From: Enterovibrio calviensis DSM 14347
GTDB lineage: Bacteria; Pseudomonadota; Gammaproteobacteria; Enterobacterales; Vibrionaceae
NCBI RefSeq assembly: GCF_000621165.1
Contig: NZ_KK211217.1
Coordinates: forward strand, 186,001 to 250,000
Length of the DNA: 64,000 nucleotides
Direction of reading: 5' to 3'
The notes beneath the pieces were generated by a model. That model did no database searches, was not told where the DNA came from, and was given only the letters and a program-made list of their open reading frames with translations. This document shows, piece after piece, positions 1 through 64,000 of the stretch (positions within the stretch are counted from its first letter, which is position 1; each line of letters starts with the position of its first letter). Position numbers and translations under genes: made by a program.

Positions 1-111
1 AGCGCTATCGAGTGGAAACAATCACAATTGATCCCTAGATTTGGGGTAGTGATTGAATGGTTTTTCTCGTATTTGGAGCAGAGCTCCAGCTTTTTGCCCA
101 AGGTGATCTAG
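1..111 (+). CDS. cvpA: CvpA, C-terminal end (partial)
   Basis: The first 36 codons of the window are open in frame 1 and stop at TAG 109-111. They read like the C-terminus of the inner-membrane protein CvpA (needed for colicin V production and, in several bacteria, envelope stress tolerance): [10 protein letters not shown], then an aromatic membrane-facing stretch, then SSSFLPK. The same order (KSQLIPQF, RWFFDYL, SSSFLP) is known from E. coli CvpA. The gene begins outside the window. purF follows 84 bp later, the same cvpA-purF order as in enterobacteria, so the two are probably cotranscribed; any PurR operator would lie upstream of the window. Confidence 0.85.
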
Positions 112-195
112 CGTCGACCTGCTTTTAGCAGTAAAGGCAGGAAAACGTAAAAACAGTTCCCTGGGCTCACTCTTGCGTTACAAGGAACAGCATAC

Positions 196-1710
196 ATGTG
201 TGGGATTGTTGGAATCGTGGGTGAAACCCCGGTTAATCAGTCAATTTACGATGCGTTGACAGTACTTCAGCACCGTGGTCAGGATGCCGCCGGCATTGTT
301 ACCATTGACAACAACCGCTTTCGCTTGAGAAAAGCGAACGGTTTGGTAAAAGATGTATTCCAACTCAAGCATATGCAACGCTTGCAGGGAACGGTTGGGA
401 TAGGGCATGCGCGCTATCCTACCGCAGGTAGCTCGAGCGTGTCAGAAGCACAGCCGTTTTACGTTAACTCACCTTATGGTATTACGTTGGCACACAACGG
501 CAACCTGACGAATGCGAATGAACTTCGTGAGTCACTGTTTGCTCAAGATCGCCGCCACCTTAACACCACCTCTGATTCTGAAGTTCTTCTCAATGTTCTA
601 GCACACCAAATTGATGAAGCGACGTCGTTCCCATTGTCAGAAAACGACGTGTTTAAAGCTGTTCGTGCTGTTCACCAACAGATTCGCGGTGCCTACGCTG
701 TTGTCGCGATGATCATTGGTCATGGTTTGATTGCCTTTCGTGACCCGCATGGCATCCGTCCATTATGTTTGGGCAAGCGCACCGTTAACAACCGTGAAGA
801 GTACATGGTCGCATCAGAATCTGTCGCGCTAGATGCAGTTGGCTTTGATTTCGTGCGTGATGTTGCGCCGGGTGAAGCTGTCTACATCACTTTTGATGGT
901 CAGCTATTTACTCGCCAATGTTCAGATACGCCTTCACTGTCACCTTGTATCTTTGAATTCGTGTACTTCGCACGTCCAGATTCTTTTATTGATAAGATTT
1001 CTGTTTACGCAGCACGTATTAATATGGGCAAGAAACTCGGTGCGAAGATCCGTCGCGAATGGGATGACTTAGACATTGATGTTGTTATCCCTATTCCTGA
1101 AACATCGTGCGATATCGCCTTAGAAATTGCGCAAGAGCTCAATAAGCCGTATCGCCAAGGCTTCGTGAAGAACCGCTATGTTGGCCGTACATTTATCATG
1201 CCGGGTCAGCAGCAACGTCGTAAATCTGTTCGTCGCAAACTTAATGCCATCCGTTCAGAGTTTAAAGGCAAGTCTGTACTGCTGGTGGATGACTCCATCG
1301 TACGTGGTACAACGTCTGAGCAGATCATCGAAATGGCACGTGAAGCTGGTGCAAAACGTGTTTACATGGCATCTGCTGCTCCTGAAATCCGCTTCCCTAA
1401 CGTTTATGGTATTGATATGCCTAGTGCAAATGAATTGATTGCACACGGACGTGAAGTGGATGAAATCGGCAGCATTATCGGAGCAGATGGTTTGATTTTC
1501 CAAGATTTGACGGATTTGGAAGATGCCGTACGTGAAGGTAATCCTGACGTGAAATTATTTGAAAGCTCAGTCTTTAGCGGGCAATACATTACACAAGACA
1601 TCAATCAAGCCTATCTTGAGTACATCGATAGCCTACGAAATGATGAAACCAAAGAGCTACGCGAACAACAGCAAGAGCTAGCAAACCTCGAAATCTATAA
1701 CGAGAACTAA
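196..1710 (+). CDS. purF: Amidophosphoribosyltransferase PurF
   Basis: Catalyses the first committed step of purine synthesis: PRPP plus glutamine to 5-phosphoribosylamine, in the cytoplasm. The protein has 504 residues, the usual length. It starts [10 protein letters not shown], so Cys2 becomes the N-terminal nucleophile of the class II glutaminase domain once Met is removed. The phosphoribosyltransferase domain carries the PRPP loop [14 protein letters not shown] at about residues 361-374. An AAGGAA ribosome site precedes the ATG. It lies directly after cvpA and is followed by a strong terminator, so it ends that transcript. Confidence 0.97.
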
Positions 1711-1809
1711 GGCGACTTCCACTCGCGTTTAGCCAAGCTAATGGCTTTGGTAGATAGATAGCTGCCAATAGCTAACTGCAAAACGTGGTGAGCATCTACA
1801 TATAAAAAG

Positions 1810-1844
1810 CGCGGTCATCATTGTGATGACCGCGTTTTTTTTTT
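1810..1844 (+). terminator. Rho-independent terminator after purF
   Basis: An 11-bp perfect stem (CGCGGTCATCA at 1810-1820 with TGATGACCGCG at 1824-1834), loop TTG, then a run of ten T. It closes the cvpA-purF transcript; the next gene is on the opposite strand. Confidence 0.9.
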
Positions 1845-1887
1845 GCCAATGTAAGTCAGTCGCGCTAGAGCAATAATCAGATTTAGT

Positions 1888-2487
1888 CTAATTCATAAAC
1901 ATAGGGCCAAAACCCACGTTCCACATAATTACCGTGCTTGCCAAAATCGCCACGAGCAATACCAGTCCACACGTCACTACTGAGCTGGCATAAATGAACC
2001 CACGTTCTTCAGGTATATGCATAATGATCGGCACTCCGGTATACAAAAGGTAAATGGAGTAGGCGATACCGGCTAAGCCGACGAGCATCACGAACCAGAC
2101 AACGGGGTAGAGTGCGGCCAAGCCAACCATAAATATCGGGGTTGCCGTGTAAGCAGAGAGTTCAAGGGCTTGCGTGTAGGTTGGGTTTGAACCGAATGTA
2201 CGGCTCATCCACAGTGTTAAGTAAGCCAGTGCCATCACACCAGTAATCAAGGCGAAATACATGGCTCCTGCAATGATCAATGCGCTTTGTTCCGTCAAAA
2301 ATATAGGGTCGCCAACGCCGATACTCCAACCTATGTGCGCACTCGAATAGTAAGCACAAATGGGTGGGATTAACGCCATAATCGCGGCGTGCCCGAGGCT
2401 ATTTGATGCGCCCTCGTGGCGGTCATCAATATTCTGCCATTCCTCTTTTGGATGGGTGTACAAGCCTAGCAAATGTCCCAAAATCAT
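1888..2487 (-). CDS. Yip1-family inner-membrane protein
   Basis: A 199-residue polytopic membrane protein with about five hydrophobic segments, resembling the bacterial Yip1/YohC family (N-terminal HLLGLYTHPKEEW, then membrane helices). The function of this family in bacteria is unsettled. I start it at ATG 2487 rather than seven codons upstream because AAGGAG lies about 7 bases before this ATG. It is probably monocistronic: the LysR gene upstream on the same strand starts its own unit and the gap between them is about 180 bp. Family assignment is from overall pattern, not from catalytic residues. Confidence 0.75.
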   Translation of the reverse strand: MILGHLLGLYTHPKEEWQNIDDRHEGASNSLGHAAIMALIPPICAYYSSAHIGWSIGVGDPIFLTEQSALIIAGAMYFALITGVMALAYLTLWMSRTFGSNPTYTQALELSAYTATPIFMVGLAALYPVVWFVMLVGLAGIAYSIYLLYTGVPIIMHIPEERGFIYASSVVTCGLVLLVAILASTVIMWNVGFGPMFMN

Positions 2488-2668
2488 AATTGCTCCTTCC
2501 GTTTGCAAAAACCATCGTTAACGTTTGTGCAGTGACAGATATCGCTGCTTTATGTTTTTACATCTATATAACAATTAGCGTTACGGAAGCGCCTTAGCAA
2601 GTTTTCAACGGCAAAAGTGTGGTGATATTTTAAGCACTTATCGCTTTTGGGACATTCAGTGAACCAAG

Positions 2669-3565
2669 TCACGTTTGCGTGTTATTTGCTTGAAAATAGT
2701 TGAGCGCGAAATCGATGAATACACGAAGCTTGGCGGGCAGGTTTGTTTTGCCATGATACATCAGATAGATATCACGAGGACTTGTCGTCCAGTCAGGAAG
2801 TACTTGTGTTAACTCGTTCGAGTCGATGTCTTTGTTGACCAATACGTCTGGGATTAAGGCAATGCCCAAGCCATCTTTAGCCGCCGCGCGAACGAGTCGA
2901 AGTTCAGAAGCCTCAAAGCGACCTTGCTGGGTTATGCAAAGGTGCTGTCCTTGCGGATTCGTTAAACGCCATCGCATCAATGGCCAGCCTTTGAGCAGTT
3001 GATGCTGCGTGAGGTCGGAGGCATCGCTTAAAGGCGCGTTATTTGCGATGTAGGAAGGGCTAGCAACAAGAATGTCTTTTACCGTGTGGAGCTTTCGAGC
3101 AATCAGCGATGAATCCCTCTGCGGACCAATGCGAATAAAGGCATGGTGACCGTCACTGAACTTGCTACTGGAATCATTAGAGACCTCGAGATCAAGCCTA
3201 ATATCTGTATAGCGTGTTAAGAACGCGCTAAACATCGGCTGTAGAAGCTTCATTGCAATATTAGAAGGGGCGCTGATCTTCAGTGTGCCTGACTCGCCTT
3301 TACAATGTTCGGATAGGCTTTCGGTCGCCGCCATCAGTTGTTCTAGTAACGGAGAGCATTTGTCATAAAAACCTTGGCCAGCTTCCGTTAACGATAGCTT
3401 TCGTGCATCACGATGCAAAAGCTTAATCTTCATGTCTTCTTCAAGCGCCTGAATGCGCCGAGTCAGCGTCGCAACGGGAATCCCTGTTTTCTTAGAGGCG
3501 AGGGTGTAGCTTCCATTTTCGACGATAAGGCGAAAAAGATTTAAGTCATCTAGTTTCATAAGCAT
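2669..3565 (-). CDS. LysR-family transcriptional regulator
   Basis: 298 residues, typical LysR length. The N-terminus (about residues 1-60) is a winged helix-turn-helix: LDDLNLFRLIVENGSYTLA, then VATLTRRIQALEE and LLHRDARKLSLTEAG. The rest is a periplasmic-binding-like effector domain. The start is ATG 3565 or ATG 3559; neither has a clear Shine-Dalgarno. LysR proteins often act on the divergent gene, but here the 290-bp gap faces rssB, which is rarely a LysR target, so the regulon cannot be inferred. It resembles the CrgA/DsdC-like group of single-copy LysR proteins with unknown ligand. Confidence 0.9.
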   Translation of the reverse strand: MLMKLDDLNLFRLIVENGSYTLASKKTGIPVATLTRRIQALEEDMKIKLLHRDARKLSLTEAGQGFYDKCSPLLEQLMAATESLSEHCKGESGTLKISAPSNIAMKLLQPMFSAFLTRYTDIRLDLEVSNDSSSKFSDGHHAFIRIGPQRDSSLIARKLHTVKDILVASPSYIANNAPLSDASDLTQHQLLKGWPLMRWRLTNPQGQHLCITQQGRFEASELRLVRAAAKDGLGIALIPDVLVNKDIDSNELTQVLPDWTTSPRDIYLMYHGKTNLPAKLRVFIDFALNYFQANNTQT

Positions 3566-3856
3566 TCACGAATTGCGATTGTCTTCTATAAAAAGACATA
3601 CAGATCTCTATTTCAAATTAACAAGACGCACTTTTCGTTGTCTCATATCAATAAGCAATATCGTTAGTGACGTAATGTTTGTTCAGAAGCTAAGTAAATG
3701 AATGAGTTTTTTCCTTTCTGGATACATAAGGTTATGTGTGCTGGTGCCTAGAATTACGTGGATGTTGCAACGTCGTGACGGATTTCAAACTATCCTAAAG
3801 GAACTAAGGCGACGTTCCTTAGACGTAAACCAGTACCCGATCAGGAGAGCAGGGCA

Positions 3857-4915
3857 GTGTTAGAAGGTAAAGAGGTTCTGATTGTAGAAGATGACCCGGT
3901 ATTCATTCGAATCATCGGGGGATTCTTGCGCAAAGAAGGATGCATAGTGAGAGAAGCAGAGAATGGGCTGGATGGGCTTAAAGCGCTAAGACAGGGCATT
4001 CCTGATCTCCTACTTAGTGACTTGTCGATGCCTGTCATGACTGGGTTGGAGTTCGTTGAAGAAGTCAGCTTGGAATATCCAATGCTTCCAGTGATCGTTA
4101 TCTCCGGTACCGGTGGCATGTCTGATGTGGCTCAAGCGCTGCGGTTTGGCGTTAAAGATTTTTTGATCAAACCGATTGACGACATCATGGTTGTGAAATC
4201 TGCCATTATGTCAGTAATTGAAGATGCCGATGGTGGGGCGTGCAGCGATACCGATTTCAGCCAACAATGGTTCAAACTTTCTCAAAACGGTGGCGAACAA
4301 CCGCTGACCGAAGAACTGAAGTGGCACCTCGATGACTTATTGGACAACCCTGGAAACGCCAGAGATTTGTTGATGGGCTTAATGCCAGATCAGGACTCAA
4401 GGCAAGGTGATTGGCGTTTGTCATATCATTCATTGCAATCTGCTGATTCAAGCCCAGTTGTACTCGATTACACATGGATGATGGATGGTCAGATGGCCTT
4501 CTATATGGTGGATAGTGCGTCAGCGGGTAAAAATGGCACGGCGACCACCTTGATGATCCGTGCTTTTTTCAATGAATACCTACGTTCACAAGATGCTGAC
4601 GAGCGCGGATTTGTCCATCTCGTTCACCAAATTGAACATGCCATCAAGAAATCCACCTACGCAAGTCCAATCCGGGCGATGTTTGGGATACTGAATGCGT
4701 CAGACAACGAGCTGAGTGTGCTCTCGGCAGGTTTGAATGCCGTCGTTGATGGCACGGGGAACGCAATCATTGTAAACAACGACCATTTGTTGGGCATTGA
4801 TGCAGCAAGTACACGCTTTCAAACCATAGATTTAGCGAGTGGAAACGTGCGCGTTTCGCTTAGCGAAGTCGGACTCACCAGTTTCAGCCTCGATATTCAA
4901 CGCCTGAGTGCTTGA
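3857..4915 (+). CDS. rssB: RssB, adaptor for RpoS proteolysis
   Basis: A response regulator that in E. coli delivers the stationary-phase sigma factor RpoS to ClpXP. Residues 1-120 form a receiver domain with the acidic pocket EDD (11-13), the phosphorylation site Asp55 (LLLSD) and Lys105 (LIKP). The C-terminal half is a degenerate PP2C-like domain that matches E. coli RssB in pattern: AFYMVDSASAGKNG, LMIRAFFNEYL, LSVLSAGLNAVVDG, and HLLGI near the end. It starts with GTG, with AGGAG nine bases upstream. At 352 residues it is slightly longer than the 337 of E. coli. It stands alone with its own terminator; no cognate kinase is nearby, as usual for RssB. Confidence 0.88.
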   Translation: MLEGKEVLIVEDDPVFIRIIGGFLRKEGCIVREAENGLDGLKALRQGIPDLLLSDLSMPVMTGLEFVEEVSLEYPMLPVIVISGTGGMSDVAQALRFGVKDFLIKPIDDIMVVKSAIMSVIEDADGGACSDTDFSQQWFKLSQNGGEQPLTEELKWHLDDLLDNPGNARDLLMGLMPDQDSRQGDWRLSYHSLQSADSSPVVLDYTWMMDGQMAFYMVDSASAGKNGTATTLMIRAFFNEYLRSQDADERGFVHLVHQIEHAIKKSTYASPIRAMFGILNASDNELSVLSAGLNAVVDGTGNAIIVNNDHLLGIDAASTRFQTIDLASGNVRVSLSEVGLTSFSLDIQRLSA

Positions 4916-4949
4916 AAGCCATAGCTAAATCTGCCAAATAAGATATTTC

Positions 4950-4978
4950 AAAGGCCGCATTTCGAATGAGGCCTTTTT
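4950..4978 (+). terminator. Probable terminator after rssB
   Basis: AGGCCGCATT pairs with AATGAGGCCT with one mismatch around a TCG loop and is followed by TTTTT. It separates rssB from rfaH. Confidence 0.75.
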
Positions 4979-5144
4979 GATTTCTGCAAAATGCTACATC
5001 TAACCAGTCAAACTATGAACTAGTGCAGACAAATTAGGCTGTTAGGTGTACAGGTCTTGCTGCAGGGTAGCCAGCCTAATATACTCTTGAGTTGCGTCGC
5101 AGAGATGATGCAAATTTGGCTAGCGAAGATCGGCGAGAATAAAA

Positions 5145-5645
5145 ATGAATCCATGGTATCTGCTCTATTGTAAACGCAGCGAGCAACAACGCGCAGAGCA
5201 GCACCTGAAGCGGCAAGGCGTTGACTGCTACTATCCACAAGTGACGGTCGACAAAATTCGTCGCGGTAAGCGAACTCCTCAGCTTGAGCCCCTCTTTCCT
5301 AATTATATCTTTGCTTCCTTTGACGCAGAAAAAATCACATACACCACTGTTCGTTCGACGCGTGGAGTCGTGGACTTTGTGAGGCATGGAGCGATGCCCT
5401 GCACCGTACCTTTTGAGCTGATTCTGAGCCTTATGGAGCACGAAGATTCAGACACACAACGTGAACAGTTGAACGAAATGTTGAAACCTGGTGACCATGT
5501 CGAAGTGTTGAGCGGCCAGTTTGAAGGCTCTGAGGCGATTTACAAAGAAGCTGATGGTGAAATGCGTTCGATCTTACTGATTAAACTTTTAACTAGGCAA
5601 GCTGAAGTTTCCATGGAAAACAAGGTGGTAAAAAAGAAACGTTAA
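5145..5645 (+). CDS. rfaH: Transcription antitermination protein RfaH
   Basis: A NusG paralogue of 166 residues (E. coli RfaH has 162). It binds paused RNA polymerase at ops sites and allows read-through and coupled translation of long surface-polysaccharide operons. The N-terminal NGN domain reads WYLLYCKRSEQQRAEQHL, then LFPNYIFASF and the VRSTRGVVDFVR segment typical of RfaH. The short C-terminal KOW domain starts at LKPGDHVEVLSGQFEG. It is monocistronic. Its likely target lies in the same window: an ops element at 49792 in the leader of the wza operon. Confidence 0.93.
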   Translation: MNPWYLLYCKRSEQQRAEQHLKRQGVDCYYPQVTVDKIRRGKRTPQLEPLFPNYIFASFDAEKITYTTVRSTRGVVDFVRHGAMPCTVPFELILSLMEHEDSDTQREQLNEMLKPGDHVEVLSGQFEGSEAIYKEADGEMRSILLIKLLTRQAEVSMENKVVKKKR

Positions 5646-5838
5646 AATCCATGGGTTGCTTAGCTAAATATTTTCACAGCGAAAATCAAAAGAATTAAAA
5701 GACATATAACTCCCGATCAAATGACGTTTGTGAATTTTCCTAGAGTAAGGTGCGTTAACGCAATGGCATTAGAAAATAGAAACGTGCAAGTTTACTTTGG
5801 CATGCTGCTCAGTCTGCTCAGGGTTTGGAAAACTAGTA

Positions 5839-7566
5839 ATGGGCATTGAATTATATTTAGTCGCCGTTGTTTTCGTATTGACGATAGTATCCTTAATTCG
5901 CTTTCAAAGTCGGCCAACATTAGTCTTCTGTTGTTCCGCTTTGGTCTTGTACCTTAGTGATATAGTGAGTAGTGAAGAACTGATAGCAAATGCTTCCAAT
6001 ATCGGAATACTGACATTAGTTCTCATTCTTATTAACTCTTTCGTGTTGGAGAAAACACGTTTTTTAAGAACAGTTTCTAGTGAAATCCTGAAAGGGAACT
6101 TCTCACACACATGGTGGAAACTGTTCTTTGTCTCTTCGGTTTCATCCTCCATGCTCAACAATACCGCTGTCGTTGCTGCGATGATTCGACCGCTTCGAAA
6201 TAACAAAGTGCACCCAGCAAGTAAGCTGCTTTTACCCTTGTCTTACGCAGCCATACTAGGTGGGACGCTAACCTTAATCGGAACATCAACAAACCTTTTA
6301 GTTAGTTCTATGTACCAACAGATTGAAGGTACACCAATAGGTTTTTTTGAGTTCACACCGATTGGTATTGTAGCCATGCTACTTTGTGGGCTCGTGATGT
6401 TTCTGATGGCAAATACATTGCCTTCCAATGACCTGAAAGAAGATGACTACAAGCAATACACCATAGAGGCCAACGTCACAGTTGGTTCAGCCTTATCAGG
6501 TAAAAGCGTTGATAAAAATGGCTTACGGCAGTTGGAATCTCTTTTCTTAGTGGAAATTTTGCGAGATCAACAAATTATTAGCCCTGTGACGCCAGAGACA
6601 ATTATCAATGAGGGTGATCATTTAATATTCAGTGGCGATATAAAAAAAGTCAGGCAGCTAGAGCAGTTTGCTGGTCTGAGTATATTCGCACGAGAAAATG
6701 GGCTACCTCTTAAGAATTTAACTGAAGTCATCATAAAGCCAGAGAGTTCGCTAATCGGTTCAACGATGAAGAAACAAGGCTTTCGCGCACGTTTTGATGC
6801 TGCAGTTGTGGCGCTCAAGCGAGACGGAGAGGATGTTTCTGGAAAATTGGGTGAAATAGCACTAAAAGCTGGAGATACGCTGGTACTCGCCATAGGCAAA
6901 GATTTCGCGTCAAGGCAGAATATCGGAAACAACTTTATAGTAATGAGCGGTACTGCTCCAGATACTGTTCTTACTAGAAAAAAAGAAGTGACGTCGATCA
7001 TTCTATTTCTTGTCGCCATCATCATAGCTGCAATTGGAATCGTTCCGCTTTTTAAAGTGATGTTGATTTTGCTTAGCTATAACATACTTTCAGGTAACCT
7101 TAGTATTCAAGAAATAAGAAGGTATTTTCCTTACAGGCTGTGGCTTATAATCACTTCGGCACTTACCTTATCAACAGCGATGCAAAACAGCGGCCTAATA
7201 TCAGAGTTCGAATGGCTACTGAGGGACAGCGCGTTGGTTGCAGGTCCTTTATCAGCTTTAATTTTGGTATATATCGCCACATGGGTATTGACCGAGCTAG
7301 TCACTAACAACGCCGCTGCAGCACTAATATTCCCTATTGGGCACAGTTTGGCTGACATTGTGCACATCGATCCAAAAGCGTTTGCATTGACAGTGGCGTT
7401 TGCAGCAAGTGCTAGCTTTATTAGCCCTTATGGATATCAGACTAACTTAATGGTCTATAGCGCAGGTGGTTATAGGCTGATGGATTTTTTACGTTTTGGA
7501 GCATTGACTTCGATAGTCTATTTTATAGCCGTGATGACTGTTATAGCTTCAATATTTTTATTGTGA
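5839..7566 (+). CDS. SLC13-type permease with two RCK_C domains
   Basis: 575 residues. N-terminal and C-terminal hydrophobic halves of the SLC13/ArsB-like (ion transporter superfamily) permease fold flank a soluble middle region (about residues 205-375) with two TrkA_C/RCK_C domains, for example SLFLVEILRDQQIISP and ARFDAAVVALKRDGEDVSG. Each half carries a conserved Asn-rich re-entrant loop: NNTAVVAAM with GTSTNLLVSSMY, and TNNAAAALIFPI with SPYGYQTNLMV. Such proteins move dicarboxylates or sulfate with Na+ across the inner membrane. The substrate cannot be read from sequence. I use ATG 5839; the longer frame would need TTG at 5797 and adds an unlikely Cys-rich leader. The lipoprotein gene follows after 30 bp and may be cotranscribed. 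Confidence 0.85.
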   Translation: MGIELYLVAVVFVLTIVSLIRFQSRPTLVFCCSALVLYLSDIVSSEELIANASNIGILTLVLILINSFVLEKTRFLRTVSSEILKGNFSHTWWKLFFVSSVSSSMLNNTAVVAAMIRPLRNNKVHPASKLLLPLSYAAILGGTLTLIGTSTNLLVSSMYQQIEGTPIGFFEFTPIGIVAMLLCGLVMFLMANTLPSNDLKEDDYKQYTIEANVTVGSALSGKSVDKNGLRQLESLFLVEILRDQQIISPVTPETIINEGDHLIFSGDIKKVRQLEQFAGLSIFARENGLPLKNLTEVIIKPESSLIGSTMKKQGFRARFDAAVVALKRDGEDVSGKLGEIALKAGDTLVLAIGKDFASRQNIGNNFIVMSGTAPDTVLTRKKEVTSIILFLVAIIIAAIGIVPLFKVMLILLSYNILSGNLSIQEIRRYFPYRLWLIITSALTLSTAMQNSGLISEFEWLLRDSALVAGPLSALILVYIATWVLTELVTNNAAAALIFPIGHSLADIVHIDPKAFALTVAFAASASFISPYGYQTNLMVYSAGGYRLMDFLRFGALTSIVYFIAVMTVIASIFLL

Positions 7567-7596
7567 CTTTCCCCTCCTTTATAACGAGACTGATTT

Positions 7597-8313
7597 ATGA
7601 GCTTGAAAAGAATAACGCGGCTAATTTTACTGACTACTCTAGTATCACTGGTTGTTGCATGTTCTGAAGAGGATGTTGTTGATTTTATTGAGCAAAATGA
7701 GGATCCTGAGCATCCTGTAGATGGGGTTTACGTTAACACTATAAATAGCCTGGAAAGTTTTTTGGTGGATGAGTCACGACCAGAGCAGGCCGGAATACTG
7801 ATCACGACTAGCCAAGAGGCTTCAGATTTGAATTATTTTCTAGAGATCGAGTCTGGTGATAAGGAATATGAGGTTTTCGGTGTTTGTGGAGTTGGTTTTT
7901 GTGATCCAGTGAATGAGTTAGTAATAAAAACCACAGATAAATCATTGACGTTGTCAGGAGGAATTAATGGTGAGTTGGTCACTAAGAGTTTTACCAGATT
8001 AGAAAACAGTTTGCCTCTTTTTAACATTGTCTCAAAAACGTATACAGATCCAAATTTCGGTTCGACACTTTATATTGATGAAGCGTTAAATTTAACCATA
8101 AATAGTCTCTACTGTACCGTAAGTGGCAAAGTTAATGAGAAGAAGCATTATTACGAAATTGATGCTGTGGCAACAGGTTGTTTGAGTCCAATATTTAACG
8201 GGGACTATAAAGGAGTAATGTATACGGTGTCATTTGATGGTGTTGGTAGCGGACTATATTACTCAATTTTTGGGTCCGAACAATCTGCATTGTTTGGATA
8301 TTTTCCCTTTTAG
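7597..8313 (+). CDS. Putative lipoprotein of unknown function
   Basis: 238 residues. The N-terminus is a lipoprotein signal: basic MSLKRITR, a hydrophobic stretch, then the lipobox VVAC with Cys22, followed by SEEDVVD, which suggests outer-membrane retention. The mature part is acidic and contains several short cysteine-bearing segments (GVCGVGFC, LYCTVSG). I recognise no domain. It lies 30 bp after the SLC13 permease and ends convergently with a lipoprotein hydrolase gene. Confidence 0.7.
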   Translation: MSLKRITRLILLTTLVSLVVACSEEDVVDFIEQNEDPEHPVDGVYVNTINSLESFLVDESRPEQAGILITTSQEASDLNYFLEIESGDKEYEVFGVCGVGFCDPVNELVIKTTDKSLTLSGGINGELVTKSFTRLENSLPLFNIVSKTYTDPNFGSTLYIDEALNLTINSLYCTVSGKVNEKKHYYEIDAVATGCLSPIFNGDYKGVMYTVSFDGVGSGLYYSIFGSEQSALFGYFPF

Positions 8314-8332
8314 TGTTTAAGGTTTTTTGAAT

Positions 8333-8366
8333 AAGCCCATTTAAATAATGTAATTCAAATGGGCTT
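8333..8366. terminator. Convergent stem-loop, possible terminator
   Basis: AAGCCCATTT (8333-8342) pairs perfectly with AAATGGGCTT (8357-8366) across a 14-base AT-rich loop, between two converging genes. A good T-run is missing on both sides, so termination efficiency is uncertain. Confidence 0.5.
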
Positions 8367-8381
8367 TGGTAGAGCGTCTAG

Positions 8382-9185
8382 TTATAGGCTGTTCAAGAAA
8401 GCCGATAGTTCATCCCATGTTTCCGTTAATAAGAAGCTATGTGCCTTTTCTGGAATCAACGTCGTACAACTGTTGCAGTAATTAGTTGACTGATCAAATG
8501 GAATTAGTTGGTCATTCATGCCGTGTAAAAGCAGTATTTGTGTGTCCGGTAAAGGATAGGTTGATGGGGACGCCGCAAACGGGTCATCGGTGTATATGTT
8601 TGTATAGTTCGTTTTCACATCCTCTGGCAGACTAGGTATATCGTATAGACCATAGTATCCAACCACCCCAGCTAAAGAGTCCTGCAATTCAATTGCAGCC
8701 AATAAAGCAATGTTTGCGCCTGCACTACTCCCTATTAATACGACTTTATCATATTCTGCTATTAATTCAGAAACTTGACTTGTTATTACGTCTTTAGATA
8801 AAGGATATGTATACGGTGGTGCTACCGGATAGCACAATTGTTTGAACTCCCATCCGGCGTCAGTTAATAAAGAAGGTAAGCCCTGAACATTCGGGGGTTG
8901 TTCGCAATTCTCCGGTTGACGTATGAATCCCCCTCCTGGAAGAAATACTACCAACTGACTTTGTGTAATGTTGGAGTTGATAGAATTTGATTGAAGTGTT
9001 TGTTTAGACTCAGGATTGCAACCAGAGAGCATCAAGCAAATTGCCAAGCCAAAAATAATACTAGATAGCGATTTTATTTCAACAACCATACGGTTAATTG
9101 AATGACCTTTGTCCAATAATATAGATTTTGAATTCTTGGTGTTGCTTGACGGTTTAGCATGATTTTTTTCGTTATATTGATTCAT
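8382..9185 (-). CDS. Lipoprotein alpha/beta-hydrolase, copy 1
   Basis: 267 residues. An alpha/beta-hydrolase with an oxyanion-type PGGGF motif (83-87), nucleophile Ser154 in GSSAG, candidate acid Asp225 (GMNDQLIP) and His249 (EKAHSF). Lipobox LSGC puts the lipidated cysteine at residue 56 of the long frame, so a 32-residue extension precedes a normal signal if Met33 (9089) is used; however the far start has the better ribosome site (GAGG), so the true start is open. Conserved cysteine pair YCNSCTTL. It resembles carboxylesterase/lipase-like hydrolases; the substrate is unknown. It is paralogous to the next, divergent gene. Confidence 0.8.
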   Translation of the reverse strand: MNQYNEKNHAKPSSNTKNSKSILLDKGHSINRMVVEIKSLSSIIFGLAICLMLSGCNPESKQTLQSNSINSNITQSQLVVFLPGGGFIRQPENCEQPPNVQGLPSLLTDAGWEFKQLCYPVAPPYTYPLSKDVITSQVSELIAEYDKVVLIGSSAGANIALLAAIELQDSLAGVVGYYGLYDIPSLPEDVKTNYTNIYTDDPFAASPSTYPLPDTQILLLHGMNDQLIPFDQSTNYCNSCTTLIPEKAHSFLLTETWDELSAFLNSL

Positions 9186-9384
9186 CGTCGAGCCTCTGAA
9201 TTTACTTGGTAATTACTATTGAGCAATCACCATGCCTAAATTTACGTATCTCAGAAAAAAAGGCTTGGCTGATGAAAATAGTCATTTAAATGATTAATTT
9301 AGTGTTTTTTTTATTTAGGGTATGATAATCGGTAATCTGGTTGTGTATTGATTTTAAGGTTTTTAGAAATTGCGAATTGCGAAT

Positions 9385-9410
9385 CATATTGAGACGTCTG
9401 TCTCAATATG
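9385..9410. promoter_or_regulatory. Perfect inverted repeat between divergent hydrolases
   Basis: CATATTGAGAC (9385-9395) and GTCTCAATATG (9400-9410) are perfect complements around a 4-base loop GTCT. There is no T-run, so it is more like an operator for a dimeric regulator or an RNA hairpin than a terminator. A short direct repeat (TTGCGAA twice) lies just before it. The rest of the roughly 340-bp gap is AT-rich with no gene seen. Confidence 0.5.
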
Positions 9411-9531
9411 AGCTAAATTTTGCGCACATAGAGTTGACTCTCATCGCATTGGTTTGATTTTTTTGTTCACTTTTTGTGTATTTTTCTGTATATGCTCTTT
9501 GCATTATCAATGTTTAACAGGCAAAACGCTG

Positions 9532-10206
9532 GTGTTATCAAAACAGAGCTTCTTTTCTAACGTTGTACTTTTGTTATCTTTGATTTTTGTTCAGTCTTGT
9601 TCTGAGGAAGAGCGAACAGCTCCGCCCCCCAAAAAGATAGTGATATTTGTACCTGGTGGAGGTTTTGTTAATCAGCCTGAACTATGTTCGCTTAGCAACA
9701 ATGCCGCAGGCCTTCCTGAGATGCTGGCGGCTGATGGGTGGGACTTTGCTCAGGTTTGCTATGAATTGGCGCCAGAAAACAAATATCCCGTGCAACATCG
9801 TTACACAAAAGAACAGATAAAATCGCTCGCGGTGGGCTATAGCAAAGTGGCCGTTATTGGATCTTCAGCAGGTGCAAATATCGCGACGCTGGCGACGTTA
9901 GAGATACCAGGGACGGTTGACTACTTGATTGGATTCTATGGGATATACGATATACCGAGCTTGCCAGTGGATGTACAGGAAGCATATTCTGATCTTTACA
10001 CGGACGACCCATACGCTGCTTCGCCCACGAGTTATCCTTTACCCAACCACCCAGTAAAACTATTTCATGCCGTTGATGACAGCCTAATACCCTTTGAGCA
10101 AAGTGTCCTGTATTGCGATTCATGCACCACGCTTTACCAAACGGGAGGGCACTCCTATCCAATGATACGGTCATACGATGAGATAATTGCGCTGATTGAT
10201 GGGTGA
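9532..10206 (+). CDS. Lipoprotein alpha/beta-hydrolase, copy 2
   Basis: About half of its residues match the divergent copy: PGGGFVNQPE, GSSAGAN (nucleophile Ser), GFYGIYDIPSLP, YTDDPYAASPTSYPLP, DDSLIPFEQS, YCDSCTTL, GGHSY (His). No ATG is available near the N-terminus. GTG at 9532 gives a 224-residue protein with an ideal lipoprotein signal of 22 residues and lipobox VQSC (Cys23); the open frame reaches back to TTG 9454. Probably a lipidated outer-membrane or periplasmic esterase-like enzyme. The paralogue pair looks like an inverted duplication. The next gene begins 225 bp later with its own promoter region. Confidence 0.78.
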   Translation: MLSKQSFFSNVVLLLSLIFVQSCSEEERTAPPPKKIVIFVPGGGFVNQPELCSLSNNAAGLPEMLAADGWDFAQVCYELAPENKYPVQHRYTKEQIKSLAVGYSKVAVIGSSAGANIATLATLEIPGTVDYLIGFYGIYDIPSLPVDVQEAYSDLYTDDPYAASPTSYPLPNHPVKLFHAVDDSLIPFEQSVLYCDSCTTLYQTGGHSYPMIRSYDEIIALIDG

Positions 10207-10431
10207 AATATAGTCGATCTGGTAGTAAGAATAAGTGCATTAATATAGTTACGACTTGTAACAAATAATGGACGAATCGCGTGCCACCTCAAAGTTAAAT
10301 CGATCTTGCTGCTAAAGCTAGACATCCCAATAGATATCATTATCCTTCATCACTGTGTCTCACTTTTGATAGATTTACTTTTTATTTGAGACTCACGTTG
10401 GTATGGGATAAGTCGTGGGAAAGGAAAACGG

Positions 10432-12102
10432 ATGAAACTGGGTGAACGTCTGGTAGCTTGCGGGCTGGTCAGCGAAGATGATGTACAGAATGCGTTAAGT
10501 GTTCAGAAAAAATCCAGTGATAGAATTGGCGCACTGCTTGTACGCATGGGTGCGCTGTCTGAAGATGCACTGCTTAATGTCCTGTCAGAACACCTAAGTT
10601 TGCCTCGATGTTTGGGTGAGGCACTACCAAACGCATCGGATTGCTACCTGCATATGCGTGAATTGCCAGTGAAAATTGACTGGTTGCTAGACAACAATGT
10701 GATCGCTTGGCCATCCGGCATAGATTCTCAGTTCAATATTCTAGCGAAAGATACACAAGACCCTGTACTCAACGACCTGTCATGGTCAGTCTTTGCAGGG
10801 AAGGACATAATGTATTGGCTCGGTAACGCCCAAGACATTGACAATATTATCGAACATATACGCCGAGAAAAGGCCGTATCAGACATACTTAGCCGCGATA
10901 GCCAAAACCTTATGGCTTTAGCAGAAGAAGCCCCTGTCATTGAGCTTGTAAACAACATTCTATCGCAGGCAGAGCATGCTAGCGCATCTGATATTCACAT
11001 AGAGCCTGAAGAAAGCCAGTTCAAAGTCAGGTTTCGTGTTGACGGATGCCTACTTGATCGCCTTACCCAACCAGCTAACCGTTATCCGGCTGTTAGCTCC
11101 CGCATTAAATTGATTGCAGGGTTAGATATCGCAGAAAAGCGATTGCCTCAAGATGGTCGTATTACCCTGACATTGAACGGACATGAAATAGACGTGCGCG
11201 TATCAACGGCACCTTGTGTACATGGTGAATCCATAGTAATGCGCCTGCTACCTAAAAGTCGTGAGTCAATTTCTTTGCCTTCTTTGGGAATACTGCCCGA
11301 TCACATTGAGCGACTTAATAGTTGGTTAGGTATGCCTAACGGCATCGTGCTAGTGACGGGTCCGACGGGATCTGGCAAATCAACCACCCTATATGGTTGT
11401 TTAGAGTCGTTGAGAGGCGGTGACACCAAAATAATCACCGTTGAAGACCCTGTCGAATATCAAGTTAGCGGAGTCACTCAAATTCAGGCACATACCGAAA
11501 TCGGCTATACGTTTGCGAGAGCACTGCGAGCGATATTGCGACAAGATCCAGACACCATCATGATTGGTGAAATCCGAGATGTAGATACCGCACAGATTGC
11601 GATTCAGTCAGCATTGACGGGACACCTGGTGCTTTCAACACTGCACACAAACGACGCAGTATCCGCGTTCACGCGACTTGTTGACATGGGGGTTGAGCCG
11701 TTCCTTGTTGCAGCGACAGTGCGAGGCGTGCAGGCGCAGCGTCTTGTTCGCCGGCTTTGCAAACACTGTGCAGTGCCGGACACGTCACCAGTATTACCTG
11801 TGGGATGGAGTGCAGCCCCTTTCGGCATCAAACACAGTGACTGGAAACAACCAAAAGGTTGTAGCGAATGTAACTTCACTGGCTTTAAAGGGCGTGTTGG
11901 GATTTACGAATTCATTCCAATGGATGACGGCGTCAGTCAAATGATCAATGAAAACGCCAGCAGCCAAACTATTCGCAAATATGTGGAAAGTCGCGGACAC
12001 CGTAGTTTGCTAGACGATGGCTTAATTAAAGCATCACAAGGTGAAACCAGTATTTCAGAAGTGATGACAATTGCAGTGAATGAGCAAGAGGCGGTGTCGT
12101 GA
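10432..12102 (+). CDS. gspE: Type II secretion ATPase GspE
   Basis: Cytoplasmic ATPase that powers pseudopilus assembly; 556 residues. The N-terminal MshEN/GspE_N-type domain (MKLGERLVACGLVSEDDVQNA) contacts GspL. The core has Walker A GPTGSGKST (about 310-318), the Asp and Walker B boxes (MIGEIRD), the His box, and the tetracysteine zinc motif CKHC (about 443) with CSECNF (about 477) that marks GspE/PilB-type ATPases. AAAGGA precedes the ATG. It is the first gene of an 11-gene operon in which nearly every junction overlaps. Leading with E rather than C-D is the Xps-type order. Confidence 0.93.
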   Translation: MKLGERLVACGLVSEDDVQNALSVQKKSSDRIGALLVRMGALSEDALLNVLSEHLSLPRCLGEALPNASDCYLHMRELPVKIDWLLDNNVIAWPSGIDSQFNILAKDTQDPVLNDLSWSVFAGKDIMYWLGNAQDIDNIIEHIRREKAVSDILSRDSQNLMALAEEAPVIELVNNILSQAEHASASDIHIEPEESQFKVRFRVDGCLLDRLTQPANRYPAVSSRIKLIAGLDIAEKRLPQDGRITLTLNGHEIDVRVSTAPCVHGESIVMRLLPKSRESISLPSLGILPDHIERLNSWLGMPNGIVLVTGPTGSGKSTTLYGCLESLRGGDTKIITVEDPVEYQVSGVTQIQAHTEIGYTFARALRAILRQDPDTIMIGEIRDVDTAQIAIQSALTGHLVLSTLHTNDAVSAFTRLVDMGVEPFLVAATVRGVQAQRLVRRLCKHCAVPDTSPVLPVGWSAAPFGIKHSDWKQPKGCSECNFTGFKGRVGIYEFIPMDDGVSQMINENASSQTIRKYVESRGHRSLLDDGLIKASQGETSISEVMTIAVNEQEAVS

Positions 12103-13304
12103 GTGAGAACTTTCGTTATCGTGTGATTGACACCTTGGGAGAGCTACAGCGCGGCGAGCTGATGGCAAAAAACAGCGGTGAAGCTCTTCGAATTTTAGAT
12201 GGACAAGGTTTAACAGTTGTTGCCTTGGAGAGCGCCGAGAGCCGAAAGTCACGCACAATATTTCAGCGTCCCTTGCAAAAAGAAGCCATCATTCAATCGT
12301 TCTATGAGCTGACCACACTGCTTGAATCTGGCGTGGCGGTGACAGAGGCTGTGAGTGCTATTGAGGCGGGTGATCGTCATCCTCGATTGGATCAAGCCTT
12401 TGAAAAAATGAACAAAGCGTTACAACAAGGTGATAGCTTCTCTGCCGCCTTGGCTGACAGCGGCTTGCCTTTGCCCGATTTTGTTCGCCATTTGATCGAA
12501 GCAGGAGAAATGACAGGCGATCTGGCGGGTTCGATGAAACGTGCGCTTCAGAAAATGCAATATGATGACAAAACGGCCAAAGAATTTCGAAACTCCCTCA
12601 CGTATCCACTCATCCTAATATTCGCTGGTGTCGCAGCAGTGATCATCATGTTCACCTTTGTCGTTCCCAAATTCAGCGGCATGCTTCAAGGTAAAAATAG
12701 TGACCTTCCTGCCCTTGCTGAATTTGTTCTCACCACCGGTGTTTGGTTTAACAGCCATTTGGAGCTTATTGCATTAGCAACAGTGTTATTTGTGGTTGGA
12801 GGCGCAGCAGCGCTGCGTAACCAAAATAGTCGGCAATATCTTTTAAACGGTGTTTCAGGGATGCCGGTTGTGGGTCAGTGGCTATATGAAAGTGATATCG
12901 CTGGTTGGTCATATACTCTTTCAGCCCTGCTCAGTTGCCGAGTTGAACTGCTTACTGCACTGCACTTGTCGGAGTCTTCAATTCGTGTACCACGCAGAAA
13001 AAGGGCAGTAGAAGCCTTGAGTCGGTCAGTAAAAGAAGGGAAGAGCCTTGCTGATGCATTAGAGCAAGGAAACTGGATGACCAAGTCCGGCATCAATCTC
13101 GTACGGGTTGGCGAAAAAACAGGGCGCGTGGCAGAGATGTTGGGTGCGTTGGGGGCCATGTACGAAGAGAACAGCAGAAACAGAATGAAGAAGCTGCTTA
13201 CTTTGATAGAGCCAGTGGCCATCTTAACTATAGGGTTGATTATCGGCACCATTATTTTGGGTATTATTTTGGCAATCACCAGTGTCAATGAAATTGCCAT
13301 GTAA
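12099..13304 (+). CDS. gspF: Type II secretion inner-membrane platform protein GspF
   Basis: 401 residues with two T2SSF domains. Repeated cytoplasmic helical domains (QSFYELTTLLESGVAVTEA and LSALLSCRVELLTALHLSES) alternate with three membrane segments (LILIFAGVAAVIIMFTFVV near 170, LIALATVLFVVGGAAAL near 225, AILTIGLIIGTIILGIILAI at the end). It is the polytopic platform protein that GspE acts on. It starts with GTG in a GTGA overlap with the gspE stop, so translation is coupled. Confidence 0.93.
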   Translation: MSENFRYRVIDTLGELQRGELMAKNSGEALRILDGQGLTVVALESAESRKSRTIFQRPLQKEAIIQSFYELTTLLESGVAVTEAVSAIEAGDRHPRLDQAFEKMNKALQQGDSFSAALADSGLPLPDFVRHLIEAGEMTGDLAGSMKRALQKMQYDDKTAKEFRNSLTYPLILIFAGVAAVIIMFTFVVPKFSGMLQGKNSDLPALAEFVLTTGVWFNSHLELIALATVLFVVGGAAALRNQNSRQYLLNGVSGMPVVGQWLYESDIAGWSYTLSALLSCRVELLTALHLSESSIRVPRRKRAVEALSRSVKEGKSLADALEQGNWMTKSGINLVRVGEKTGRVAEMLGALGAMYEENSRNRMKKLLTLIEPVAILTIGLIIGTIILGIILAITSVNEIAM

Positions 13305-13347
13305 CGCGTTATAACAAAAAAGAAAAATGAAAATGGAGATGCAAATT

Positions 13348-13782
13348 ATGTTACGCACTCGACGCTTACACGTTAGAGGTTTTACGTTAATCGAGTTGCT
13401 AGTGGTGCTAGTGATTTTGGGGATGTTGGCTGGTTTGGTCGGCCCCCGTCTTTTCGGGAATGTTGATAAATCCAAAGTGAAAACAGCAGATACCCAAGTG
13501 AAGATGCTGAGAAGCTCGCTGCAAACCTACCGTTTGGATAACGGCAGTTACCCAACCACAGAGCAAGGTTTGCAAGCGTTATTGAAAAAGCCATCTGGCG
13601 CAGTGAGTTGGCAGGGACCTTACCTAGAAGACGAATTGCCAAAAGACCCATGGGGCAATTCCTACCAGTTTGTTGCACCGGTTGACAACCTGCAGGGGTT
13701 TGCACTCTTTTCCTTTGGCGCGGATGGTGCCGCTGGCGGCGAAGACTTAAATGCCGACATTGGGTACCTCGAAGAAAGCTAA
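13348..13782 (+). CDS. gspG: Major pseudopilin GspG
   Basis: 144 residues from ATG 13348, chosen because GGAG lies nine bases upstream; three in-frame ATGs precede it (13327, 13333, 13339). Prepilin leader MLRTRRLHVRG is cut before FTLIELLVVLVILGMLAGLVGPR by a prepilin peptidase not encoded here. The globular part has the GspG hallmarks YPTTEQGLQALL, GPYLEDELPKDPWGNSY and the calcium-site loop near the end (SFGADGAAGGEDLNADIG). It forms the main shaft of the pseudopilus. Confidence 0.95.
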   Translation: MLRTRRLHVRGFTLIELLVVLVILGMLAGLVGPRLFGNVDKSKVKTADTQVKMLRSSLQTYRLDNGSYPTTEQGLQALLKKPSGAVSWQGPYLEDELPKDPWGNSYQFVAPVDNLQGFALFSFGADGAAGGEDLNADIGYLEES

Positions 13783-14150
13783 TGCGCGGTTTTACTCTGA
13801 TAGAACTTCTGATAGTGCTGGTGTTAGTCACCTTAATTGGTGGGATAGCAGCACCATCATTGATATCTGCGGCGGAAAAATTGGCACAGCGTTCAGAAGT
13901 GGATGTTTTACAGCAACAGGTCAATGCATTGCCGGCTCAAGCCCTCATGGAAAAGTCGGCCATCGTTGTTGGACGAGGAGACAACGCTATTGATCTTGGC
14001 GAAGGATACCGTCTCACAGCAAATACCAACATCGTTTATCAAAGCAATGGGGTGTGTTTAGGTGGCAACGCGGTGATCACACAAGAAGGACAAGTGGCTT
14101 TTAACGTGTCACTCGTCCCGCCGTTTTGCCAGTGGAAGGGCACGCCTTAA
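13782..14150 (+). CDS. gspH: Minor pseudopilin GspH
   Basis: 122 residues. Very short prepilin leader MRG before FTLIELLIVLVLVTLIGG, followed by the hydrophobic N-terminal helix and a small beta-rich domain. Overlaps gspG by one base (TAATG). Assignment as GspH is by position between G and I and by the Phe/Glu5 prepilin signature; sequence of the globular part is divergent. Confidence 0.85.
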   Translation: MRGFTLIELLIVLVLVTLIGGIAAPSLISAAEKLAQRSEVDVLQQQVNALPAQALMEKSAIVVGRGDNAIDLGEGYRLTANTNIVYQSNGVCLGGNAVITQEGQVAFNVSLVPPFCQWKGTP

Positions 14151-14563
14151 TGAAGAAAAACGGTCAAAAAGGCTTCTCTTTGTTAGAGGCGATTGTAGCG
14201 TTGACCTTATTGGCAGGTGCAGGGATGGCACTGTTTTCTTGGATCAATAACAGCCTAGTGCAAATGCAGCTAGCCGGTGCCTACAACCAAGCAGATCAAG
14301 CCATACTCAGCGCCAAAACGTACCTAAACACCCAAGATTTTAACGCAAAGAAAGAAGGCGTATTTTCTTCATCAGGTGTTGATGTTTATTGGAAAGCCAC
14401 CCAAGTGGCAGAAGAAAAGCGCGGTGCAGAAGGCTCAAATTACAACTTAAACCTTTATCAAGTGTCGCTTCAGGCCAATGTTAACGGCCGACAACTTCCA
14501 AAACTGACAACGCGTTACGTGCGCTACACCAACTTAGGTGGTGCGGAGGTGCCTTTTGGCTAA
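14150..14563 (+). CDS. gspI: Minor pseudopilin GspI
   Basis: 137 residues from ATG 14150, which overlaps the gspH stop (TAATG); the longer frame from 14126 is unnecessary. Leader MKKNGQKG, then FSLLEAIVALTLLAGAG, the common GspI form of the prepilin signature (Glu5 present). Tip pseudopilin that complexes with J and K. Confidence 0.88.
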   Translation: MKKNGQKGFSLLEAIVALTLLAGAGMALFSWINNSLVQMQLAGAYNQADQAILSAKTYLNTQDFNAKKEGVFSSSGVDVYWKATQVAEEKRGAEGSNYNLNLYQVSLQANVNGRQLPKLTTRYVRYTNLGGAEVPFG

Positions 14564-15164
14564 ACCGTATCGGCGTTTTGAGCAAGGCATGACATTGGTC
14601 GAGCTTCTTGTGGTCATGGTGATGCTTTCCTTGGCGTCCATATTAGTGATGCAAGGTTATTCCACCGCGTTACAGGTTTACCAGCGCGTCAAAGTAACGC
14701 GACTTGACGTACAAGCAGACATCCTTGTGCAACGTTGGATTGGTCAAACGTTACAAGGAACACAAGCGGCGCTTGATAACAGTGCATCGTTTAGTGCTGA
14801 CGAAAGCAGCATGACGGGTTACACACACCGTGCACTGTCGCAACCACAGGGTGCAATTGCCCACTTTTCTTGGGAATTGACCGAGAAAAATGGCATCACG
14901 TCATTGTTCTACCGCGAAGGCGAACAGCACCAAGAAGCCATTAAATGGAAAGTTGCAACCTGGCCTGAAGGGACAAATGTCCGTTGGTATTACCGAAATG
15001 AAGCCGGAGTGCCTATTAGTGAATGGCCGCCAAAAGACAAAGAAGGGACGATCCCCAATGCGATTTTACTCGCAGCAGATGGCGTAAATGGCGAGCCACC
15101 ACAACGCTGGTTTTTCCAGCTACCGTTGCGAACCTATCCGCGCAATGACTACAGAGACTTCTAA
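14556..15164 (+). CDS. gspJ: Minor pseudopilin GspJ
   Basis: 202 residues. I take TTG 14556 as start: GGAGG at 14545-14549 is six bases away, the start overlaps the gspI stop, and the leader LAKPYRRFEQG is normal. The mature N-terminus MTLVELLVVMVMLSLASILV carries Met instead of Phe at +1 and Glu at +5. Matches the GspJ size class and its position. No ATG is present before the processing site. Confidence 0.87.
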   Translation: MAKPYRRFEQGMTLVELLVVMVMLSLASILVMQGYSTALQVYQRVKVTRLDVQADILVQRWIGQTLQGTQAALDNSASFSADESSMTGYTHRALSQPQGAIAHFSWELTEKNGITSLFYREGEQHQEAIKWKVATWPEGTNVRWYYRNEAGVPISEWPPKDKEGTIPNAILLAADGVNGEPPQRWFFQLPLRTYPRNDYRDF

Positions 15165-15165
15165 T

Positions 15166-16197
15166 ATGCGCGCAGTGAGTCATAGAGCCCAAGGCGGCTT
15201 CGCCATGATAGCGGTACTAGGTTTTATTGCCGTACTCAGCGTGTTAGCGGGGTTAGTCGCAACATGGACAGAAGCAGAAACCAACAGAGCAATTGCCCTT
15301 AGAAATGCATGGCAACAGGAGTTAGATGTACAGGCCACCATCGCAACAGTGCTGTATACCGTTAGCGCTGGAGGGAAGACAGTCAACGGCTACGGTGGGG
15401 CAAAGACGGCGAGTAACGTCGCCCCCCAATCCGATGACCCTTTCGTCGTCAGTGGTGAATTCTTACAGCACGCCAAGATCCAAGGTGATGGTACGCGCTA
15501 CCAAGGCATTGGCGAAAGCGTGTTTTCGTTACAAGACGAAGGGTCACTGCTGAGTTTGCTCTCTCCAGATAGAGAACGTTGGGGAAGCATGCTGAGTAGT
15601 TATGGGCTGTCCATGTTTGAAACGTCGCAGTTTCTTGATCACCTTGAAGACTATACCGACCAAGATGATTTTAGACGCCTGAACGGAGCCAGTAGCGCAG
15701 ATTACACAGCCGCAGGCTTAGCATTACCTAGCCACAGGCTCATGGTGAGCCCCGGCCAAATTTTGAATTTGTTGGGAGGGGAGCGTTGGCCTTGGTTGAA
15801 AGGCATTTTGGGCATCGTCACCGTACACAGTGGACAAACCGTACAGTTCAACACCATGCCAAAGCCGGTGTTGGAGACACTACACGGGATTTCTAATCAG
15901 CAAGCGCAATTGATGTTGGAAGAAAGGGCGAGAACCCCGTTTCTGAGTGCGGCAGACGTATCCGCAAGAACGGGCGTCATACTCAGCGGTTCGGCAATGA
16001 ATATCGCACAAATGCCCAGTAAATATCTAAGAATAATGGTTTGGTCCAATTCGGACAAATGTGGGGAAGCATATTGGATGGGGGTTGTGTTAACACCGTC
16101 TTCCAATAGAGCTCCGTGGGAAATCGATTACGGATTTGAATATGAAACTAAGGCAGTTTGCCGAGCGGATAGCCCAATCAACCCAAGGCCGTTTTAA
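15166..16197 (+). CDS. gspK: Tip pseudopilin GspK
   Basis: 343 residues from ATG 15166, one base after the gspJ stop. The leader MRAVSHRAQGG precedes FAMIAVLGFIAVLSVLAGLV; Glu5 is absent, as is typical for GspK. The large globular domain includes the DEGSLLSL segment, the FLDHLEDYTDQDDFRR segment and a SAM-like/helix-hairpin region (FNTMPKPVLETLHGIS) seen in GspK proteins. Its last 56 bases overlap the likely start of gspL in another frame. Confidence 0.9.
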   Translation: MRAVSHRAQGGFAMIAVLGFIAVLSVLAGLVATWTEAETNRAIALRNAWQQELDVQATIATVLYTVSAGGKTVNGYGGAKTASNVAPQSDDPFVVSGEFLQHAKIQGDGTRYQGIGESVFSLQDEGSLLSLLSPDRERWGSMLSSYGLSMFETSQFLDHLEDYTDQDDFRRLNGASSADYTAAGLALPSHRLMVSPGQILNLLGGERWPWLKGILGIVTVHSGQTVQFNTMPKPVLETLHGISNQQAQLMLEERARTPFLSAADVSARTGVILSGSAMNIAQMPSKYLRIMVWSNSDKCGEAYWMGVVLTPSSNRAPWEIDYGFEYETKAVCRADSPINPRPF

Positions 16198-17149
16198 CGC
16201 ACGGCAGTGGTTGGTTGGCTATAGCGCCATCAATGTTGATCATTATAACGGCATTAAGCCAAGGGTAGTGTTATCGAGAAGGCTTTGCGTATTTCGCAGT
16301 TTCGATCTCTCTGTTACTCCCGCCCGTTTGCGTTCGGACGCACTAAAAAACAAAGTACAAGTGCATGCACCGTTTGACGACGTAGGCTTTTCTGTTTGTT
16401 GGCAAGGCGAAGGACGGGCAGCGGTTTGGATGTGGGACAAAGCCGCATTGATTGCAAAGTTGCCTGAAGCGGCGAAATACCCAGTGATCCCAGAATCACT
16501 ATTGTGGCTCTCTCCCCAACATAGCGGAGAGCAGATCCCCGCAATGGAAGGGCATGAAACACAAGTTTGGCAGGAAGGCACACTGCGCGAAAGTCGTTAT
16601 AGCTATTCAGATGACGCACCCCAACCAGACTATCGCCGTTCAGCACCAATGCAAGCGGAAGAAATACGCTGGTGGAGCCACGTCTCAGCCGGGGGAGTCG
16701 CCGCCCTCATGCTCATGGTACTCGCCATACAGTTAGGAGGCATGCTGCGCATCACACTAGATAGCATTGACCAGCAAGAAGCGCTCAATGCAGGCAGTGA
16801 AGCTGTTGCGTCACAGAGATTTGATCGTGGTTTGGCACAGCGTCAACAGGCAAAAGTGCTGGCACAAAAGACCCACCTAGCGTCAGATTCGTCAGCGTTT
16901 TTTCAACGCCTCATTACCGCCATGCCAGAAAGTGCAGAACAATGGCGTGAACTTACCCTTCAGCCAGGGGCACTCACCATGGTCGTCAAAGACGCCGCCC
17001 CGGATCCTCGTTTATATGTTGAGCGATTGGAAAGGGTTGTGGGCTTAAAGAGTGTGGCGGTGGAAATGGATTTAACCTTTGGCCAAGTGTCGTTACGCGC
17101 CGAAATTCCTAGCGATGGCATGCGTAACCTCGGAGTAAAAGAGCAGTGA
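16142..17149 (+). CDS. gspL: GspL-like inner-membrane assembly protein
   Basis: 335 residues from ATG 16142. A cytoplasmic actin-like part that would bind GspE is followed by one membrane helix near residues 178-198 (GGVAALMLMVLAIQLGGML) and a periplasmic coiled/ferredoxin-like region (MPESAEQWRELTLQPGALTM). It is shorter than typical GspL (about 400) and the sequence is divergent, so the call rests on topology and position between K and M. The start overlaps gspK by 56 bp; a later TTG near 16209 cannot be excluded. Confidence 0.78.
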   Translation: MKLRQFAERIAQSTQGRFNARQWLVGYSAINVDHYNGIKPRVVLSRRLCVFRSFDLSVTPARLRSDALKNKVQVHAPFDDVGFSVCWQGEGRAAVWMWDKAALIAKLPEAAKYPVIPESLLWLSPQHSGEQIPAMEGHETQVWQEGTLRESRYSYSDDAPQPDYRRSAPMQAEEIRWWSHVSAGGVAALMLMVLAIQLGGMLRITLDSIDQQEALNAGSEAVASQRFDRGLAQRQQAKVLAQKTHLASDSSAFFQRLITAMPESAEQWRELTLQPGALTMVVKDAAPDPRLYVERLERVVGLKSVAVEMDLTFGQVSLRAEIPSDGMRNLGVKEQ

Positions 17150-17739
17150 GCGCTTTAGATAAATTGAAAGGCGAGTGGTCTTCAAGTCGCCGCCAGATTG
17201 CTGAAAATTCCCGATTGCAGGTGGCGTTATGGGCAATCGCTTACATCGCACTGTTTTATTTGATCCTCGTAGCGATGGATTTCAAAGAAAGCTTGATTGC
17301 AGAAAACCAACAGCTGCGTGAACAGGTGGTTGATCAGCAGCGCCTAGAAAACGGGCCTGACTGGCAACAAAGAGTGGCGACAACGCAATCAGCGCTTGAT
17401 GCACTGTCAAAAAACCACTTGGTCGCCGCCAATGAAGCGCAAGGCCGTGCCGCTGTGCAAGCCATTTTGGGTGAAAAAGTGTCAGACTATGATGTTTACC
17501 GCCCGCAGATATCAGTGTCATCCGCCCCGCTTGCAGAACCAGACTCAGGGTTGATCCCAGTGCAAAGCAGCGTTAAAGGCCGGCTCACCGGCGACAAACT
17601 GTTTGCTTTGATTCATGACCTAGAAAGCGGCCAACCGGCATTTCGTGTCACCAGCATCACTGTCCGTTCTGGAAAGGGAAAAGACATAGGCTTTGAAGTG
17701 CTGCTCACAGCATGGGCAACACCGTGGGGGGGCGCATGA
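17146..17739 (+). CDS. gspM: GspM-like inner-membrane assembly protein
   Basis: 197 residues: a short cytoplasmic tail, one membrane helix near residues 28-46 (LWAIAYIALFYLILVAMDF), a coiled stretch (LIAENQQLREQVVDQQRL) and a periplasmic alpha/beta domain. It starts with GTG in a GTGA overlap with gspL. Partner of GspL in the assembly platform. Called by topology and operon position. Confidence 0.78.
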   Translation: MSALDKLKGEWSSSRRQIAENSRLQVALWAIAYIALFYLILVAMDFKESLIAENQQLREQVVDQQRLENGPDWQQRVATTQSALDALSKNHLVAANEAQGRAAVQAILGEKVSDYDVYRPQISVSSAPLAEPDSGLIPVQSSVKGRLTGDKLFALIHDLESGQPAFRVTSITVRSGKGKDIGFEVLLTAWATPWGGA

Positions 17740-18311
17740 AAACGGCGATAGTTACGGCAATAGATACAGTGAAAAACTCACTGGCACTGAAAGCCACGCT
17801 GGTACTGGCATTGCCATTACTGGCTTCAGCATTGATGGGTTTCGTACTGGCCGCGCCCAGTGCATCCAGCACCGATGAAAACCGTGATCATTGGTTAGCC
17901 CAAGTGACCCCATTACCCCCTCGCACAGCGGCAGTACCCGCCGAGCTTATCGCGGGCATTTACCCCGTGACCAAAACCGCACAAGTCGTGGTGGAAGAAA
18001 GCGAAGCTAACGATAGTGCCACAGAAGGAAATGAACAGGCCATAGACCCGCAAGACCCAAACACTTGGCGTCTTGCTGGCGTTATTTATCAATCGGGGAA
18101 ATGGAATGCGCTGCTAGTCACCGCTTATGACAACGTGGAAAAAGTGGCCAACGGCGACAACCTCGCCAATGGCACCCACATCGTCAGCATAGATAAAAGC
18201 CGCGTCTCATGGGCGCGAGGAGAAAAAGAACAAGGAACACTTTGGTTGTACGGCGAACCAGCCACCGTCGGCGATGCGCACGAAACTACTCAAGAGATCA
18301 TCAAACCATGA
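17736..18311 (+). CDS. Short GspC/XpsN-type connector protein
   Basis: 191 residues from ATG 17736, which overlaps the gspM stop (ATGA). A membrane anchor near residues 18-40 (LKATLVLALPLLASALMGFV) is followed by a linker and a compact HR-like domain: WRLAGVIYQSGKWNALLV, then VANGDNLANGTHIVSIDKSRV. This is the pattern of the GspC homology region, which touches the secretin N0 domain. No PDZ or coiled-coil C-terminal domain follows, so it is much shorter than vibrio EpsC (about 305). In Xanthomonas the equivalent position is held by xpsN. I infer the same connector role. Confidence 0.75.
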   Translation: MKTAIVTAIDTVKNSLALKATLVLALPLLASALMGFVLAAPSASSTDENRDHWLAQVTPLPPRTAAVPAELIAGIYPVTKTAQVVVEESEANDSATEGNEQAIDPQDPNTWRLAGVIYQSGKWNALLVTAYDNVEKVANGDNLANGTHIVSIDKSRVSWARGEKEQGTLWLYGEPATVGDAHETTQEIIKP

Positions 18312-20413
18312 AAACCACTATGACCATGACAACATTTAAACGGTCACTGCTTAGCTTAATGATAGCATCTTCACTGTCTGCCTGTGCCGTATTGGAAGAG
18401 CAAGCTCCCGAAACACACGAGTTGCCAGCAACCACGATGGGGCCGATTGGGCAAGCGGCGGATCTGTCCGCACTGAATCAGTCTGACGACGAAGCCAAGC
18501 GTGGCAACGGGCACAAAAAGCAGCAACGCTTTCAAACACTAAAGGGAAGCAATCAGGGTAACAGCACCGTCTCGCTAGAAAGCGAAAGCATTGCAGACCA
18601 GTTAAAGGGGGATTTGATCACCCTTAACGTAAACAATTTGCCATTACCCGCGTTTATTAACGAAGTGTTTGGCAACAGGTTGGATCTCTCTTTTTCATTG
18701 TCGCCTGAACTGCAAAGCAAAACAGACCTTGTCACGCTGCGCCTAGCCGCCCCACAAACACCCAAAGCCCTGTTTAATACTGCGCGTAACGTATTGGCAG
18801 ACTATGGCGTGTCACTGCGCGAGCGAGATGGCGTGCTGGCCTTTGGCACAGAAACCTCAGTCTCGAACGATGCATTGCCATTATTGGTAACAGGTAGCGC
18901 ACTGCCGGACGTGCCCCTTTCTCATCGCCCGGTATTCCAACTAGTACCAATGAAAATAGTACGCAGTGACCAAATGGTACGTTGGTTAAAAGACTTGTTA
19001 TCAGATCCGGATTTAAAAATTCAAGATGATCGCATGGGTAACACCGTGCTTTTGCGTGGGCCGGTAGAAAAAGTAAAGCAGGCAATGTCGGCGATAGAGA
19101 TATTTGATCGTCCTGCGCTAAAAAGCAGAGAAAGCCTAATCATTACGCCATTCTACTCTGACCCTAGCGAGCTTAATCGAGCGCTACTGAATGTGTTGCA
19201 AGCTGAGGGCTATGATGCAGGGGACAGCCCGACATTTTCGGGTATCACAGTCATGACACCCAAAAGCTCAGATAAGATAGTGGCTTTTGCCAGTGACAGA
19301 AGCGTGCTCAATCACATACGAAACTGGGTAGAAGTTCTCGATAAACAAACTCAAAAAGACATTAAAGAAGGCTTGTTTCACTACCAAGTCAAAAACACCC
19401 AAGCAAATACAGTCGCCAGTATGCTTGGTCTACTCGGATATAAGACTGGGGGGTTGGAAGACGCCTCAAGCGATGAGTCTGGGAAGACAAAAAAGACAGC
19501 AAAAGTCAGTGGCTCTGGTGAGTTAGGAACCGCCGTGGTTGATAGCAACAGAAACGCTATAATATTTCGTGGCAGTGGCGAAGAGTGGCTCAAATTGCGT
19601 CCGTTGATGGACGAATTGGATAAGCCGACCCCATCAGTGATGATTGACGTGCTATTGGCGGAAGTCACCCTTAATGACAAAGAAGGGTTGGGGGTTGACT
19701 GGTCAAACGTGAGTACTGACCTGCTAGGCAAAGATCTCATCATGGGTACCGCAAACGGGGTGGGGGCAACAGGGTTAAACCTAACGCTCAACAGTGGCGG
19801 CCAAACCCGCGCAGTACTCAATGCATTTTATGACAACAAGCAAGCGGTGATCCGCTCTAGCCCAAAGCTCATGGTGCGCAGCGGTGAAGAGGCAAGCATT
19901 GAAGTGGGTAATGAAATTCCAGTGGTAACAGGAACGTCGCAATCCAGTGAAGATGGCAATGCACCGATCAATAAAACAGTGCAGTACCGTAAAACCGGTG
20001 TGATTTTGTCCATTAAACCCACGGTGCAGGCCAGCGGCGTGGTTGATTTACAAGTGAGTCAGGAGTTGTCAGAGTCGCAAGACACCGGCACCGGGGAAGA
20101 ACTTACGCCAACGATTATGAACCGAAAAGTCGAAACCACGCTCACATTGCGTGATGGCGGCTCAGTCATGTTGGCGGGGTTGATATCAAACAGCAAAGGG
20201 GCAGGCGAAATCGGCGTGCCGATTTTGGGCCAAATTCCTTGGCTCGGCTCATTGTTTCGCAGCAAAAGCGAGAGCAATGATCGCACGGAGCTGGTGATCA
20301 TGATCACCCCTTATGTGATAAGAAACTTCGATGAAGCGCAGCGTTTAACTGAACGTTATGGCAGTGAACTGGAACTTAACACCCCTCATCAAGGTGAAAC
20401 TGTGGCCAATTAA
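18308..20413 (+). CDS. gspD: Type II secretion secretin GspD with lipoprotein signal
   Basis: 701 residues from ATG 18308 (ATGA overlap with the preceding gene; the frame is open 33 codons upstream but reads as Arg-rich noise). The signal ends in the lipobox LSAC with Cys at residue 24, so the secretin is probably lipidated itself and may not need a pilotin, as described for XpsD. An N0-like domain (VNNLPLPAFINEVF), N1-N3 repeats, and the secretin core follow: VGNEIPVVTG, YRKTGVILSIKPTV, LRDGGSVMLAGLI, GVPILGQIPWLGSLF, ELVIMITPYVI. Forms the outer-membrane channel. Last gene of the operon, followed by a terminator. Confidence 0.93.
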   Translation: MKTTMTMTTFKRSLLSLMIASSLSACAVLEEQAPETHELPATTMGPIGQAADLSALNQSDDEAKRGNGHKKQQRFQTLKGSNQGNSTVSLESESIADQLKGDLITLNVNNLPLPAFINEVFGNRLDLSFSLSPELQSKTDLVTLRLAAPQTPKALFNTARNVLADYGVSLRERDGVLAFGTETSVSNDALPLLVTGSALPDVPLSHRPVFQLVPMKIVRSDQMVRWLKDLLSDPDLKIQDDRMGNTVLLRGPVEKVKQAMSAIEIFDRPALKSRESLIITPFYSDPSELNRALLNVLQAEGYDAGDSPTFSGITVMTPKSSDKIVAFASDRSVLNHIRNWVEVLDKQTQKDIKEGLFHYQVKNTQANTVASMLGLLGYKTGGLEDASSDESGKTKKTAKVSGSGELGTAVVDSNRNAIIFRGSGEEWLKLRPLMDELDKPTPSVMIDVLLAEVTLNDKEGLGVDWSNVSTDLLGKDLIMGTANGVGATGLNLTLNSGGQTRAVLNAFYDNKQAVIRSSPKLMVRSGEEASIEVGNEIPVVTGTSQSSEDGNAPINKTVQYRKTGVILSIKPTVQASGVVDLQVSQELSESQDTGTGEELTPTIMNRKVETTLTLRDGGSVMLAGLISNSKGAGEIGVPILGQIPWLGSLFRSKSESNDRTELVIMITPYVIRNFDEAQRLTERYGSELELNTPHQGETVAN

Positions 20414-20444
20414 GCCCTGATCATCACCTTTCTCTTCATTCAAT

Positions 20445-20470
20445 AAACGGCCTTCTGGCCGTTTTTTTTT
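20445..20470 (+). terminator. Terminator after gspD
   Basis: AACGGCC, loop TTCT, GGCCGTT, then nine T. A strong intrinsic terminator that ends the type II secretion operon and isolates it from the downstream secreted-protein gene. Confidence 0.92.
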
Positions 20471-21074
20471 GCCTTTCCGCCGTGTAGATAAAATTGAAAA
20501 TAAAAGCCAGTCATAACGCCTAAAAAAGCAGCGAAATCACCAAAAAAAAGCGATGGGGCGAACTTTCTTTCTTTATGCGTTTTTTCTATACATTTTTTGA
20601 ATAATAGTTCTACAAAAGAAGAGAATACCAATATCAAAATAGTCTTTTCTCAAACCGAGAGCTTTTCGTGTCTTATTTGTGCGACTCATATCACCGTGTC
20701 TGGCTTTTACTGCATTTGACGTAAGTTGATTTGTATGGTTTACAGTACATTTTGTGTTTTTTGCTTTTGACACTTAAATCTTGACTTTGAATCAATTAAA
20801 AGAGTGATGAGTCTCACGTTTGTGGTTAAGTGGTTGATGTTTGATCGTTTGTTGGTTTTTTTTGTCTTGATTTTGATAATTATGACCGTAAACTGACATG
20901 GCTTTGTAAAGCAGGTCGGCATCGCTGTCTCAAGTTTGAAGCATGTACATTTCGTATGTGATCAATAAATTGGGCATGTTGTTGCCGTGTAAACCGGAAG
21001 AGCACGGTTAGAGTTGCCGGCCTTTCAATACAAAATTATTGATAACCAGACAAACTAGTTTACTGGAGTAAAAA
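20471..21074 (+). promoter_or_regulatory. Long non-coding leader before the secreted surface protein
   Basis: About 600 bp of AT-rich sequence without a convincing gene. Short minus-strand frames exist but have no ribosome sites or coding character. The length is consistent with an extended 5' untranslated leader, which genes for very abundant surface proteins often have. Several TTGAC-like hexamers occur (20766, 20781) but I could not pair one with a good -10 box. A TGGAG ribosome site lies before ATG 21075. Confidence 0.4.
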
Positions 21075-22607
21075 ATGAAAAAAACGCTAATCGCGATGGC
21101 AGTTGCTGCTATCAGCTTCAACGCTTCTGCAATCAACATCAATGACAGCAACGCTGTTGCGCCTCTTTACGCTGCAGAACTGACATTGCCAGTGACGTTG
21201 ACTGAAGCTAATGATGACTTCTTGACAGAAACCAAACTAGGTTTCTCTGCAACTAAGGGTGTTAAGCGTTATGTTCGCTTTGACCTGAGCGGTTCTTCTT
21301 TCGACACGGCAATCACCGCTGCGGATCTTGTACTGACTCGTGCAATGTTCACTCAAGTTTCAGATGATCCAGCAGTACCATTCGTGAAATTTTTTGACAA
21401 CACGGAAGTGGAAGTTAAAGTCGGTCAGGGTGGTGGACTTGGTGACACATACGTGATTTTCGAAATCACACCTCTTGCAGATGATGCTACTTACAGTGCT
21501 GGAGATGACATTCCAGGCGGCGTAACAGTTCCTGTTGGTGCTGATGATGTTGTTGTTACTAGCGGCCTGTTCATCGATGACCAAGTTTCATTCAACATCG
21601 ATGCTGTTAAAGCAGCAGAGAAAAACGGTGGCATTGAATACCGCCTGTATGAAACGGCTGTTGAAGCTGCAGCAGCAAGCTCTGAAATTCTGTGGGGCGC
21701 TGACGGCGCACTTTACGAGATGCTTCCTGCTCTGAACATTGGCGCTAAGTACTGGACTCAAGAAAAAATCGACGTGGCACAAGAGTCTAAGTACTTTGAA
21801 GGCTTCGAAGACGACATGGTTGCGTTGGGTGAAGTAACCGTAGGCATCGCGACGCATGTAGATGGACAGAACTCTCCACGTACTATTTTTAACAAAGATT
21901 CTGGTGCTGTAACTGTTGCTAACATTTTTGACAAAATTTCGCTTGAAGTTGAAGGTGACTTCTCTGCAGGTGAAAAAGATGGCGACAAACTGTCTAAAGA
22001 CGCATTGGCATTTGGTGGCGTAGCGGATGAGAAAATCACCCTGACTGAAACCAAAGCTACCTATGTATTGGACCCAGCGACAGTAAACCTGACAAATGAA
22101 TCAGTACTATTTACTGTTGATGGTGAAACTGAGATCGCAGAGCAAGACGTAACTGCTAAATTGGTTGTTGAAGCGAACTCAGGCTACGAAGCGTCTGGCG
22201 TTAACTTCGGCATCATCGGTACTCTTGTTAAGAACGGTAGCGAAGCTGAGCTTGACCTAGCATTGAACCCTACTGCTTCTTTCTCTAACTACGTTCGTGT
22301 AACTAACAAAACCAACGTAGAAGGTGACTTCTGGATGACAGTTATCGCTGATGACGGTGCAGCGGTATCGTTTAGCTTGGACCAAGTTGCTGGCCAATCT
22401 GCGACAATCGCACCACAAGCATCGACTGAGCAAATGCCAATCAACGCTATCTTTGCAGCTGCTGCTGCAAACGGTTTGGAGTTGTCTGGTCAAGGCAAAC
22501 TGCGCATCGTTGTGAATGGTCAAGTACCTGAATCTCAAGGTGGTATCACCATGCAAGCTTACACAGTTGCTAAAGACGGTTCTACGTTCTCTACTTGGAA
22601 CATCTAA
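21075..22607 (+). CDS. Secreted acidic protein, putative S-layer protein
   Basis: 510 residues. A clear Sec signal peptide, MKKTLIAMAVAAISFNASA, is cut after Ala19. The mature 491 residues have no cysteine, are rich in Ala, Val, Asp, Glu and Thr and in predicted beta segments, and show no catalytic motif. Codon use is strongly biased to the set of highly expressed genes (CTG, CGT, GGT, AAC, GAA), unlike its neighbours. It is monocistronic with its own strong terminator. These traits, and a position just after a complete type II secretion operon and just before an O-polysaccharide locus, fit a surface-layer protein, possibly of the Slr4 type reported from Pseudoalteromonas and Vibrio. That family link is inference; no alignment was possible. 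Confidence 0.7.
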   Translation: MKKTLIAMAVAAISFNASAININDSNAVAPLYAAELTLPVTLTEANDDFLTETKLGFSATKGVKRYVRFDLSGSSFDTAITAADLVLTRAMFTQVSDDPAVPFVKFFDNTEVEVKVGQGGGLGDTYVIFEITPLADDATYSAGDDIPGGVTVPVGADDVVVTSGLFIDDQVSFNIDAVKAAEKNGGIEYRLYETAVEAAAASSEILWGADGALYEMLPALNIGAKYWTQEKIDVAQESKYFEGFEDDMVALGEVTVGIATHVDGQNSPRTIFNKDSGAVTVANIFDKISLEVEGDFSAGEKDGDKLSKDALAFGGVADEKITLTETKATYVLDPATVNLTNESVLFTVDGETEIAEQDVTAKLVVEANSGYEASGVNFGIIGTLVKNGSEAELDLALNPTASFSNYVRVTNKTNVEGDFWMTVIADDGAAVSFSLDQVAGQSATIAPQASTEQMPINAIFAAAAANGLELSGQGKLRIVVNGQVPESQGGITMQAYTVAKDGSTFSTWNI

Positions 22608-22631
22608 TTCGTTAGATAGTCTGATAGAATC

Positions 22632-22659
22632 AAGGGCAGCATTCGCTGCCCTTTTTTTG
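22632..22659 (+). terminator. Terminator after the secreted protein gene
   Basis: AGGGCAGC, loop ATTC, GCTGCCCT, then seven T. A perfect 8-bp stem and T-run; strong intrinsic terminator. Confidence 0.93.
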
Positions 22660-22684
22660 TTTCTGTCATAAGGAAAAATTACTG

Positions 22685-23296
22685 ATGGTTGGTTCGTCGT
22701 CTTTGCATTGTTTTCAACCAGATGTCACTGTGCTAGGAAAGGCATCCCTCACCCTGAAAGGGCCTTGCCATATTGGGCGAGGCACGGTAATTCAAGCCGG
22801 CGGGGGCGTAGAACTTGGACACAATGTTGTTTTCTCCTTCGATTGCATTCTATGGAGCATTAATCACGACTATGAAGGAGAGTGCTTGCCGTTTAGCCAT
22901 GCAAGGGTAAAGCGCCCTATCGTTATTGGTGATAACGTTTGGGTGGGGCGAAATGCCATTATTGCTCCCGGCAGCCAAGTCGGTGAAGGAGCCATTATTG
23001 GTATTGGCGCGGTCGTGATGGGGAAAATCCCACCACTGGCAGTAGTATCGGGCAACCCTGCGAAGGTTGTCAGATTTAGAAGCGTTAACCGCTACCTGAG
23101 ATTACGAAGCAACAACGAAACACTTTGGAAGGATGCAACATCCTGTCCTGTGTGTGACGGGTCAAAGTTTCATTTTTCAGAAAAATCAACCCCTCCGGAA
23201 TGGCATAGTGTGTGGAGAATCCTACCCAAATCGCTGCGTCTTTTCCTTCAAATGTGTATAATTCGCTTCAGATTACGCAACACAAATAACGAATAA
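22685..23296 (+). CDS. Hexapeptide-repeat acyltransferase
   Basis: 203 residues. Left-handed beta-helix repeats run from about residue 20 to 130 (IGRGTVIQAGGGVELG, then VIGDNVWVGRNAIIAPGSQVG and GNPAKVVR), with catalytic-type His in INHDYEG. The family transfers acetyl or other acyl groups to sugars. The C-terminal 60 residues are unusual: a Cys pair (SCPVC) and a basic hydrophobic end (LRLFLQMCIIRFRLR) that could bind the membrane. ATG has AAGGA nine bases upstream. It sits between the surface protein gene and rmlB, probably as part of the polysaccharide locus. Confidence 0.8.
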   Translation: MVGSSSLHCFQPDVTVLGKASLTLKGPCHIGRGTVIQAGGGVELGHNVVFSFDCILWSINHDYEGECLPFSHARVKRPIVIGDNVWVGRNAIIAPGSQVGEGAIIGIGAVVMGKIPPLAVVSGNPAKVVRFRSVNRYLRLRSNNETLWKDATSCPVCDGSKFHFSEKSTPPEWHSVWRILPKSLRLFLQMCIIRFRLRNTNNE

Positions 23297-23614
23297 CACG
23301 CACACCCCCCCTGTCATGTCGTATAGCTGGCGGATATTTATCCAATAAGTCGAGTGTGTCTTCGCTTTCGAGGAAAATATAATGTGGTTTGTCATGTAAG
23401 GATGGCCAGATTGTTGTCAATCAAAGTGCTGACTAGAAAATACTCACTGCTAGTTGCCAGTTGGAGAGTGCGTTGATTGACAATATCAATACAGAGACTT
23501 TGTGCTTGTGATCGTTGAGGCATTGCTCTGATGTTGACGTGGTTTTTTGGTTAGGATACGCGTGTTGTTACTTAGAGAACATACGTTGAACCAGTTGGTA
23601 TTTTAGGACTAAAG
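23297..23614 (+). promoter_or_regulatory. Non-coding region before the rml operon, with inverted repeat
   Basis: 318 bp without a gene. It should hold the promoter and leader of the large polysaccharide operon. TTGTCAATCAA (23414-23424) and TTGATTGACAA (23473-23483) are perfect complements 48 bases apart and could form a leader stem or paired binding sites. A lone TATAAT lies at 23378-23383 without a good -35. I see no ops (GGCGGTAGC) element here, unlike the wza leader. Confidence 0.45.
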
Positions 23615-24682
23615 ATGAAATTACTAATCACCGGCGGTGCCGGATTTATCGGCTCTGCTGTTGTCAGGCACATCATTCAGAACACAAGTGATTGTGTTGT
23701 CAACGTAGACAATCTCACCTATGCGGGAAATTTGGAGTCATTACTCAGCGTTTCTGATAATGAGCGTTATGCTTTTGAACATGTCGACATTTGTAACAGA
23801 AGTGAATTAGATCGCGTATTTGCGGTTCACCAACCTGACGCTGTGATGCATTTGGCGGCAGAAAGTCATGTTGACCGCTCTATTGATGGCCCAGCCGCAT
23901 TTATTGAAACCAATATTGTGGGCACATATACCCTTCTTGAATCTGCTCGTAGTTATTGGCTTGGTCTTGAAGCGGATAAAAAAGCAGCGTTTCGTTTTCA
24001 CCACATTTCTACCGATGAAGTATATGGTGACCTTGAAGGCACTGATGATTTGTTTACCGAAACAACATCTTATGCGCCAAGTAGCCCTTATTCTGCGTCA
24101 AAGGCCTCTAGTGATCATTTGGTGCGTGCTTGGCAACGTACTTATGGCTTCCCTACGTTGGTCACCAATTGCTCGAATAACTACGGCCCGTTCCACTTCC
24201 CTGAAAAACTCATCCCGTTGATCATATTGAATGCCATTTCTGGTAAATCATTACCTGTTTATGGTGATGGCATGCAGATCCGTGACTGGTTGTTTGTTGA
24301 AGATCATGCTCGTGCACTATACAAAGTGGCAACGGAAGGTGAAGTCGGTGAAACATACAATATTGGTGGCCACAACGAAAAAGCCAATATTGAGGTTGTC
24401 AAAACGATTTGCCGTTTGTTAGAAGAGCTTGTTCCAAATAAGCCCGAGGGCGTTGAATCCTATGAAGGTTTGATCACCTATGTGAAGGACCGCCCAGGTC
24501 ATGATGTTCGTTATGCTATTGATGCATCGAAAATCAGTCGCGAACTTGATTGGGTGCCTGAAGAAACGTTTGATAGCGGCATTAGAAAAACCGTTGAGTG
24601 GTATTTGGACAACCGTGTCTGGTGGACACGTGTGTTAGATGGCTCATATAGCTTAGAGCGCCTTGGTGCGGGAGAAGAATAA
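23615..24682 (+). CDS. rmlB: dTDP-glucose 4,6-dehydratase RmlB
   Basis: 355 residues. Converts dTDP-glucose to dTDP-4-keto-6-deoxyglucose, the branch point for L-rhamnose and for 3-amino-3,6-dideoxy sugars, both of which this locus appears to make. NAD-binding GGAGFIGS at the N-terminus; catalytic THR/Asp-Glu in [16 protein letters not shown] as the Tyr-Lys pair. First gene of a co-oriented run up to 38.4 kb. The next gene starts immediately after its stop. Confidence 0.96.
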
Positions 24683-25555
24683 GTGAAAGGTATTATCCTA
24701 GCTGGCGGATCTGGTACTCGCCTATACCCTATTACGCGTGGTGTGTCGAAGCAGTTACTGCCTGTATACGACAAACCTATGATTTATTATCCGCTGTCTA
24801 CATTGATGCTAGCCGGCATTCGCGACATTTTGATAATTACAACACCGGAAGATAATGAAAGCTTTAGGCGACTATTGGGGGATGGCAGTGACTTTGGCAT
24901 TAACCTTGAGTACGCCATTCAAGAAAAGCCCGACGGTTTAGCACAAGCCTTTATTATCGGTGAGTCTTTTATCGGTTCAGATAGCGTTTGTTTGGTTCTG
25001 GGTGACAACATATTCTACGGACAGTCTTTCTCTAAAACGCTGCGCCAAGCAGTTTCGCGCGAACAAGGCGCAACAGTGTTTGGTTATTACGTGAAAGATC
25101 CAGAGCGCTTTGGTGTGGTCGAATTTGATGCAGACTATCGCGCTGTGAGTATTGAAGAAAAACCCGACGTACCAAAATCGAACTGGGCGGTAACAGGACT
25201 GTATTTTTATGACAACCGTGTGGTGGAAATCGCCAAAGCGGTTGAGCCGTCTGAACGTGGCGAGTTAGAAATTACGTCGGTCAACCAAGCTTACCTTGAA
25301 ATGGGTGAACTAAACGTGGAACAGCTAGGCCGTGGTTTTGCCTGGTTGGATACAGGTACGCATGAAAGTTTGCATGAAGCGTCTTCGTTTGTTCAAACAA
25401 TCGAGCATGTGCAGGGGTTAAAAGTGGCATGCCTTGAAGAAATCGCTTGGCGAAACGGCTGGTTGGATAATAGTCAGCTTGAAGCGTTAGCAGGCCCAAT
25501 GATGAAAAATGAATATGGGCGTTATTTGATGTCCCTTCTTTCTATGCCACAGTAA
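24683..25555 (+). CDS. rmlA: Glucose-1-phosphate thymidylyltransferase RmlA
   Basis: 290 residues. Makes dTDP-glucose from glucose-1-phosphate and dTTP. Nucleotidyltransferase signature GGSGTRLYP, then [17 protein letters not shown], and active-site segments [10 protein letters not shown] and [20 protein letters not shown] start abuts the rmlB stop, with GGAGA upstream. Confidence 0.96.
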
Positions 25556-25566
25556 AAGGTGGAACG

Positions 25567-26445
25567 ATGAGGATTCTCGTTACGGGTGCCAAAGGGCAAG
25601 TTGGAACCGAGCTATGCAATAGACTTGCAGGTAAAGTCGATTTACTTGCTTTGGATCGCGGTGAATTAGACATCTCTGACCGTGAAGCAGTCTCTAAATG
25701 TGTGTCTGAGTTTGGCCCAGATGTCATTATTAATGCCGCCGCTCACACGGCTGTGGATCGCGCTGAATCTGAAGAGGGCTTATCCAACGCCATCAATCGT
25801 GATGGGCCATTATTCTTGGCCCAATCAGCCAATGCGATCGGCGCGGTCATACTCCACATCTCGACGGATTACGTGTTCGATGGACAGTCAGATGTTCCAT
25901 ATTTGGAAACGGATAACACGGCACCGCAAGGGATATATGGCATTACCAAACTAGCGGGCGAGCAAGCATTGGCGTCTGCTTGCCACAAGCACGTTATTTT
26001 ACGTACTGCTTGGGTGTTTGGAGAGTATGGTGGCAATTTTGTAAAGACGATGCTGCGTCTGGGGGCTGAAAAACCAGAACTTGGTATTGTCGCTGATCAA
26101 GTAGGAGCGCCAACTCACGCGGGCGATATAGCAGACGCTTTGATTAGCATTGCGTTCTCTGTGACCTCTGAGAAGCAAGGTGATTCACCTTGGGGTGTTT
26201 ACCATTACTCAGGTTTTCCTTATGTATCATGGTTTGAGTTTGCTCAGTGTATTTTCTCAGAAGCTGTAAAACAGAAACAGCTTGAGGCTGCACCGGTCCT
26301 TAAGCCTTTGGCAACAGAGGATTACCCTACACCTGCAGCAAGACCCGCAAATTCTCGTCTCAACTGCTCAAAAATTAAATCGTCATTTGGTGTTGAACCA
26401 AGTGACTGGCTGAGCGCCCTGAAAAACCTCAAAGCATATAAGTAG
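25567..26445 (+). CDS. rmlD: dTDP-4-dehydrorhamnose reductase RmlD
   Basis: 292 residues. Last step of dTDP-L-rhamnose synthesis. Cofactor loop GAKGQVGTEL, STDYVFDG, and the Tyr-Lys pair in YGITKLAGE. AGGTGGA precedes the ATG. The rml genes here run B-A-D-C. Confidence 0.94.
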   Translation: MRILVTGAKGQVGTELCNRLAGKVDLLALDRGELDISDREAVSKCVSEFGPDVIINAAAHTAVDRAESEEGLSNAINRDGPLFLAQSANAIGAVILHISTDYVFDGQSDVPYLETDNTAPQGIYGITKLAGEQALASACHKHVILRTAWVFGEYGGNFVKTMLRLGAEKPELGIVADQVGAPTHAGDIADALISIAFSVTSEKQGDSPWGVYHYSGFPYVSWFEFAQCIFSEAVKQKQLEAAPVLKPLATEDYPTPAARPANSRLNCSKIKSSFGVEPSDWLSALKNLKAYK

Positions 26446-26450
26446 TGACC

Positions 26451-27005
26451 ATGAAAATTGTTGATACCGCAATTCCTGAAGTCAAAATCATCGAACCTAG
26501 AGTGTTCGGAGATGAACGAGGCTTTTTTATGGAAACCTGGAACCAAGAAAAGTTTGAAACGCTTGTAACAGGTAAACCAACACAATTTGTTCAGGATAAT
26601 CATTCAAAATCCACGAAAGGGATTTTGAGAGGGCTGCATTATCAGCTGGAAAACGTTCAAGGTAAACTTGTACGCGTTGTATCCGGTGAAGTGTTTGATG
26701 TGGCAGTTGATATTCGTGAAGATTCACCGACTTTTGGTCAGTGGGTAGGGGTTTATCTTTCGGCAGAAAATCAACGACAACTTTGGGTGCCAGAAGGTTT
26801 CGCTCATGGTTTTTATGTAACCAGCGATGAGGCTGAGTTTGTATATAAATGTACGGATTATTACAATCCGGCTGCTGAAAAATCAATCATTTGGAACGAC
26901 AGTGATTTAAGTATCGACTGGCCTATAAATAATAATCTGGTGATGGTATCTCAGAAGGACAGTGAAGCGTCTGCATTCAAACAATCTACCTATTTGAAGG
27001 TGTAG
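26451..27005 (+). CDS. rmlC: dTDP-4-dehydrorhamnose 3,5-epimerase RmlC
   Basis: 184 residues from ATG 26451 (a GTG two codons upstream overlaps the rmlD stop; family members begin MKxxDTAIPxVKIIEP, which favours the ATG). Cupin epimerase with the catalytic His in RGLHYQ and the Tyr/His pocket segment PEGFAHGFYV. Completes the L-rhamnose pathway. Confidence 0.95.
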   Translation: MKIVDTAIPEVKIIEPRVFGDERGFFMETWNQEKFETLVTGKPTQFVQDNHSKSTKGILRGLHYQLENVQGKLVRVVSGEVFDVAVDIREDSPTFGQWVGVYLSAENQRQLWVPEGFAHGFYVTSDEAEFVYKCTDYYNPAAEKSIIWNDSDLSIDWPINNNLVMVSQKDSEASAFKQSTYLKV

Positions 27006-27006
27006 T

Positions 27007-27813
27007 GTGCTAAATAATTACAATTTTCTACGGCCTTCACTTGTTGAACGTAGCCTGATTTCTACGTTGGCAAAAAGAGACATATCAGCGCGATACAAAA
27101 ACTCTTTAATCGGTATCGTTTGGAGTTTTGCACACCCTCTATTCATGCTTGTTATATATACGTTTGTCTTCCAGTATATTTTTAAAGCTAAGTGGGGTGG
27201 GACGCAAGAAGTCAACGCGAGCTTTGCTTCGATATTATTTTCCGGATTAATTATTCACATGTTGTTTGCTGAAGTTATCAGTAGAAGTACCACTGTTATT
27301 GTGGGCAATGTGAATTATGTGAAAAAAATAGTTTTTCCACTTGAAACACTTTGCTGGAGTTTGATTCTTTCCTCTCTGGTTCAATTTGCATGTGGTCTTG
27401 GGATCTTGTTTCTATTTCTATTGGTAAGTGGATCTCCTGTTCATGCTGGCATTATTGCCATCCCATTGGTTATGCTCCCTATGGTGATCATGCTAGTAGG
27501 CCTATCTTATTTACTTGCTGCTCTCACAGTGTTTATTCGTGATTTAGAACAAGTTATTCATGTGATGGTCACTGTGGTGCTATTTACGAGTACAGTGTTT
27601 TTTCCTTTAGATATGGTGCCATCTATTATTGCGCCGTTGATCAAGGTTAATCCAATCACTATACCGGTAGAGGCGGTGAGAAGTTTAGTATTTGATATCA
27701 GCCCATTAAACTATAAAGACTTGGCTATTTATGCTGTTGTTAGCACGGTTTTTGCGGCACTAAGTTATCGTCTGTTTAATTTTTTGAAGCCAACTTTTGC
27801 TGATGTGATATAG
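27007..27813 (+). CDS. wzm: O-polysaccharide ABC transporter permease Wzm
   Basis: 268 residues, six membrane segments, ABC-2 family (KRDISARYKNSLIGIVWSFAHPLFMLVIYTFV in part). Exports lipid-linked polysaccharide across the inner membrane with Wzt. GTG start one base after the rmlC stop. Its presence means the O-chain of this locus is made to full length in the cytoplasm before export. Confidence 0.93.
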   Translation: MLNNYNFLRPSLVERSLISTLAKRDISARYKNSLIGIVWSFAHPLFMLVIYTFVFQYIFKAKWGGTQEVNASFASILFSGLIIHMLFAEVISRSTTVIVGNVNYVKKIVFPLETLCWSLILSSLVQFACGLGILFLFLLVSGSPVHAGIIAIPLVMLPMVIMLVGLSYLLAALTVFIRDLEQVIHVMVTVVLFTSTVFFPLDMVPSIIAPLIKVNPITIPVEAVRSLVFDISPLNYKDLAIYAVVSTVFAALSYRLFNFLKPTFADVI

Positions 27814-27823
27814 GTTTAGCGAC

Positions 27824-29137
27824 ATGTATTCTATTAAAGTTACTGATATTCAAAAACGCTATTATCTCTTCAATAACCCTCTTGAGGTTTTACTAAGCAG
27901 AATTTTCCCTAACAAAAAAGTGAAGGAGTTTTTCGCGCTAAAAGGTGTGTCTTTTGAAGCGGGTATTGGTGAAACCATTGGTATAGTCGGTCACAACGGC
28001 TCAGGAAAGTCTACGCTACTCCAGATAATTACCGGTGTTTTGCAAGCCTCAAAAGGGGATGTCGAGGTAAATGGCCGTGTGGCTGCATTACTTGAACTTG
28101 GTTCTGGCTTCAACCCAGAGTTTACGGGATTAGAAAACGTATATTTTAATGCTTCAATTATCGGCCTCAAGCGCCATGAAATCGATGAACGGCTAGAAAA
28201 AATATTGGCGTTTGCTGATATTGGCGAGTTTATCGATCGCCCTGTAAAAACCTATTCTTCCGGCATGATGGTCAGGCTCGCTTTTTCCGTGCTAATTAAC
28301 ATTGATCCCGATATTCTCATTGTTGATGAGGCGCTTGCGGTTGGGGATGATGCTTTTCAGCGTAAGTGTTTTGCAAGACTAAAAGAACTTCAGGCTCAGG
28401 GTGTAACTATTATCCTTGTGTCACACAGCGCAGGTCAGGTTATCTCGTTGTGTGATCGGGCAATTCTGTTAGATCATGGTGACGTTCTTTTGGAAGGTGA
28501 TCCACGTGAAGTGATAAAGCATTATCACAAGCTTTTGAATATGGAAGGTCTCAAACGAGAAAGCTACCGCAATGAGCTGCAACTTCACGGTTTTAATGCA
28601 ACCGCCGCATCATCGACTGACGAGATTGATACTCAACAACAGAAAGTTAAGACAGTCAATACGCCGAGTGAATCGGCTCTCTGGTATGACAAGAATGGTG
28701 CTGAAATCTCTGATCCTCGGATTGTTGATGAAGAAGGTGAGCCAGTTGACGTTTTGAAGTCGGCACATCGATATCAGTTTCAATATCGTGTTAAATTTAG
28801 TGACGATTGCTTTGATGTATTCCTTGGCATGATGATAAGAAATGTTGCGGGTTTTGAGCTAGGTGGAGCAACATCTGCACATGATAAGAGTTTAATCATT
28901 CAGAGTGCTAAGCGTGATGATGTTATAGATGTAACGATAGAGTTTACGTGTAACCTAAGAAATGGAACGTACTTTTTGAACTGTGGATGTTTTGGAACGA
29001 AGGATGGAAAGCCTACGTTTTTGAACAGAGGCGTCGATATTTTGAGCTTCAAGGTGGTAGAGCAGAACAACATTTCTACTGGGACGGTAGACTTTTTTCC
29101 CAAATATACAGTTGAGAAAGGTATTCTGACTCCATGA
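27824..29137 (+). CDS. wzt: O-polysaccharide ABC transporter ATPase Wzt with C-terminal glycan-binding domain
   Basis: 437 residues. Nucleotide-binding domain: Walker A GHNGSGKST (56-64), signature YSSGMMVRLAFS (about 146), Walker B ILIVDEALAVGD. From about residue 275 a beta-sandwich Wzt_C domain follows (ALWYDKNGAEISD, FQYRVKFSDDCFDVFLGMMI, FLNCGCFG). In E. coli O8/O9a this extension recognises the modified non-reducing end of the chain, so export depends on a terminator enzyme. The next gene, a sulfotransferase with a heptad-repeat tail, is a candidate for that enzyme. Confidence 0.94.
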   Translation: MYSIKVTDIQKRYYLFNNPLEVLLSRIFPNKKVKEFFALKGVSFEAGIGETIGIVGHNGSGKSTLLQIITGVLQASKGDVEVNGRVAALLELGSGFNPEFTGLENVYFNASIIGLKRHEIDERLEKILAFADIGEFIDRPVKTYSSGMMVRLAFSVLINIDPDILIVDEALAVGDDAFQRKCFARLKELQAQGVTIILVSHSAGQVISLCDRAILLDHGDVLLEGDPREVIKHYHKLLNMEGLKRESYRNELQLHGFNATAASSTDEIDTQQQKVKTVNTPSESALWYDKNGAEISDPRIVDEEGEPVDVLKSAHRYQFQYRVKFSDDCFDVFLGMMIRNVAGFELGGATSAHDKSLIIQSAKRDDVIDVTIEFTCNLRNGTYFLNCGCFGTKDGKPTFLNRGVDILSFKVVEQNNISTGTVDFFPKYTVEKGILTP

Positions 29138-30300
29138 TAAATAAACAGGTTTTCGTTGTTCTAGGGATGCACCGAAGTGGTACAAGCGCCCTTTCTGGTG
29201 AATTGCACCATCAGGGTGTCTTTTTCGGCGAAAACTTTATTGACGATATTGAAACTGTAAACGAAAAGGGATTTTACGAGCATCGTGAACTGGTCGATAT
29301 CAATGAGTGTATTCTAGATGAACTCGGTGCGGCTTGGTATGACTGCTTTGATGTTTATGCACAGGTCAATCAGGGTTGGCGTCCTTCTGAGAAAATTATA
29401 AATCGAATTAAGCAATTTCTGGTCTCTGATGAGTTTTCAGATCACCAGCTTATAGGCATAAAAGACCCAAGACTTTGTCTTTTATACCCGATCTGGCAGG
29501 AGCAAATTAAAATCGCTGGGCTAACGGCACATGTAGTTATGGTTAATCGAGATGTTTCTTGCGTAGCAGCTTCTTTGGCACGTCGTGATGATATGGTTCA
29601 CATGCATTCAGCATTGCTATGGAATTACTACACGATATCAGCGGCGATGGCGGCAAATCAATCTAATGGTTATTGGATTGAGACTGAGGGGATGTTCTCT
29701 AACCCGTTGCTTGAGATCTCTAGAATGCTTGCATGGTTTGATATTGACCTTAATGTTCAAACCGCGAAATTTATTGACCCTAAGATACCTAAGTCTATCG
29801 CAAACCCGATGAATTGTGACTTGTCTCGACGTATTTTAGATGCATCTTCACCCTTGTTGGATGTTGATTGGTTGCAGGAAATGCAGTCTTTTTCTGATCG
29901 CTATTTAAGTCAACGTGAGTTTATCCGAGCTATTTTAGATAGTTTTAAGCTTATCAATGATGCAAATATTAAGGCGATAAATAATGGTGAAAATTATTCA
30001 CATGCTTTGTGCGTGATTAACTCAAAGGATGAAGCTATCGAGTACAGAGATAATATCATTGTTGCCAAAGATGCATTTATCGCAGAGAAAGATCAGTTTA
30101 TCGCAGAGAAAGACCAGTTTATCGCAGAGAAAGACCAGTTTATCGCAGAGAAAGACCAATTAATTGCTGAAAATAGTATTGCAATTGAAAACTTAGAAAA
30201 TGAAAAAAATCTGTTGGTGGAAAAAATAAACCATTATGAAAACATTTTTGGCATTCGTTTGTTACGAAAAATCAAAAGACGTATTAAAGTGATACTATGA
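29134..30300 (+). CDS. Sulfotransferase with C-terminal heptad-repeat tail
   Basis: 388 residues. The N-terminal half is a PAPS-dependent sulfotransferase: 5'-phosphosulfate loop GMHRSGTSAL (11-20) and 3'-phosphate site VNRDVSCVAASLARR (137-151; Arg139, Ser147). Residues about 300-370 form a long helix with four near-identical heptads AEKDQFI/AEKDQLI at 317-344, then further helix and a basic amphipathic end (RLLRKIKRRIKVIL) suited to membrane contact. ATGA overlap with wzt. The position wzm-wzt-X equals that of wbdD in E. coli O9a, whose coiled coil sets chain length. A combined terminator and ruler role is inference. Confidence 0.8.
   Translation: MINKQVFVVLGMHRSGTSALSGELHHQGVFFGENFIDDIETVNEKGFYEHRELVDINECILDELGAAWYDCFDVYAQVNQGWRPSEKIINRIKQFLVSDEFSDHQLIGIKDPRLCLLYPIWQEQIKIAGLTAHVVMVNRDVSCVAASLARRDDMVHMHSALLWNYYTISAAMAANQSNGYWIETEGMFSNPLLEISRMLAWFDIDLNVQTAKFIDPKIPKSIANPMNCDLSRRILDASSPLLDVDWLQEMQSFSDRYLSQREFIRAILDSFKLINDANIKAINNGENYSHALCVINSKDEAIEYRDNIIVAKDAFIAEKDQFIAEKDQFIAEKDQFIAEKDQLIAENSIAIENLENEKNLLVEKINHYENIFGIRLLRKIKRRIKVIL
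30079..30162 (+). repeat. In-frame 21-bp tandem repeat (4 units)
   Basis: Four 21-bp units, 30079-30099, 30100-30120, 30121-30141 and 30142-30162. The first three differ by one base (GAT/GAC); the last ends CAATTA instead of CAGTTT. Each encodes IAEKDQF/L, one heptad. Near-identity at the DNA level suggests recent expansion and easy length change without frameshift. Confidence 0.95.
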
Positions 30301-32432
30301 CTAAAGTAGATGTAATAATTCCAGTGTACCGAGGTTTAGTTGAAACGTCAGAGTGCATCATATCAGCATATAATACATTGCCAGAGTGGGCTAACCTGAT
30401 TGTAGTTAATGACTCATCGCCGGAGCCTGAGCTTTCAAAATGGTTGATTGAACATTCTGAAACGTACAATTACACCTTGTATGAGAATAAAGAAAACTTA
30501 GGTTTTGTTGCGACCGTTAACTTTGCGATGGCACTAAATGCTAATAACGACGTTCTCTTGTTGAATAGTGATGTCGAAGTCGAGAATGACTGGTTAGATA
30601 GGATCCAAGAAGTCGCATACTTGGATGAGAAAATTGGCTCAGTCACACCTTTTTCAAACAATGCTACTATATGTAGCTATCCAAATTTCTGTGAAGACAA
30701 TCGTTTGGCAAAGGGGAAATCGCTAAAAGAAATAGATCTGGCGTTTTCTAAGGCAAATAATCCTGAACAATATATCGAAATTCCAACAGGCGTTGGATTC
30801 TGTATGTTCATTAAACGTAAATGTTTGGATGACGTAGGTCTATTTGATTTAGAGACATTCGGCAAGGGATACGGAGAAGAAAACGATTGGTGTCAACGTG
30901 CCATTGTAAATGGCTGGTCAAATGTTCATGCAGTTAATGTTTTTGCTTACCATAAAGGGGGAGTGAGCTTTGCCGATGAACAACATCCACGTCAGAAAGT
31001 CGCTCTGGAATTGCTTCTTGGTAAACACCCAAACTACACGGCTGACGTAATGCAATTCGTTGCGAATGATCCTGCCAAAATGGCCAGAATTCGCGCAGCA
31101 ATTGAATTGGTTAGACGCTCTGAACGGTCTGTATTGCAGGTTGAGCATGCGTTGGGTGGCGGTGTTACACGGCATGTGGATGATTTGGTTCTTCACCTAG
31201 AGCCTACAATTGCCTCAGTTCGTTTAAGGCAAAGTGGTGATAACGTTGAATTGTTGATTGACGAATCCAATAAACTCCAATTTAACGTAAACAGTGATCG
31301 CGAAAAACTTTTTCAGATACTGCATTATTTGAATTTTAGTCTTGTTCACTTCCACCATATACATGGTTTAGACCCGTCATTTCTGTCACTGAGTGAACAA
31401 TTGTCGACGCCATACTGTATTACTGCTCATGACTATTATTTAGTCAGTGGGAATGCGGCGTTGACCAATGACCTAGGTGAGTTCTTTGGTGATGAGAGTA
31501 CCGAAGTTGTTTTGGAGAAGTCAAAGAGCAATCGTTTGGCGGGTTATATGTTTGCAGATGCAGATTCGGCAGCGACATTGACCAAATTTATTGTCAATGC
31601 ATCGATGGTCATTTATCCGTCTAGAGATACGATGGAGCGTTTTTGTCGTTTTTATGATGTCTCTGATAGAAGTGTAGTTGCTCATCATCGTGAAGAGATC
31701 TACGGTCTTGAAGGCATTGCTATTGAAAAAAACACGTCAGAGAAAGTGAAAGTATTAGTGGTCGGCGCAATTTCTCTTGAGAAAGGCGCACAGTTACTGA
31801 ATGACTTTGCAAATAAGTATGGCGAAGAATTAGAAATCAATGTTTTGGGCTACTCTTGTATTCCTCTGCACGACCATATTGTTGACCACGGGCAATATTC
31901 CGACTCTGAACTGCTAGCGAAGATATCAAATATTTCCCCTGATGTCGTTTGGTATACGTCCCAATGTGCTGAGACATACTGCTATACGTTGACACCAGCC
32001 ATTGCATTAGGCTTACCTATTGTCGCCCCTAATATTGGAGCGTTTACCGAACGTCTGGCTGGCCTTCCTGAAGTAAAACTTCTCAATGATTTCAATGATA
32101 TTGATAGCGCCTATAGTGGAATGCTGGACCTTGTTTCTTGTACGAGAGGGAAACCTTATTGTTATGCCGAACGCAATACAGGGAAGCAGTCTGACTTTTA
32201 TAAAAAGGAATATCTGGCGATTGTGAAACCTTTAGAAGTCGTCGAACTAGAGCCAGGCTTTGAAATATCTTCACTTCTCGAGTCTAGAAACGCCGAGACA
32301 CTAGCACCTACAGCAAGTCACTATTTCTATGATATGGCGTTGAAAATATATCGTAGTCCTTTAGGGCGTGTTATAGGACGGATAGTCCCACCGCACTATC
32401 TAAGAAAAATAAAAAGGAAGGTTTTTGGATGA
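30297..32432 (+). CDS. Two-domain glycosyltransferase (GT2 plus GT4-like)
   Basis: 711 residues. Residues 1-255 are a GT2 domain: VDVIIPVYRG, VVNDSSPEPE, LLLNSDVEVENDW, and GEENDWCQR as the acidic catalytic segment. From about 285 (VLQVEHALGGGVTRHVDDL) a GT-B/GT4-like domain follows: ITAHDYYLVSGN, VIYPSRDTMERF, VVGAISLEKGAQLL, and CYTLTPAIALGLPIVAPNIGA near the donor site. It ends in a basic helix (LRKIKRKVFG) like that of the previous gene. ATGA overlaps on both sides. A dual-activity polymerase of the O-chain is likely; sugars cannot be read. Confidence 0.88.
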   Translation: MTKVDVIIPVYRGLVETSECIISAYNTLPEWANLIVVNDSSPEPELSKWLIEHSETYNYTLYENKENLGFVATVNFAMALNANNDVLLLNSDVEVENDWLDRIQEVAYLDEKIGSVTPFSNNATICSYPNFCEDNRLAKGKSLKEIDLAFSKANNPEQYIEIPTGVGFCMFIKRKCLDDVGLFDLETFGKGYGEENDWCQRAIVNGWSNVHAVNVFAYHKGGVSFADEQHPRQKVALELLLGKHPNYTADVMQFVANDPAKMARIRAAIELVRRSERSVLQVEHALGGGVTRHVDDLVLHLEPTIASVRLRQSGDNVELLIDESNKLQFNVNSDREKLFQILHYLNFSLVHFHHIHGLDPSFLSLSEQLSTPYCITAHDYYLVSGNAALTNDLGEFFGDESTEVVLEKSKSNRLAGYMFADADSAATLTKFIVNASMVIYPSRDTMERFCRFYDVSDRSVVAHHREEIYGLEGIAIEKNTSEKVKVLVVGAISLEKGAQLLNDFANKYGEELEINVLGYSCIPLHDHIVDHGQYSDSELLAKISNISPDVVWYTSQCAETYCYTLTPAIALGLPIVAPNIGAFTERLAGLPEVKLLNDFNDIDSAYSGMLDLVSCTRGKPYCYAERNTGKQSDFYKKEYLAIVKPLEVVELEPGFEISSLLESRNAETLAPTASHYFYDMALKIYRSPLGRVIGRIVPPHYLRKIKRKVFG

Positions 32433-33535
32433 ACCCTATTCCACTAAATGACACATCGCGGATCACGGGTAAATTGATTCCAAATGTACTAACTGATTTG
32501 TCGGACATTATTGCTAGTGGTCGATGGCTGCTTGGAGAGCACGGCAACCGTTTTGCAAGTGAATTTGCGCATTATGTTGGTGCCAAATATTGTGTGCCTT
32601 TGGCCAATGGCACTGATGCACTAGAAATAGCATTGAAGTGTGTTAGTAATGGCACTCGAAAAGAAGTCATTACGGTTGCAAATGCAGGTGGCTATACCAG
32701 CACAGCTTGTTTTTTGAGTGGCTTAACGCCAGTTTACATTGATGTAGACGAAGACAGTATGCTTATGGATCAAGGTCTCCTTGAGCATGTTATTAGTGAA
32801 AACACACTCGCTGTCGTAGTCACCCATCTTTATGGTCGCGCTGTTAATGTTCACGCCGTTAGAAAACAGTTAGATAGCCTCGGTTACCAACACGTTGTTA
32901 TTATCGAAGACTGCGCTCAGGCACATGGCGCGAAAGTGGGTGAAGATAGAGTCGGGAGCATGGGTGATTTGGCTACGTTTTCATTTTACCCTACAAAGAA
33001 CCTTGGCGCTGTTGGCGATGCCGGAGCTATCACAACCAACAGTGAGGACTTTCAAAAGAAGGTTAAATCTCTGTGTCAATATGGCTGGAGTGCTAAGTAC
33101 CAAATAGATTTGAAAAACGGTCGAAATTCGCGCATGGATGAGATTCAGGCGGCAATATTGTCGCGTCTTCTTCCTGAGTTGGATGCGTGGAATAGTCGCA
33201 GACGAGAGATCTATCGTCGTTATTCGGAATCTTGTAAATCACTCGGTTTTTATAATGATTTTAGTGACAAAAATGTGGTGCATCTCGCAATAGTGAGAAC
33301 TGGTTGCCGCAATGCATTTGTCGATCATATGAGAGCGCATAGTATCTTGGTCGATATTCATTACCCGATACTCGACAGTGATCAAGATGCTTGGAAAGAC
33401 GACGTTCTTGATAGCGAGTTAAACGTATCTCGTCAACTTACTCAGGAGATCGTCACATTGCCTTGTTTTCCTATGATGACTGATGAAGAAGTTAACTATA
33501 TCTGCGATGTATTAAATAGTTGGGACAATGTTTAA
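32429..33535 (+). CDS. DegT/DnrJ/EryC1-family sugar aminotransferase
   Basis: 368 residues. PLP-dependent: Asp in IEDCAQAHGAK, Schiff-base Lys190 in SFYPTKNLGAVGDAG, and RMDEIQAAIL. In company with RmlA/RmlB and the fused acetyltransferase/3,4-ketoisomerase two genes downstream, the expected reaction is amination of dTDP-3-keto-6-deoxyhexose at C3 (FdtB or QdtB type). ATGA overlap with the preceding glycosyltransferase and 8-bp overlap with the next gene. Confidence 0.9.
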   Translation: MNPIPLNDTSRITGKLIPNVLTDLSDIIASGRWLLGEHGNRFASEFAHYVGAKYCVPLANGTDALEIALKCVSNGTRKEVITVANAGGYTSTACFLSGLTPVYIDVDEDSMLMDQGLLEHVISENTLAVVVTHLYGRAVNVHAVRKQLDSLGYQHVVIIEDCAQAHGAKVGEDRVGSMGDLATFSFYPTKNLGAVGDAGAITTNSEDFQKKVKSLCQYGWSAKYQIDLKNGRNSRMDEIQAAILSRLLPELDAWNSRRREIYRRYSESCKSLGFYNDFSDKNVVHLAIVRTGCRNAFVDHMRAHSILVDIHYPILDSDQDAWKDDVLDSELNVSRQLTQEIVTLPCFPMMTDEEVNYICDVLNSWDNV

Positions 33536-34511
33536 ATTTTCATTGGTTTTACCAATCTATAAAAACGAAGGGAATATCCTCCCTTTACTTGGCGCATTGA
33601 TGATGCTGGATGAAAATCTCGAAAACCATTGCGAGTTCGTTTTTGTTATTGATGGTTCGCCAGATGATTCCGAGAAACTTCTATCGGCGCATTGTGCCGA
33701 TTATGTGAAAAATTATCAGATAGTATCGTTGAGTCGAAACTTCGGTTCATTTACCGCCATTCGTGCTGGTATGGCTGAAGCAAATGGCGAGTTTTTGGCT
33801 GTAATGGCCGCAGATCTTCAAGAACCGCCTGAACTTGTCCTTGATATGTTCAAGACGTTGACCGCTGGCACCGCAGATGTTTGCTTCGGTCAACGAAAAA
33901 GTCGCAATGATCCATTTGGAAAGAAGCTACTATCGTCGCTCTTTTGGGGACTATATAGGCGTCTGGTGATCCCAGAAATTCCTGCTGGGGGTGTCGATAT
34001 TTTTGCATGTAATCGCAAGGTTATTGAAAGCATCTTGAATATCGAAGAGAGAAACAGCTCTTTGGTTGCTCAATTATTTTGGGTTGGTTTTAGAAGATCT
34101 TATATCCCTTATGATCGAAAGGAGCGAGAGATTGGCGAAAGTGCATGGGGAATGCGTAAAAGAATCAGCTATATGCTAGATAGCATTTTTTCTTTTACTG
34201 ACCTGCCTATCATGTTCTTACTCTTGCTTGGTATAGCGGGACTTGCTCTGTCATTAATGTATGTCGTCGTAGTTAGTGTTTCTCACTTCTTGGGGTTAAT
34301 TGGTCAACCCGGTTTCACTACTCAATCGATACTTATTGTTGTTTTCGGTAGCTCCATTTTGCTTTCTCAAGGTGTCCTTGGATGCTATATCTGGCGGATA
34401 TTAGAGAACTCAAAACGTAGACCAATGTATATCATAAAGAGCGTAAATAGTAATACTGAAAATATAATGGAAGAAGCTGATGATCAACATACACGAAAAG
34501 GCGATTTGTGA
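33528..34511 (+). CDS. GtrB-like polyprenyl-phosphate glycosyltransferase
   Basis: 327 residues. GT2 domain ([35 protein letters not shown]) followed by two C-terminal membrane helices (about 225-250 and 262-288). This is the build of GtrB and related dolichol/undecaprenyl-phosphate sugar transferases. With gtrA and gtrC-like genes just downstream it would charge undecaprenyl phosphate with a sugar for periplasmic transfer. It sits between the two 3-amino-sugar genes. Confidence 0.87.
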
Positions 34512-35403
34512 ATCGAAGAATATAGGTGCCCATACAAATGTCTGGGCGTTTGCTCATATTCTTCCTGGAGCGGTGATTGGCGAAAACTGTAATATTTGTG
34601 ACGGTGTATTTATAGAGAATGATGTCCATGTTGGCAATAATGTCACCGTGAAATGTGGCGTTCAACTTTGGGACGGACTTGTAGTCGAAGATGATGTTTT
34701 TATCGGCCCCAATGTGACGTTTACAAATGATAGAAAGCCGCGTTCAAAACAATACCCAGAAGAGTTTCTTCGGACGACTGTAAAAGTTAACGCATCTATT
34801 GGCGCTAATGCGACGATCTTACCAGGCATTACTATTGGGCAGGGGGCAATGGTAGGGGCTGGTGCGGTTGTGACCAAGGATGTCCCGCCATTTGCAACAG
34901 TAGTAGGTAACCCTGCCAGAATAACAAACTACAATACTAACCAACATAACATTTTAGATAAGAATCACTCAAATAATCTTAGTGATGTTGTGTCTAATTA
35001 TAGTAAATGTAAACATGTGACATTATCTAGCTTTGGCGATATGAGAGGTCGCTTAGTTGCAATTGAACATGCAACCGACCTGCCTTTTATTCCTAAGAGA
35101 ACATTTTTAGTTCATGATGTTAGCAGTCACAAGGTTCGTGGAGAGCACGCACATCGTGAGTGTGAACAGTTACTGGTTGCTGTTTCTGGCAAGCTCTCTG
35201 TTGTTGTTGATGATGGAACTCATCGTGCTGAGGTAGAGCTTGATTCCCCAGTAAAGGGCCTATATATTCCTGCTGGAGTTTGGGGGGTTCAATATAAATT
35301 TAGTCAAGATGCGGTGCTATTGGTTTATGCCTCGCATGAATATAAAGAAGCTGATTATATTCGCGAGTATGATGAGTTTTTAAAATTCGCCAATGCAGGC
35401 TGA
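34480..35403 (+). CDS. Fused sugar N-acetyltransferase / dTDP-sugar 3,4-ketoisomerase (FdtD/WxcM type)
   Basis: 307 residues with two domains. Residues 1-150 are a left-handed beta-helix acetyltransferase ([41 protein letters not shown]). Residues about 170-305 are a cupin 3,4-ketoisomerase of the FdtA/QdtA family ([41 protein letters not shown]). The same fusion and order is known in FdtD of Shewanella denitrificans and WxcM of Xanthomonas, which serve dTDP-Fuc3NAc-type sugars. Overlaps the gtrB-like gene by 32 bp. Whether the product is Fuc3NAc or Qui3NAc is not decidable here. Confidence 0.9.
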
Positions 35404-35740
35404 TTTTTTAAGGTTTTTAGCTGCAGGTGGCTTTAATACCATACTTACGCTCTTGATTTATCAAGGGCTTTTATTTTTCATCTCGCCAGAAGTATCTTAT
35501 TTGATTTCCTATTGCACTGGTCTAGTTTATGTCTATTTTGTTTACCCATCGAAGGTTTTTAAAGCAGAAAAGAAAGGTTCCGGTCTTGTGTCGGTTGCTA
35601 TTTATTTGACTTCCTTTTTTCTAGGGATTTTGATTGTCGCTAATTTTTCCAATGAGCGACTAGCTGTCTTTGTCGCGATGGTTTTTACAACAGCATATGG
35701 CTTTATAGTGACAAGATTTGTTCTCAGGAGCTACTTTTGA
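35393..35740 (+). CDS. GtrA-like flippase
   Basis: 115 residues with four membrane segments, GtrA/DPMS family ([20 protein letters not shown] at the start, then [15 protein letters not shown]). Such proteins flip the undecaprenyl-phosphate-linked single sugar to the periplasmic face. Overlaps the previous gene by 11 bp and the next by 4 bp. Confidence 0.9.
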
Positions 35741-37743
35741 ACATATATTCTAAGATTGAAAAAGACCTAAATGCGAATTTAATTTGGTATTTTGGTCTTC
35801 TAATAACTCCATTAGTGTTCTATTTTTTTGAGTTGTCAAACATGTCATTCACTCAGGATGAGTTGAGGAGACATAGCAGTTATCGAGTTGACCCTCAGTG
35901 GTTATCTCAGGGTCGATTTGGAATGTACTTTTTAACTTGGGTATATTCTAACAACCCTGTCTTCCCTTATGTTGGTATTTTTCTGTCGAGCGTGATGTCG
36001 ATGGTTGCTATCAGGGTTTTCTTTCAGAAAGTGTGTGGAAAACTTCATTACCCAACTTTGCTCTCTGTTTTATTTGTTAGTTGTCCTTTTCTGTACTATT
36101 TATATAGCTTCTCTACAGTGTCATTCTCTGTTGGGGTTATCTATCTGCTCGTTACATTTTCTGTTTATTGTTGTGTGAGTAGTCGAAGGTCACTGACGTT
36201 AGTCTCAGTGTTACTTCTTGCTTTTTCTCTGAGTATATACCAGTCTGCAATTACCGTTTTTATTCTGATGATCGCGATCTTTGGGTTTTATAAACTAGAG
36301 GATGGTGCGAATCCGATCAAGGAATTGGCCAAGGCCTTTTTCGTACTGGTACTGGCTGGTATTGTTTATTTTGTCGCAAATAAAGCTATTTCGATTGTTT
36401 ATTCAGGCAATCAAAGTGGTTACATTGACGGGTTTGTAAGTGGTGGGCTTTCGACTGACTATGCAGTTACACTGGTCGTTGCATTTATTGCAAGATTTAT
36501 CGAGGTTATGTCCGCTTCTAGTTCCTTACTTCCACAAGAGAATGTGTTTCAACCAATTCTTTCGTTATTGTTTATCGGCCTTGTTGTCTATAAGTACCGG
36601 CTGAAAAACACTCTTTTGTTGCTGCTTGCTTCACTTGCTCTCATCAGTCCTTTTTTACTTGAGTTCCTTTCGCCACAATCCTTACCAACACGAAGTTATA
36701 TCGCCTTGCCACTACTATTTACTTTTGTGATCTATTGGCTAGTTTTATATAGCATGGATAAGCGTCGCTTGGGTTTTATAGTTGCACCTATTTCAGTGCT
36801 TTTTGTGCTTGTTAATTTTATTAACTTAAATAAGTTTGCCTATTATGACAATCTTAGCTGGGATAACGATAAGCGACTGGCTGCAGAGTTAGTATCTCAA
36901 ATTTTGGACTTGCCTGGGTTAGATTCTGTTCTTGAAGAAAATGGAGGGAAGATACCTTTACACTCTGTTGGTTACTTACCGTTTAACCCTAAAATGGCTT
37001 TTAATAAGCAATTTGAAAATGTGGCTAAGGGGTTCTTTGCCTGGGGTGATAACGAATTACAAAACAGTTCTAATTTGTTTAAGTCTTTGGGGTGGGATGC
37101 TTTTTCATACGCTCATTTGGATAGCGTGCGCGATAATGTCAATGAGATTCGTAAGTTGCCGGTTTTCCCTTATTCTGGCTCCGTGTCCATTGTTGATAAA
37201 TTTGTAGTTATCAAGTTTTCCGATTATACAGAGGCTCAGTCTAATAGGCTTTGTAGTAGTCAACATAGAGATACTATCGATTCGTGTCTGATTCAATTCA
37301 ATCCTAGTTCTGTTAGGTTATCCGTTGGTAGTTCACCAAGCAGTATCGATGGACTCAATGAGATTTATACATTCGGGCTTCAAGAATATTTCCGCGTTAG
37401 TCACTCGTCCATCGAACATCGAGATAATGCCTTCTATATGGCATCTGTTGTGTCAGATTCATTTATCACTCTTCCTCCATTAGATTATAATGGGAAAATG
37501 ATCATAGAGTTAGATATTGACTATAGTAGTCTTAGTTCTCTGTCTATGTATTTTAAGACTCGAAAAAAACAGATGTTTAACGAGAGGCAAAGCATAAGGT
37601 TTAACTCTTTGTTAGGACCAAATAAGCTCTATTTTGAGTTGCCAGCTCAACTCTTTAAATACGGGCTTCGTATAGACTTTTCAGGGAACCCTGATGAGTT
37701 CAAGTTAATAAACCTGAAAGTATATAATGGCGAGGCATCATAA
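35737..37743 (+). CDS. GtrC/GtrII-like membrane glycosyltransferase
   Basis: 668 residues. About ten membrane segments in the first 370 residues, then a large soluble C-terminal domain. The first periplasmic loop has FTQDELRRHSSYRVDPQWLSQGRFG, resembling the acidic loop and QGRF motif of the glucosyltransferase GtrII family (Asp/Glu catalytic). It would transfer the GtrB-charged sugar to the O-chain in the periplasm. TTG start at 35737 with AGGAG six bases upstream, overlapping the gtrA-like stop. Confidence 0.83.
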   Translation: MNIYSKIEKDLNANLIWYFGLLITPLVFYFFELSNMSFTQDELRRHSSYRVDPQWLSQGRFGMYFLTWVYSNNPVFPYVGIFLSSVMSMVAIRVFFQKVCGKLHYPTLLSVLFVSCPFLYYLYSFSTVSFSVGVIYLLVTFSVYCCVSSRRSLTLVSVLLLAFSLSIYQSAITVFILMIAIFGFYKLEDGANPIKELAKAFFVLVLAGIVYFVANKAISIVYSGNQSGYIDGFVSGGLSTDYAVTLVVAFIARFIEVMSASSSLLPQENVFQPILSLLFIGLVVYKYRLKNTLLLLLASLALISPFLLEFLSPQSLPTRSYIALPLLFTFVIYWLVLYSMDKRRLGFIVAPISVLFVLVNFINLNKFAYYDNLSWDNDKRLAAELVSQILDLPGLDSVLEENGGKIPLHSVGYLPFNPKMAFNKQFENVAKGFFAWGDNELQNSSNLFKSLGWDAFSYAHLDSVRDNVNEIRKLPVFPYSGSVSIVDKFVVIKFSDYTEAQSNRLCSSQHRDTIDSCLIQFNPSSVRLSVGSSPSSIDGLNEIYTFGLQEYFRVSHSSIEHRDNAFYMASVVSDSFITLPPLDYNGKMIIELDIDYSSLSSLSMYFKTRKKQMFNERQSIRFNSLLGPNKLYFELPAQLFKYGLRIDFSGNPDEFKLINLKVYNGEAS

Positions 37744-38414
37744 TGCTAATTTCTTTACACCTTCCTAAAACCGCAGGTGCTAGTTTTTTAGTGTCTTTGG
37801 AGGATATATATGGAGAGGATCTGTTAAGGGACTATCTTGATTTTCCTATAAATCAGATACCCCTCAAAAGAAAGTTTGATGCATTATCAAAAAATCTAAC
37901 AAGTAGGTTTGCTAACTTAGATAATTACAAGTGTATACATGGGCATTTTCTCCCACTTAAGTATTCTCACCTTTCTGACGCTACTTATATTACGTGGATG
38001 CGTGACCCCATTGAGCGATTGGGATCTCATTACAACTATTGGATTAGAACTTATAATCCTAATGATGCTGGTAAGTTGCACACGAGAGTTGTAGAAGAGG
38101 AGTGGTCGTTTGAGAAATTTTGCTTCAGCCAAGAAATGAGAAACTTTTATGCTAAGTTCCTATGGGGCTTTGATGTGAAGAGGTTTGATTTTATTGGCAT
38201 AACAGAACACTTTGATTCAGATATGACATATTTTGCTGATAAATATTTGGGCGTCTCTCTAAAAAATCACCAAATGAATGTCAATGCAACTAGGGACAAG
38301 AATTCTTCATATTTTGATGACCTAGCCTTTAAAGGCGAAGTTACTAAGTTCCACAGTAAGGACGTCGAACTTTATGAATATGCGCTGAAGAAAAGAATGG
38401 AGCGCATCGGTTGA
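37743..38414 (+). CDS. Second sulfotransferase (Sulfotransfer_2-like)
   Basis: 223 residues. The 5'-phosphosulfate loop is HLPKTAGASF (6-15), the form HxPKTxGxS seen in carbohydrate sulfotransferases, and the 3'-phosphate site is WMRDPIERLGSHYNYW (85-100; Arg87, Ser95). TAATG overlap with the gtrC-like gene, so it is the last gene of the operon. Together with the first sulfotransferase it predicts a sulfated polysaccharide. Confidence 0.85.
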   Translation: MLISLHLPKTAGASFLVSLEDIYGEDLLRDYLDFPINQIPLKRKFDALSKNLTSRFANLDNYKCIHGHFLPLKYSHLSDATYITWMRDPIERLGSHYNYWIRTYNPNDAGKLHTRVVEEEWSFEKFCFSQEMRNFYAKFLWGFDVKRFDFIGITEHFDSDMTYFADKYLGVSLKNHQMNVNATRDKNSSYFDDLAFKGEVTKFHSKDVELYEYALKKRMERIG

Positions 38415-38454
38415 GGTTCTAGAACTATATGTGATTTTGGTTACGTTTGCATTG

Positions 38455-38484
38455 AAAAAGGAAGCTTTAAAGCTTCCTTTTTTT
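38455..38484. terminator. Bidirectional terminator between convergent polysaccharide genes
   Basis: A 14-bp perfect palindrome (AAAAAGGAAGCTTT with AAAGCTTCCTTTTT) with T-runs in both directions. Its right half is also the last codons and stop of the minus-strand gene that ends at 38467. It closes the plus-strand operon and probably the minus-strand one. Confidence 0.85.
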
Positions 38485-39252
38485 TAGTTTCTGGAGGCGC
38501 CCAAATTGAAATTTTAATTGATATTTCACTGAACTCTTACAGTACCAATAGAAGTGTTTTGAGAATATATTCTTGTTTTGATGTGAAGCATGGTGTAGTG
38601 CTTTTACTTTAGGGAAGTAGTAGATAGAGAAATTGTTAATGTTGGCTCTAGTGCATATGTCGACATCTTCAAAGTACATGAAGTAACTGTCATCAAAACC
38701 ACCAAGCTGTTGGTATGTGGTTGCTCTGAATAGCAGAAATGACCCTGCAGCCCACTGTATTTTCAATGGAGAGTTAATTTGGCTTTTGTCGTAGATATCC
38801 TCTCGTTTGACTCCTAACAGTGACTTCAATGGTGAGAGTAATTTTGGATAGTGTCTAATTGAGTTGTCGAACGTTGTAAAGCCTGGATCTCGGTACAAGT
38901 TTATTGTCGAAATGTCAGATTGATACTCTTTAGCTTGTATCAATAGCTCGTTTAGTGAGGCGTTTTTGATCTCTACATCTGGATTTAAGACAAGAAAGTA
39001 ATCGTGTTCTGACATATCGACTTTTACTGTACAGTATTCGAAGACTGCATTATTGTTTGCCGCGAAACCCATGGTTGACTGGCTAGTTATCAGGTGGATT
39101 GCGCCATTTTTACAGTAAGTATCCAAATGTTTAGTTGGAGGCGTGTTTGAACGTATCACTACTGTATGTTCTTGAGCTAGTGAGCGTAGGGTTTCGCTGC
39201 CAGTGATTATGTCATCGTGATTGTGATTTATAACCGAAATATAGACTTTCAT
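38467..39252 (-). CDS. GT2-family glycosyltransferase (rhamnosyltransferase-like)
   Basis: 261 residues. GT2 fold: YISVINHNHDD, FAANNNAVFEYC, YFLVLNPDVEI (DXD-like NPD), WAAGSFLLFR and YFEDVDICTRA. This build is common among WbbL-like rhamnosyltransferases, and dTDP-L-rhamnose is made by the rml genes of the locus. It is translated after the dehydratase gene with a 4-bp overlap (ATGA). Its last codons lie in the terminator stem. Confidence 0.85.
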   Translation of the reverse strand: MKVYISVINHNHDDIITGSETLRSLAQEHTVVIRSNTPPTKHLDTYCKNGAIHLITSQSTMGFAANNNAVFEYCTVKVDMSEHDYFLVLNPDVEIKNASLNELLIQAKEYQSDISTINLYRDPGFTTFDNSIRHYPKLLSPLKSLLGVKREDIYDKSQINSPLKIQWAAGSFLLFRATTYQQLGGFDDSYFMYFEDVDICTRANINNFSIYYFPKVKALHHASHQNKNIFSKHFYWYCKSSVKYQLKFQFGRLQKLKKRKL

Positions 39253-41132
39253 TGTATGCCTTCTTTAGGATTGTATCCTGTAGGGGCTTCTAAGAGGATA
39301 TTCTTAATTCGATCTGAATCAAAATCGTGGCACGATTCGTCAAGTCGATGCAATAGATTCTGCATGTCTTCCCAAGCTAACATTGTTTCACTTGCTGCCA
39401 TGATTTTTGTGTGGCTTGTACCTTCTACGTTATCCCCAATTAGGAGTTCTTCGTAGAGCTTTTCGCCTGGCCTTAGGCCGGTGAAACGGATTTCTATGTC
39501 TCCATCCGTGTCGCTTTCACCTGTGTCTGTTATGTAGCTCTTCATCCCCATGAGGTTAATCATTCGCTTCGCGAGATCAACGATCTTTACGGGGTCACCC
39601 ATGTCTAAAACAAAAACTTGCCCATTGTGACCCATAGCTCCTGCTTGAATAACCAATTGTGCAGCTTCGGGTATTAGCATGAAGTAACGCGTAATATCTT
39701 GGTGAGTGACTGTAACGGGTCCACCTTTTCGCACTTGCTTTTTGAATAGTGGCACGACCGAACCCGACGAGCCTAACACATTACCAAATCGCACCATGGT
39801 GAAGTTGGTATCGGTTCCGCGATCAGCCATCGCCTGGAGTACCAATTCAGCCATACGTTTACTTGCACCCATAATATTCGTGGGTCGCACCGCTTTGTCG
39901 GTTGAGATTAGAGTGAAATTTTTTACACCCGTTGCAATTGCAGCATTTGCACAAGCTAGTGTTCCAAAAACGTTATTTCTTATACCTTCAATAACATTAT
40001 CTTCTACAAGCGGAACGTGCTTGTAAGCTGCAGAGTGATAGACTGATTCAACATGGTGTGCAGCCATAAGTTTTGTCAATCTGTTCTCTTTTTGTACTGA
40101 GCCCAAAGCTGCTACTAGAACTGTGTTTAATCCAAGGTTGTTTCTTGCCATTTCTAATTCTTGATGAATGGCATAGAGGTTGTATTCGTTAAGTTCAAAT
40201 AACACTAATGTTTTCGGATTTTGCGCGAGGATCTGTCGACATAATTCGGAACCAATCGAACCACCCGCACCTGTCACCAACACACTTTTGTCTGTTATGT
40301 TTTTTCGAAGTAATTCTACGTCTGGAGATACGGGTTCTCTTCCTAGTAGATCGGCTATATCGAGATCTTTGATGTCTGTAACACTGGCTTTTCCTGTGGC
40401 AATGTCTTCAACTGAAGGCACTGATTGAACAGCAATAGGCCAATGGGACAATTCATCAACAAGTCTTAGGCGGTCTCCTTTGCTAATGTTGTTGATGGCA
40501 AGAAGGAGCTTCACAGGTTGATATAACGAAAGAAGATTCCCAAATTCTGATGCGGAGTGGATTCTTACGCCGGTTAATATTTGGCCTACCTTCTTGGGGT
40601 CATCGTCCAAAAAAGCGACTGGGTGGTATTCGCCGCCTTGTATCAAAGCATATGCCAGATCTCGACCCGTTGAACCCGCTCCGTAAATAAATACATTGGG
40701 CTTTTTTCTACGGTAGTAGTGGTAGTAAACCGTTCGAATGAATATCCGTGGTGCGCCTAGAGTGAGTATTGCCAGCCCAGCATAGATGAATGGGACGCTT
40801 CTTGGCATAAACGCCTGAAAGAAAAAACCACTTATTGCTAGAGTGACAGCTGATATAATCACAGCAATAAATATGTTGCCAACTGCAGGCATCATCATGT
40901 AACGCAGGATGGCACGGTACATCCCAAGTTTGACAAAGCTAAACACTGTTACTGCGCAAGTGACAAATAAGCACAGTATCTCTGCAGAGTCGATTGGGAA
41001 AATCAGTGTATCTAAACGCAGCGCCATTGCGAAGTAGAGCGATAGAGCGACCGCGAGAATATCGTAGATAACACTTATGATTCGCTTGTTATTACGATGT
41101 GCGCTGAGAAGTAGTTGGATCGGAGTAAACAT
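39249..41132 (-). CDS. WbpM/FlaA1-type nucleoside-sugar 4,6-dehydratase
   Basis: 627 residues, the full-length membrane form. Four N-terminal membrane helices (to about residue 130), a first Rossmann-like domain (FIYGAGSTGRDLAYA), then the catalytic SDR domain from about 285: GAGGSIGSELC, YHSAAYKHVPLVE, STDKAVRPTN, and MGASKRMAE, where Met replaces the usual Tyr, characteristic of this class. Expected reaction: UDP-GlcNAc to UDP-4-keto-6-deoxy-GlcNAc. Combined with the downstream reductase-like gene on the other strand it points to UDP-QuiNAc. Confidence 0.92.
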   Translation of the reverse strand: MFTPIQLLLSAHRNNKRIISVIYDILAVALSLYFAMALRLDTLIFPIDSAEILCLFVTCAVTVFSFVKLGMYRAILRYMMMPAVGNIFIAVIISAVTLAISGFFFQAFMPRSVPFIYAGLAILTLGAPRIFIRTVYYHYYRRKKPNVFIYGAGSTGRDLAYALIQGGEYHPVAFLDDDPKKVGQILTGVRIHSASEFGNLLSLYQPVKLLLAINNISKGDRLRLVDELSHWPIAVQSVPSVEDIATGKASVTDIKDLDIADLLGREPVSPDVELLRKNITDKSVLVTGAGGSIGSELCRQILAQNPKTLVLFELNEYNLYAIHQELEMARNNLGLNTVLVAALGSVQKENRLTKLMAAHHVESVYHSAAYKHVPLVEDNVIEGIRNNVFGTLACANAAIATGVKNFTLISTDKAVRPTNIMGASKRMAELVLQAMADRGTDTNFTMVRFGNVLGSSGSVVPLFKKQVRKGGPVTVTHQDITRYFMLIPEAAQLVIQAGAMGHNGQVFVLDMGDPVKIVDLAKRMINLMGMKSYITDTGESDTDGDIEIRFTGLRPGEKLYEELLIGDNVEGTSHTKIMAASETMLAWEDMQNLLHRLDESCHDFDSDRIKNILLEAPTGYNPKEGIQ

Positions 41133-41288
41133 TAGATTTTTGGTATCTCTTAGACGTTGGCAGCTAAAAATGGGCGTGGTGAAAAATGTTATTATTCGTT
41201 ATGGGCTTATTGTATGTACCTTTAGTGCGACTCGCCAGTATTGAATGATAGAATCTTGGCATGAACATAGAGATAGATAGGAATTAGG

Positions 41289-42260
41289 GTGAAGCTACTC
41301 GTGACAGGCGCCACCGGATTTGTTGGTAAGCGCGTTTCAAACACAGCGAAACATAAAAATTGGGTCGTTAAGAAACAAGTTAGAAATGTTGCGTTGAACA
41401 CGGATGATACCATCGTTAGTGATATCCATGCCGATAGTGATTGGTCCGCTCATCTACAAGACATTGACTGCATTGTTCACTGTGCAGCGCGTGTTCATCA
41501 AATGCAAGAGAGACAAAGCAGTGCAGAGGTACTTCAAGCTTATCGAGAAGTGAACACCTTTGGTACATTGAATCTCGCTCAGCAGGCTGCTGATGCAGGC
41601 GTTAAGCGTTTTGTTTTCATCAGTTCTATCAAAGTGAATGGCGAGCAAACGGATCCTGAGCAAGCATTTGTTCCTGAGGTTTTACAAGCCCCAAGCGACC
41701 TATACGGCTTGAGCAAATACGAGGCAGAGCTTGGACTCAAAGAGGTAGCGAATAGGACCGGTTTAGACGTTGTTATTGTCCGACCGCCTTTAGTGTACGG
41801 CGAAGGGGTAAAAGCCAACTTTCAATCTATGATGAATATCGTTCGAAAAGGTATCCCTCTGCCTTTTGGTGCTATCAACAACTGCAGAAGTCTTGTGTAC
41901 ATCGATAATCTGGTATCACTGGTGCTGACCTGTTGTACTCATCCAAACGCAGCAGGGAAGACGTTTCTGGTTTCAGACAATGATGATGTTTCTACCACAA
42001 GGCTTTTAAGGCAGATTGCCAAGAGCATGGGGAGGCCGAATCGACTGCTGCCACTGCCGCAACGCATTCTTGTATTCATGGCCAATACGTTGGGTAAATC
42101 GGATATCGCGAATCGGTTGTGTGGTAATCTGCAGGTCGATATTTCAGATACGATTGAGTCGTTAGATTGGATTCCTCCTGTGAGCTTTGAACAGGGAATT
42201 ACCAATACTGTTGACGCATATTTAAAGCATCAAATTTCTTCAAGTGATAAAAGCCAGTAG
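41289..42260 (+). CDS. NAD-dependent epimerase/reductase, WbpV/WreQ-like
   Basis: 323 residues. SDR fold: GATGFVGKRV, VHCAARVHQM, FISSIKVNGE, and YGLSKYEAE (Tyr-Lys pair), VRPPLVYG. Members next to a WbpM-type dehydratase and a small sugar-phosphate transferase (P. aeruginosa WbpV, Rhizobium etli WreQ) reduce the 4-keto sugar to UDP-QuiNAc; vibrio O-antigen loci carry similar genes at their right end. GTG start with AGGAA upstream. A C4-epimerase role is the main alternative. Confidence 0.82.
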   Translation: MKLLVTGATGFVGKRVSNTAKHKNWVVKKQVRNVALNTDDTIVSDIHADSDWSAHLQDIDCIVHCAARVHQMQERQSSAEVLQAYREVNTFGTLNLAQQAADAGVKRFVFISSIKVNGEQTDPEQAFVPEVLQAPSDLYGLSKYEAELGLKEVANRTGLDVVIVRPPLVYGEGVKANFQSMMNIVRKGIPLPFGAINNCRSLVYIDNLVSLVLTCCTHPNAAGKTFLVSDNDDVSTTRLLRQIAKSMGRPNRLLPLPQRILVFMANTLGKSDIANRLCGNLQVDISDTIESLDWIPPVSFEQGITNTVDAYLKHQISSSDKSQ

Positions 42261-42271
42261 AGAAGACCACT

Positions 42272-42823
42272 GTGATAAGATTCCTTGACTTCGTTTTTGC
42301 CTTCTTTGGCCTTCTGTTTTTGTGGCCTGTGTTGTTATTAGTTACGGTGCTTGGTTATTTCGACACCAGATCTCCGATTTTTTGCCAAACGCGCGTAGGT
42401 CGGGGTCAAAAACCATTTACCTTGATTAAGTTTCGCACCATGACACCTGACACTGCCTCGGTCGCTACGCATCTTGCTAGCGCTTCTTCAGTCACCAAGT
42501 TTGGGGCATTTCTACGCAAAACTAAACTGGATGAACTGCCACAACTGATTAATGTTGTGAAGGGGGAAATGAGTTTAGTCGGCCCACGTCCATGCTTATT
42601 TAATCAAGAAGAACTGATTCAAGCGCGACAAGAAAAAGGTGTATTTGATGTGTTGCCGGGCGTGACGGGTCTTGCGCAGGTCAACGACATTGACATGTCG
42701 ACACCGCAGAAACTGGCTGAATGGGATCAACGAATGATCCGAACGATGTCAGTAAAGCACTACTTTACCTATATCATTCAAACGGTCACGGGCAGTGGTT
42801 CTGGTGATCGCATAAAAAGCTGA
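42272..42823 (+). CDS. Small initiating sugar-phosphate transferase (PglC/WreU-like)
   Basis: 183 residues. A monotopic phosphoglycosyl transferase: one re-entrant membrane helix at the N-terminus, then [15 protein letters not shown], the catalytic Asp-Glu in [13 protein letters not shown], and [10 protein letters not shown]. It links a sugar-1-phosphate to undecaprenyl phosphate, probably QuiNAc or GlcNAc, and so starts the O-chain. GTG start 11 bp after the preceding stop. The 200 bp after it hold a 7-bp stem (GCACCTC/GAGGTGC) without a T-run. Confidence 0.9.
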
Positions 42824-43020
42824 AGAGATCTTTCTCGTCTTTAACTGGGCGTTGCTTATTGAGCCAGTGCTCACCGTTAACGTTGTCGCACCTCTTCTGA
42901 AACAGAATCATAGAGGTGCGCTTAAACTTCGTCTTTATTCCCTTCCTACGAACATTTCTTAACACCCCGCTCGTGGCTGAGTAACAATACCCCCAGTTTC
43001 ATTATTTGGGAGTCAATACA

Positions 43021-44436
43021 GTGAATATATCCACGCCAAGCTCTTACAAGATCACCCATCATGGTGCCAAAACAGGGGTAACTGGCTCATGCCATCAGCT
43101 AGACATTGCTGGCGGTAAACTGCTGGTTGATTGCGGGTTATTTCAAGGTGATGAGACCCGCTCGCTAGATATTGAATTTCCGGTACATGACATCGATGCG
43201 CTGCTGATCACCCATGCACATATCGATCATATTGGTCGGCTTCCTTGGTTACTCGCTGCAGGTTTCAACGCACCCATATATGCCACCTATGCAACTGCGA
43301 CCCTGATTCCATTGATGCTGGACGATGGGCTGCGCTTGCAACTCGGTCTCAAAAAAACAGATCGCAAACGAATCCTCGGTATTATCAATAAATTGCTGAT
43401 TCCCGTTGACTATAACGAGTGGCAGGTTGTTAGTTCCCAATCCCTCTCTCAATTTCAATTGCTGGCACAGATCCGTTTTCAACCCGCTGGGCATATTCTT
43501 GGTTCATCTTTTATCGAAGTAAAATTGCCTGGCGAAGGCGAAGAAGTGTCGGAAGTGGAAGAAGTTATCGTGTTTTCGGGCGACTTAGGGCCAAAGAATA
43601 CGCCGTTATTGCTTGATCCCTTTTCGCCTGAAAGAGCAGATGTGCTCGTGATTGAAAGCACATACGGCGACAGGCAACACGAATCCATTACCGATCGTGC
43701 CGATAGGCTGAAAACACTGATTAATCGTTCACTGCAAGATGGCGGTGTGGTGCTTATTCCCGCATTTAGCGTAGGAAGAACGCAAGAGCTACTGTTCGAT
43801 ATTGAAAACATCATCGCCACTCAGCTTAACGATCATGAGGTGGGTGAATGGTCAAAACTGCCAGTTATCTTAGATTCACCCATGGCCGCTGAAGTGACCA
43901 AACAGTATCGACAATTTAAAACCCTATGGGGAAAAGAAGCGAAAGGGCATCTGAAAGAAGGGCGGCATCCGCTGGCGTTTGACCAATGTATTACCATCGA
44001 CAGTCACCATGACCATCAATCGCTGGTTAATCGCCTCAAACAAACCGGCGAGCCAGCCATTGTGGTCGCCGCCAGTGGCATGTGTAATGGCGGGCGGATA
44101 CTCAATTACCTAGAAGCGCTGCTGCCTGATAAAAGAACCGATGTGATCCTCGCCGGTTATCAAGCACGAGGCACGTTGGGGCGAGAAATACAGAAAGGCA
44201 GCAAGAGGGTGGAAATATCGGGTCATTACATTGAAGTAAACGCTCACATTCATACGATGTCAGGCTATTCAGCCCATGCTGACCAAAATGATTTGTTGTC
44301 GTTTATTCAAGGTATTGAAACAAAGCCGAAAGAAGTGCGAATTGTGCATGGCGATCTCCAGGCACAAGCAGTTTTTGCCAAGCAGATACAAGACAAAGGT
44401 TTAGCGAATACAGTGACTATCGCGGCTGACCAATAA
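43021..44436 (+). CDS. rjg: Metallo-beta-lactamase/beta-CASP RNase-like protein, right junction gene
   Basis: 471 residues from GTG 43021, preceded by GGGAG; TTG 43006 would be the longest frame. MBL metal-binding motif HAHIDHIG, beta-CASP domain (VLVIESTYGDR, IPAFSVGRTQELL, SGMCNGGRI) and the final RMMBL segment (GYSAHADQNDLL, RIVHGD). The family covers RNA-processing nucleases. In V. cholerae and relatives this gene (rjg) marks the right border of the O-antigen locus, and it has the same place here. An active RNase role is inferred from intact motifs. Confidence 0.88.
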   Translation: MNISTPSSYKITHHGAKTGVTGSCHQLDIAGGKLLVDCGLFQGDETRSLDIEFPVHDIDALLITHAHIDHIGRLPWLLAAGFNAPIYATYATATLIPLMLDDGLRLQLGLKKTDRKRILGIINKLLIPVDYNEWQVVSSQSLSQFQLLAQIRFQPAGHILGSSFIEVKLPGEGEEVSEVEEVIVFSGDLGPKNTPLLLDPFSPERADVLVIESTYGDRQHESITDRADRLKTLINRSLQDGGVVLIPAFSVGRTQELLFDIENIIATQLNDHEVGEWSKLPVILDSPMAAEVTKQYRQFKTLWGKEAKGHLKEGRHPLAFDQCITIDSHHDHQSLVNRLKQTGEPAIVVAASGMCNGGRILNYLEALLPDKRTDVILAGYQARGTLGREIQKGSKRVEISGHYIEVNAHIHTMSGYSAHADQNDLLSFIQGIETKPKEVRIVHGDLQAQAVFAKQIQDKGLANTVTIAADQ

Positions 44437-44441
44437 AAATG

Positions 44442-44471
44442 AACAAAAAAAGGCGCTCTAAGATGAGCGCC
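44442..44471 (-). terminator. Terminator of the yjbFGH transcript
   Basis: On the minus strand, GGCGCTC, a 6-base loop, GAGCGCC and then seven T. It lies just after the yjbH stop. Little T follows on the plus strand, so it mainly serves the minus-strand operon. Confidence 0.88.
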
Positions 44472-44514
44472 ATTTGCATTTTTGCGTGTTTTTTCTTTAT
44501 GACAGCTTCAACGT

Positions 44515-46692
44515 TTACCTGTTGGTAAACTCGCTACGCGGGTCACGCCCATTGGTCATATCGTACAAATGATATTTACGGCTCAGCATCTGTCCGCCGT
44601 CGCGAGTTAGCGGGATCCACTGTATCAGAGCGCGGTTGGCGCTTGGTTGAACCGTGAATACATCAAACGGAATCGAGATATAGAAGCCTTTGTTGAAACT
44701 GCCTTCACCAAATTCTTCCGCTGACAAATCTGTTTTCGTTACGAATGCACCGGCGATCACACCGCTATCAAACTGCTTCGATACATCAAGTGTGATGCCT
44801 TGGTCTTCCGCAAGGTAACGGCCAGCACTCGCTTTGATGGTTAAATCATCAAACCAAGACCACTCAGGGCGATAATATACCGATGCATGACCCGTCACTG
44901 TGCCCGTTTGCACTGAGTAATTGCGTTTATCGATAGAGTCGTAATAGTTCTCGTCAGTAAATACTCCGAATTGGCTGTTCGGATCGCGCTGCGCAACATA
45001 GTTAACGTCGAGACCAAACGCCCAGTTGCTGCCCATTGGGCGGTAAAGCACTTCAGAACCGACACCGGCGTACATCATTTCGAGGTAACCCACGTACGCT
45101 TGTGTGTAGACATCATCAAAGAACTGACCAAAGCCTGTTAGCTGCAAGTTGTTCAAGCGCACCGGGTTGTCAGAAATATACTGACGAACCAAAGTTCTGA
45201 CGCGTTTCAGCTCAGTGCTGTCACCCGGGGCAACGGTGTGTGTGAACTTGTCATAGTTGTCATACAGGTTTACGTAAACACTGCCGCCAAGTTCAAGGTT
45301 GTCGGTAAACCAATACGCGGCATCACCCGATACACCGAAATTAAACAGGTAAAAATCTTCCGCGCCGCCAAGTGATTGCTGCAGTGTAGGTGAAATACCG
45401 TAAACAAAATTATCTGTGCGATCAGCTTTTAACGTGCCGTTGGCAGACTTAGAGGCCTGATATGGTGCAGCGGCATCATGAATCGAAGCGCCGACATATT
45501 CCTGATTGGCGACTTTACGGTAGGCTTTGGCATCCACTTCCGTGGTGGTGACGGCCAAGCCGTTTTTCACATCCACAAAACGGTATGTGTCAGCAGGCTC
45601 TTGGGTATTGGCTAGAATAGCCGCAGCACGGTCATGTGCTTCTGAAGGTCTGCGATATTTCGACTGATTTCCTTCTACCGTGATGACATTGTCATCTACG
45701 TAAATTTTGGTCTTCTGGAAGCCGGAAATGTACGCCAAATCTTCAGCAACCTTGTCCCAATCGGTGTCAGTGTCTTCGGCAGCAGGCGCATAGGCAGGTT
45801 TTGAGGAATCAACCCACGTCTGTTTCATTTCGTTGAAATTGGTGTATAGCGTGAAGCCTAAAGTGGCGGTATTACCGCGTTCGAAGCTGGCGCGAATGTT
45901 CCCCCAATCCCCTAAACGATAAAGTGCACCTATGTTGAAGTTGGTTTCTTGGCTTTCTTCAATATTGGCAAAGTCGCTGCGGTAATCGTTACCGTCATAT
46001 TCCAATTTAAGCGTGAGCGGTTCCCACGGGGTTTGGTATTCAACACCGCCAAACACAGCTGCGCAACCCGTGAAGAAGCGTTCGAAATCGATCGAACCAC
46101 CTTTACCTTTATAAGAGGTATCACGACCACAATCGTTGGTGGCTTTGTTACCCAGAAGGTTTGCACTGTTGCCCATGTAGCCCCAGCCAACCCCCATAGT
46201 AAGATCAACAGGGCCGAAACGTTTACTGGCGGCAATAAACTCACCGTCAAACAAACCCGTACCGCCAAGGTCACGCATGCCGATAGATGTTTCAGGCAGC
46301 CAATAGCTTTCTTCCCAAAGCGTAAATTTTACGTCGATGCCTTTGTCGGTGTAGTGGGTGTCTTCACCGAAGCCATTTCCGCCATAACGCTTTGAAGGCA
46401 CTTGTGTATAACGCAGAGTGGTTTCTAGCCAAGGCATTAACTGCAGAGATGCATGGAAATGACGATAATCTTCGTTGGCCGTATAACCGACAGAAAATTC
46501 ACCTTCAGGCGCAGAGCGGCCAGACGGCATTTGCATCAAACCGACCCCACCAAAATCACTTTGCGAGGCGCTGTGATATGTCGGTTTTAAGGCACTTTTT
46601 TCTGACTCAGAGGCAAAAGCCGCGTTACTGGCGATGAAAGGGAAAAGCGCAAGTGCGAGCGCTGAATAGCGAAAAGGGACTTGGGTTTTCAT
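44515..46692 (-). CDS. yjbH: YjbH/GfcD-family outer-membrane beta-barrel protein
   Basis: 725 residues with a Sec signal (cut near ASNAAFA). Start of the mature part: FGGVGLMQMPSGRSAPEGEFSVGYT, then alternating beta strands to the end, the pattern of YjbH/GfcD porin-like proteins. With YjbEFG it belongs to an exopolysaccharide or O-antigen capsule secretion accessory set (gfc/yjb operons of E. coli). The start overlaps the yjbG stop (TAATG). It has no lipobox, although some relatives do. Confidence 0.9.
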   Translation of the reverse strand: MKTQVPFRYSALALALFPFIASNAAFASESEKSALKPTYHSASQSDFGGVGLMQMPSGRSAPEGEFSVGYTANEDYRHFHASLQLMPWLETTLRYTQVPSKRYGGNGFGEDTHYTDKGIDVKFTLWEESYWLPETSIGMRDLGGTGLFDGEFIAASKRFGPVDLTMGVGWGYMGNSANLLGNKATNDCGRDTSYKGKGGSIDFERFFTGCAAVFGGVEYQTPWEPLTLKLEYDGNDYRSDFANIEESQETNFNIGALYRLGDWGNIRASFERGNTATLGFTLYTNFNEMKQTWVDSSKPAYAPAAEDTDTDWDKVAEDLAYISGFQKTKIYVDDNVITVEGNQSKYRRPSEAHDRAAAILANTQEPADTYRFVDVKNGLAVTTTEVDAKAYRKVANQEYVGASIHDAAAPYQASKSANGTLKADRTDNFVYGISPTLQQSLGGAEDFYLFNFGVSGDAAYWFTDNLELGGSVYVNLYDNYDKFTHTVAPGDSTELKRVRTLVRQYISDNPVRLNNLQLTGFGQFFDDVYTQAYVGYLEMMYAGVGSEVLYRPMGSNWAFGLDVNYVAQRDPNSQFGVFTDENYYDSIDKRNYSVQTGTVTGHASVYYRPEWSWFDDLTIKASAGRYLAEDQGITLDVSKQFDSGVIAGAFVTKTDLSAEEFGEGSFNKGFYISIPFDVFTVQPSANRALIQWIPLTRDGGQMLSRKYHLYDMTNGRDPRSEFTNR

Positions 46693-47543
46693 TACATCAT
46701 CCGAAGTTTCAGAAGGTTAACGATTGTCGTATTCAAGGAATCGAACGTTGATGGAAGCGAAGTGAAAGGTACGTAAACAATACTGCCTGGAACCAGACGC
46801 GAATCTGCGTTATTCCAATAAGCTACAGGCACTGATTGTGTGTTTCCATTCGGTTCAATCACAACAACATGACTGCGCTCTGCGTACCAAAACAACCTAT
46901 CATGGTTATCGATATAATCACTGATGATCAAACCCGACGCCCAATCAGACGATGCGCTATGTTGTATTGCCCCTAACACGTCAATCGAAGACGGGCGACT
47001 TGGCAATAATAGGGTGTAATGGGAATCTAATAAGGGGTTGGGGTGCTGCCCCAACAACAGACCATCATGGTCGACGTTCACATCAACGCGAAAGCCATAA
47101 TCTTGTGCTTCGATGAATCGCAGCAGTGCGTCGATAGCTTGCTTCTTGTCGGCGTCTTCCGCCCACTCATTGTAAAGACGAAAAAGCTGGTCGGTTACAT
47201 TCGTTTTTAGTTGTTCGACAGAAGCTTGCTTTGCATTATCAAGCAAGGCTGCAGCAGGCCAAAAAATACCATCGGATTGATGTGAGCGCTCCGTCTCTTG
47301 GTAAGAAGGGAGTTTTTGTAGCGCGTTTTTTCCTTCGATTACGACCTGAGACAAACGCGGCGTCTGTGAAAACGACAGGCTTAGCAGGGGTTCTTGTGCA
47401 GTTTGTTGAACCATCAACGTGGTGGCAAAGGTGGAAGTTGCAAACAGTGAGCACAACAAAAGTGCGACACCCTTTAGCCAGCGTACCCATTCACCAGATT
47501 TTGCAAAGCCCGGTGCGCTCACGCGATCATGTGAAAGTTTCAT
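46692..47543 (-). CDS. yjbG: YjbG/GfcC-family periplasmic protein
   Basis: 283 residues. Signal peptide with an extended n-region (hydrophobic core LKGVALLLCSLFATSTFA, cut before TTLMVQQ). GfcC-like features: two ubiquitin-like beta-grasp regions with VDVNVDHDGLLLGQHPNPLLDSHY and a final GSIVYVPF segment as in GfcC and the SLBB-like domains of Wza partners. AGGA precedes the ATG. Middle gene of yjbF-G-H. Confidence 0.88.
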   Translation of the reverse strand: MKLSHDRVSAPGFAKSGEWVRWLKGVALLLCSLFATSTFATTLMVQQTAQEPLLSLSFSQTPRLSQVVIEGKNALQKLPSYQETERSHQSDGIFWPAAALLDNAKQASVEQLKTNVTDQLFRLYNEWAEDADKKQAIDALLRFIEAQDYGFRVDVNVDHDGLLLGQHPNPLLDSHYTLLLPSRPSSIDVLGAIQHSASSDWASGLIISDYIDNHDRLFWYAERSHVVVIEPNGNTQSVPVAYWNNADSRLVPGSIVYVPFTSLPSTFDSLNTTIVNLLKLRMM

Positions 47544-47550
47544 GTGAGTC

Positions 47551-48273
47551 CTATGAAGAAAAAGGTTTCAGAATTGTGATTTCAATGGAAGGAAGCGTCG
47601 GCGCAATAACCTGCTTGCTGCTTAGAACACGCCCAGACTGTGAGGATATCCAAAATTCATTTTTATATTGAATATCGAGCTTAGGTACATCAACGGTTTC
47701 AACGAAATAGAGTGCTTCAATGGGCTTCTCATTGATAACGAGCGTCTGAATACCTTTGTTTTCAAACGATGATGTCAGGGTATAGCCGAAGTGGTTGCCA
47801 GGTTGCCAATCGATGGTTCTCGCCCAAAATGTTGGTGTGCTTTCTTTGTGCAAACCCAATCGAAGCGGGTCGATGGCATCGCTTTCGCTATTTAAAAGAT
47901 TACCATTCTGAAGGCCTACAGTTTTCATCAAACGCCCTGATTCGGTCACAACCATTTCGTTGTTCGCAGAAAGCCACTTGAGCTGATAAATAGCGGATGC
48001 GTCGGCTTTTAGGTCTGTGTCTTCAGTTAGCAAAGCCCGTTTTTCAGCAAACCCCAACACCATAAAGGCTTGTGCATCACCGTCTAGCTTGGCGTAAATA
48101 CTCGCCCAAGGCAGTGCTTCGATGTCTTCAACGGATTTTTCTATATCTTGAGGGCCAAATGCAGCAACCGAAAAAGTGTCAGATAAAGCCGTCGATTTTT
48201 GGCTGCATCCGGAAAGTGGCAAGGCGAGTGCAAGCAATGCCACAGGCATTATGCGAGAAAAAGTTGTTAGCAT
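47551..48273 (-). CDS. yjbF: YjbF/GfcB-family lipoprotein
   Basis: 240 residues. Lipoprotein signal with lipobox LSGC at residue 23, followed by SQKSTALSD. The body (DAQAFMVLGFAEKRALLTED, FWISSQSGRVLSSKQ) matches the YjbF/GfcB pattern. First gene of the yjbF-G-H group; a hairpin-rich 380-bp gap separates it from yjbE. Confidence 0.87.
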   Translation of the reverse strand: MLTTFSRIMPVALLALALPLSGCSQKSTALSDTFSVAAFGPQDIEKSVEDIEALPWASIYAKLDGDAQAFMVLGFAEKRALLTEDTDLKADASAIYQLKWLSANNEMVVTESGRLMKTVGLQNGNLLNSESDAIDPLRLGLHKESTPTFWARTIDWQPGNHFGYTLTSSFENKGIQTLVINEKPIEALYFVETVDVPKLDIQYKNEFWISSQSGRVLSSKQVIAPTLPSIEITILKPFSS

Positions 48274-48611
48274 GATTTACCTAACCACCAAAATAGGTAT
48301 GAGTTTCTTTATAAAAGAAGGAATAAAACAACAGGGTGAACAATATACCCAAACAACCTAAAGATGCTCAATTTCAGAGGCCATCAGAGTGTTCAATTCA
48401 AGGCAAATTCTTGTAGGAATAGTCATTCTATTTCACAGGGATTTAACGATGAAGTGGACGCTCTGAGGGCCTCCCTTTGGGCGAGTTTACTGACGCCATG
48501 CTCGGTGTTGCCCCTTTTTGATGGAGTGCACTACATCAAAAAGGGACACCTTGATCATAACGTCAGTAAAGCTCGCTGAATCCGGTATCTTCAGGTTGTT
48601 TGGGTATAAGT
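48274..48611 (-). promoter_or_regulatory. Non-coding region between yjbE and yjbF
   Basis: About 340 bp without a gene between the yjbE terminator and yjbF. It holds the large stem-loop at 48481-48576. It should also carry any yjbF promoter. Small plus-strand frames here have no coding character. Confidence 0.5.
48481..48576. other. Large nested stem-loop in the yjbE-yjbF leader
   Basis: Outer arms GCGAGTTTACTGACG (48481-48495) and CGTCAGTAAAGCTCGC (48561-48576) pair over 15 bp with one bulge. Nested inside, CCCTTTTTGATG (48512-48523) and CATCAAAAAGGG (48534-48545) pair perfectly, extended by GGTGT/ACACC, and the loop contains the palindrome AGTGCACT. No T-run follows on either strand, so it is not an ordinary terminator. 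Candidate RNA control element or small RNA; mobile-element-like hairpin is another option. Confidence 0.7.
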
Positions 48612-48642
48612 AAAAACAACCGAACGGAACCCCGTTCGGTTG
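48612..48642 (-). terminator. Terminator after yjbE
   Basis: CAACCGAACGG and CCGTTCGGTTG form an 11-bp perfect stem with a 4-base loop; on the minus strand it is followed by TTTTT. It lies 12 bases after the yjbE stop, so yjbE is at least partly separated from yjbF. Confidence 0.87.
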
Positions 48643-48653
48643 CAAAACACAAC

Positions 48654-48908
48654 TTAGTTAGTACCAACAGTACCTGTTGTGCCTGTAGAACCGCTTGTAT
48701 CAACAGCTACAACTGTTGCAGCTACAACCGCTGCGCCAACTGCAACAGCGGTAGCGCTTACGCCACCAACAGCTGCAGCAGATGCTGCTGTTGCTGAACC
48801 AGCAGCACTACCAGAAGTTGCTGCAGTGGTTGCGGTAGTTTGAGTTGCTGCAAGTGCTGGTGCTGACATCATCATTACTGCCAATGCTGTAATCGCTGAT
48901 TTTTTCAT
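48654..48908 (-). CDS. yjbE: YjbE/GfcA-like small Ala/Thr-rich secreted protein
   Basis: 84 residues. Signal peptide MKKSAITALAVMMMSAPALA, then a low-complexity mature part of Ala, Thr, Val, Ser and Gly with no charged core. This is the typical YjbE/GfcA make-up, and it precedes yjbFGH. GGAG lies eight bases before the ATG. Function unknown; small and repetitive, possibly abundant, given its own strong terminator. Confidence 0.83.
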   Translation of the reverse strand: MKKSAITALAVMMMSAPALAATQTTATTAATSGSAAGSATAASAAAVGGVSATAVAVGAAVVAATVVAVDTSGSTGTTGTVGTN

Positions 48909-50033
48909 GGGTAACTCCGTTATATAAATGTTACGCCTGATTTAAAAAAGACACAGACATCTAAAATGCTAAACAGTAATGAAGGTTAAGTAAACAAATA
49001 ATTAGGTTTGAAGGGGCTAGGTTTCAATAAAGACCTCACAAAAAGTTCGCTATATTTATTTTTTAGTCAATGCCATTAAAGCTATAAACTTCTCATCTTT
49101 TTTTGCTTGGGTTATTTCCGTGAGTTGTCGACACCTTCTCCCCTGCTATTAAAGTGAATGGCGTGATCGTGCGGACTTACGGTATTGAAGGAAAAGTGCA
49201 TCTATCGCCGTCTAACTGTCGTTATATTTTTGTTAGCAGCGGTTTTACTGGCTGTCAAATTCTTGTTTATATTCGGGTGAATGGTACGAATACTGCCTGA
49301 ATGAGCCAACGCCCGTTGTTCGTTTAACTGTTTGTGCTGAAAGTGACGTATGCATTGACTTGATAGATGGGATTGTTAAAGGGTTTGGTCAATTGATCGC
49401 TTTCTATTTCTGATTTGTAAGTGACTTGCTTATTAATAGTATTTTTGGTGGTGTGGTTGTTGCTATCAATTCAAATTATACGAGGTTGGTTGTGTCCCGG
49501 TTGTTAGGGGAATTGTAGACTTAAAATCATCTGCTCAAATAAAAGACAATTAATTCAAAAAAAGTAAATTTGGATTAATTCTTCTTTGCCTAAAATGATA
49601 GACTCCCGCCTCATTTTTAATCCATATGATCTATTTGTTAGGTGCCACCTTGTGGCGAAATTACCCCTAAATAGCAATAAATGGAATGAAATCAGTGCTT
49701 AATCGCACCTATCAGAGATTTAACCTGCCAGAGCTAGTCTTTGTTAGCAGTACATTTTGAATTTTTGCGTACTTTGGGAGCGACACCCACGGGCGGTAGC
49801 GTATCCAATTGCTGACGAAAGGGCTTTGAAGCAAGCTCACATTTTGTCGCAGATCTACGCTTGATTGAAAAAAAATGCCCGTTGCTGACGTGATGGCATG
49901 CTAGGTTCTAGCGTTTGATTGCATTTAGCTCGTTTCGAACCCTATTTCGCAGAGTTTTTTCAAAAATCAAATTAACTTTCATAGCGTCTAACTTATGTCT
50001 AAGTCGCATTACTAATAAGTTGTTATCAAGATC
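48909..50033 (+). promoter_or_regulatory. 1.1-kb divergent control region and leader of the wza operon
   Basis: No convincing gene is present; frames on both strands lack ribosome sites. The region separates yjbE (minus) from wza (plus) and should contain both promoters and a long capsule-operon leader. TAAAAT at 49591 with TTTGGA 16 bases upstream is a weak promoter candidate. The ops element lies at 49792, 230 bases before wza. Large upstream regions are common for RfaH- and H-NS-controlled capsule operons. Confidence 0.6.
49792..49803 (+). promoter_or_regulatory. ops element (RfaH recruitment site)
   Basis: GGCGGTAGCGTA matches the ops core GGCGGTAGCnT exactly and lies on the coding strand in the wza leader, where such sites act on the paused elongation complex. 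The rest of the 39-bp JUMPstart consensus is not clearly kept. The window encodes RfaH at 5145-5645. Confidence 0.88.
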
Positions 50034-51287
50034 ATGGATATTACAAAGAAAATACTACTTGGGACTTTGCTCACCACATCTTTGGCAGGGTGTGCTATGC
50101 CCGGAAGTCACCTTTCTGTTAATGACAAGAATCTTGTGACGACAGAACAGGATGACCAAAAAGACATCAATACGTTAATTGATGTTTATCCGTTAACAGC
50201 GTCCAGTGTGACTTCATTCCGACGCCCGCATGCTCAAGCCCAAGCGAATGAAGTGTTAGAGCTGCAAATTGCGCGTTACGAGTATCGCGTGGGCCCAGGT
50301 GACATTCTCAATATCACTATTTGGGATCACCCAGAACTTACCATTCCTGCCGGTTCATACCGCAGTTCGAGTGAATCAGGGAACTGGGTTCATGCCGATG
50401 GCACCATTTTCTATCCGTACATTGGTACTGTGCTGGTAGAAGGCAAAACGGTGATGGAGATTCGAGACGACATCGCCAAACGCTTAGCGCGTTTTATCGA
50501 AACCCCGCAGGTAGATGTGAATATCGCCGCTTTTCGATCGCAAAAAACATACATCACGGGTGAAGTGAACAAGCCAGGGCAACAAGCGATTACCAATATC
50601 CCGATGACATTGCTAGATGCCATCAATAATGCTGGTGGTCTAGGGGAAGATTCAGATTGGCGTAATGTCAGCCTAACCCGAAACGGCGAAGAGCAATCTG
50701 TGTCGCTTTATGCGCTCATGCAACGCGGCGATTTGACACAAAACCGTTTATTGCAACCGGGCGACATTGTTCATGTTCCTCGTAACGACGGCCAGAAAGT
50801 GTTTGTGATGGGGGAAGTCAACGACCCCAAACTACTAAAAATTGATCGCGCAGGCATGAGCCTAACCGAAGCACTGAGCTCAGTTGGTGGCATTAGTGAA
50901 CTAGAAGCTGACGCAACTGGCGTGTTTGTTATTCGAGCATTGAAACAAACGGAACAACAAGCGCATCACAATCAGACAAAGCAGACGGCGCTGAACGACG
51001 TTGCGGCGACAAAAACAACAGAAACAAATGGCCCAAAATCCATAAGCGAAGAAACAACACCGATTGAGGAGCAAGTCGAGAAGATTGCCGCAATCTATCA
51101 ACTGGATATTAAAGACGCTGCTGCATTAGTGCTTGGCACCGAATTTGAGTTGCAGCCATACGATATTGTTTATGTTACGGCGGCTCCTATTACCCGTTGG
51201 AACCGTGTGATCCGCCAGTTGTTGCCAACCATTACAGGATTTAATGAACTCACCGAAGGCGCGTTAAGAGTGAAAACTTGGCCTTAA
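50034..51287 (+). CDS. wza: Wza, outer-membrane polysaccharide export lipoprotein
   Basis: 417 residues. Lipobox LAGC with Cys20. Poly_export domain ([19 protein letters not shown], then [12 protein letters not shown]), two SLBB domains ([22 protein letters not shown]), the C-terminal helix region ([15 protein letters not shown]) that lines the outer-membrane barrel. Compared with E. coli Wza (379) it is longer, mainly by a Gln/Thr/Glu-rich stretch at residues about 304-350. The octameric channel for capsule export. First gene of the capsule operon. Confidence 0.95.
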
Positions 51288-51425
51288 ATCGAAAAGCGAT
51301 TTAAGTGCGCCAAACACGTTATGAACGAGATGGCGACCAATCCTGAGAACGGCTGAAGTCGTCGCCTCTGGCTGTTTGCTTAGTGGCGGACAACACAAAC
51401 TAAAACTCGGAAAGTGGTATTACGA

Positions 51426-51866
51426 ATGTTTCAAAAAATCTTGGTTGTTTGTGTCGGCAACATTTGCCGCTCACCGACAGGCGAACACTTACTTAAGTGC
51501 TTGCTACCAAACAAACAAATCGATTCTGCCGGCATCGCGGTTGAAAAAAGCCACTTAACGGGCAAACCTGCAGATGCAACCGCCACCACGTTGGCCGCAG
51601 AACACGGGATCAGCCTTGAAGGCCATGTCGCAAAACAGCTAACCGCAGAGTTAGCATCACAATATGACCTCATCCTAGTCATGGAAAAAGGCCATATTGA
51701 CGCCCTTTGCAGCATCGCCCCCGAAGCACGTGGTAAAACCATGTTATTCGGACAATGGATCGGACAAAAAGACATCCCAGATCCACACAGACAAAGCCGA
51801 GAAGCATTCGATCACGCATGGATGCTAATAGAAGAAGCCGCAAACGCTTGGGCGAAGAAGATTTGA
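51426..51866 (+). CDS. wzb: Wzb, low-molecular-weight protein tyrosine phosphatase
   Basis: 146 residues from ATG 51426 (Wzb of E. coli has 147; the open frame extends further upstream). Active-site loop CVGNICRSP with nucleophile Cys9 and Arg15, and the general acid Asp in IPDPHRQS. Removes phosphate from the Tyr tail of Wzc to cycle capsule assembly. Lies between wza and wzc as in the classic order. Confidence 0.95.
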   Translation: MFQKILVVCVGNICRSPTGEHLLKCLLPNKQIDSAGIAVEKSHLTGKPADATATTLAAEHGISLEGHVAKQLTAELASQYDLILVMEKGHIDALCSIAPEARGKTMLFGQWIGQKDIPDPHRQSREAFDHAWMLIEEAANAWAKKI

Positions 51867-51947
51867 AGAAGATTTAAAGTCAATAGATATCTCGACACTC
51901 GCTTTTCCTGTTATTTCTTACTCCTAGCCTTTTGAGAAAATATTTTT

Positions 51948-54107
51948 ATGACTGTAACTCACTCTCATCAAACACGAACGACAGACTCGGACGAAATCGA
52001 TCTAGGGAAACTGTTTGGCATTCTGATCGATGCGCGATGGATGATCGTCTCAATGACAGCAGTATTTGCGGTGTTGGGTGTTGCGTATGCATTGTTAGCA
52101 ACGCCGGTGTATAAAGCCGATGCGTTAATCCAAGTAGAACAAAAAAGTAGCGGCATGCCAGCATTGGGGGAAATGGGTGAGCTATTCGCGAGTGAGTCTT
52201 CTTCTACCACAGAGATTGAAATCATCAAATCTCGTATGGTGTTGGGCAAAACCGCCGACAAATTTAACCTGACGACAGTCGTTGCACCGAACTACTTTCC
52301 GTTCATCGGTAAAGGGCTAGCGCGAATAACAGACTCGAAGCCAATGATCGATATTGCGCGCTTTGATGTGCCTGAATACTCTATGGAAGAAACGTATACA
52401 CTAACCATCACCAACGAAGCGGGTACAGAATACGTTATTGAAAACCAAGATGGCCGCGAACTACTGAAAGGCAACGTGGGCGAAAATACGCAATCAAACG
52501 GTTTTAATCTTATGGTGCGTGACCTACAAGCAGAGCAGGGCGACAGTTTCTCGCTCGAAAAGCGTAGCCGTTTAGATGCCATTCAATGGCTTCAGCAAAA
52601 CCTAGGTGTGAGTGAGCGTGGCAAGCAAAGTGGCGTGTTGCAGCTTTCGTTCGAAGGCGAAAATCGTGCGTTGATCGAAGCTATTCTCAACGACATTTCA
52701 ACCAACTACTTCTTGCAGAACGTTGAACGCAATGCCGCCGAAGCGGAGCAAAGCCTCGCGTTCTTAAACCAAAACCTACCAGGTATTAAAGACAAACTCA
52801 CCGTTGCAGAAGACCAGCTGAACGCTTTTCGTCAAGAAAACGAATCAGTGGATTTGGGCCTAGAAGCAAAAGCCACCTTAGATGTGATGGTAAAACTGGA
52901 AGCGCAGCTTAACGAGCTGACGTTCAAGGAAAGCGAAGTCAGTCAGCGCTTTACCAAAGAACACCCAGTGTACACCGCGCTTCTCGATAAAAGAGACACA
53001 CTGTTAAAAGAAAGAGACCGCATTACTAAACAAACGCAGAAACTACCAAAGACACAGCGCGAAGTGCTGCGTTTTATGCGTGATGTGGAAGTCAATCAAC
53101 AGATCTACGTGCAACTGCTAAACAAAGTACAAGAGTTGCGCATTGTAAAAGCTAGCACTGTCGGTAACGTACGTATTCTTGATGAAGCGGCATCGTATTC
53201 ACGCGCTGTGAAACCGAAAAAACCATTAATCGCAGTATTGGCGACCTTATTGGGCGGCATGCTGGGTGTGGGTATTGCACTACTGAAAGCGGCATTCAAC
53301 CGAGGTGTTGAAAACCCAGACGATGTTGAAGCCATTGGTATTCCTGTTTATGCAAGTTTGCCGCTGTCTGATTTGCAGACACAAATCGAAAAAGCAGTGA
53401 AGAAAAGCCGTGGTTTACCGGCGAAAGAAGCACTGTTGGCAGAAGCAAACCCGGCAGACCTTTCAATAGAAGCGCTACGCAGCCTACGCACTAGTTTGCA
53501 TTTCGCCATGATGGAAGCGAAAAACAACATTCTGATGATTTCAGGCCCAAGCCCGAGCATTGGCAAATCCTTCGTTTCTGCAAACTTGGCGGCAGTTATC
53601 TCCAAAACCGGCAAGAAAGTGCTGGTTGTCGATGCCGACATGCGTAAAGGCTACATGCAACGTCACTTCGGGGTGAAATGGGACATCGGCCTGTCTGATT
53701 ACCTATCAGGCCAAGCTGAGAAGCAAGATGTGATCAAACCAAGTGGCGTTGAAAACTTAGATGTAACAACACGCGGTAAGATCCCGCCGAATCCATCTGA
53801 ATTACTCATGCATCCGCGCTTCACCGCGTTTATTGAATGGGCCCAAGCGAACTACGACATGGTGATCATTGATACACCACCGGTACTTGCAGTTACTGAC
53901 GCATCAATCATTGGTGCACATGCAGGTACAACTTTAATGGTAGGTCGCTTTGGCAAAAACCCAGTAAAAGAAATTGAAGTGGCGAACGAACGCTTTGCAA
54001 AAGCAGGCATTGAAGTGAAAGGCTTTATTTTGAATGCCGTGGAACGTAAAGCGAGCAATGCTTACGGTGGCGGAGCATACGGGTATTACAACTACAGCTA
54101 TAAATGA
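51948..54107 (+). CDS. wzc: Wzc, capsule tyrosine autokinase and co-polymerase
   Basis: 719 residues. N-terminal Wzz domain with first membrane helix near 30-50 (WMIVSMTAVFAVLGVAYALL), a large periplasmic coiled region, second helix near 425-445, then the BY-kinase domain: Walker A GPSPSIGKS (about 535), Walker A' VVDADMRKG, Walker B MVIIDTPP. The C-terminus is a Tyr cluster (AYGGGAYGYYNYSYK). Controls capsule polymerisation and export with Wza and Wzb. Confidence 0.96.
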   Translation: MTVTHSHQTRTTDSDEIDLGKLFGILIDARWMIVSMTAVFAVLGVAYALLATPVYKADALIQVEQKSSGMPALGEMGELFASESSSTTEIEIIKSRMVLGKTADKFNLTTVVAPNYFPFIGKGLARITDSKPMIDIARFDVPEYSMEETYTLTITNEAGTEYVIENQDGRELLKGNVGENTQSNGFNLMVRDLQAEQGDSFSLEKRSRLDAIQWLQQNLGVSERGKQSGVLQLSFEGENRALIEAILNDISTNYFLQNVERNAAEAEQSLAFLNQNLPGIKDKLTVAEDQLNAFRQENESVDLGLEAKATLDVMVKLEAQLNELTFKESEVSQRFTKEHPVYTALLDKRDTLLKERDRITKQTQKLPKTQREVLRFMRDVEVNQQIYVQLLNKVQELRIVKASTVGNVRILDEAASYSRAVKPKKPLIAVLATLLGGMLGVGIALLKAAFNRGVENPDDVEAIGIPVYASLPLSDLQTQIEKAVKKSRGLPAKEALLAEANPADLSIEALRSLRTSLHFAMMEAKNNILMISGPSPSIGKSFVSANLAAVISKTGKKVLVVDADMRKGYMQRHFGVKWDIGLSDYLSGQAEKQDVIKPSGVENLDVTTRGKIPPNPSELLMHPRFTAFIEWAQANYDMVIIDTPPVLAVTDASIIGAHAGTTLMVGRFGKNPVKEIEVANERFAKAGIEVKGFILNAVERKASNAYGGGAYGYYNYSYK

Positions 54108-54288
54108 CAGCTATAACTAAGTTACAGCGATTGATGAATGAAAGCTAATATCAATATTAACTTTCATTCAGGCTGGCTAATCTAATATATGTTTGCAATG
54201 CTACAATCTTCTTGGGTTTATATCTGTAATATATAAACGAAAATAATTTGTTGTTGTTTTAACGCCCAATCCATAAAGAATATCATAA

Positions 54289-55548
54289 ATGCTTAGAAAT
54301 ATATCATGGTATGGTTTAGATAAAATATCAAAAGTTGTGTCAATTCTACTAACAAGCGTAGTGGCAAGTAAAACGCTTGGTGTTGAAGGTTATGGAGAAT
54401 ACTCATTCTACATCGCAATAAATACTATACTTTTACCAATTGCATTACTAGGGCTGGATGATTATTGCTATCAAAAATTAGTGTCAAGAAAGAAAGGAAG
54501 AACTGATATAATAATTGGGAATGTATTAAGCATTAGATTAATAGCAAACCTATTCATTCTAGCGTGTACATTCTTATTTATATATACATGCGATAGTTAT
54601 AATTCAGGCATGGTTTTAATATTAGTAACTAGTAACTTCTTTTCAATGCTTTCGATATATCAAATATTGAATAATGCAATATCCAAAAACAGAATAAATG
54701 CATTTTGTTCTAGTTTATGTACTTTTCTATTCGTCCTAGTGAAAGTGTATATATTTTACAATGAAGAATATATCAATATATTTTCGATGGTCATAGTGTA
54801 TTCGGTAGAGGTTTCCTTTTCACTAATTCTAACTGTTCTCTTTGTGGGGATTAAACCAAAATTTAGATTTGATCAGAAGGTAGTGAAAATACTCGTAATT
54901 AAGTCCTTACCTATGACAATATCAAGCCTTGCAATTGTGGTATATTATAAAATGGACCAAGTTATGCTTGGTTTAATGAGAGATTACACTCAAGTTTCTA
55001 TGTACTCTATACAATCTCAAGTGTTAATGGCCGTAAACTTGTTAATTCAAGTTTTAATTAATGGTAGTTATCCTAAATGGATTAATAATAACAAGCTGAA
55101 TTATGGTTATATTGAGGCTTTGTCAAGAGTATTGGTAGGGTTATCTATTTTAATGTGGATTTCTATATATATATTCATGGGGTTTATTGTTGATATTCTA
55201 TGGGGTAATGAATACTATGATGTAAGAAACTTGTTATTAATAACAGTTGTTGGAACACTATTTTCAGGTTTGGGTGCTATAGGTTCGAAAATTCTCACAT
55301 TCGAAAATTTACAAGTGTATAGAATGAAACGAGTTGTAATTGCGATGATAATAAACCTATTGCTAAATATTATGTTGATACCAAGCTATGGCTATTATGG
55401 AGCCGCAGTGGCAACCGTTGCATCTCAATTTTACTCGGGAGTTGTCGGGAATATTTGGTCAGAAAAAACAAGATGGATAGCTGTCAAGCAAATTAATTAT
55501 TTTAAAATTTGTAATTTCAGAGACTTGAAAGTTTTGTTTAGAGTTTAA
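54289..55548 (+). CDS. wzx: Wzx-like oligosaccharide flippase
   Basis: 419 residues with about twelve hydrophobic segments, MATE/Wzx build: starts LRNISWYGLDKISKVVSI, then KTLGVEGYGEYSF, a motif region common to Wzx proteins. It would move lipid-linked repeat units across the inner membrane for Wzy. Strongly AT-rich with many ATA codons, unlike wzc, so it begins an exchanged block. 180 bp separate it from wzc. Confidence 0.9.
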   Translation: MLRNISWYGLDKISKVVSILLTSVVASKTLGVEGYGEYSFYIAINTILLPIALLGLDDYCYQKLVSRKKGRTDIIIGNVLSIRLIANLFILACTFLFIYTCDSYNSGMVLILVTSNFFSMLSIYQILNNAISKNRINAFCSSLCTFLFVLVKVYIFYNEEYINIFSMVIVYSVEVSFSLILTVLFVGIKPKFRFDQKVVKILVIKSLPMTISSLAIVVYYKMDQVMLGLMRDYTQVSMYSIQSQVLMAVNLLIQVLINGSYPKWINNNKLNYGYIEALSRVLVGLSILMWISIYIFMGFIVDILWGNEYYDVRNLLLITVVGTLFSGLGAIGSKILTFENLQVYRMKRVVIAMIINLLLNIMLIPSYGYYGAAVATVASQFYSGVVGNIWSEKTRWIAVKQINYFKICNFRDLKVLFRV

Positions 55549-55583
55549 TATTTTAACCCCACAGTCAAATATATATTAAAATC

Positions 55584-56144
55584 ATGATTATTATAAAGTT
55601 TTTTATAGATAAAGTTTCTTTTGTTATTTCGCTTTTTTATATTTTCAAGTGGAAATTGGGGTTTAACTATAAAGACATAGCTATATCTCTATCCTTGATT
55701 CGAGGCAAGCTCGGTTACTCCGTTAGGCAAAAGTTTTATGAGAAAACATTACTTGCGTGCGGGATAGATCTAAAAGTTCACTTCGGTGCTTATATCGTTT
55801 ATCCTGAAACTACTATCGGTAATCGATGTAGTATAGAAGAGTATAGTGTTTTAAGCCTAGCAAGTGTTGGCAATGATGTGATAATCGCATCAAATGTTGT
55901 TCTGCTTAGCGGTTCTAATCACCATGAAATAGATAAGCTCGATGTTAAATTCCATGACTCATTATTGGTCTTGCCAGGAATAAAGTTAGGAGACAATATA
56001 TGGATTGGTGTTAACTCCGTTATTATGGGGGATGTACCATCAGGTTGCGTTATAGCAGCAGGAAGTGTAATTAATAAAAATTTACTAGTTAGTGATGCGG
56101 TATATGGAGGAGTTCCAGTAAAGTTAATTAGGAAAAGAGGTTGA
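55584..56144 (+). CDS. Hexapeptide-repeat acetyltransferase
   Basis: 186 residues. The N-terminal 60 residues are helical and basic; a left-handed beta-helix follows (YPETTIGNRCSIEEYSVLS, VLPGIKLGDNIWIGVNSVIMG, GGVPVKLIRKRG) with a catalytic-type His in SNHHEI. Serine-acetyltransferase-like sugar O- or N-acetyltransferase of the capsule repeat unit. AT-rich like its neighbours. Confidence 0.85.
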   Translation: MIIIKFFIDKVSFVISLFYIFKWKLGFNYKDIAISLSLIRGKLGYSVRQKFYEKTLLACGIDLKVHFGAYIVYPETTIGNRCSIEEYSVLSLASVGNDVIIASNVVLLSGSNHHEIDKLDVKFHDSLLVLPGIKLGDNIWIGVNSVIMGDVPSGCVIAAGSVINKNLLVSDAVYGGVPVKLIRKRG

Positions 56145-56145
56145 T

Positions 56146-57399
56146 GTGAAAAAAATTGTTTATTATTTTATAGTGGCTGTCCTATTTATTCTGTTATCAT
56201 TTTCTCCATATATATTATTAATTTCCTCTGGTTTTTCTCTAATATTAATTGGTGCTTCAAATCATAAAGACAATGGTGAATTGTTTTCATTTTCACTAAT
56301 TGTATTTACTATGGCATTAATTGTGTATGTATTGTCTATTCCGAATTTTCTAGTCTCTTCTGATGACTTTACATCTTATTATAATAACTTCGTCAATATG
56401 AATCATGGTGATGTTGGTATTGCTTTTGACGAATTCGGTTTAGAATTCGGGTTGCCCTTAATAAATTATTTTTTAACTTTTGTTATTGATGGTAATTATC
56501 CATATATATTTAAATTCTGGCACTCTTTATTAAATATTTCTATGCTTATTTTTCTTCTTATATATGTATCATCTAAAAAGAAGCTTAATAAAAAAGAAAT
56601 GCTATTGTTATTTTCTTTTGTATTTATCCTTTATAAATTGCCGCAACAACTACATCTTATGAGACAAGGGTATGCAAGTTATTTTGTTTTATTTGCCCTG
56701 TTCTCAGAGAAGAAATCAAGCAGATGCCTATTTTTACTAATTGGGAGTTTGTTTCACCTTTCGACAGTGGTTATTTTCCCCTTTCTTTGGTTGATGTTTA
56801 AAGTTGAAAGTTTAAAATCCGTTTTCAAATATAGTTTTGCATTCTTATTGATGTCATTTGTTTTTTTCTCTATATCAAAGATGGGCTTGTTTTTTAATGT
56901 TCCGCTATTAAGTAAATTTAACTTCATTCTAGGATATTTAGGTTCTGATGAACATATAGATAGAACAGTTTCTGAAGTTCTAAAAGCATTATTATATTTT
57001 TACCCACTGATATTTTTATCGATATACTATCGATGGAAAAATAAAACCACCACTAATGAGAGTTGTTTTATTCTTGTTAGTCTATCATTCCTATTAGCAT
57101 TTTCAATGTTTCCAGGTCTAGGAATGAGGGTTTACATGCCCATATTTTCAATTTTTCTAGGCTACTATTACTTTTCTTTAATAAAAAATCAACCCGTGGC
57201 TGTAAAGCTCTCTTGCCTTGCTTTTCTATTTTTAATGCTAAATGTTAATTGGGTTTTTAATTCAGAACTATTTTATTACCAGTATCCAATGTATAGTTTA
57301 GAGCCTTTTTACTATTTAGACGTCTGGCAGGAAGAAAAAGACTTAATATGTAGAGAATGCCTTCCTTATTTCTATGAAATAGATAATAAATATAAGTGA
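56146..57399 (+). CDS. wzy: Wzy-like polysaccharide polymerase (EpsG type)
   Basis: 417 residues with about ten to twelve membrane segments and a central periplasmic/cytoplasmic loop. The segment KLPQQLHLMRQGYASYFVL with a conserved Arg resembles the EpsG/Wzy family. Polymerases diverge strongly, so the call rests on topology, this motif and neighbours (wzx, glycosyltransferases). GTG start with AGAGG upstream. Only large polytopic protein of the operon besides Wzx and the WecA-like gene. Confidence 0.82.
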   Translation: MKKIVYYFIVAVLFILLSFSPYILLISSGFSLILIGASNHKDNGELFSFSLIVFTMALIVYVLSIPNFLVSSDDFTSYYNNFVNMNHGDVGIAFDEFGLEFGLPLINYFLTFVIDGNYPYIFKFWHSLLNISMLIFLLIYVSSKKKLNKKEMLLLFSFVFILYKLPQQLHLMRQGYASYFVLFALFSEKKSSRCLFLLIGSLFHLSTVVIFPFLWLMFKVESLKSVFKYSFAFLLMSFVFFSISKMGLFFNVPLLSKFNFILGYLGSDEHIDRTVSEVLKALLYFYPLIFLSIYYRWKNKTTTNESCFILVSLSFLLAFSMFPGLGMRVYMPIFSIFLGYYYFSLIKNQPVAVKLSCLAFLFLMLNVNWVFNSELFYYQYPMYSLEPFYYLDVWQEEKDLICRECLPYFYEIDNKYK

Positions 57400-57404
57400 G
57401 AGTT

Positions 57405-58340
57405 ATGAGAGTTAGCGTTGTAATTCCATATTTTAATGATTCTGAATTTGTCAAAACCTGTATAGATAGTGTTTTAAATCAAACATTAAAACCTTTAGAA
57501 ATAATCCTAATAGATGATTTCTCTTCTGATAGTGATATATTAATTAATATATTGAAAGGTTTTGATGATAATAAAATTAAATTATACAGGAATAAGGAAA
57601 ATAAAAATGGAGCATTCTCAAGAAATCTTGGAATTGAAAGATCGGTTGGAGATTATATTGCCTTACTGGATGCTGACGATTTTTGGGAGAATGATCATTT
57701 AGAAAAAAGTTTATCATTTGCAGTTGAGACTGATAGCGATTTTGTTTATTCAAATGTAACTGAAATCAGAGGCTGTGCATATCATAGGAGAGAAGTCACA
57801 GATTATAAAAATGTCGTTGGACATCCTTGCAATATACTTCTTTACTCTCCGCCACAAACAAATTCTTTTTTATTCTCTAAAAAAGTTAGAGAATTATTGA
57901 AATTTGATGAGACATTACGTCGACATCAAGATTATCAATATCTATCTGAAGCACTACTAATCGAAGATATTAAAGTAAATTACTTAGATGTGTATACTAC
58001 TTTTTATCGTGAGAGAACATCAAATAAACCAGTTATTAACTATAAATCTATCTTCGGTTTCTGGGTAAGATATGTTAATCATATTGATAGAGGGAGGCTA
58101 AAATATAAACTTTGGAATATTGTTGCAGGTGGTTTGCGAGACAGAAGAGTCAACGCTATAGAGTTAATCGAAGATGCTAACCTACAATTGATTTTCGGCG
58201 AGATGAATGTCTACAAACTCATCAGAAAAACCAAATCAGATTTTATAGTAAGAGTTTTTGTAAACCTCTATTTCTATATATTCCTTGATAAGTGCGGGAA
58301 AATTTTAAAGGCCGTTGTAAGAAATGAAGAGAAAAATTAG
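57405..58340 (+). CDS. GT2-family glycosyltransferase
   Basis: 311 residues from ATG 57405 (the frame opens at GTG 57396, overlapping the wzy stop). GT2 signature: VSVVIPYFNDSEFV, SVLNQTLKPLEIILIDDFSSD, NLGIERSVGDYIALLDADDFW. It ends in an amphipathic, basic region. Capsule repeat-unit assembly; donor and acceptor unknown. AT-rich. Confidence 0.9.
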   Translation: MRVSVVIPYFNDSEFVKTCIDSVLNQTLKPLEIILIDDFSSDSDILINILKGFDDNKIKLYRNKENKNGAFSRNLGIERSVGDYIALLDADDFWENDHLEKSLSFAVETDSDFVYSNVTEIRGCAYHRREVTDYKNVVGHPCNILLYSPPQTNSFLFSKKVRELLKFDETLRRHQDYQYLSEALLIEDIKVNYLDVYTTFYRERTSNKPVINYKSIFGFWVRYVNHIDRGRLKYKLWNIVAGGLRDRRVNAIELIEDANLQLIFGEMNVYKLIRKTKSDFIVRVFVNLYFYIFLDKCGKILKAVVRNEEKN

Positions 58341-59457
58341 TATATTAAGTGATATTTCATACTCTGATTATCAGCACGTGAATCAAATGTTGTATAGGAA
58401 TATTCATGATAATAATAATGATGAAGTAGAAGTTTTTTTTCTTCAGCGTTTTCTAATGAATACTTTAAAAATAAAATACATTAAAAAAATAATTTTAAAA
58501 TTTATTTTTTTGGTAAGAAAAAGCATAAATTCTAAAGTGAGAAAAAATGCTAAATCTGATCACGATCCTATCCGGAAAAAATATAAAAACATAATTAACG
58601 TTATAAATATACCATCAAAGAGTTGTTTTTTTGATTTTGTTAATTTAATTATTATTTCACTCCAGAGTAAAAAGGTTCCTAAAAAAGGAACGGTAATTAC
58701 ATTTTTACCTAGCAAGGCATTGTCATTGATGCTTGGAAGATTTGATGATATAGTTTATTACTGTGTGCATGATAGTCATATGCAATCATATCATAAAAGA
58801 AATAGTGATTATGAAATAGATTTGGTGAATAAATCTAGATTGGTTTTTTGTGATAATGAAACTGTTTTGCATAGGCTCGCTGATGGTGAAGAAATATATA
58901 ATATTTTTGATTCGGAAATAAAAAAAGGTAAGTTCTACCTCGTGCCACCCCCAGTTCCTAAAGAGTTTTACAAAATAATCTCCGTCGAAAATGAATTTGA
59001 TTTCATATATTATGGCTCAATTCATCAGGATATAGATGTTGATCTTATTAGAAATTTATCACTAAAGTATTCAGTTTTGATAGTGTCATTTCAAAGATTT
59101 AATTTTTCAGAACATGAGAATATAACCTTTATTTCGGCAACACCTAACTTAGAACTCTTATCTAATTACATATCAAGATCGAAAGCTATTTTGTTTCCTT
59201 ATACAAATAGCTTTTTCATGAATACAGTATCTCCTGCGAAATTATATCAATCAATGGCAACAAAGAAGCCTATATATTGTAGTAATTTGAAACTGACAGA
59301 AGAATTTCAACTGGAACCTATTTCTATTGGTATCATAAGAGATTTAAATATGTCTGAAATAATCAGCAAAGAGTATATGGATGTAAATAGATATGATGAA
59401 AGAGTGATACTCGATCTAGTTAGCCAATTAATCGTTTGTGAAACCAAGGATAAGTAA
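58324..59457 (+). CDS. GT-B-type glycosyltransferase
   Basis: 377 residues. Weakly conserved N-terminal half rich in Lys and Asn. The C-terminal half looks like GT1/GT4-type or GumK-like transferases: [47 protein letters not shown]. Very AT-rich, the lowest GC of the window by eye. Overlaps the previous gene by 17 bp and ugd by one base (TAATG). Confidence 0.78.
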
Positions 59458-60623
59458 TGAAAATTGCAGTTGCTGGGACTGGATATGTTGGACTCTCCAA
59501 TGCGATGCTGTTAGCTCAAAATAATGAAGTTATTGCCATTGATATTGTTAAGGAAAAAGTTGAGTTACTAAACGATAAAATTTCTCCAATTGTAGATGAA
59601 GAAATTGAATGTTTTTTGAAAGAAAAAAAAATTAGATTTTATGCTACGACTGACAAGAAAGAAGCCTACAAGGATGCTGACTTTGTCATCATTTCTACGC
59701 CCACCGATTATGATGTGGAAACCAACTTCTTCAATACATCAACTATAGAGTCTGTTATCCAAGATGTGATGATGATTAATCCAAATGCGGTAATGGTGAT
59801 TAAATCAACTGTTCCTGTGGGTTATACCCAGCGTATTAAAAAAGAATTAGGTTGTGAGAATATTTTGTTCTCACCAGAATTTCTTCGCGAGGGCAAAGCA
59901 CTCTACGATAATCTTTACCCTTCCCGTATCATAGTTGGTGAACGAAGTGAACGTGCTAAAGTTTTTGCAAATCTCTTAGTACAGGGAGCAGTTAAAGATA
60001 ATATTGAGGTCTTATTTACAGATTCAACCGAAGCAGAAGCAGTTAAATTATTCTCAAATACATATCTTGCAATGCGTGTGGCCTACTTCAATGAACTGGA
60101 TTCTTATGCCGAATCTCATGGTCTTGATACTCGGCAGATCATTGAGGGTGTTGGTTTAGACCCTCGTATTGGTAGCCACTACAACAACCCGTCATTTGGT
60201 TACGGTGGTTACTGTCTACCGAAAGACACGAAACAGTTGCGCGCAAACTATCAGGATGTACCTAACTGCCTAATCAATGCGATTGTAGATGCCAACACAA
60301 CTCGTAAAGACTTCGTTGCTGATTCTATTCTTCGTAAGAATCCAAAAGTCGTTGGTATCTATCGCCTGATCATGAAGTCTGGGTCCGATAACTTCCGCGC
60401 TTCTTCTATCCAAGGCATCATGAAGCGCCTCAAAGCCAAAGGCATAGAAGTGATCGTGTATGAACCTGTACTTCAAGAAAAAGAGTTCTTCAACTCTGAA
60501 GTGATAGTCAGTATTGATGCATTTAAGGCGAAATCTGATGTGATCGTTTCTAACCGTATGTCGGAAGAATTGGCGGATGTTTCTACTAAGGTTTATACCC
60601 GTGATTTGTTTGGGTTAGATTGA
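59457..60623 (+). CDS. ugd: UDP-glucose 6-dehydrogenase Ugd
   Basis: 388 residues, the short bacterial form. Oxidises UDP-glucose to UDP-glucuronate, so the capsule probably contains an acidic sugar. Motifs: [11 protein letters not shown] at the N-terminus, [28 protein letters not shown], catalytic Cys in [14 protein letters not shown]. Codon use and GC change inside the gene: the first 600 bp are AT-rich with a run of nine A (59623-59631), the last third is GC-richer. This looks like a recombination joint. Confidence 0.95.
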
Positions 60624-60635
60624 GGGGTGGGAGGA

Positions 60636-61451
60636 ATGTCAAAAGTCGCGGTTATTATGAGTGTATATCGCTCAGATAATATTGAAGATATGAAAGTCGC
60701 GGTTAAAAGTATCTTAGAACAGAGTTATAAAAACGCTCATCTTTTTTTGTACAGAGATGGTGTGGTTCCTTTTGAACTTAACCAATTTCTTTTGGAATTG
60801 GTGGAAAACAAAAATATAACGTTGTACGAGTCTGAGGAAAATAGAGGTTTGGCAGTTGGCCTTAACACTCTTATCGATAAGGTACTTAGTATTGATAGTT
60901 ATGAATATATTGCTCGAATGGACTCGGATGATGTTTCTAGGTGTGAGAGATTTCACCGCCAAGTCGAATTTTTAAAAGCTAATCCGTTAGTAGATGTATG
61001 TGGAACCTCATGCAAAGAGTTTGGTGCTTCATTTGCTCTTGATGAAAAACATCTGCCCGAAAGTCATGAAGATCTTTTAGATTTTAGTATTGTTCGTTGT
61101 CCATTTATCCACCCAACAGTAATGTTTAGAGCTCGAGTCTTCGAATCCGGTGTTCGATACCCAACAAACACATCGTTTACAGAGGATATGGCGCTATGGT
61201 TTGAGCTACTCTCCAAAGGCTACAGATTTTCTAATATTAGAGAGGTGTTGCTCGACTATCGTCTAAATGAAAATACTATCAAACGACGAAAGGGCTTTGG
61301 TAAGGCTCTAAGTGAAGTCAAAGTTAGGCTTTATCATATGGTGAAGCTTCGCCGAATATCGATTAAGTCTACATTACTCATATTATCGAGACTCGCTTTC
61401 CACATATTGCCCGACTCAGCGATGAAGTTCGCATACAAGAAAGCCCGATAG
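60636..61451 (+). CDS. GT2-family glycosyltransferase
   Basis: 271 residues from ATG 60636 (open frame begins GTG 60627). GT2: VAVIMSVYRSDN, SILEQSYKNAHLFLYRDG, EENRGLAVGLNTLID, YIARMDSDDVSRCERF, then FTEDMALWFELL. Resembles amylovoran/galactosyltransferase-like GT2 enzymes. Between ugd and galU, completing the repeat-unit assembly set. Confidence 0.9.
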   Translation: MSKVAVIMSVYRSDNIEDMKVAVKSILEQSYKNAHLFLYRDGVVPFELNQFLLELVENKNITLYESEENRGLAVGLNTLIDKVLSIDSYEYIARMDSDDVSRCERFHRQVEFLKANPLVDVCGTSCKEFGASFALDEKHLPESHEDLLDFSIVRCPFIHPTVMFRARVFESGVRYPTNTSFTEDMALWFELLSKGYRFSNIREVLLDYRLNENTIKRRKGFGKALSEVKVRLYHMVKLRRISIKSTLLILSRLAFHILPDSAMKFAYKKAR

Positions 61452-61461
61452 AGAACAAAAG

Positions 61462-62289
61462 ATGATCAAAAAATGTCTATTCCCCGCAGCTGGCTACGGG
61501 ACACGCTTTTTACCAGCAACCAAATCCATGCCGAAAGAAATGATGCCTATCGTTAACAAACCGTTAATAGAATACGGCGTTGACGAAGCCATTCAGGCCG
61601 GTATGACGGACATGTGTATTGTCACAGGCCGTGGTAAGCACTCTTTGATGGATCACTTCGATAAGAACTACGAATTGGAACATCAAATATCAGGCACCAG
61701 CAAAGAAGCATTATTGAACGATATCCGCGATGTAATTGATTCGGCTAACTTCACTTATATTCGTCAGCATGAAATGAAAGGCTTAGGTCATGCAATTTTG
61801 ACCGGTCGTGCATTGGTGGGTGATGAACCATTTGCGGTGGTGTTGGCGGATGACCTTTGCATTAACAAAGAGCAAGGCGTGTTGGCGCAAATGGCGGCGC
61901 TGTATAAGCAGTTCCGCTGCTCCATTGTTGCCGTTGAAGAAGTGCCTGCGGATGAAACCCACAAGTACGGTGTGATTGCGGGTGAGGCGTTAACCGATAA
62001 CTTGATGCGCGTGACTGACATGGTTGAGAAACCAGAACAAGGCACAGCACCAAGTAACTTGGCGATCATTGGTCGTTATATCCTGACGCCAGATATTTTC
62101 GACATTATTGAAAATACCCCACCAGGCAAAGGCGGCGAAATTCAGATTACGGATGCGCTATTGCAACAAGCGAAGAGCGGTTGTGTGTTGGCGTATAAGT
62201 TTGACGGTAAGCGCTTTGACTGTGGCAGTGTGGAAGGGTTTATTGAAGCGACGAATTATTGTTTTGAGAATATCTATCAGCATAGCTGA
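61462..62289 (+). CDS. galU: UTP-glucose-1-phosphate uridylyltransferase GalU
   Basis: 275 residues. Supplies UDP-glucose for Ugd and for glycosyltransferases. Signature AAGYGTRFLPATKSMPKEMMP, then LADDLCINKE and VEKPEQGTAPSNLAIIGRYIL. GC-richer than the upstream genes and typical of core genome. Ten bases after the preceding glycosyltransferase. Confidence 0.96.
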   Translation: MIKKCLFPAAGYGTRFLPATKSMPKEMMPIVNKPLIEYGVDEAIQAGMTDMCIVTGRGKHSLMDHFDKNYELEHQISGTSKEALLNDIRDVIDSANFTYIRQHEMKGLGHAILTGRALVGDEPFAVVLADDLCINKEQGVLAQMAALYKQFRCSIVAVEEVPADETHKYGVIAGEALTDNLMRVTDMVEKPEQGTAPSNLAIIGRYILTPDIFDIIENTPPGKGGEIQITDALLQQAKSGCVLAYKFDGKRFDCGSVEGFIEATNYCFENIYQHS

Positions 62290-62326
62290 TAACAGGTTTC
62301 GAGATGCGAGAAAGTGCAGAGTATTT

Positions 62327-62354
62327 TATCTCGTATCTCGTATCTCGTATCTCG
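62327..62354 (+). repeat. 7-bp tandem repeat
   Basis: Four perfect copies of TATCTCG in the galU-wecA gap, with a related GAGATGCGAG just upstream. Simple intergenic repeat; no function seen. Confidence 0.9.
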
Positions 62355-62442
62355 TACCTAGCACCATCTCTGTTTTACAAACTCCCGCCAACCCTCACCC
62401 TCTGAGGCTAGGCTACCCTCCATAACCAAAAATTGAATCCTT

Positions 62443-63519
62443 ATGTCATTGGCTATTTTAACAACGTTTTTGTTGTCTTTTGTGCTGCTTTTCGTTCTGC
62501 GAAAGGTGGCGAAAAAAATTGGTCTTGTCGATAAACCGAACGAGCGTAAGCACCATAAAGGTGCGGTTCCGCTTGTTGGGGGCGTGTCCATTTATATTGC
62601 GGTGTTGTTGGCATCGCTTATCTACATCGATAAAACACCCGATGATGTGCTTTATCTTTTCTGTGGCGCGGTATTGATTGTTGTTGGTGTCTTGGACGAC
62701 AAATTTGATATCAGCTTTAAAGTACGTTTGTTTGTGCAGGCCGGTATTTCGCTAGCAATGATCTTCGTGGCGAATTTGAGCCTCGAAAGCTTAGGCAGCA
62801 TCGCCGGTAACGTGCCATTATTTTTGCCTGATTGGGTGAGCTATGCCGTAACCATTATCGCGGTCATCGGTGCCATCAATGCCTTTAATATGGTGGATGG
62901 TATCGATGGCTTGCTCGGTGGGCTTGCTTCTGTGTCTTTTGGTGCGCTTGCGATTATGTTTTGGTGGGGCGGTCAGAATATGTTGGCAGCGAACTGCGTG
63001 ATGATGATTGCGGCACTTGTGCCTTACATTTTGTTGAACCTGGGTATTCCTCTTGGGCAGCGTTTTCGAATCTTTATGGGCGATGCGGGCAGTATGTTGA
63101 TTGGCTTCACCGTGGTATGGATGTTGATCCGCGCCTCGCAAGTTGAGCACACGGACACCATTCGCCCAGTGGCAGCCCTTTGGATTATTGCGCTTCCGTT
63201 GATGGACATGGCGACCATTATGGTACGTCGTGTTCGTAAAGGGCACTCGCCATTTAAGCCTGACCGTGAGCACTTACATCATATTTTTCAACGAATAGGT
63301 TTGTCGTCGCGTATGACTTTGGTGGTGATCTGTGGCTTAGCCGCGAGCTTTGCAGCGATCGGCATTCTTGGTGAAGTGCACCAAGTAGGTGAAACCGCGA
63401 TGTTTATTGGCTTTATGGCGTTGTTTGCTGCGTATTTTGCAACAATTAACCATATTTTCCGTATAACCGCGAAAATCCGTCAGTGCATGGGGAAAGAGCC
63501 GTTGATGGAAGTGGCTTAA
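62443..63519 (+). CDS. wecA: WecA-like undecaprenyl-phosphate sugar-1-phosphate transferase
   Basis: 358 residues, eleven or so membrane helices, MraY/WecA family. Motifs: VDKPNERKHHKGAVPLVGG, the Asp pair VLDDKFD, NAFNMVDGIDGLLGG, GDAGSMLIGF, and DREHLHHIF (His motif of WecA). Transfers a HexNAc-1-phosphate, usually GlcNAc, to undecaprenyl phosphate. It ends the capsule operon and may start capsule or ECA-like glycans. The monotopic transferase at 42272 is a second, separate initiator. Confidence 0.92.
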   Translation: MSLAILTTFLLSFVLLFVLRKVAKKIGLVDKPNERKHHKGAVPLVGGVSIYIAVLLASLIYIDKTPDDVLYLFCGAVLIVVGVLDDKFDISFKVRLFVQAGISLAMIFVANLSLESLGSIAGNVPLFLPDWVSYAVTIIAVIGAINAFNMVDGIDGLLGGLASVSFGALAIMFWWGGQNMLAANCVMMIAALVPYILLNLGIPLGQRFRIFMGDAGSMLIGFTVVWMLIRASQVEHTDTIRPVAALWIIALPLMDMATIMVRRVRKGHSPFKPDREHLHHIFQRIGLSSRMTLVVICGLAASFAAIGILGEVHQVGETAMFIGFMALFAAYFATINHIFRITAKIRQCMGKEPLMEVA

Positions 63520-63685
63520 GACCGGGGCCTAGGAAGAGCGATGAGCGTTCCTAGGTTCTGCTGAGAGCGGAAGAGCTCGAAGGGCATAAATGGCAGGGAC
63601 CAGATAAGAGAAAGAGCAGATCAGAGCAGGGAAAGCGGTACTGGGAATTCGGCTTAGGTTGTGCAATGTATTCTGACTGAGAATG

Positions 63686-63716
63686 GAAAGGCGATGGGGA
63701 AACCATCGCCTTTTAT
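63686..63716. terminator. Terminator after the capsule operon
   Basis: AAGGCGATGG pairs with CCATCGCCTT around GGAAA, with A-rich and T-rich flanks; it can serve both the wecA side and the converging minus-strand gene. Confidence 0.75.
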
Positions 63717-63762
63717 GATCTAAAACGTTGTGTATCTATGAAGATAACATTAGAAAACTGCG

Positions 63763-64000
63763 TTAGTTGTGAGGTTCGTTAAGATAGATATTAAGTGCGT
63801 TATAGCTGGTTGTGATCAGATCAAGATCCGTATCATTATCTATGTCTACTAGCCAGTGTTGGCTGGCGCTAACATCGCCATCAATATTGGTTTGGAGGTA
63901 ATTACCTGAACCGTCATTTCTAAACAACTTAGTGCCTGCCAGGTCAGGGTCTTCTGATGCAACGGATTGCACCGATGAGATAATTTCATTTAGCCCATCG
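63763..64000 (-). CDS. FG-GAP/VCBS-repeat-like protein, C-terminal end (partial)
   Basis: 79 codons open from the window edge to a TAA at 63763. The last repeat has the calcium-loop type DIDNDTDLDLI and TKLFRNDGSGNY, characteristic of FG-GAP/VCBS repeats that form beta-propellers in secreted or surface proteins. The N-terminus lies outside, so total size and function are unknown. Confidence 0.7.
   Translation of the reverse strand, partial: DGLNEIISSVQSVASEDPDLAGTKLFRNDGSGNYLQTNIDGDVSASQHWLVDIDNDTDLDLITTSYNALNIYLNEPHN

Follow-up and report, generated by a model that had tools for sequence, protein, structure and literature searches.

A putative sulfate-capping chain terminator with a long C-terminal helix encoded directly after wzm-wzt

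Introduction

The locus described here raises the question of what a predicted sulfotransferase that is joined to a long helix may be doing directly after wzm-wzt and before a glycosyltransferase gene. The caps named in the accessible part of PMC9445017 as stopping ABC-transporter-dependent chains and licensing their export are methyl groups, (methyl-)phosphate, and sugars that are added to the chain, for example Kdo. The genes for WbdD (E. coli O9a/O8), Klebsiella O7 ORF6 and O4 ORF7 likewise adjoin wzm-wzt, and, in the sections of PMC11231755 at hand, their products consist of an N-terminal cap enzyme and an extended helix, with the polymerase being either fused or, as here, encoded by the next gene. 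However, where the WbdD-type proteins carry a methyltransferase/kinase or a Kdo transferase, the protein from the 64-kb stretch of DNA analysed in this work (the window) has a predicted sulfotransferase instead. Among the papers listed in searches of part of the open-access literature, a part that lacks one key review, no description was found of a sulfate-capped chain with a coiled-coil ruler. Comparative evidence, drawn from sequences, supports the interpretation that the window protein is fairly probably a sulfate-capping terminator, similar to WbdD but with a different chemistry, and that the chains it ends belong to a surface polysaccharide exported by an ABC transporter, in all likelihood an O-antigen.

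Gene order and features of the locus

The features of the locus are listed in Table 1. The preliminary description had placed a sulfotransferase with a long helix and a basic end in the wbdD position, behind a Wzt with a C-terminal domain, and this agrees with the present results based on PF14524 (86 bits versus a cut-off of 30.4), the fold model and the sequence; the arrangement recurs in several phyla. The sulfotransferase gene overlaps by 4 bp both with the end of wzt and with the start of the glycosyltransferase gene. A similar order upstream of wzm, based on comparison of gene lengths alone, is seen in L188, and a homologue of the second sulfotransferase-like gene is present in L151, two genes after wzt.

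Table 1. Coordinates of the features of the locus within the window
Feature	Position	Strand	Basis or remarks
rmlB-rmlA-rmlD-rmlC-like dTDP-rhamnose genes, cluster head	23615..27005	+	ORFs; names from reading the sequences
wzm, ABC-2 permease	27007..27813	+	PF01061 E 2e-21
wzt, ATPase and C-terminal carbohydrate-binding domain	27824..29137	+	ABC_tran E 5e-22, Wzt_C E 3e-24
Wzt_C domain (PF14524), Wzt residues 287-423	28682..29092	+	E 3e-24; within sulfotransferase-associated clade
Wzt Arg402 codon	29027..29029	+	aligns with A. aeolicus Trp362 (methyl-cap pocket lid; PMC9445017, accessible part)
Sulfotransferase - long helix - basic tail protein, 388 aa, putative sulfate-capping terminator	29134..30300	+	ORF, fold model
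Sulfotransferase domain, about residues 1-237	29134..29844	+	VIA Z 15.1 to TPST1, 201 residues, rmsd 4.0
P-loop GMHRSGTS	29164..29187	+	G11 and R14-S18 invariant in 86 rows
R139...S147 motif	29548..29574	+	invariant in 86 rows; aligned with 1cjm
Single predicted helix, residues 289-387	29998..30294	+	AlphaFold2
Tandem repeat of 21 bp, each unit encoding the heptad FIAEKDQ	30076..30158	+	TRF 4.0 copies, 98% match
Basic C-terminal tail, possible membrane/partner-binding end	30250..30297	+	sequence
Dual GT2-GT4 glycosyltransferase, 711 aa, proposed WbdA-like polymerase partner	30297..32432	+	PF00535, PF13439
Second sulfotransferase-like gene (Sulfotransfer_2-like)	37743..38414	+	PF03567 E 0.003, below cut-off

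Assignment of the N-terminal domain

PAPS sulfotransferases are characterized by a P-loop of the type RSGTS/T and by an R-x7-S motif. Both are present in the window protein, where GMHRSGTS presumably forms the 5'-phosphosulfate loop and R139...S147, which is aligned to the R...S of 1cjm, is taken by us to be a motif of the 3'-phosphate-binding type. In Pfam searches with a limit at E 10 neither a sulfotransferase nor a methyltransferase model matched this protein, a weak AAA_18 match being the sole one to a P-loop model, so that it is classed as a sulfotransferase by its fold, its motifs and the proteins related to it. The profile of the 86-row family matches solved sulfotransferases (the aryl sulfotransferase 1cjm with E 3e-5); as its rows were selected for containing G..RSGTS, the independent invariant residues are only R139, S147, N43, G46, E49, K110 and P112. 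AlphaFold2 run on the single sequence gave a mean pLDDT of 37 with a useless N-terminal domain, and the 86-row alignment was used instead, resulting in a model (mean pLDDT 86, pTM 0.72) with a sulfotransferase fold over residues 1-237. In fold comparison this domain matched TPST1 and 4gox (Z 15.1 and 14.4), and Foldseek assigned the sulfotransferase fold with E 3e-5. The fold and the PAPS motifs are common to the window protein, the tyrosylprotein sulfotransferases, the sulfotransferase domains of PKS and the Sulfotransfer_3 family, but the window protein is distant from them (10-17% identity to the sulfotransferase rows of the fold comparison) and its acceptor is presumably a glycan end. An APS kinase family, for PAPS supply, is found in the genome.

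If the domain were a P-loop kinase-like or inactive enzyme, then the cap would be a phosphate or absent. Such an interpretation would be in accordance with the missing Pfam sulfotransferase match, with Z values of about 10-11 for adenylate kinases, and with the Arg that is also found, at the position aligned with A. aeolicus Trp362, in 2r5o, the domain of the Wzt from E. coli O9a, where the cap is methyl-phosphate. However, it is very improbable in view of the higher Z values of the sulfotransferases and their wider coverage of the domain, the invariance of the R...S pair in all 86 rows, and the relatives L003, L155 and L166, which pass the Sulfotransfer_3 cut-off (L143 passes only that of Sulfotransfer_1, and L004 falls under).

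Exchange of cap enzymes beside wzt

A scan of named genomes with the single window protein detected no relative; with the alignment as query, at least 583 stretches and 414 relatives were found, of which the best 80 were kept. The best identity to the window protein was 33% among 100 relatives and 38%, among the matches listed, in the named scan. A census was made of the 60 best Wzt_C places apart from the window's own, and family models were run on 28 proteins whose genes lie at the first or second place after wzt, most of them chosen for their coil (27 of the 33 coil-bearing ones, and L161). Methyltransferases accounted for 22 of these and sulfotransferases for 4 (three Sulfotransfer_1/3, one Sulfotransfer_2), while one had only a glycosyltransferase and one had none of these. 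As judged from their sequences, sulfotransferases and methyltransferases exchange at the same place beside wzt. Two matches on Cereibacter plasmids had no annotated wzm/wzt in 8-kb flanks, where the gene tables are incomplete.

A homologue of the 711-aa glycosyltransferase directly follows the sulfotransferase gene in all 9 other loci having one at full or near-full length, a set selected by the sulfotransferase. When 369 genomes of the class were searched with this polymerase, matches were seen in 9 (own genome included), at 10 places besides that of the window. Five of these places, lying in larger stretches, have a methyltransferase (L205, L209), a glycosyltransferase (L207, L208) or a sulfotransferase (L206), and the remaining five were viewed with 1.5-kb flanks only. 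The link between polymerase and sulfotransferase is not exclusive, because the polymerase is also fused to, or follows, other coil enzymes. One polymerase family occurs with a sulfotransferase in the Sulfuricella locus L016 and fused to a methyltransferase-coil in L205, both lying within one four-row group (100/100); the Wzt_C of L016 is in the sulfotransferase clade and that of L205 is among the methyltransferase rows (support 83, long branch).

The Wzt_C clade and its cap pocket

In the tree for Wzt_C, the 26 sulfotransferase-labelled rows, from several phyla, and the 21 methyltransferase rows, all from one class, are split by one branch (support 100/99; present in each of 200 bootstrap trees). 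This split was seen again when trimming was symmetric (support 99) and when the tree was extended to 86 rows (98). Four unlabelled rows also fall inside the clade (total 30), each with a sulfotransferase-like gene in the examined stretch, although for L148 and L151 the assignment comes solely from a motif and a homologue (E 0.18 and 0.1, respectively, in Pfam), and the profiles for L148 and L158 were built from those same rows. Among census rows, such a gene is present in 6/6 inside the clade versus 2/53 outside (P 6e-7), or, leaving out L148, in 5/6 versus 2/53 (P 2e-5); L067 (a near-copy of L054), L177 (long branch) and L182 (short contig; outside the 59 census rows) were dropped before these counts. 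Several points count against a terminator: the two kinds of rows differ in taxonomic breadth, as given above, the census rows L159 and L179 outside the clade have a Sulfotransfer_3 gene, on the opposite strand, and the Wzt C-termini of the sulfotransferase loci L042, L052 and L191 also lie outside; these three are unlabelled in the 47-row trees because the profile found no Wzt_C there. In the control tree for the ATPase domain 3-4 changes are needed, but one clade is not rejected (AU p 0.72), and therefore this tree does not offer a clean contrast and operon co-inheritance alone can explain the clade.

The carbohydrate-binding domain of Aquifex aeolicus WzmWzt (8dky, 6o14) is homologous to Wzt_C and its cap pocket can be aligned. 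The accessible part of PMC9445017 describes the terminal sugar as the ligand of the solved domain, with Trp362 stacking on the methyl cap, and W362L as essentially abolishing LPS binding. In nearly all clade members, however, the Thr346/Ala348/Trp362 of this methyl pocket are replaced by Asn/Gly/Arg (T346 to N in 28, A348 to G in 29 and W362 to R in 30 of 30). The residue aligned with Trp362 is W in 14 of the 21 methyltransferase rows, R in 3, Y in 3 and L in 1, and Arg is also present in 9/32 unlabelled rows (12/35 when L042, L052 and L191, all three with Arg, are counted). As it occurs in methyltransferase and unlabelled rows, Arg at this position should not be interpreted as specific to sulfate. 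The earlier suggestion of a terminator recognised by Wzt_C receives indirect support from the clade, the pocket residues, the exchange with methyltransferases and the polymerase family found with either. In such a system, the dual glycosyltransferase would polymerise the chain in the cytoplasm, and the helix of about 100 residues, possibly as a coiled-coil oligomer, would hold the sulfotransferase away from the membrane-near polymerase. If the sulfotransferase then moved sulfate from PAPS onto the non-reducing end, growth would stop, and the chain would be admitted to export after the Wzt C-terminal domain had recognised the sulfated end via the Arg that is invariant in the clade, in place of the Trp of most methyltransferase-linked domains. 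More tentatively, and with some doubt, sulfate could form a further class of terminating caps in several phyla, with the transporter reading the cap largely via one Wzt_C residue (Trp for neutral methyl, Arg for anionic sulfate or methyl-phosphate), so that the cap would be predictable from Wzt.

It is also conceivable, though unlikely, that the sulfotransferase acts on many or all repeat units or on a side group, with the helix serving as a tether to polymerase and membrane and Wzt_C reading sulfated polymer in general. The second sulfotransferase-like gene in the cluster, the other such genes adjoining the coil gene in L185, L186, L187 and L082, and the coil-sulfotransferases for which no wzt was seen in the examined stretch (e.g. 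L036, L066), which also count against a terminator, would all fit with this. However, the position, coil and polymerase partners match those of the methyltransferase terminators, the ligand of the solved Wzt domain is a terminal sugar, as noted above, and sulfate on the repeat units should be revealed by composition, which brings in the case of Aeromonas salmonicida.

Comparison with A. salmonicida

The 'WbbB' of the A. salmonicida wbsalmo cluster (ORF20, 1122 aa) is taken by us, from gene order and length, to be the L082 protein. As at the window locus, this protein has a sulfotransferase N-terminus, a coil and glycosyltransferases near a wzt with Wzt_C, but its glycosyltransferase modules are fused, unlike those of the window locus. 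In the part of PMC4483657 that is accessible, the 'WbbB' mutant is without O-antigen, the protein is assigned capsule and glycosyltransferase domains and no sulfotransferase, and no sulfate is reported for the O-chain. The last point speaks against repeat-unit sulfation and also against the terminator. Analyses of composition can easily overlook a sulfate that is present only once in each chain, so published structures may be incomplete at the chain end that is first met by hosts and phages. If the sulfate-capping interpretation is correct, then it could account for the occurrence of sulfotransferase genes in the A. salmonicida cluster despite the sulfate-free glycan reported there, it would add a cap chemistry with its own Wzt_C clade, and it would provide a sequence rule for the cap type.

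The helix and the question of a ruler

A coiled coil after residue 300, for which the preliminary description proposed a structure prediction, may be present: a re-implementation of COILS gave a peak P of 0.99 within residues 316-372, inside the helix at 289-387, but the residues at the a and d positions are unusual (see below). In L013, which is the nearest named relative, COILS detected no coil, and coil-sulfotransferases also accompany short Wzt proteins without Wzt_C (L014, L022, L206); both of these observations are contrary to a terminator. The C-terminal end of WbdD-type proteins is near the membrane (PMC11231755, sections at hand), and that of the window protein, whose tail is basic (LLRKIKRRIKVIL), may be so as well. 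An anchor motif of the type SWRxTxPLR is absent from it; after the coil, such a motif occurs in 11/21 methyltransferase and 10/26 sulfotransferase proteins versus 26/1660 non-sulfotransferase ORFs (at least 250 aa, methyltransferase proteins included), the pattern having been picked after the motif was seen.

The proposal that the helix acts as a molecular ruler is plausible from the architecture and from repeats in multiples of a heptad, but weaker, on these sequences, than the sulfate-capping role. Among these sulfotransferases, those encoded beside wzt are not significantly more often fused to a coil than the others (17/25 versus 19/38, P 0.20; of the 80 named loci, 78 provided a usable sulfotransferase ORF, and the 3 kb upstream were available for 63), and later coils, as in L064 and L075, are scored as none because the comparison covered 200 residues after the sulfotransferase domain. 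This and the range of coil lengths, from undetected to about 300 residues, would agree with a variant of the favoured interpretation, possible but rather doubtful, in which sulfate caps the chain but the helix serves only for spacing or oligomerisation, the chain length being determined by something else. However, the Klebsiella and E. coli terminators in the available sections of PMC11231755 all have such a coil, the ruler being established in two cases, and tandem repeats within the coils of the present proteins keep whole heptads in 15/19 arrays. The window's own repeat, the top-scoring of 3 arrays in the 64 kb, has in its best heptad register Lys in the a positions and Phe in the d positions, an unusual core that is unfavourable to the terminator and ruler. 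Its one-heptad, 21-bp unit could allow slippage to add or drop ruler turns in this strain.

Identity of the window protein

The open reading frame of the window protein is genuine and tightly coupled to the upstream wzt and to the downstream gene for the 711-aa dual glycosyltransferase; the sulfotransferase-helix gene does directly follow wzt, as the preliminary description had it. In a Pfam scan, the N-terminal domain of the window protein itself gave no sulfotransferase match. The relatives L003, L155 and L166 (handles with L denote the genomic loci compared) pass the Sulfotransfer_3 cut-offs, the profile of the 86-row family of the window protein matches aryl sulfotransferase and SULT chains, and in a fold comparison the predicted model (pLDDT 86) matches tyrosylprotein sulfotransferases with Z 15. 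N43, G46, E49, K110, P112, R139 and S147 are invariant across the 86 rows, which were picked for having the G..RSGTS loop, so that conservation of the loop itself is a selection criterion. The fold match, the invariant residues and the predicted helix (listed below) together uphold the proposed joining of a sulfotransferase to a helix. An APS kinase is encoded in the same genome.

Features of the window discussed in the text
Feature	Position	Strand	Description
Window protein	29134-30300	+	388 aa
Predicted helix	residues 289-387 of the window protein		single helix in the model
Tandem repeat in this helix			21 bp, four copies, unit of one heptad
711-aa enzyme	30297-32432	+	dual GT2-GT4 glycosyltransferase, proposed WbdA-like polymerase
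Second sulfotransferase-like gene of the cluster	37743-38414		
7-bp tandem repeat	62327-62356		TATCTCG, 4.3 perfect copies, between ORFs

The best reading of the window protein, which we regard as probable, is that it terminates chains with a sulfate cap, in a system of the polymerase-terminator type. Among the papers listed by searches of open-access literature, none on a sulfotransferase terminator was found by title or start of abstract, in keeping with the earlier claim that none had been described (reviews may mention one), and word-initial "sulf" is absent from the main text of PMC11231755 and PMC9445017.

Position of the sulfotransferase beside wzt

Among the loci compared, which are the best 80 of at least 414 relatives from a named-genome search with the family alignment, 78 have a usable sulfotransferase ORF; in 27 of these a same-strand wzt lies no more than three genes upstream, and in 18 of the 78 that wzt has the C-terminal carbohydrate-binding domain (Wzt_C). 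The wzt-linked loci include Aeromonas diversa, Aeromonas salmonicida, Sulfuricella, a Neisseriaceae strain, Pseudomonas, Dyella, Desulfonema, a Campylobacteraceae MAG, Cohnella and Paenibacillus. At several loci the sulfotransferase protein is much longer (maximum 1705 aa, L076), and both long proteins scanned (L082, L054) have glycosyltransferase domains.

Wzt_C is present in 93 of 369 class genomes (own genome counted), and the census covers the 60 best places, the window's own left out. The scan covered 28 proteins encoded one or two genes past wzt, namely 27 of the 33 with a coil and the one from L161: 22 matched methyltransferase models, three Sulfotransfer_1/3, one Sulfotransfer_2 (L158), one glycosyltransferase models only and one nothing; therefore a sulfotransferase-coil can replace the methyltransferase-coil at that place. 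These four of 28, with the 27 of 78 wzt-linked relatives, bear out the assignment to the wbdD position, and, as read from the sequences, at least two sulfotransferase families have taken the place of the methyltransferase-coil beside wzt.

Relationship of Wzt_C to the proposed cap enzyme

In the Wzt_C tree, one branch (100/99; present in all 200 bootstrap trees) splits 26 sulfotransferase rows from 21 methyltransferase rows, and symmetric trimming leaves this split unchanged. On the sulfotransferase side, Bacillota and a Campylobacteraceae row lie beside Aeromonas, Pseudomonas and the window, as does L158. A control tree from the ATPase domain of the same genes requires 3-4 changes, but a single clade is not rejected by these data either (p 0.72). 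In an 86-row Wzt_C tree the clade has support of 98 and four unlabelled rows fall inside it. The clade rows L048 and L083 came from the sulfotransferase search itself, the gene of L083 lying four genes away on the opposite strand; L148 and L151 were blind; in these a gene resembling sulfotransferases, recognised by motif and homologue only, stands one place (L148) or two places (L151) past wzt. The L151 gene is a homologue of the second sulfotransferase-like gene of the window's cluster.

Among 59 census rows, a sulfotransferase gene occurs in the retrieved stretch in 6/6 clade versus 2/53 non-clade rows (P 6e-7). For L148 and L158 the profiles derive from those very rows and only L158 has an independent Pfam match, so that the count without L148 (5/6 versus 2/53, P 2e-5) is the more careful one. 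In the two non-clade rows (L159, L179) the gene passes the Sulfotransfer_3 cut-off and lies on the strand opposite wzt. The Wzt C-termini of three further sulfotransferase loci (L042, L052, L191) fall outside the clade.

In Aquifex aeolicus Wzt, Leu300, Thr346, Ala348 and Trp362 form the methyl-cap pocket, and W362L essentially abolishes LPS binding (excerpts of PMC9445017). At these positions the clade (n=30) has Met/Leu in 26, Asn in 28, Gly in 29 and Arg in 30 rows, whereas the methyltransferase rows (n=21) have at the Trp362 position Trp in 14, Arg in three, Tyr in three and Leu in one. A separate profile-to-PDB alignment also places Arg opposite Trp362. This Arg is not specific: it is present in 12 of 35 unlabelled rows, L042, L052 and L191 included. 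It is likewise found at the aligned position of PDB 2r5o, which we take to be the O9a Wzt domain (methyl-phosphate cap). The simplest reading, from a single methyl case and a single presumed methyl-phosphate case, is that Arg here would correspond to anionic caps. Another Wzt_C group (support 95; L140, L142, L144, L147, L150, L152, L153, L157, L160) likewise carries Arg at the Trp362 position. In the five rows inspected (L140, L142, L144, L150, L157) DRRY precedes D or N, as in 2r5o, and the three members scanned adjoin methyltransferases without a recognised kinase. Caps in this group may be methyl-phosphate.

Proposed polymerase partners

Full-length or near-full-length homologues of the 711-aa enzyme lie directly 3' of the sulfotransferase gene (gaps -10 to 95 bp) at nine other loci, drawn from the sulfotransferase-selected set; in other clade loci, e.g. 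L188, the next gene differs. The 369-genome search also found homologues fused after a methyltransferase-coil right before wzm-wzt (L205, the same locus as L139), to a GT-coil (L207, L208) and, more distantly related, to a sulfotransferase-coil (L206). The polymerases of L205 and the sulfotransferase locus L016 share a four-row tree group (100/100); the L016 Wzt_C belongs to the sulfotransferase clade and that of L205 falls among methyltransferase rows (support 83, long branch). This single L205/L016 case is suggestive, though not proof, of a polymerase of one family being paired with either proposed cap enzyme. The methyltransferase-coil-dual GT fusion of L197/L205 resembles a polymerase-terminator in one protein, its polymerase part being of the family seen in the window. 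Past the coil, an anchor motif occurs in 11/21 methyltransferase and 10/26 sulfotransferase proteins versus 26/1660 non-sulfotransferase ORFs (the methyltransferases among them); the motif search did not find it after the coil of the window protein.

The Aeromonas salmonicida cluster

The 1122-aa protein of A. salmonicida (L082) corresponds to ORF20 ("WbbB") in the wbsalmo cluster, an identification based on gene order and length: wzt 438, then 252, 1122, 370, 355 and 457 aa, versus 438, 216, 1122, 370, 355 and 457 aa in PMC4483657. According to excerpts of that paper, the ORF20 mutant lacks O-antigen, the adjoining 216-aa sulfotransferase ORF19 was left unexplained because the reported structure has no sulfate, and S-layer secretion genes are located between wzm and wzt. 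In L185, L186, L187 and L082, wzt is followed by an extra sulfotransferase-like gene (247-252 aa) that precedes the gene for the sulfotransferase-coil. By eye, the sulfotransferase-coil and ~730-aa GT pair of L014, L036 and L066 adjoins genes resembling type II secretion and secreted-protein genes. The capped glycan may thus be linked to an S-layer or to a secreted protein.

Possible growth of the coil

Tandem repeats occur in the coil of 17 of 67 coil-bearing sulfotransferase genes, versus four of 48 other coil-bearing genes at census loci (two of the four in multiples of 21). The period is a multiple of 21 bp in 15 of 19 coil arrays, where one in seven is expected for in-frame repeats; because the heptad code by itself biases toward such multiples, the better figure is six of eight arrays with at least 87% match (P 2e-4). 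This suggests, from sequence, that the coils grow by whole heptads, which does not indicate length control. Two observations speak against the possible molecular ruler: in the best register of the repeat in the window protein, positions a and d are occupied by Lys and Phe, respectively, and fusion to a coil shows no significant excess among sulfotransferases beside wzt (17/25 versus 19/38 of the others). Elsewhere in the window, the TATCTCG repeat could be a slippage site.
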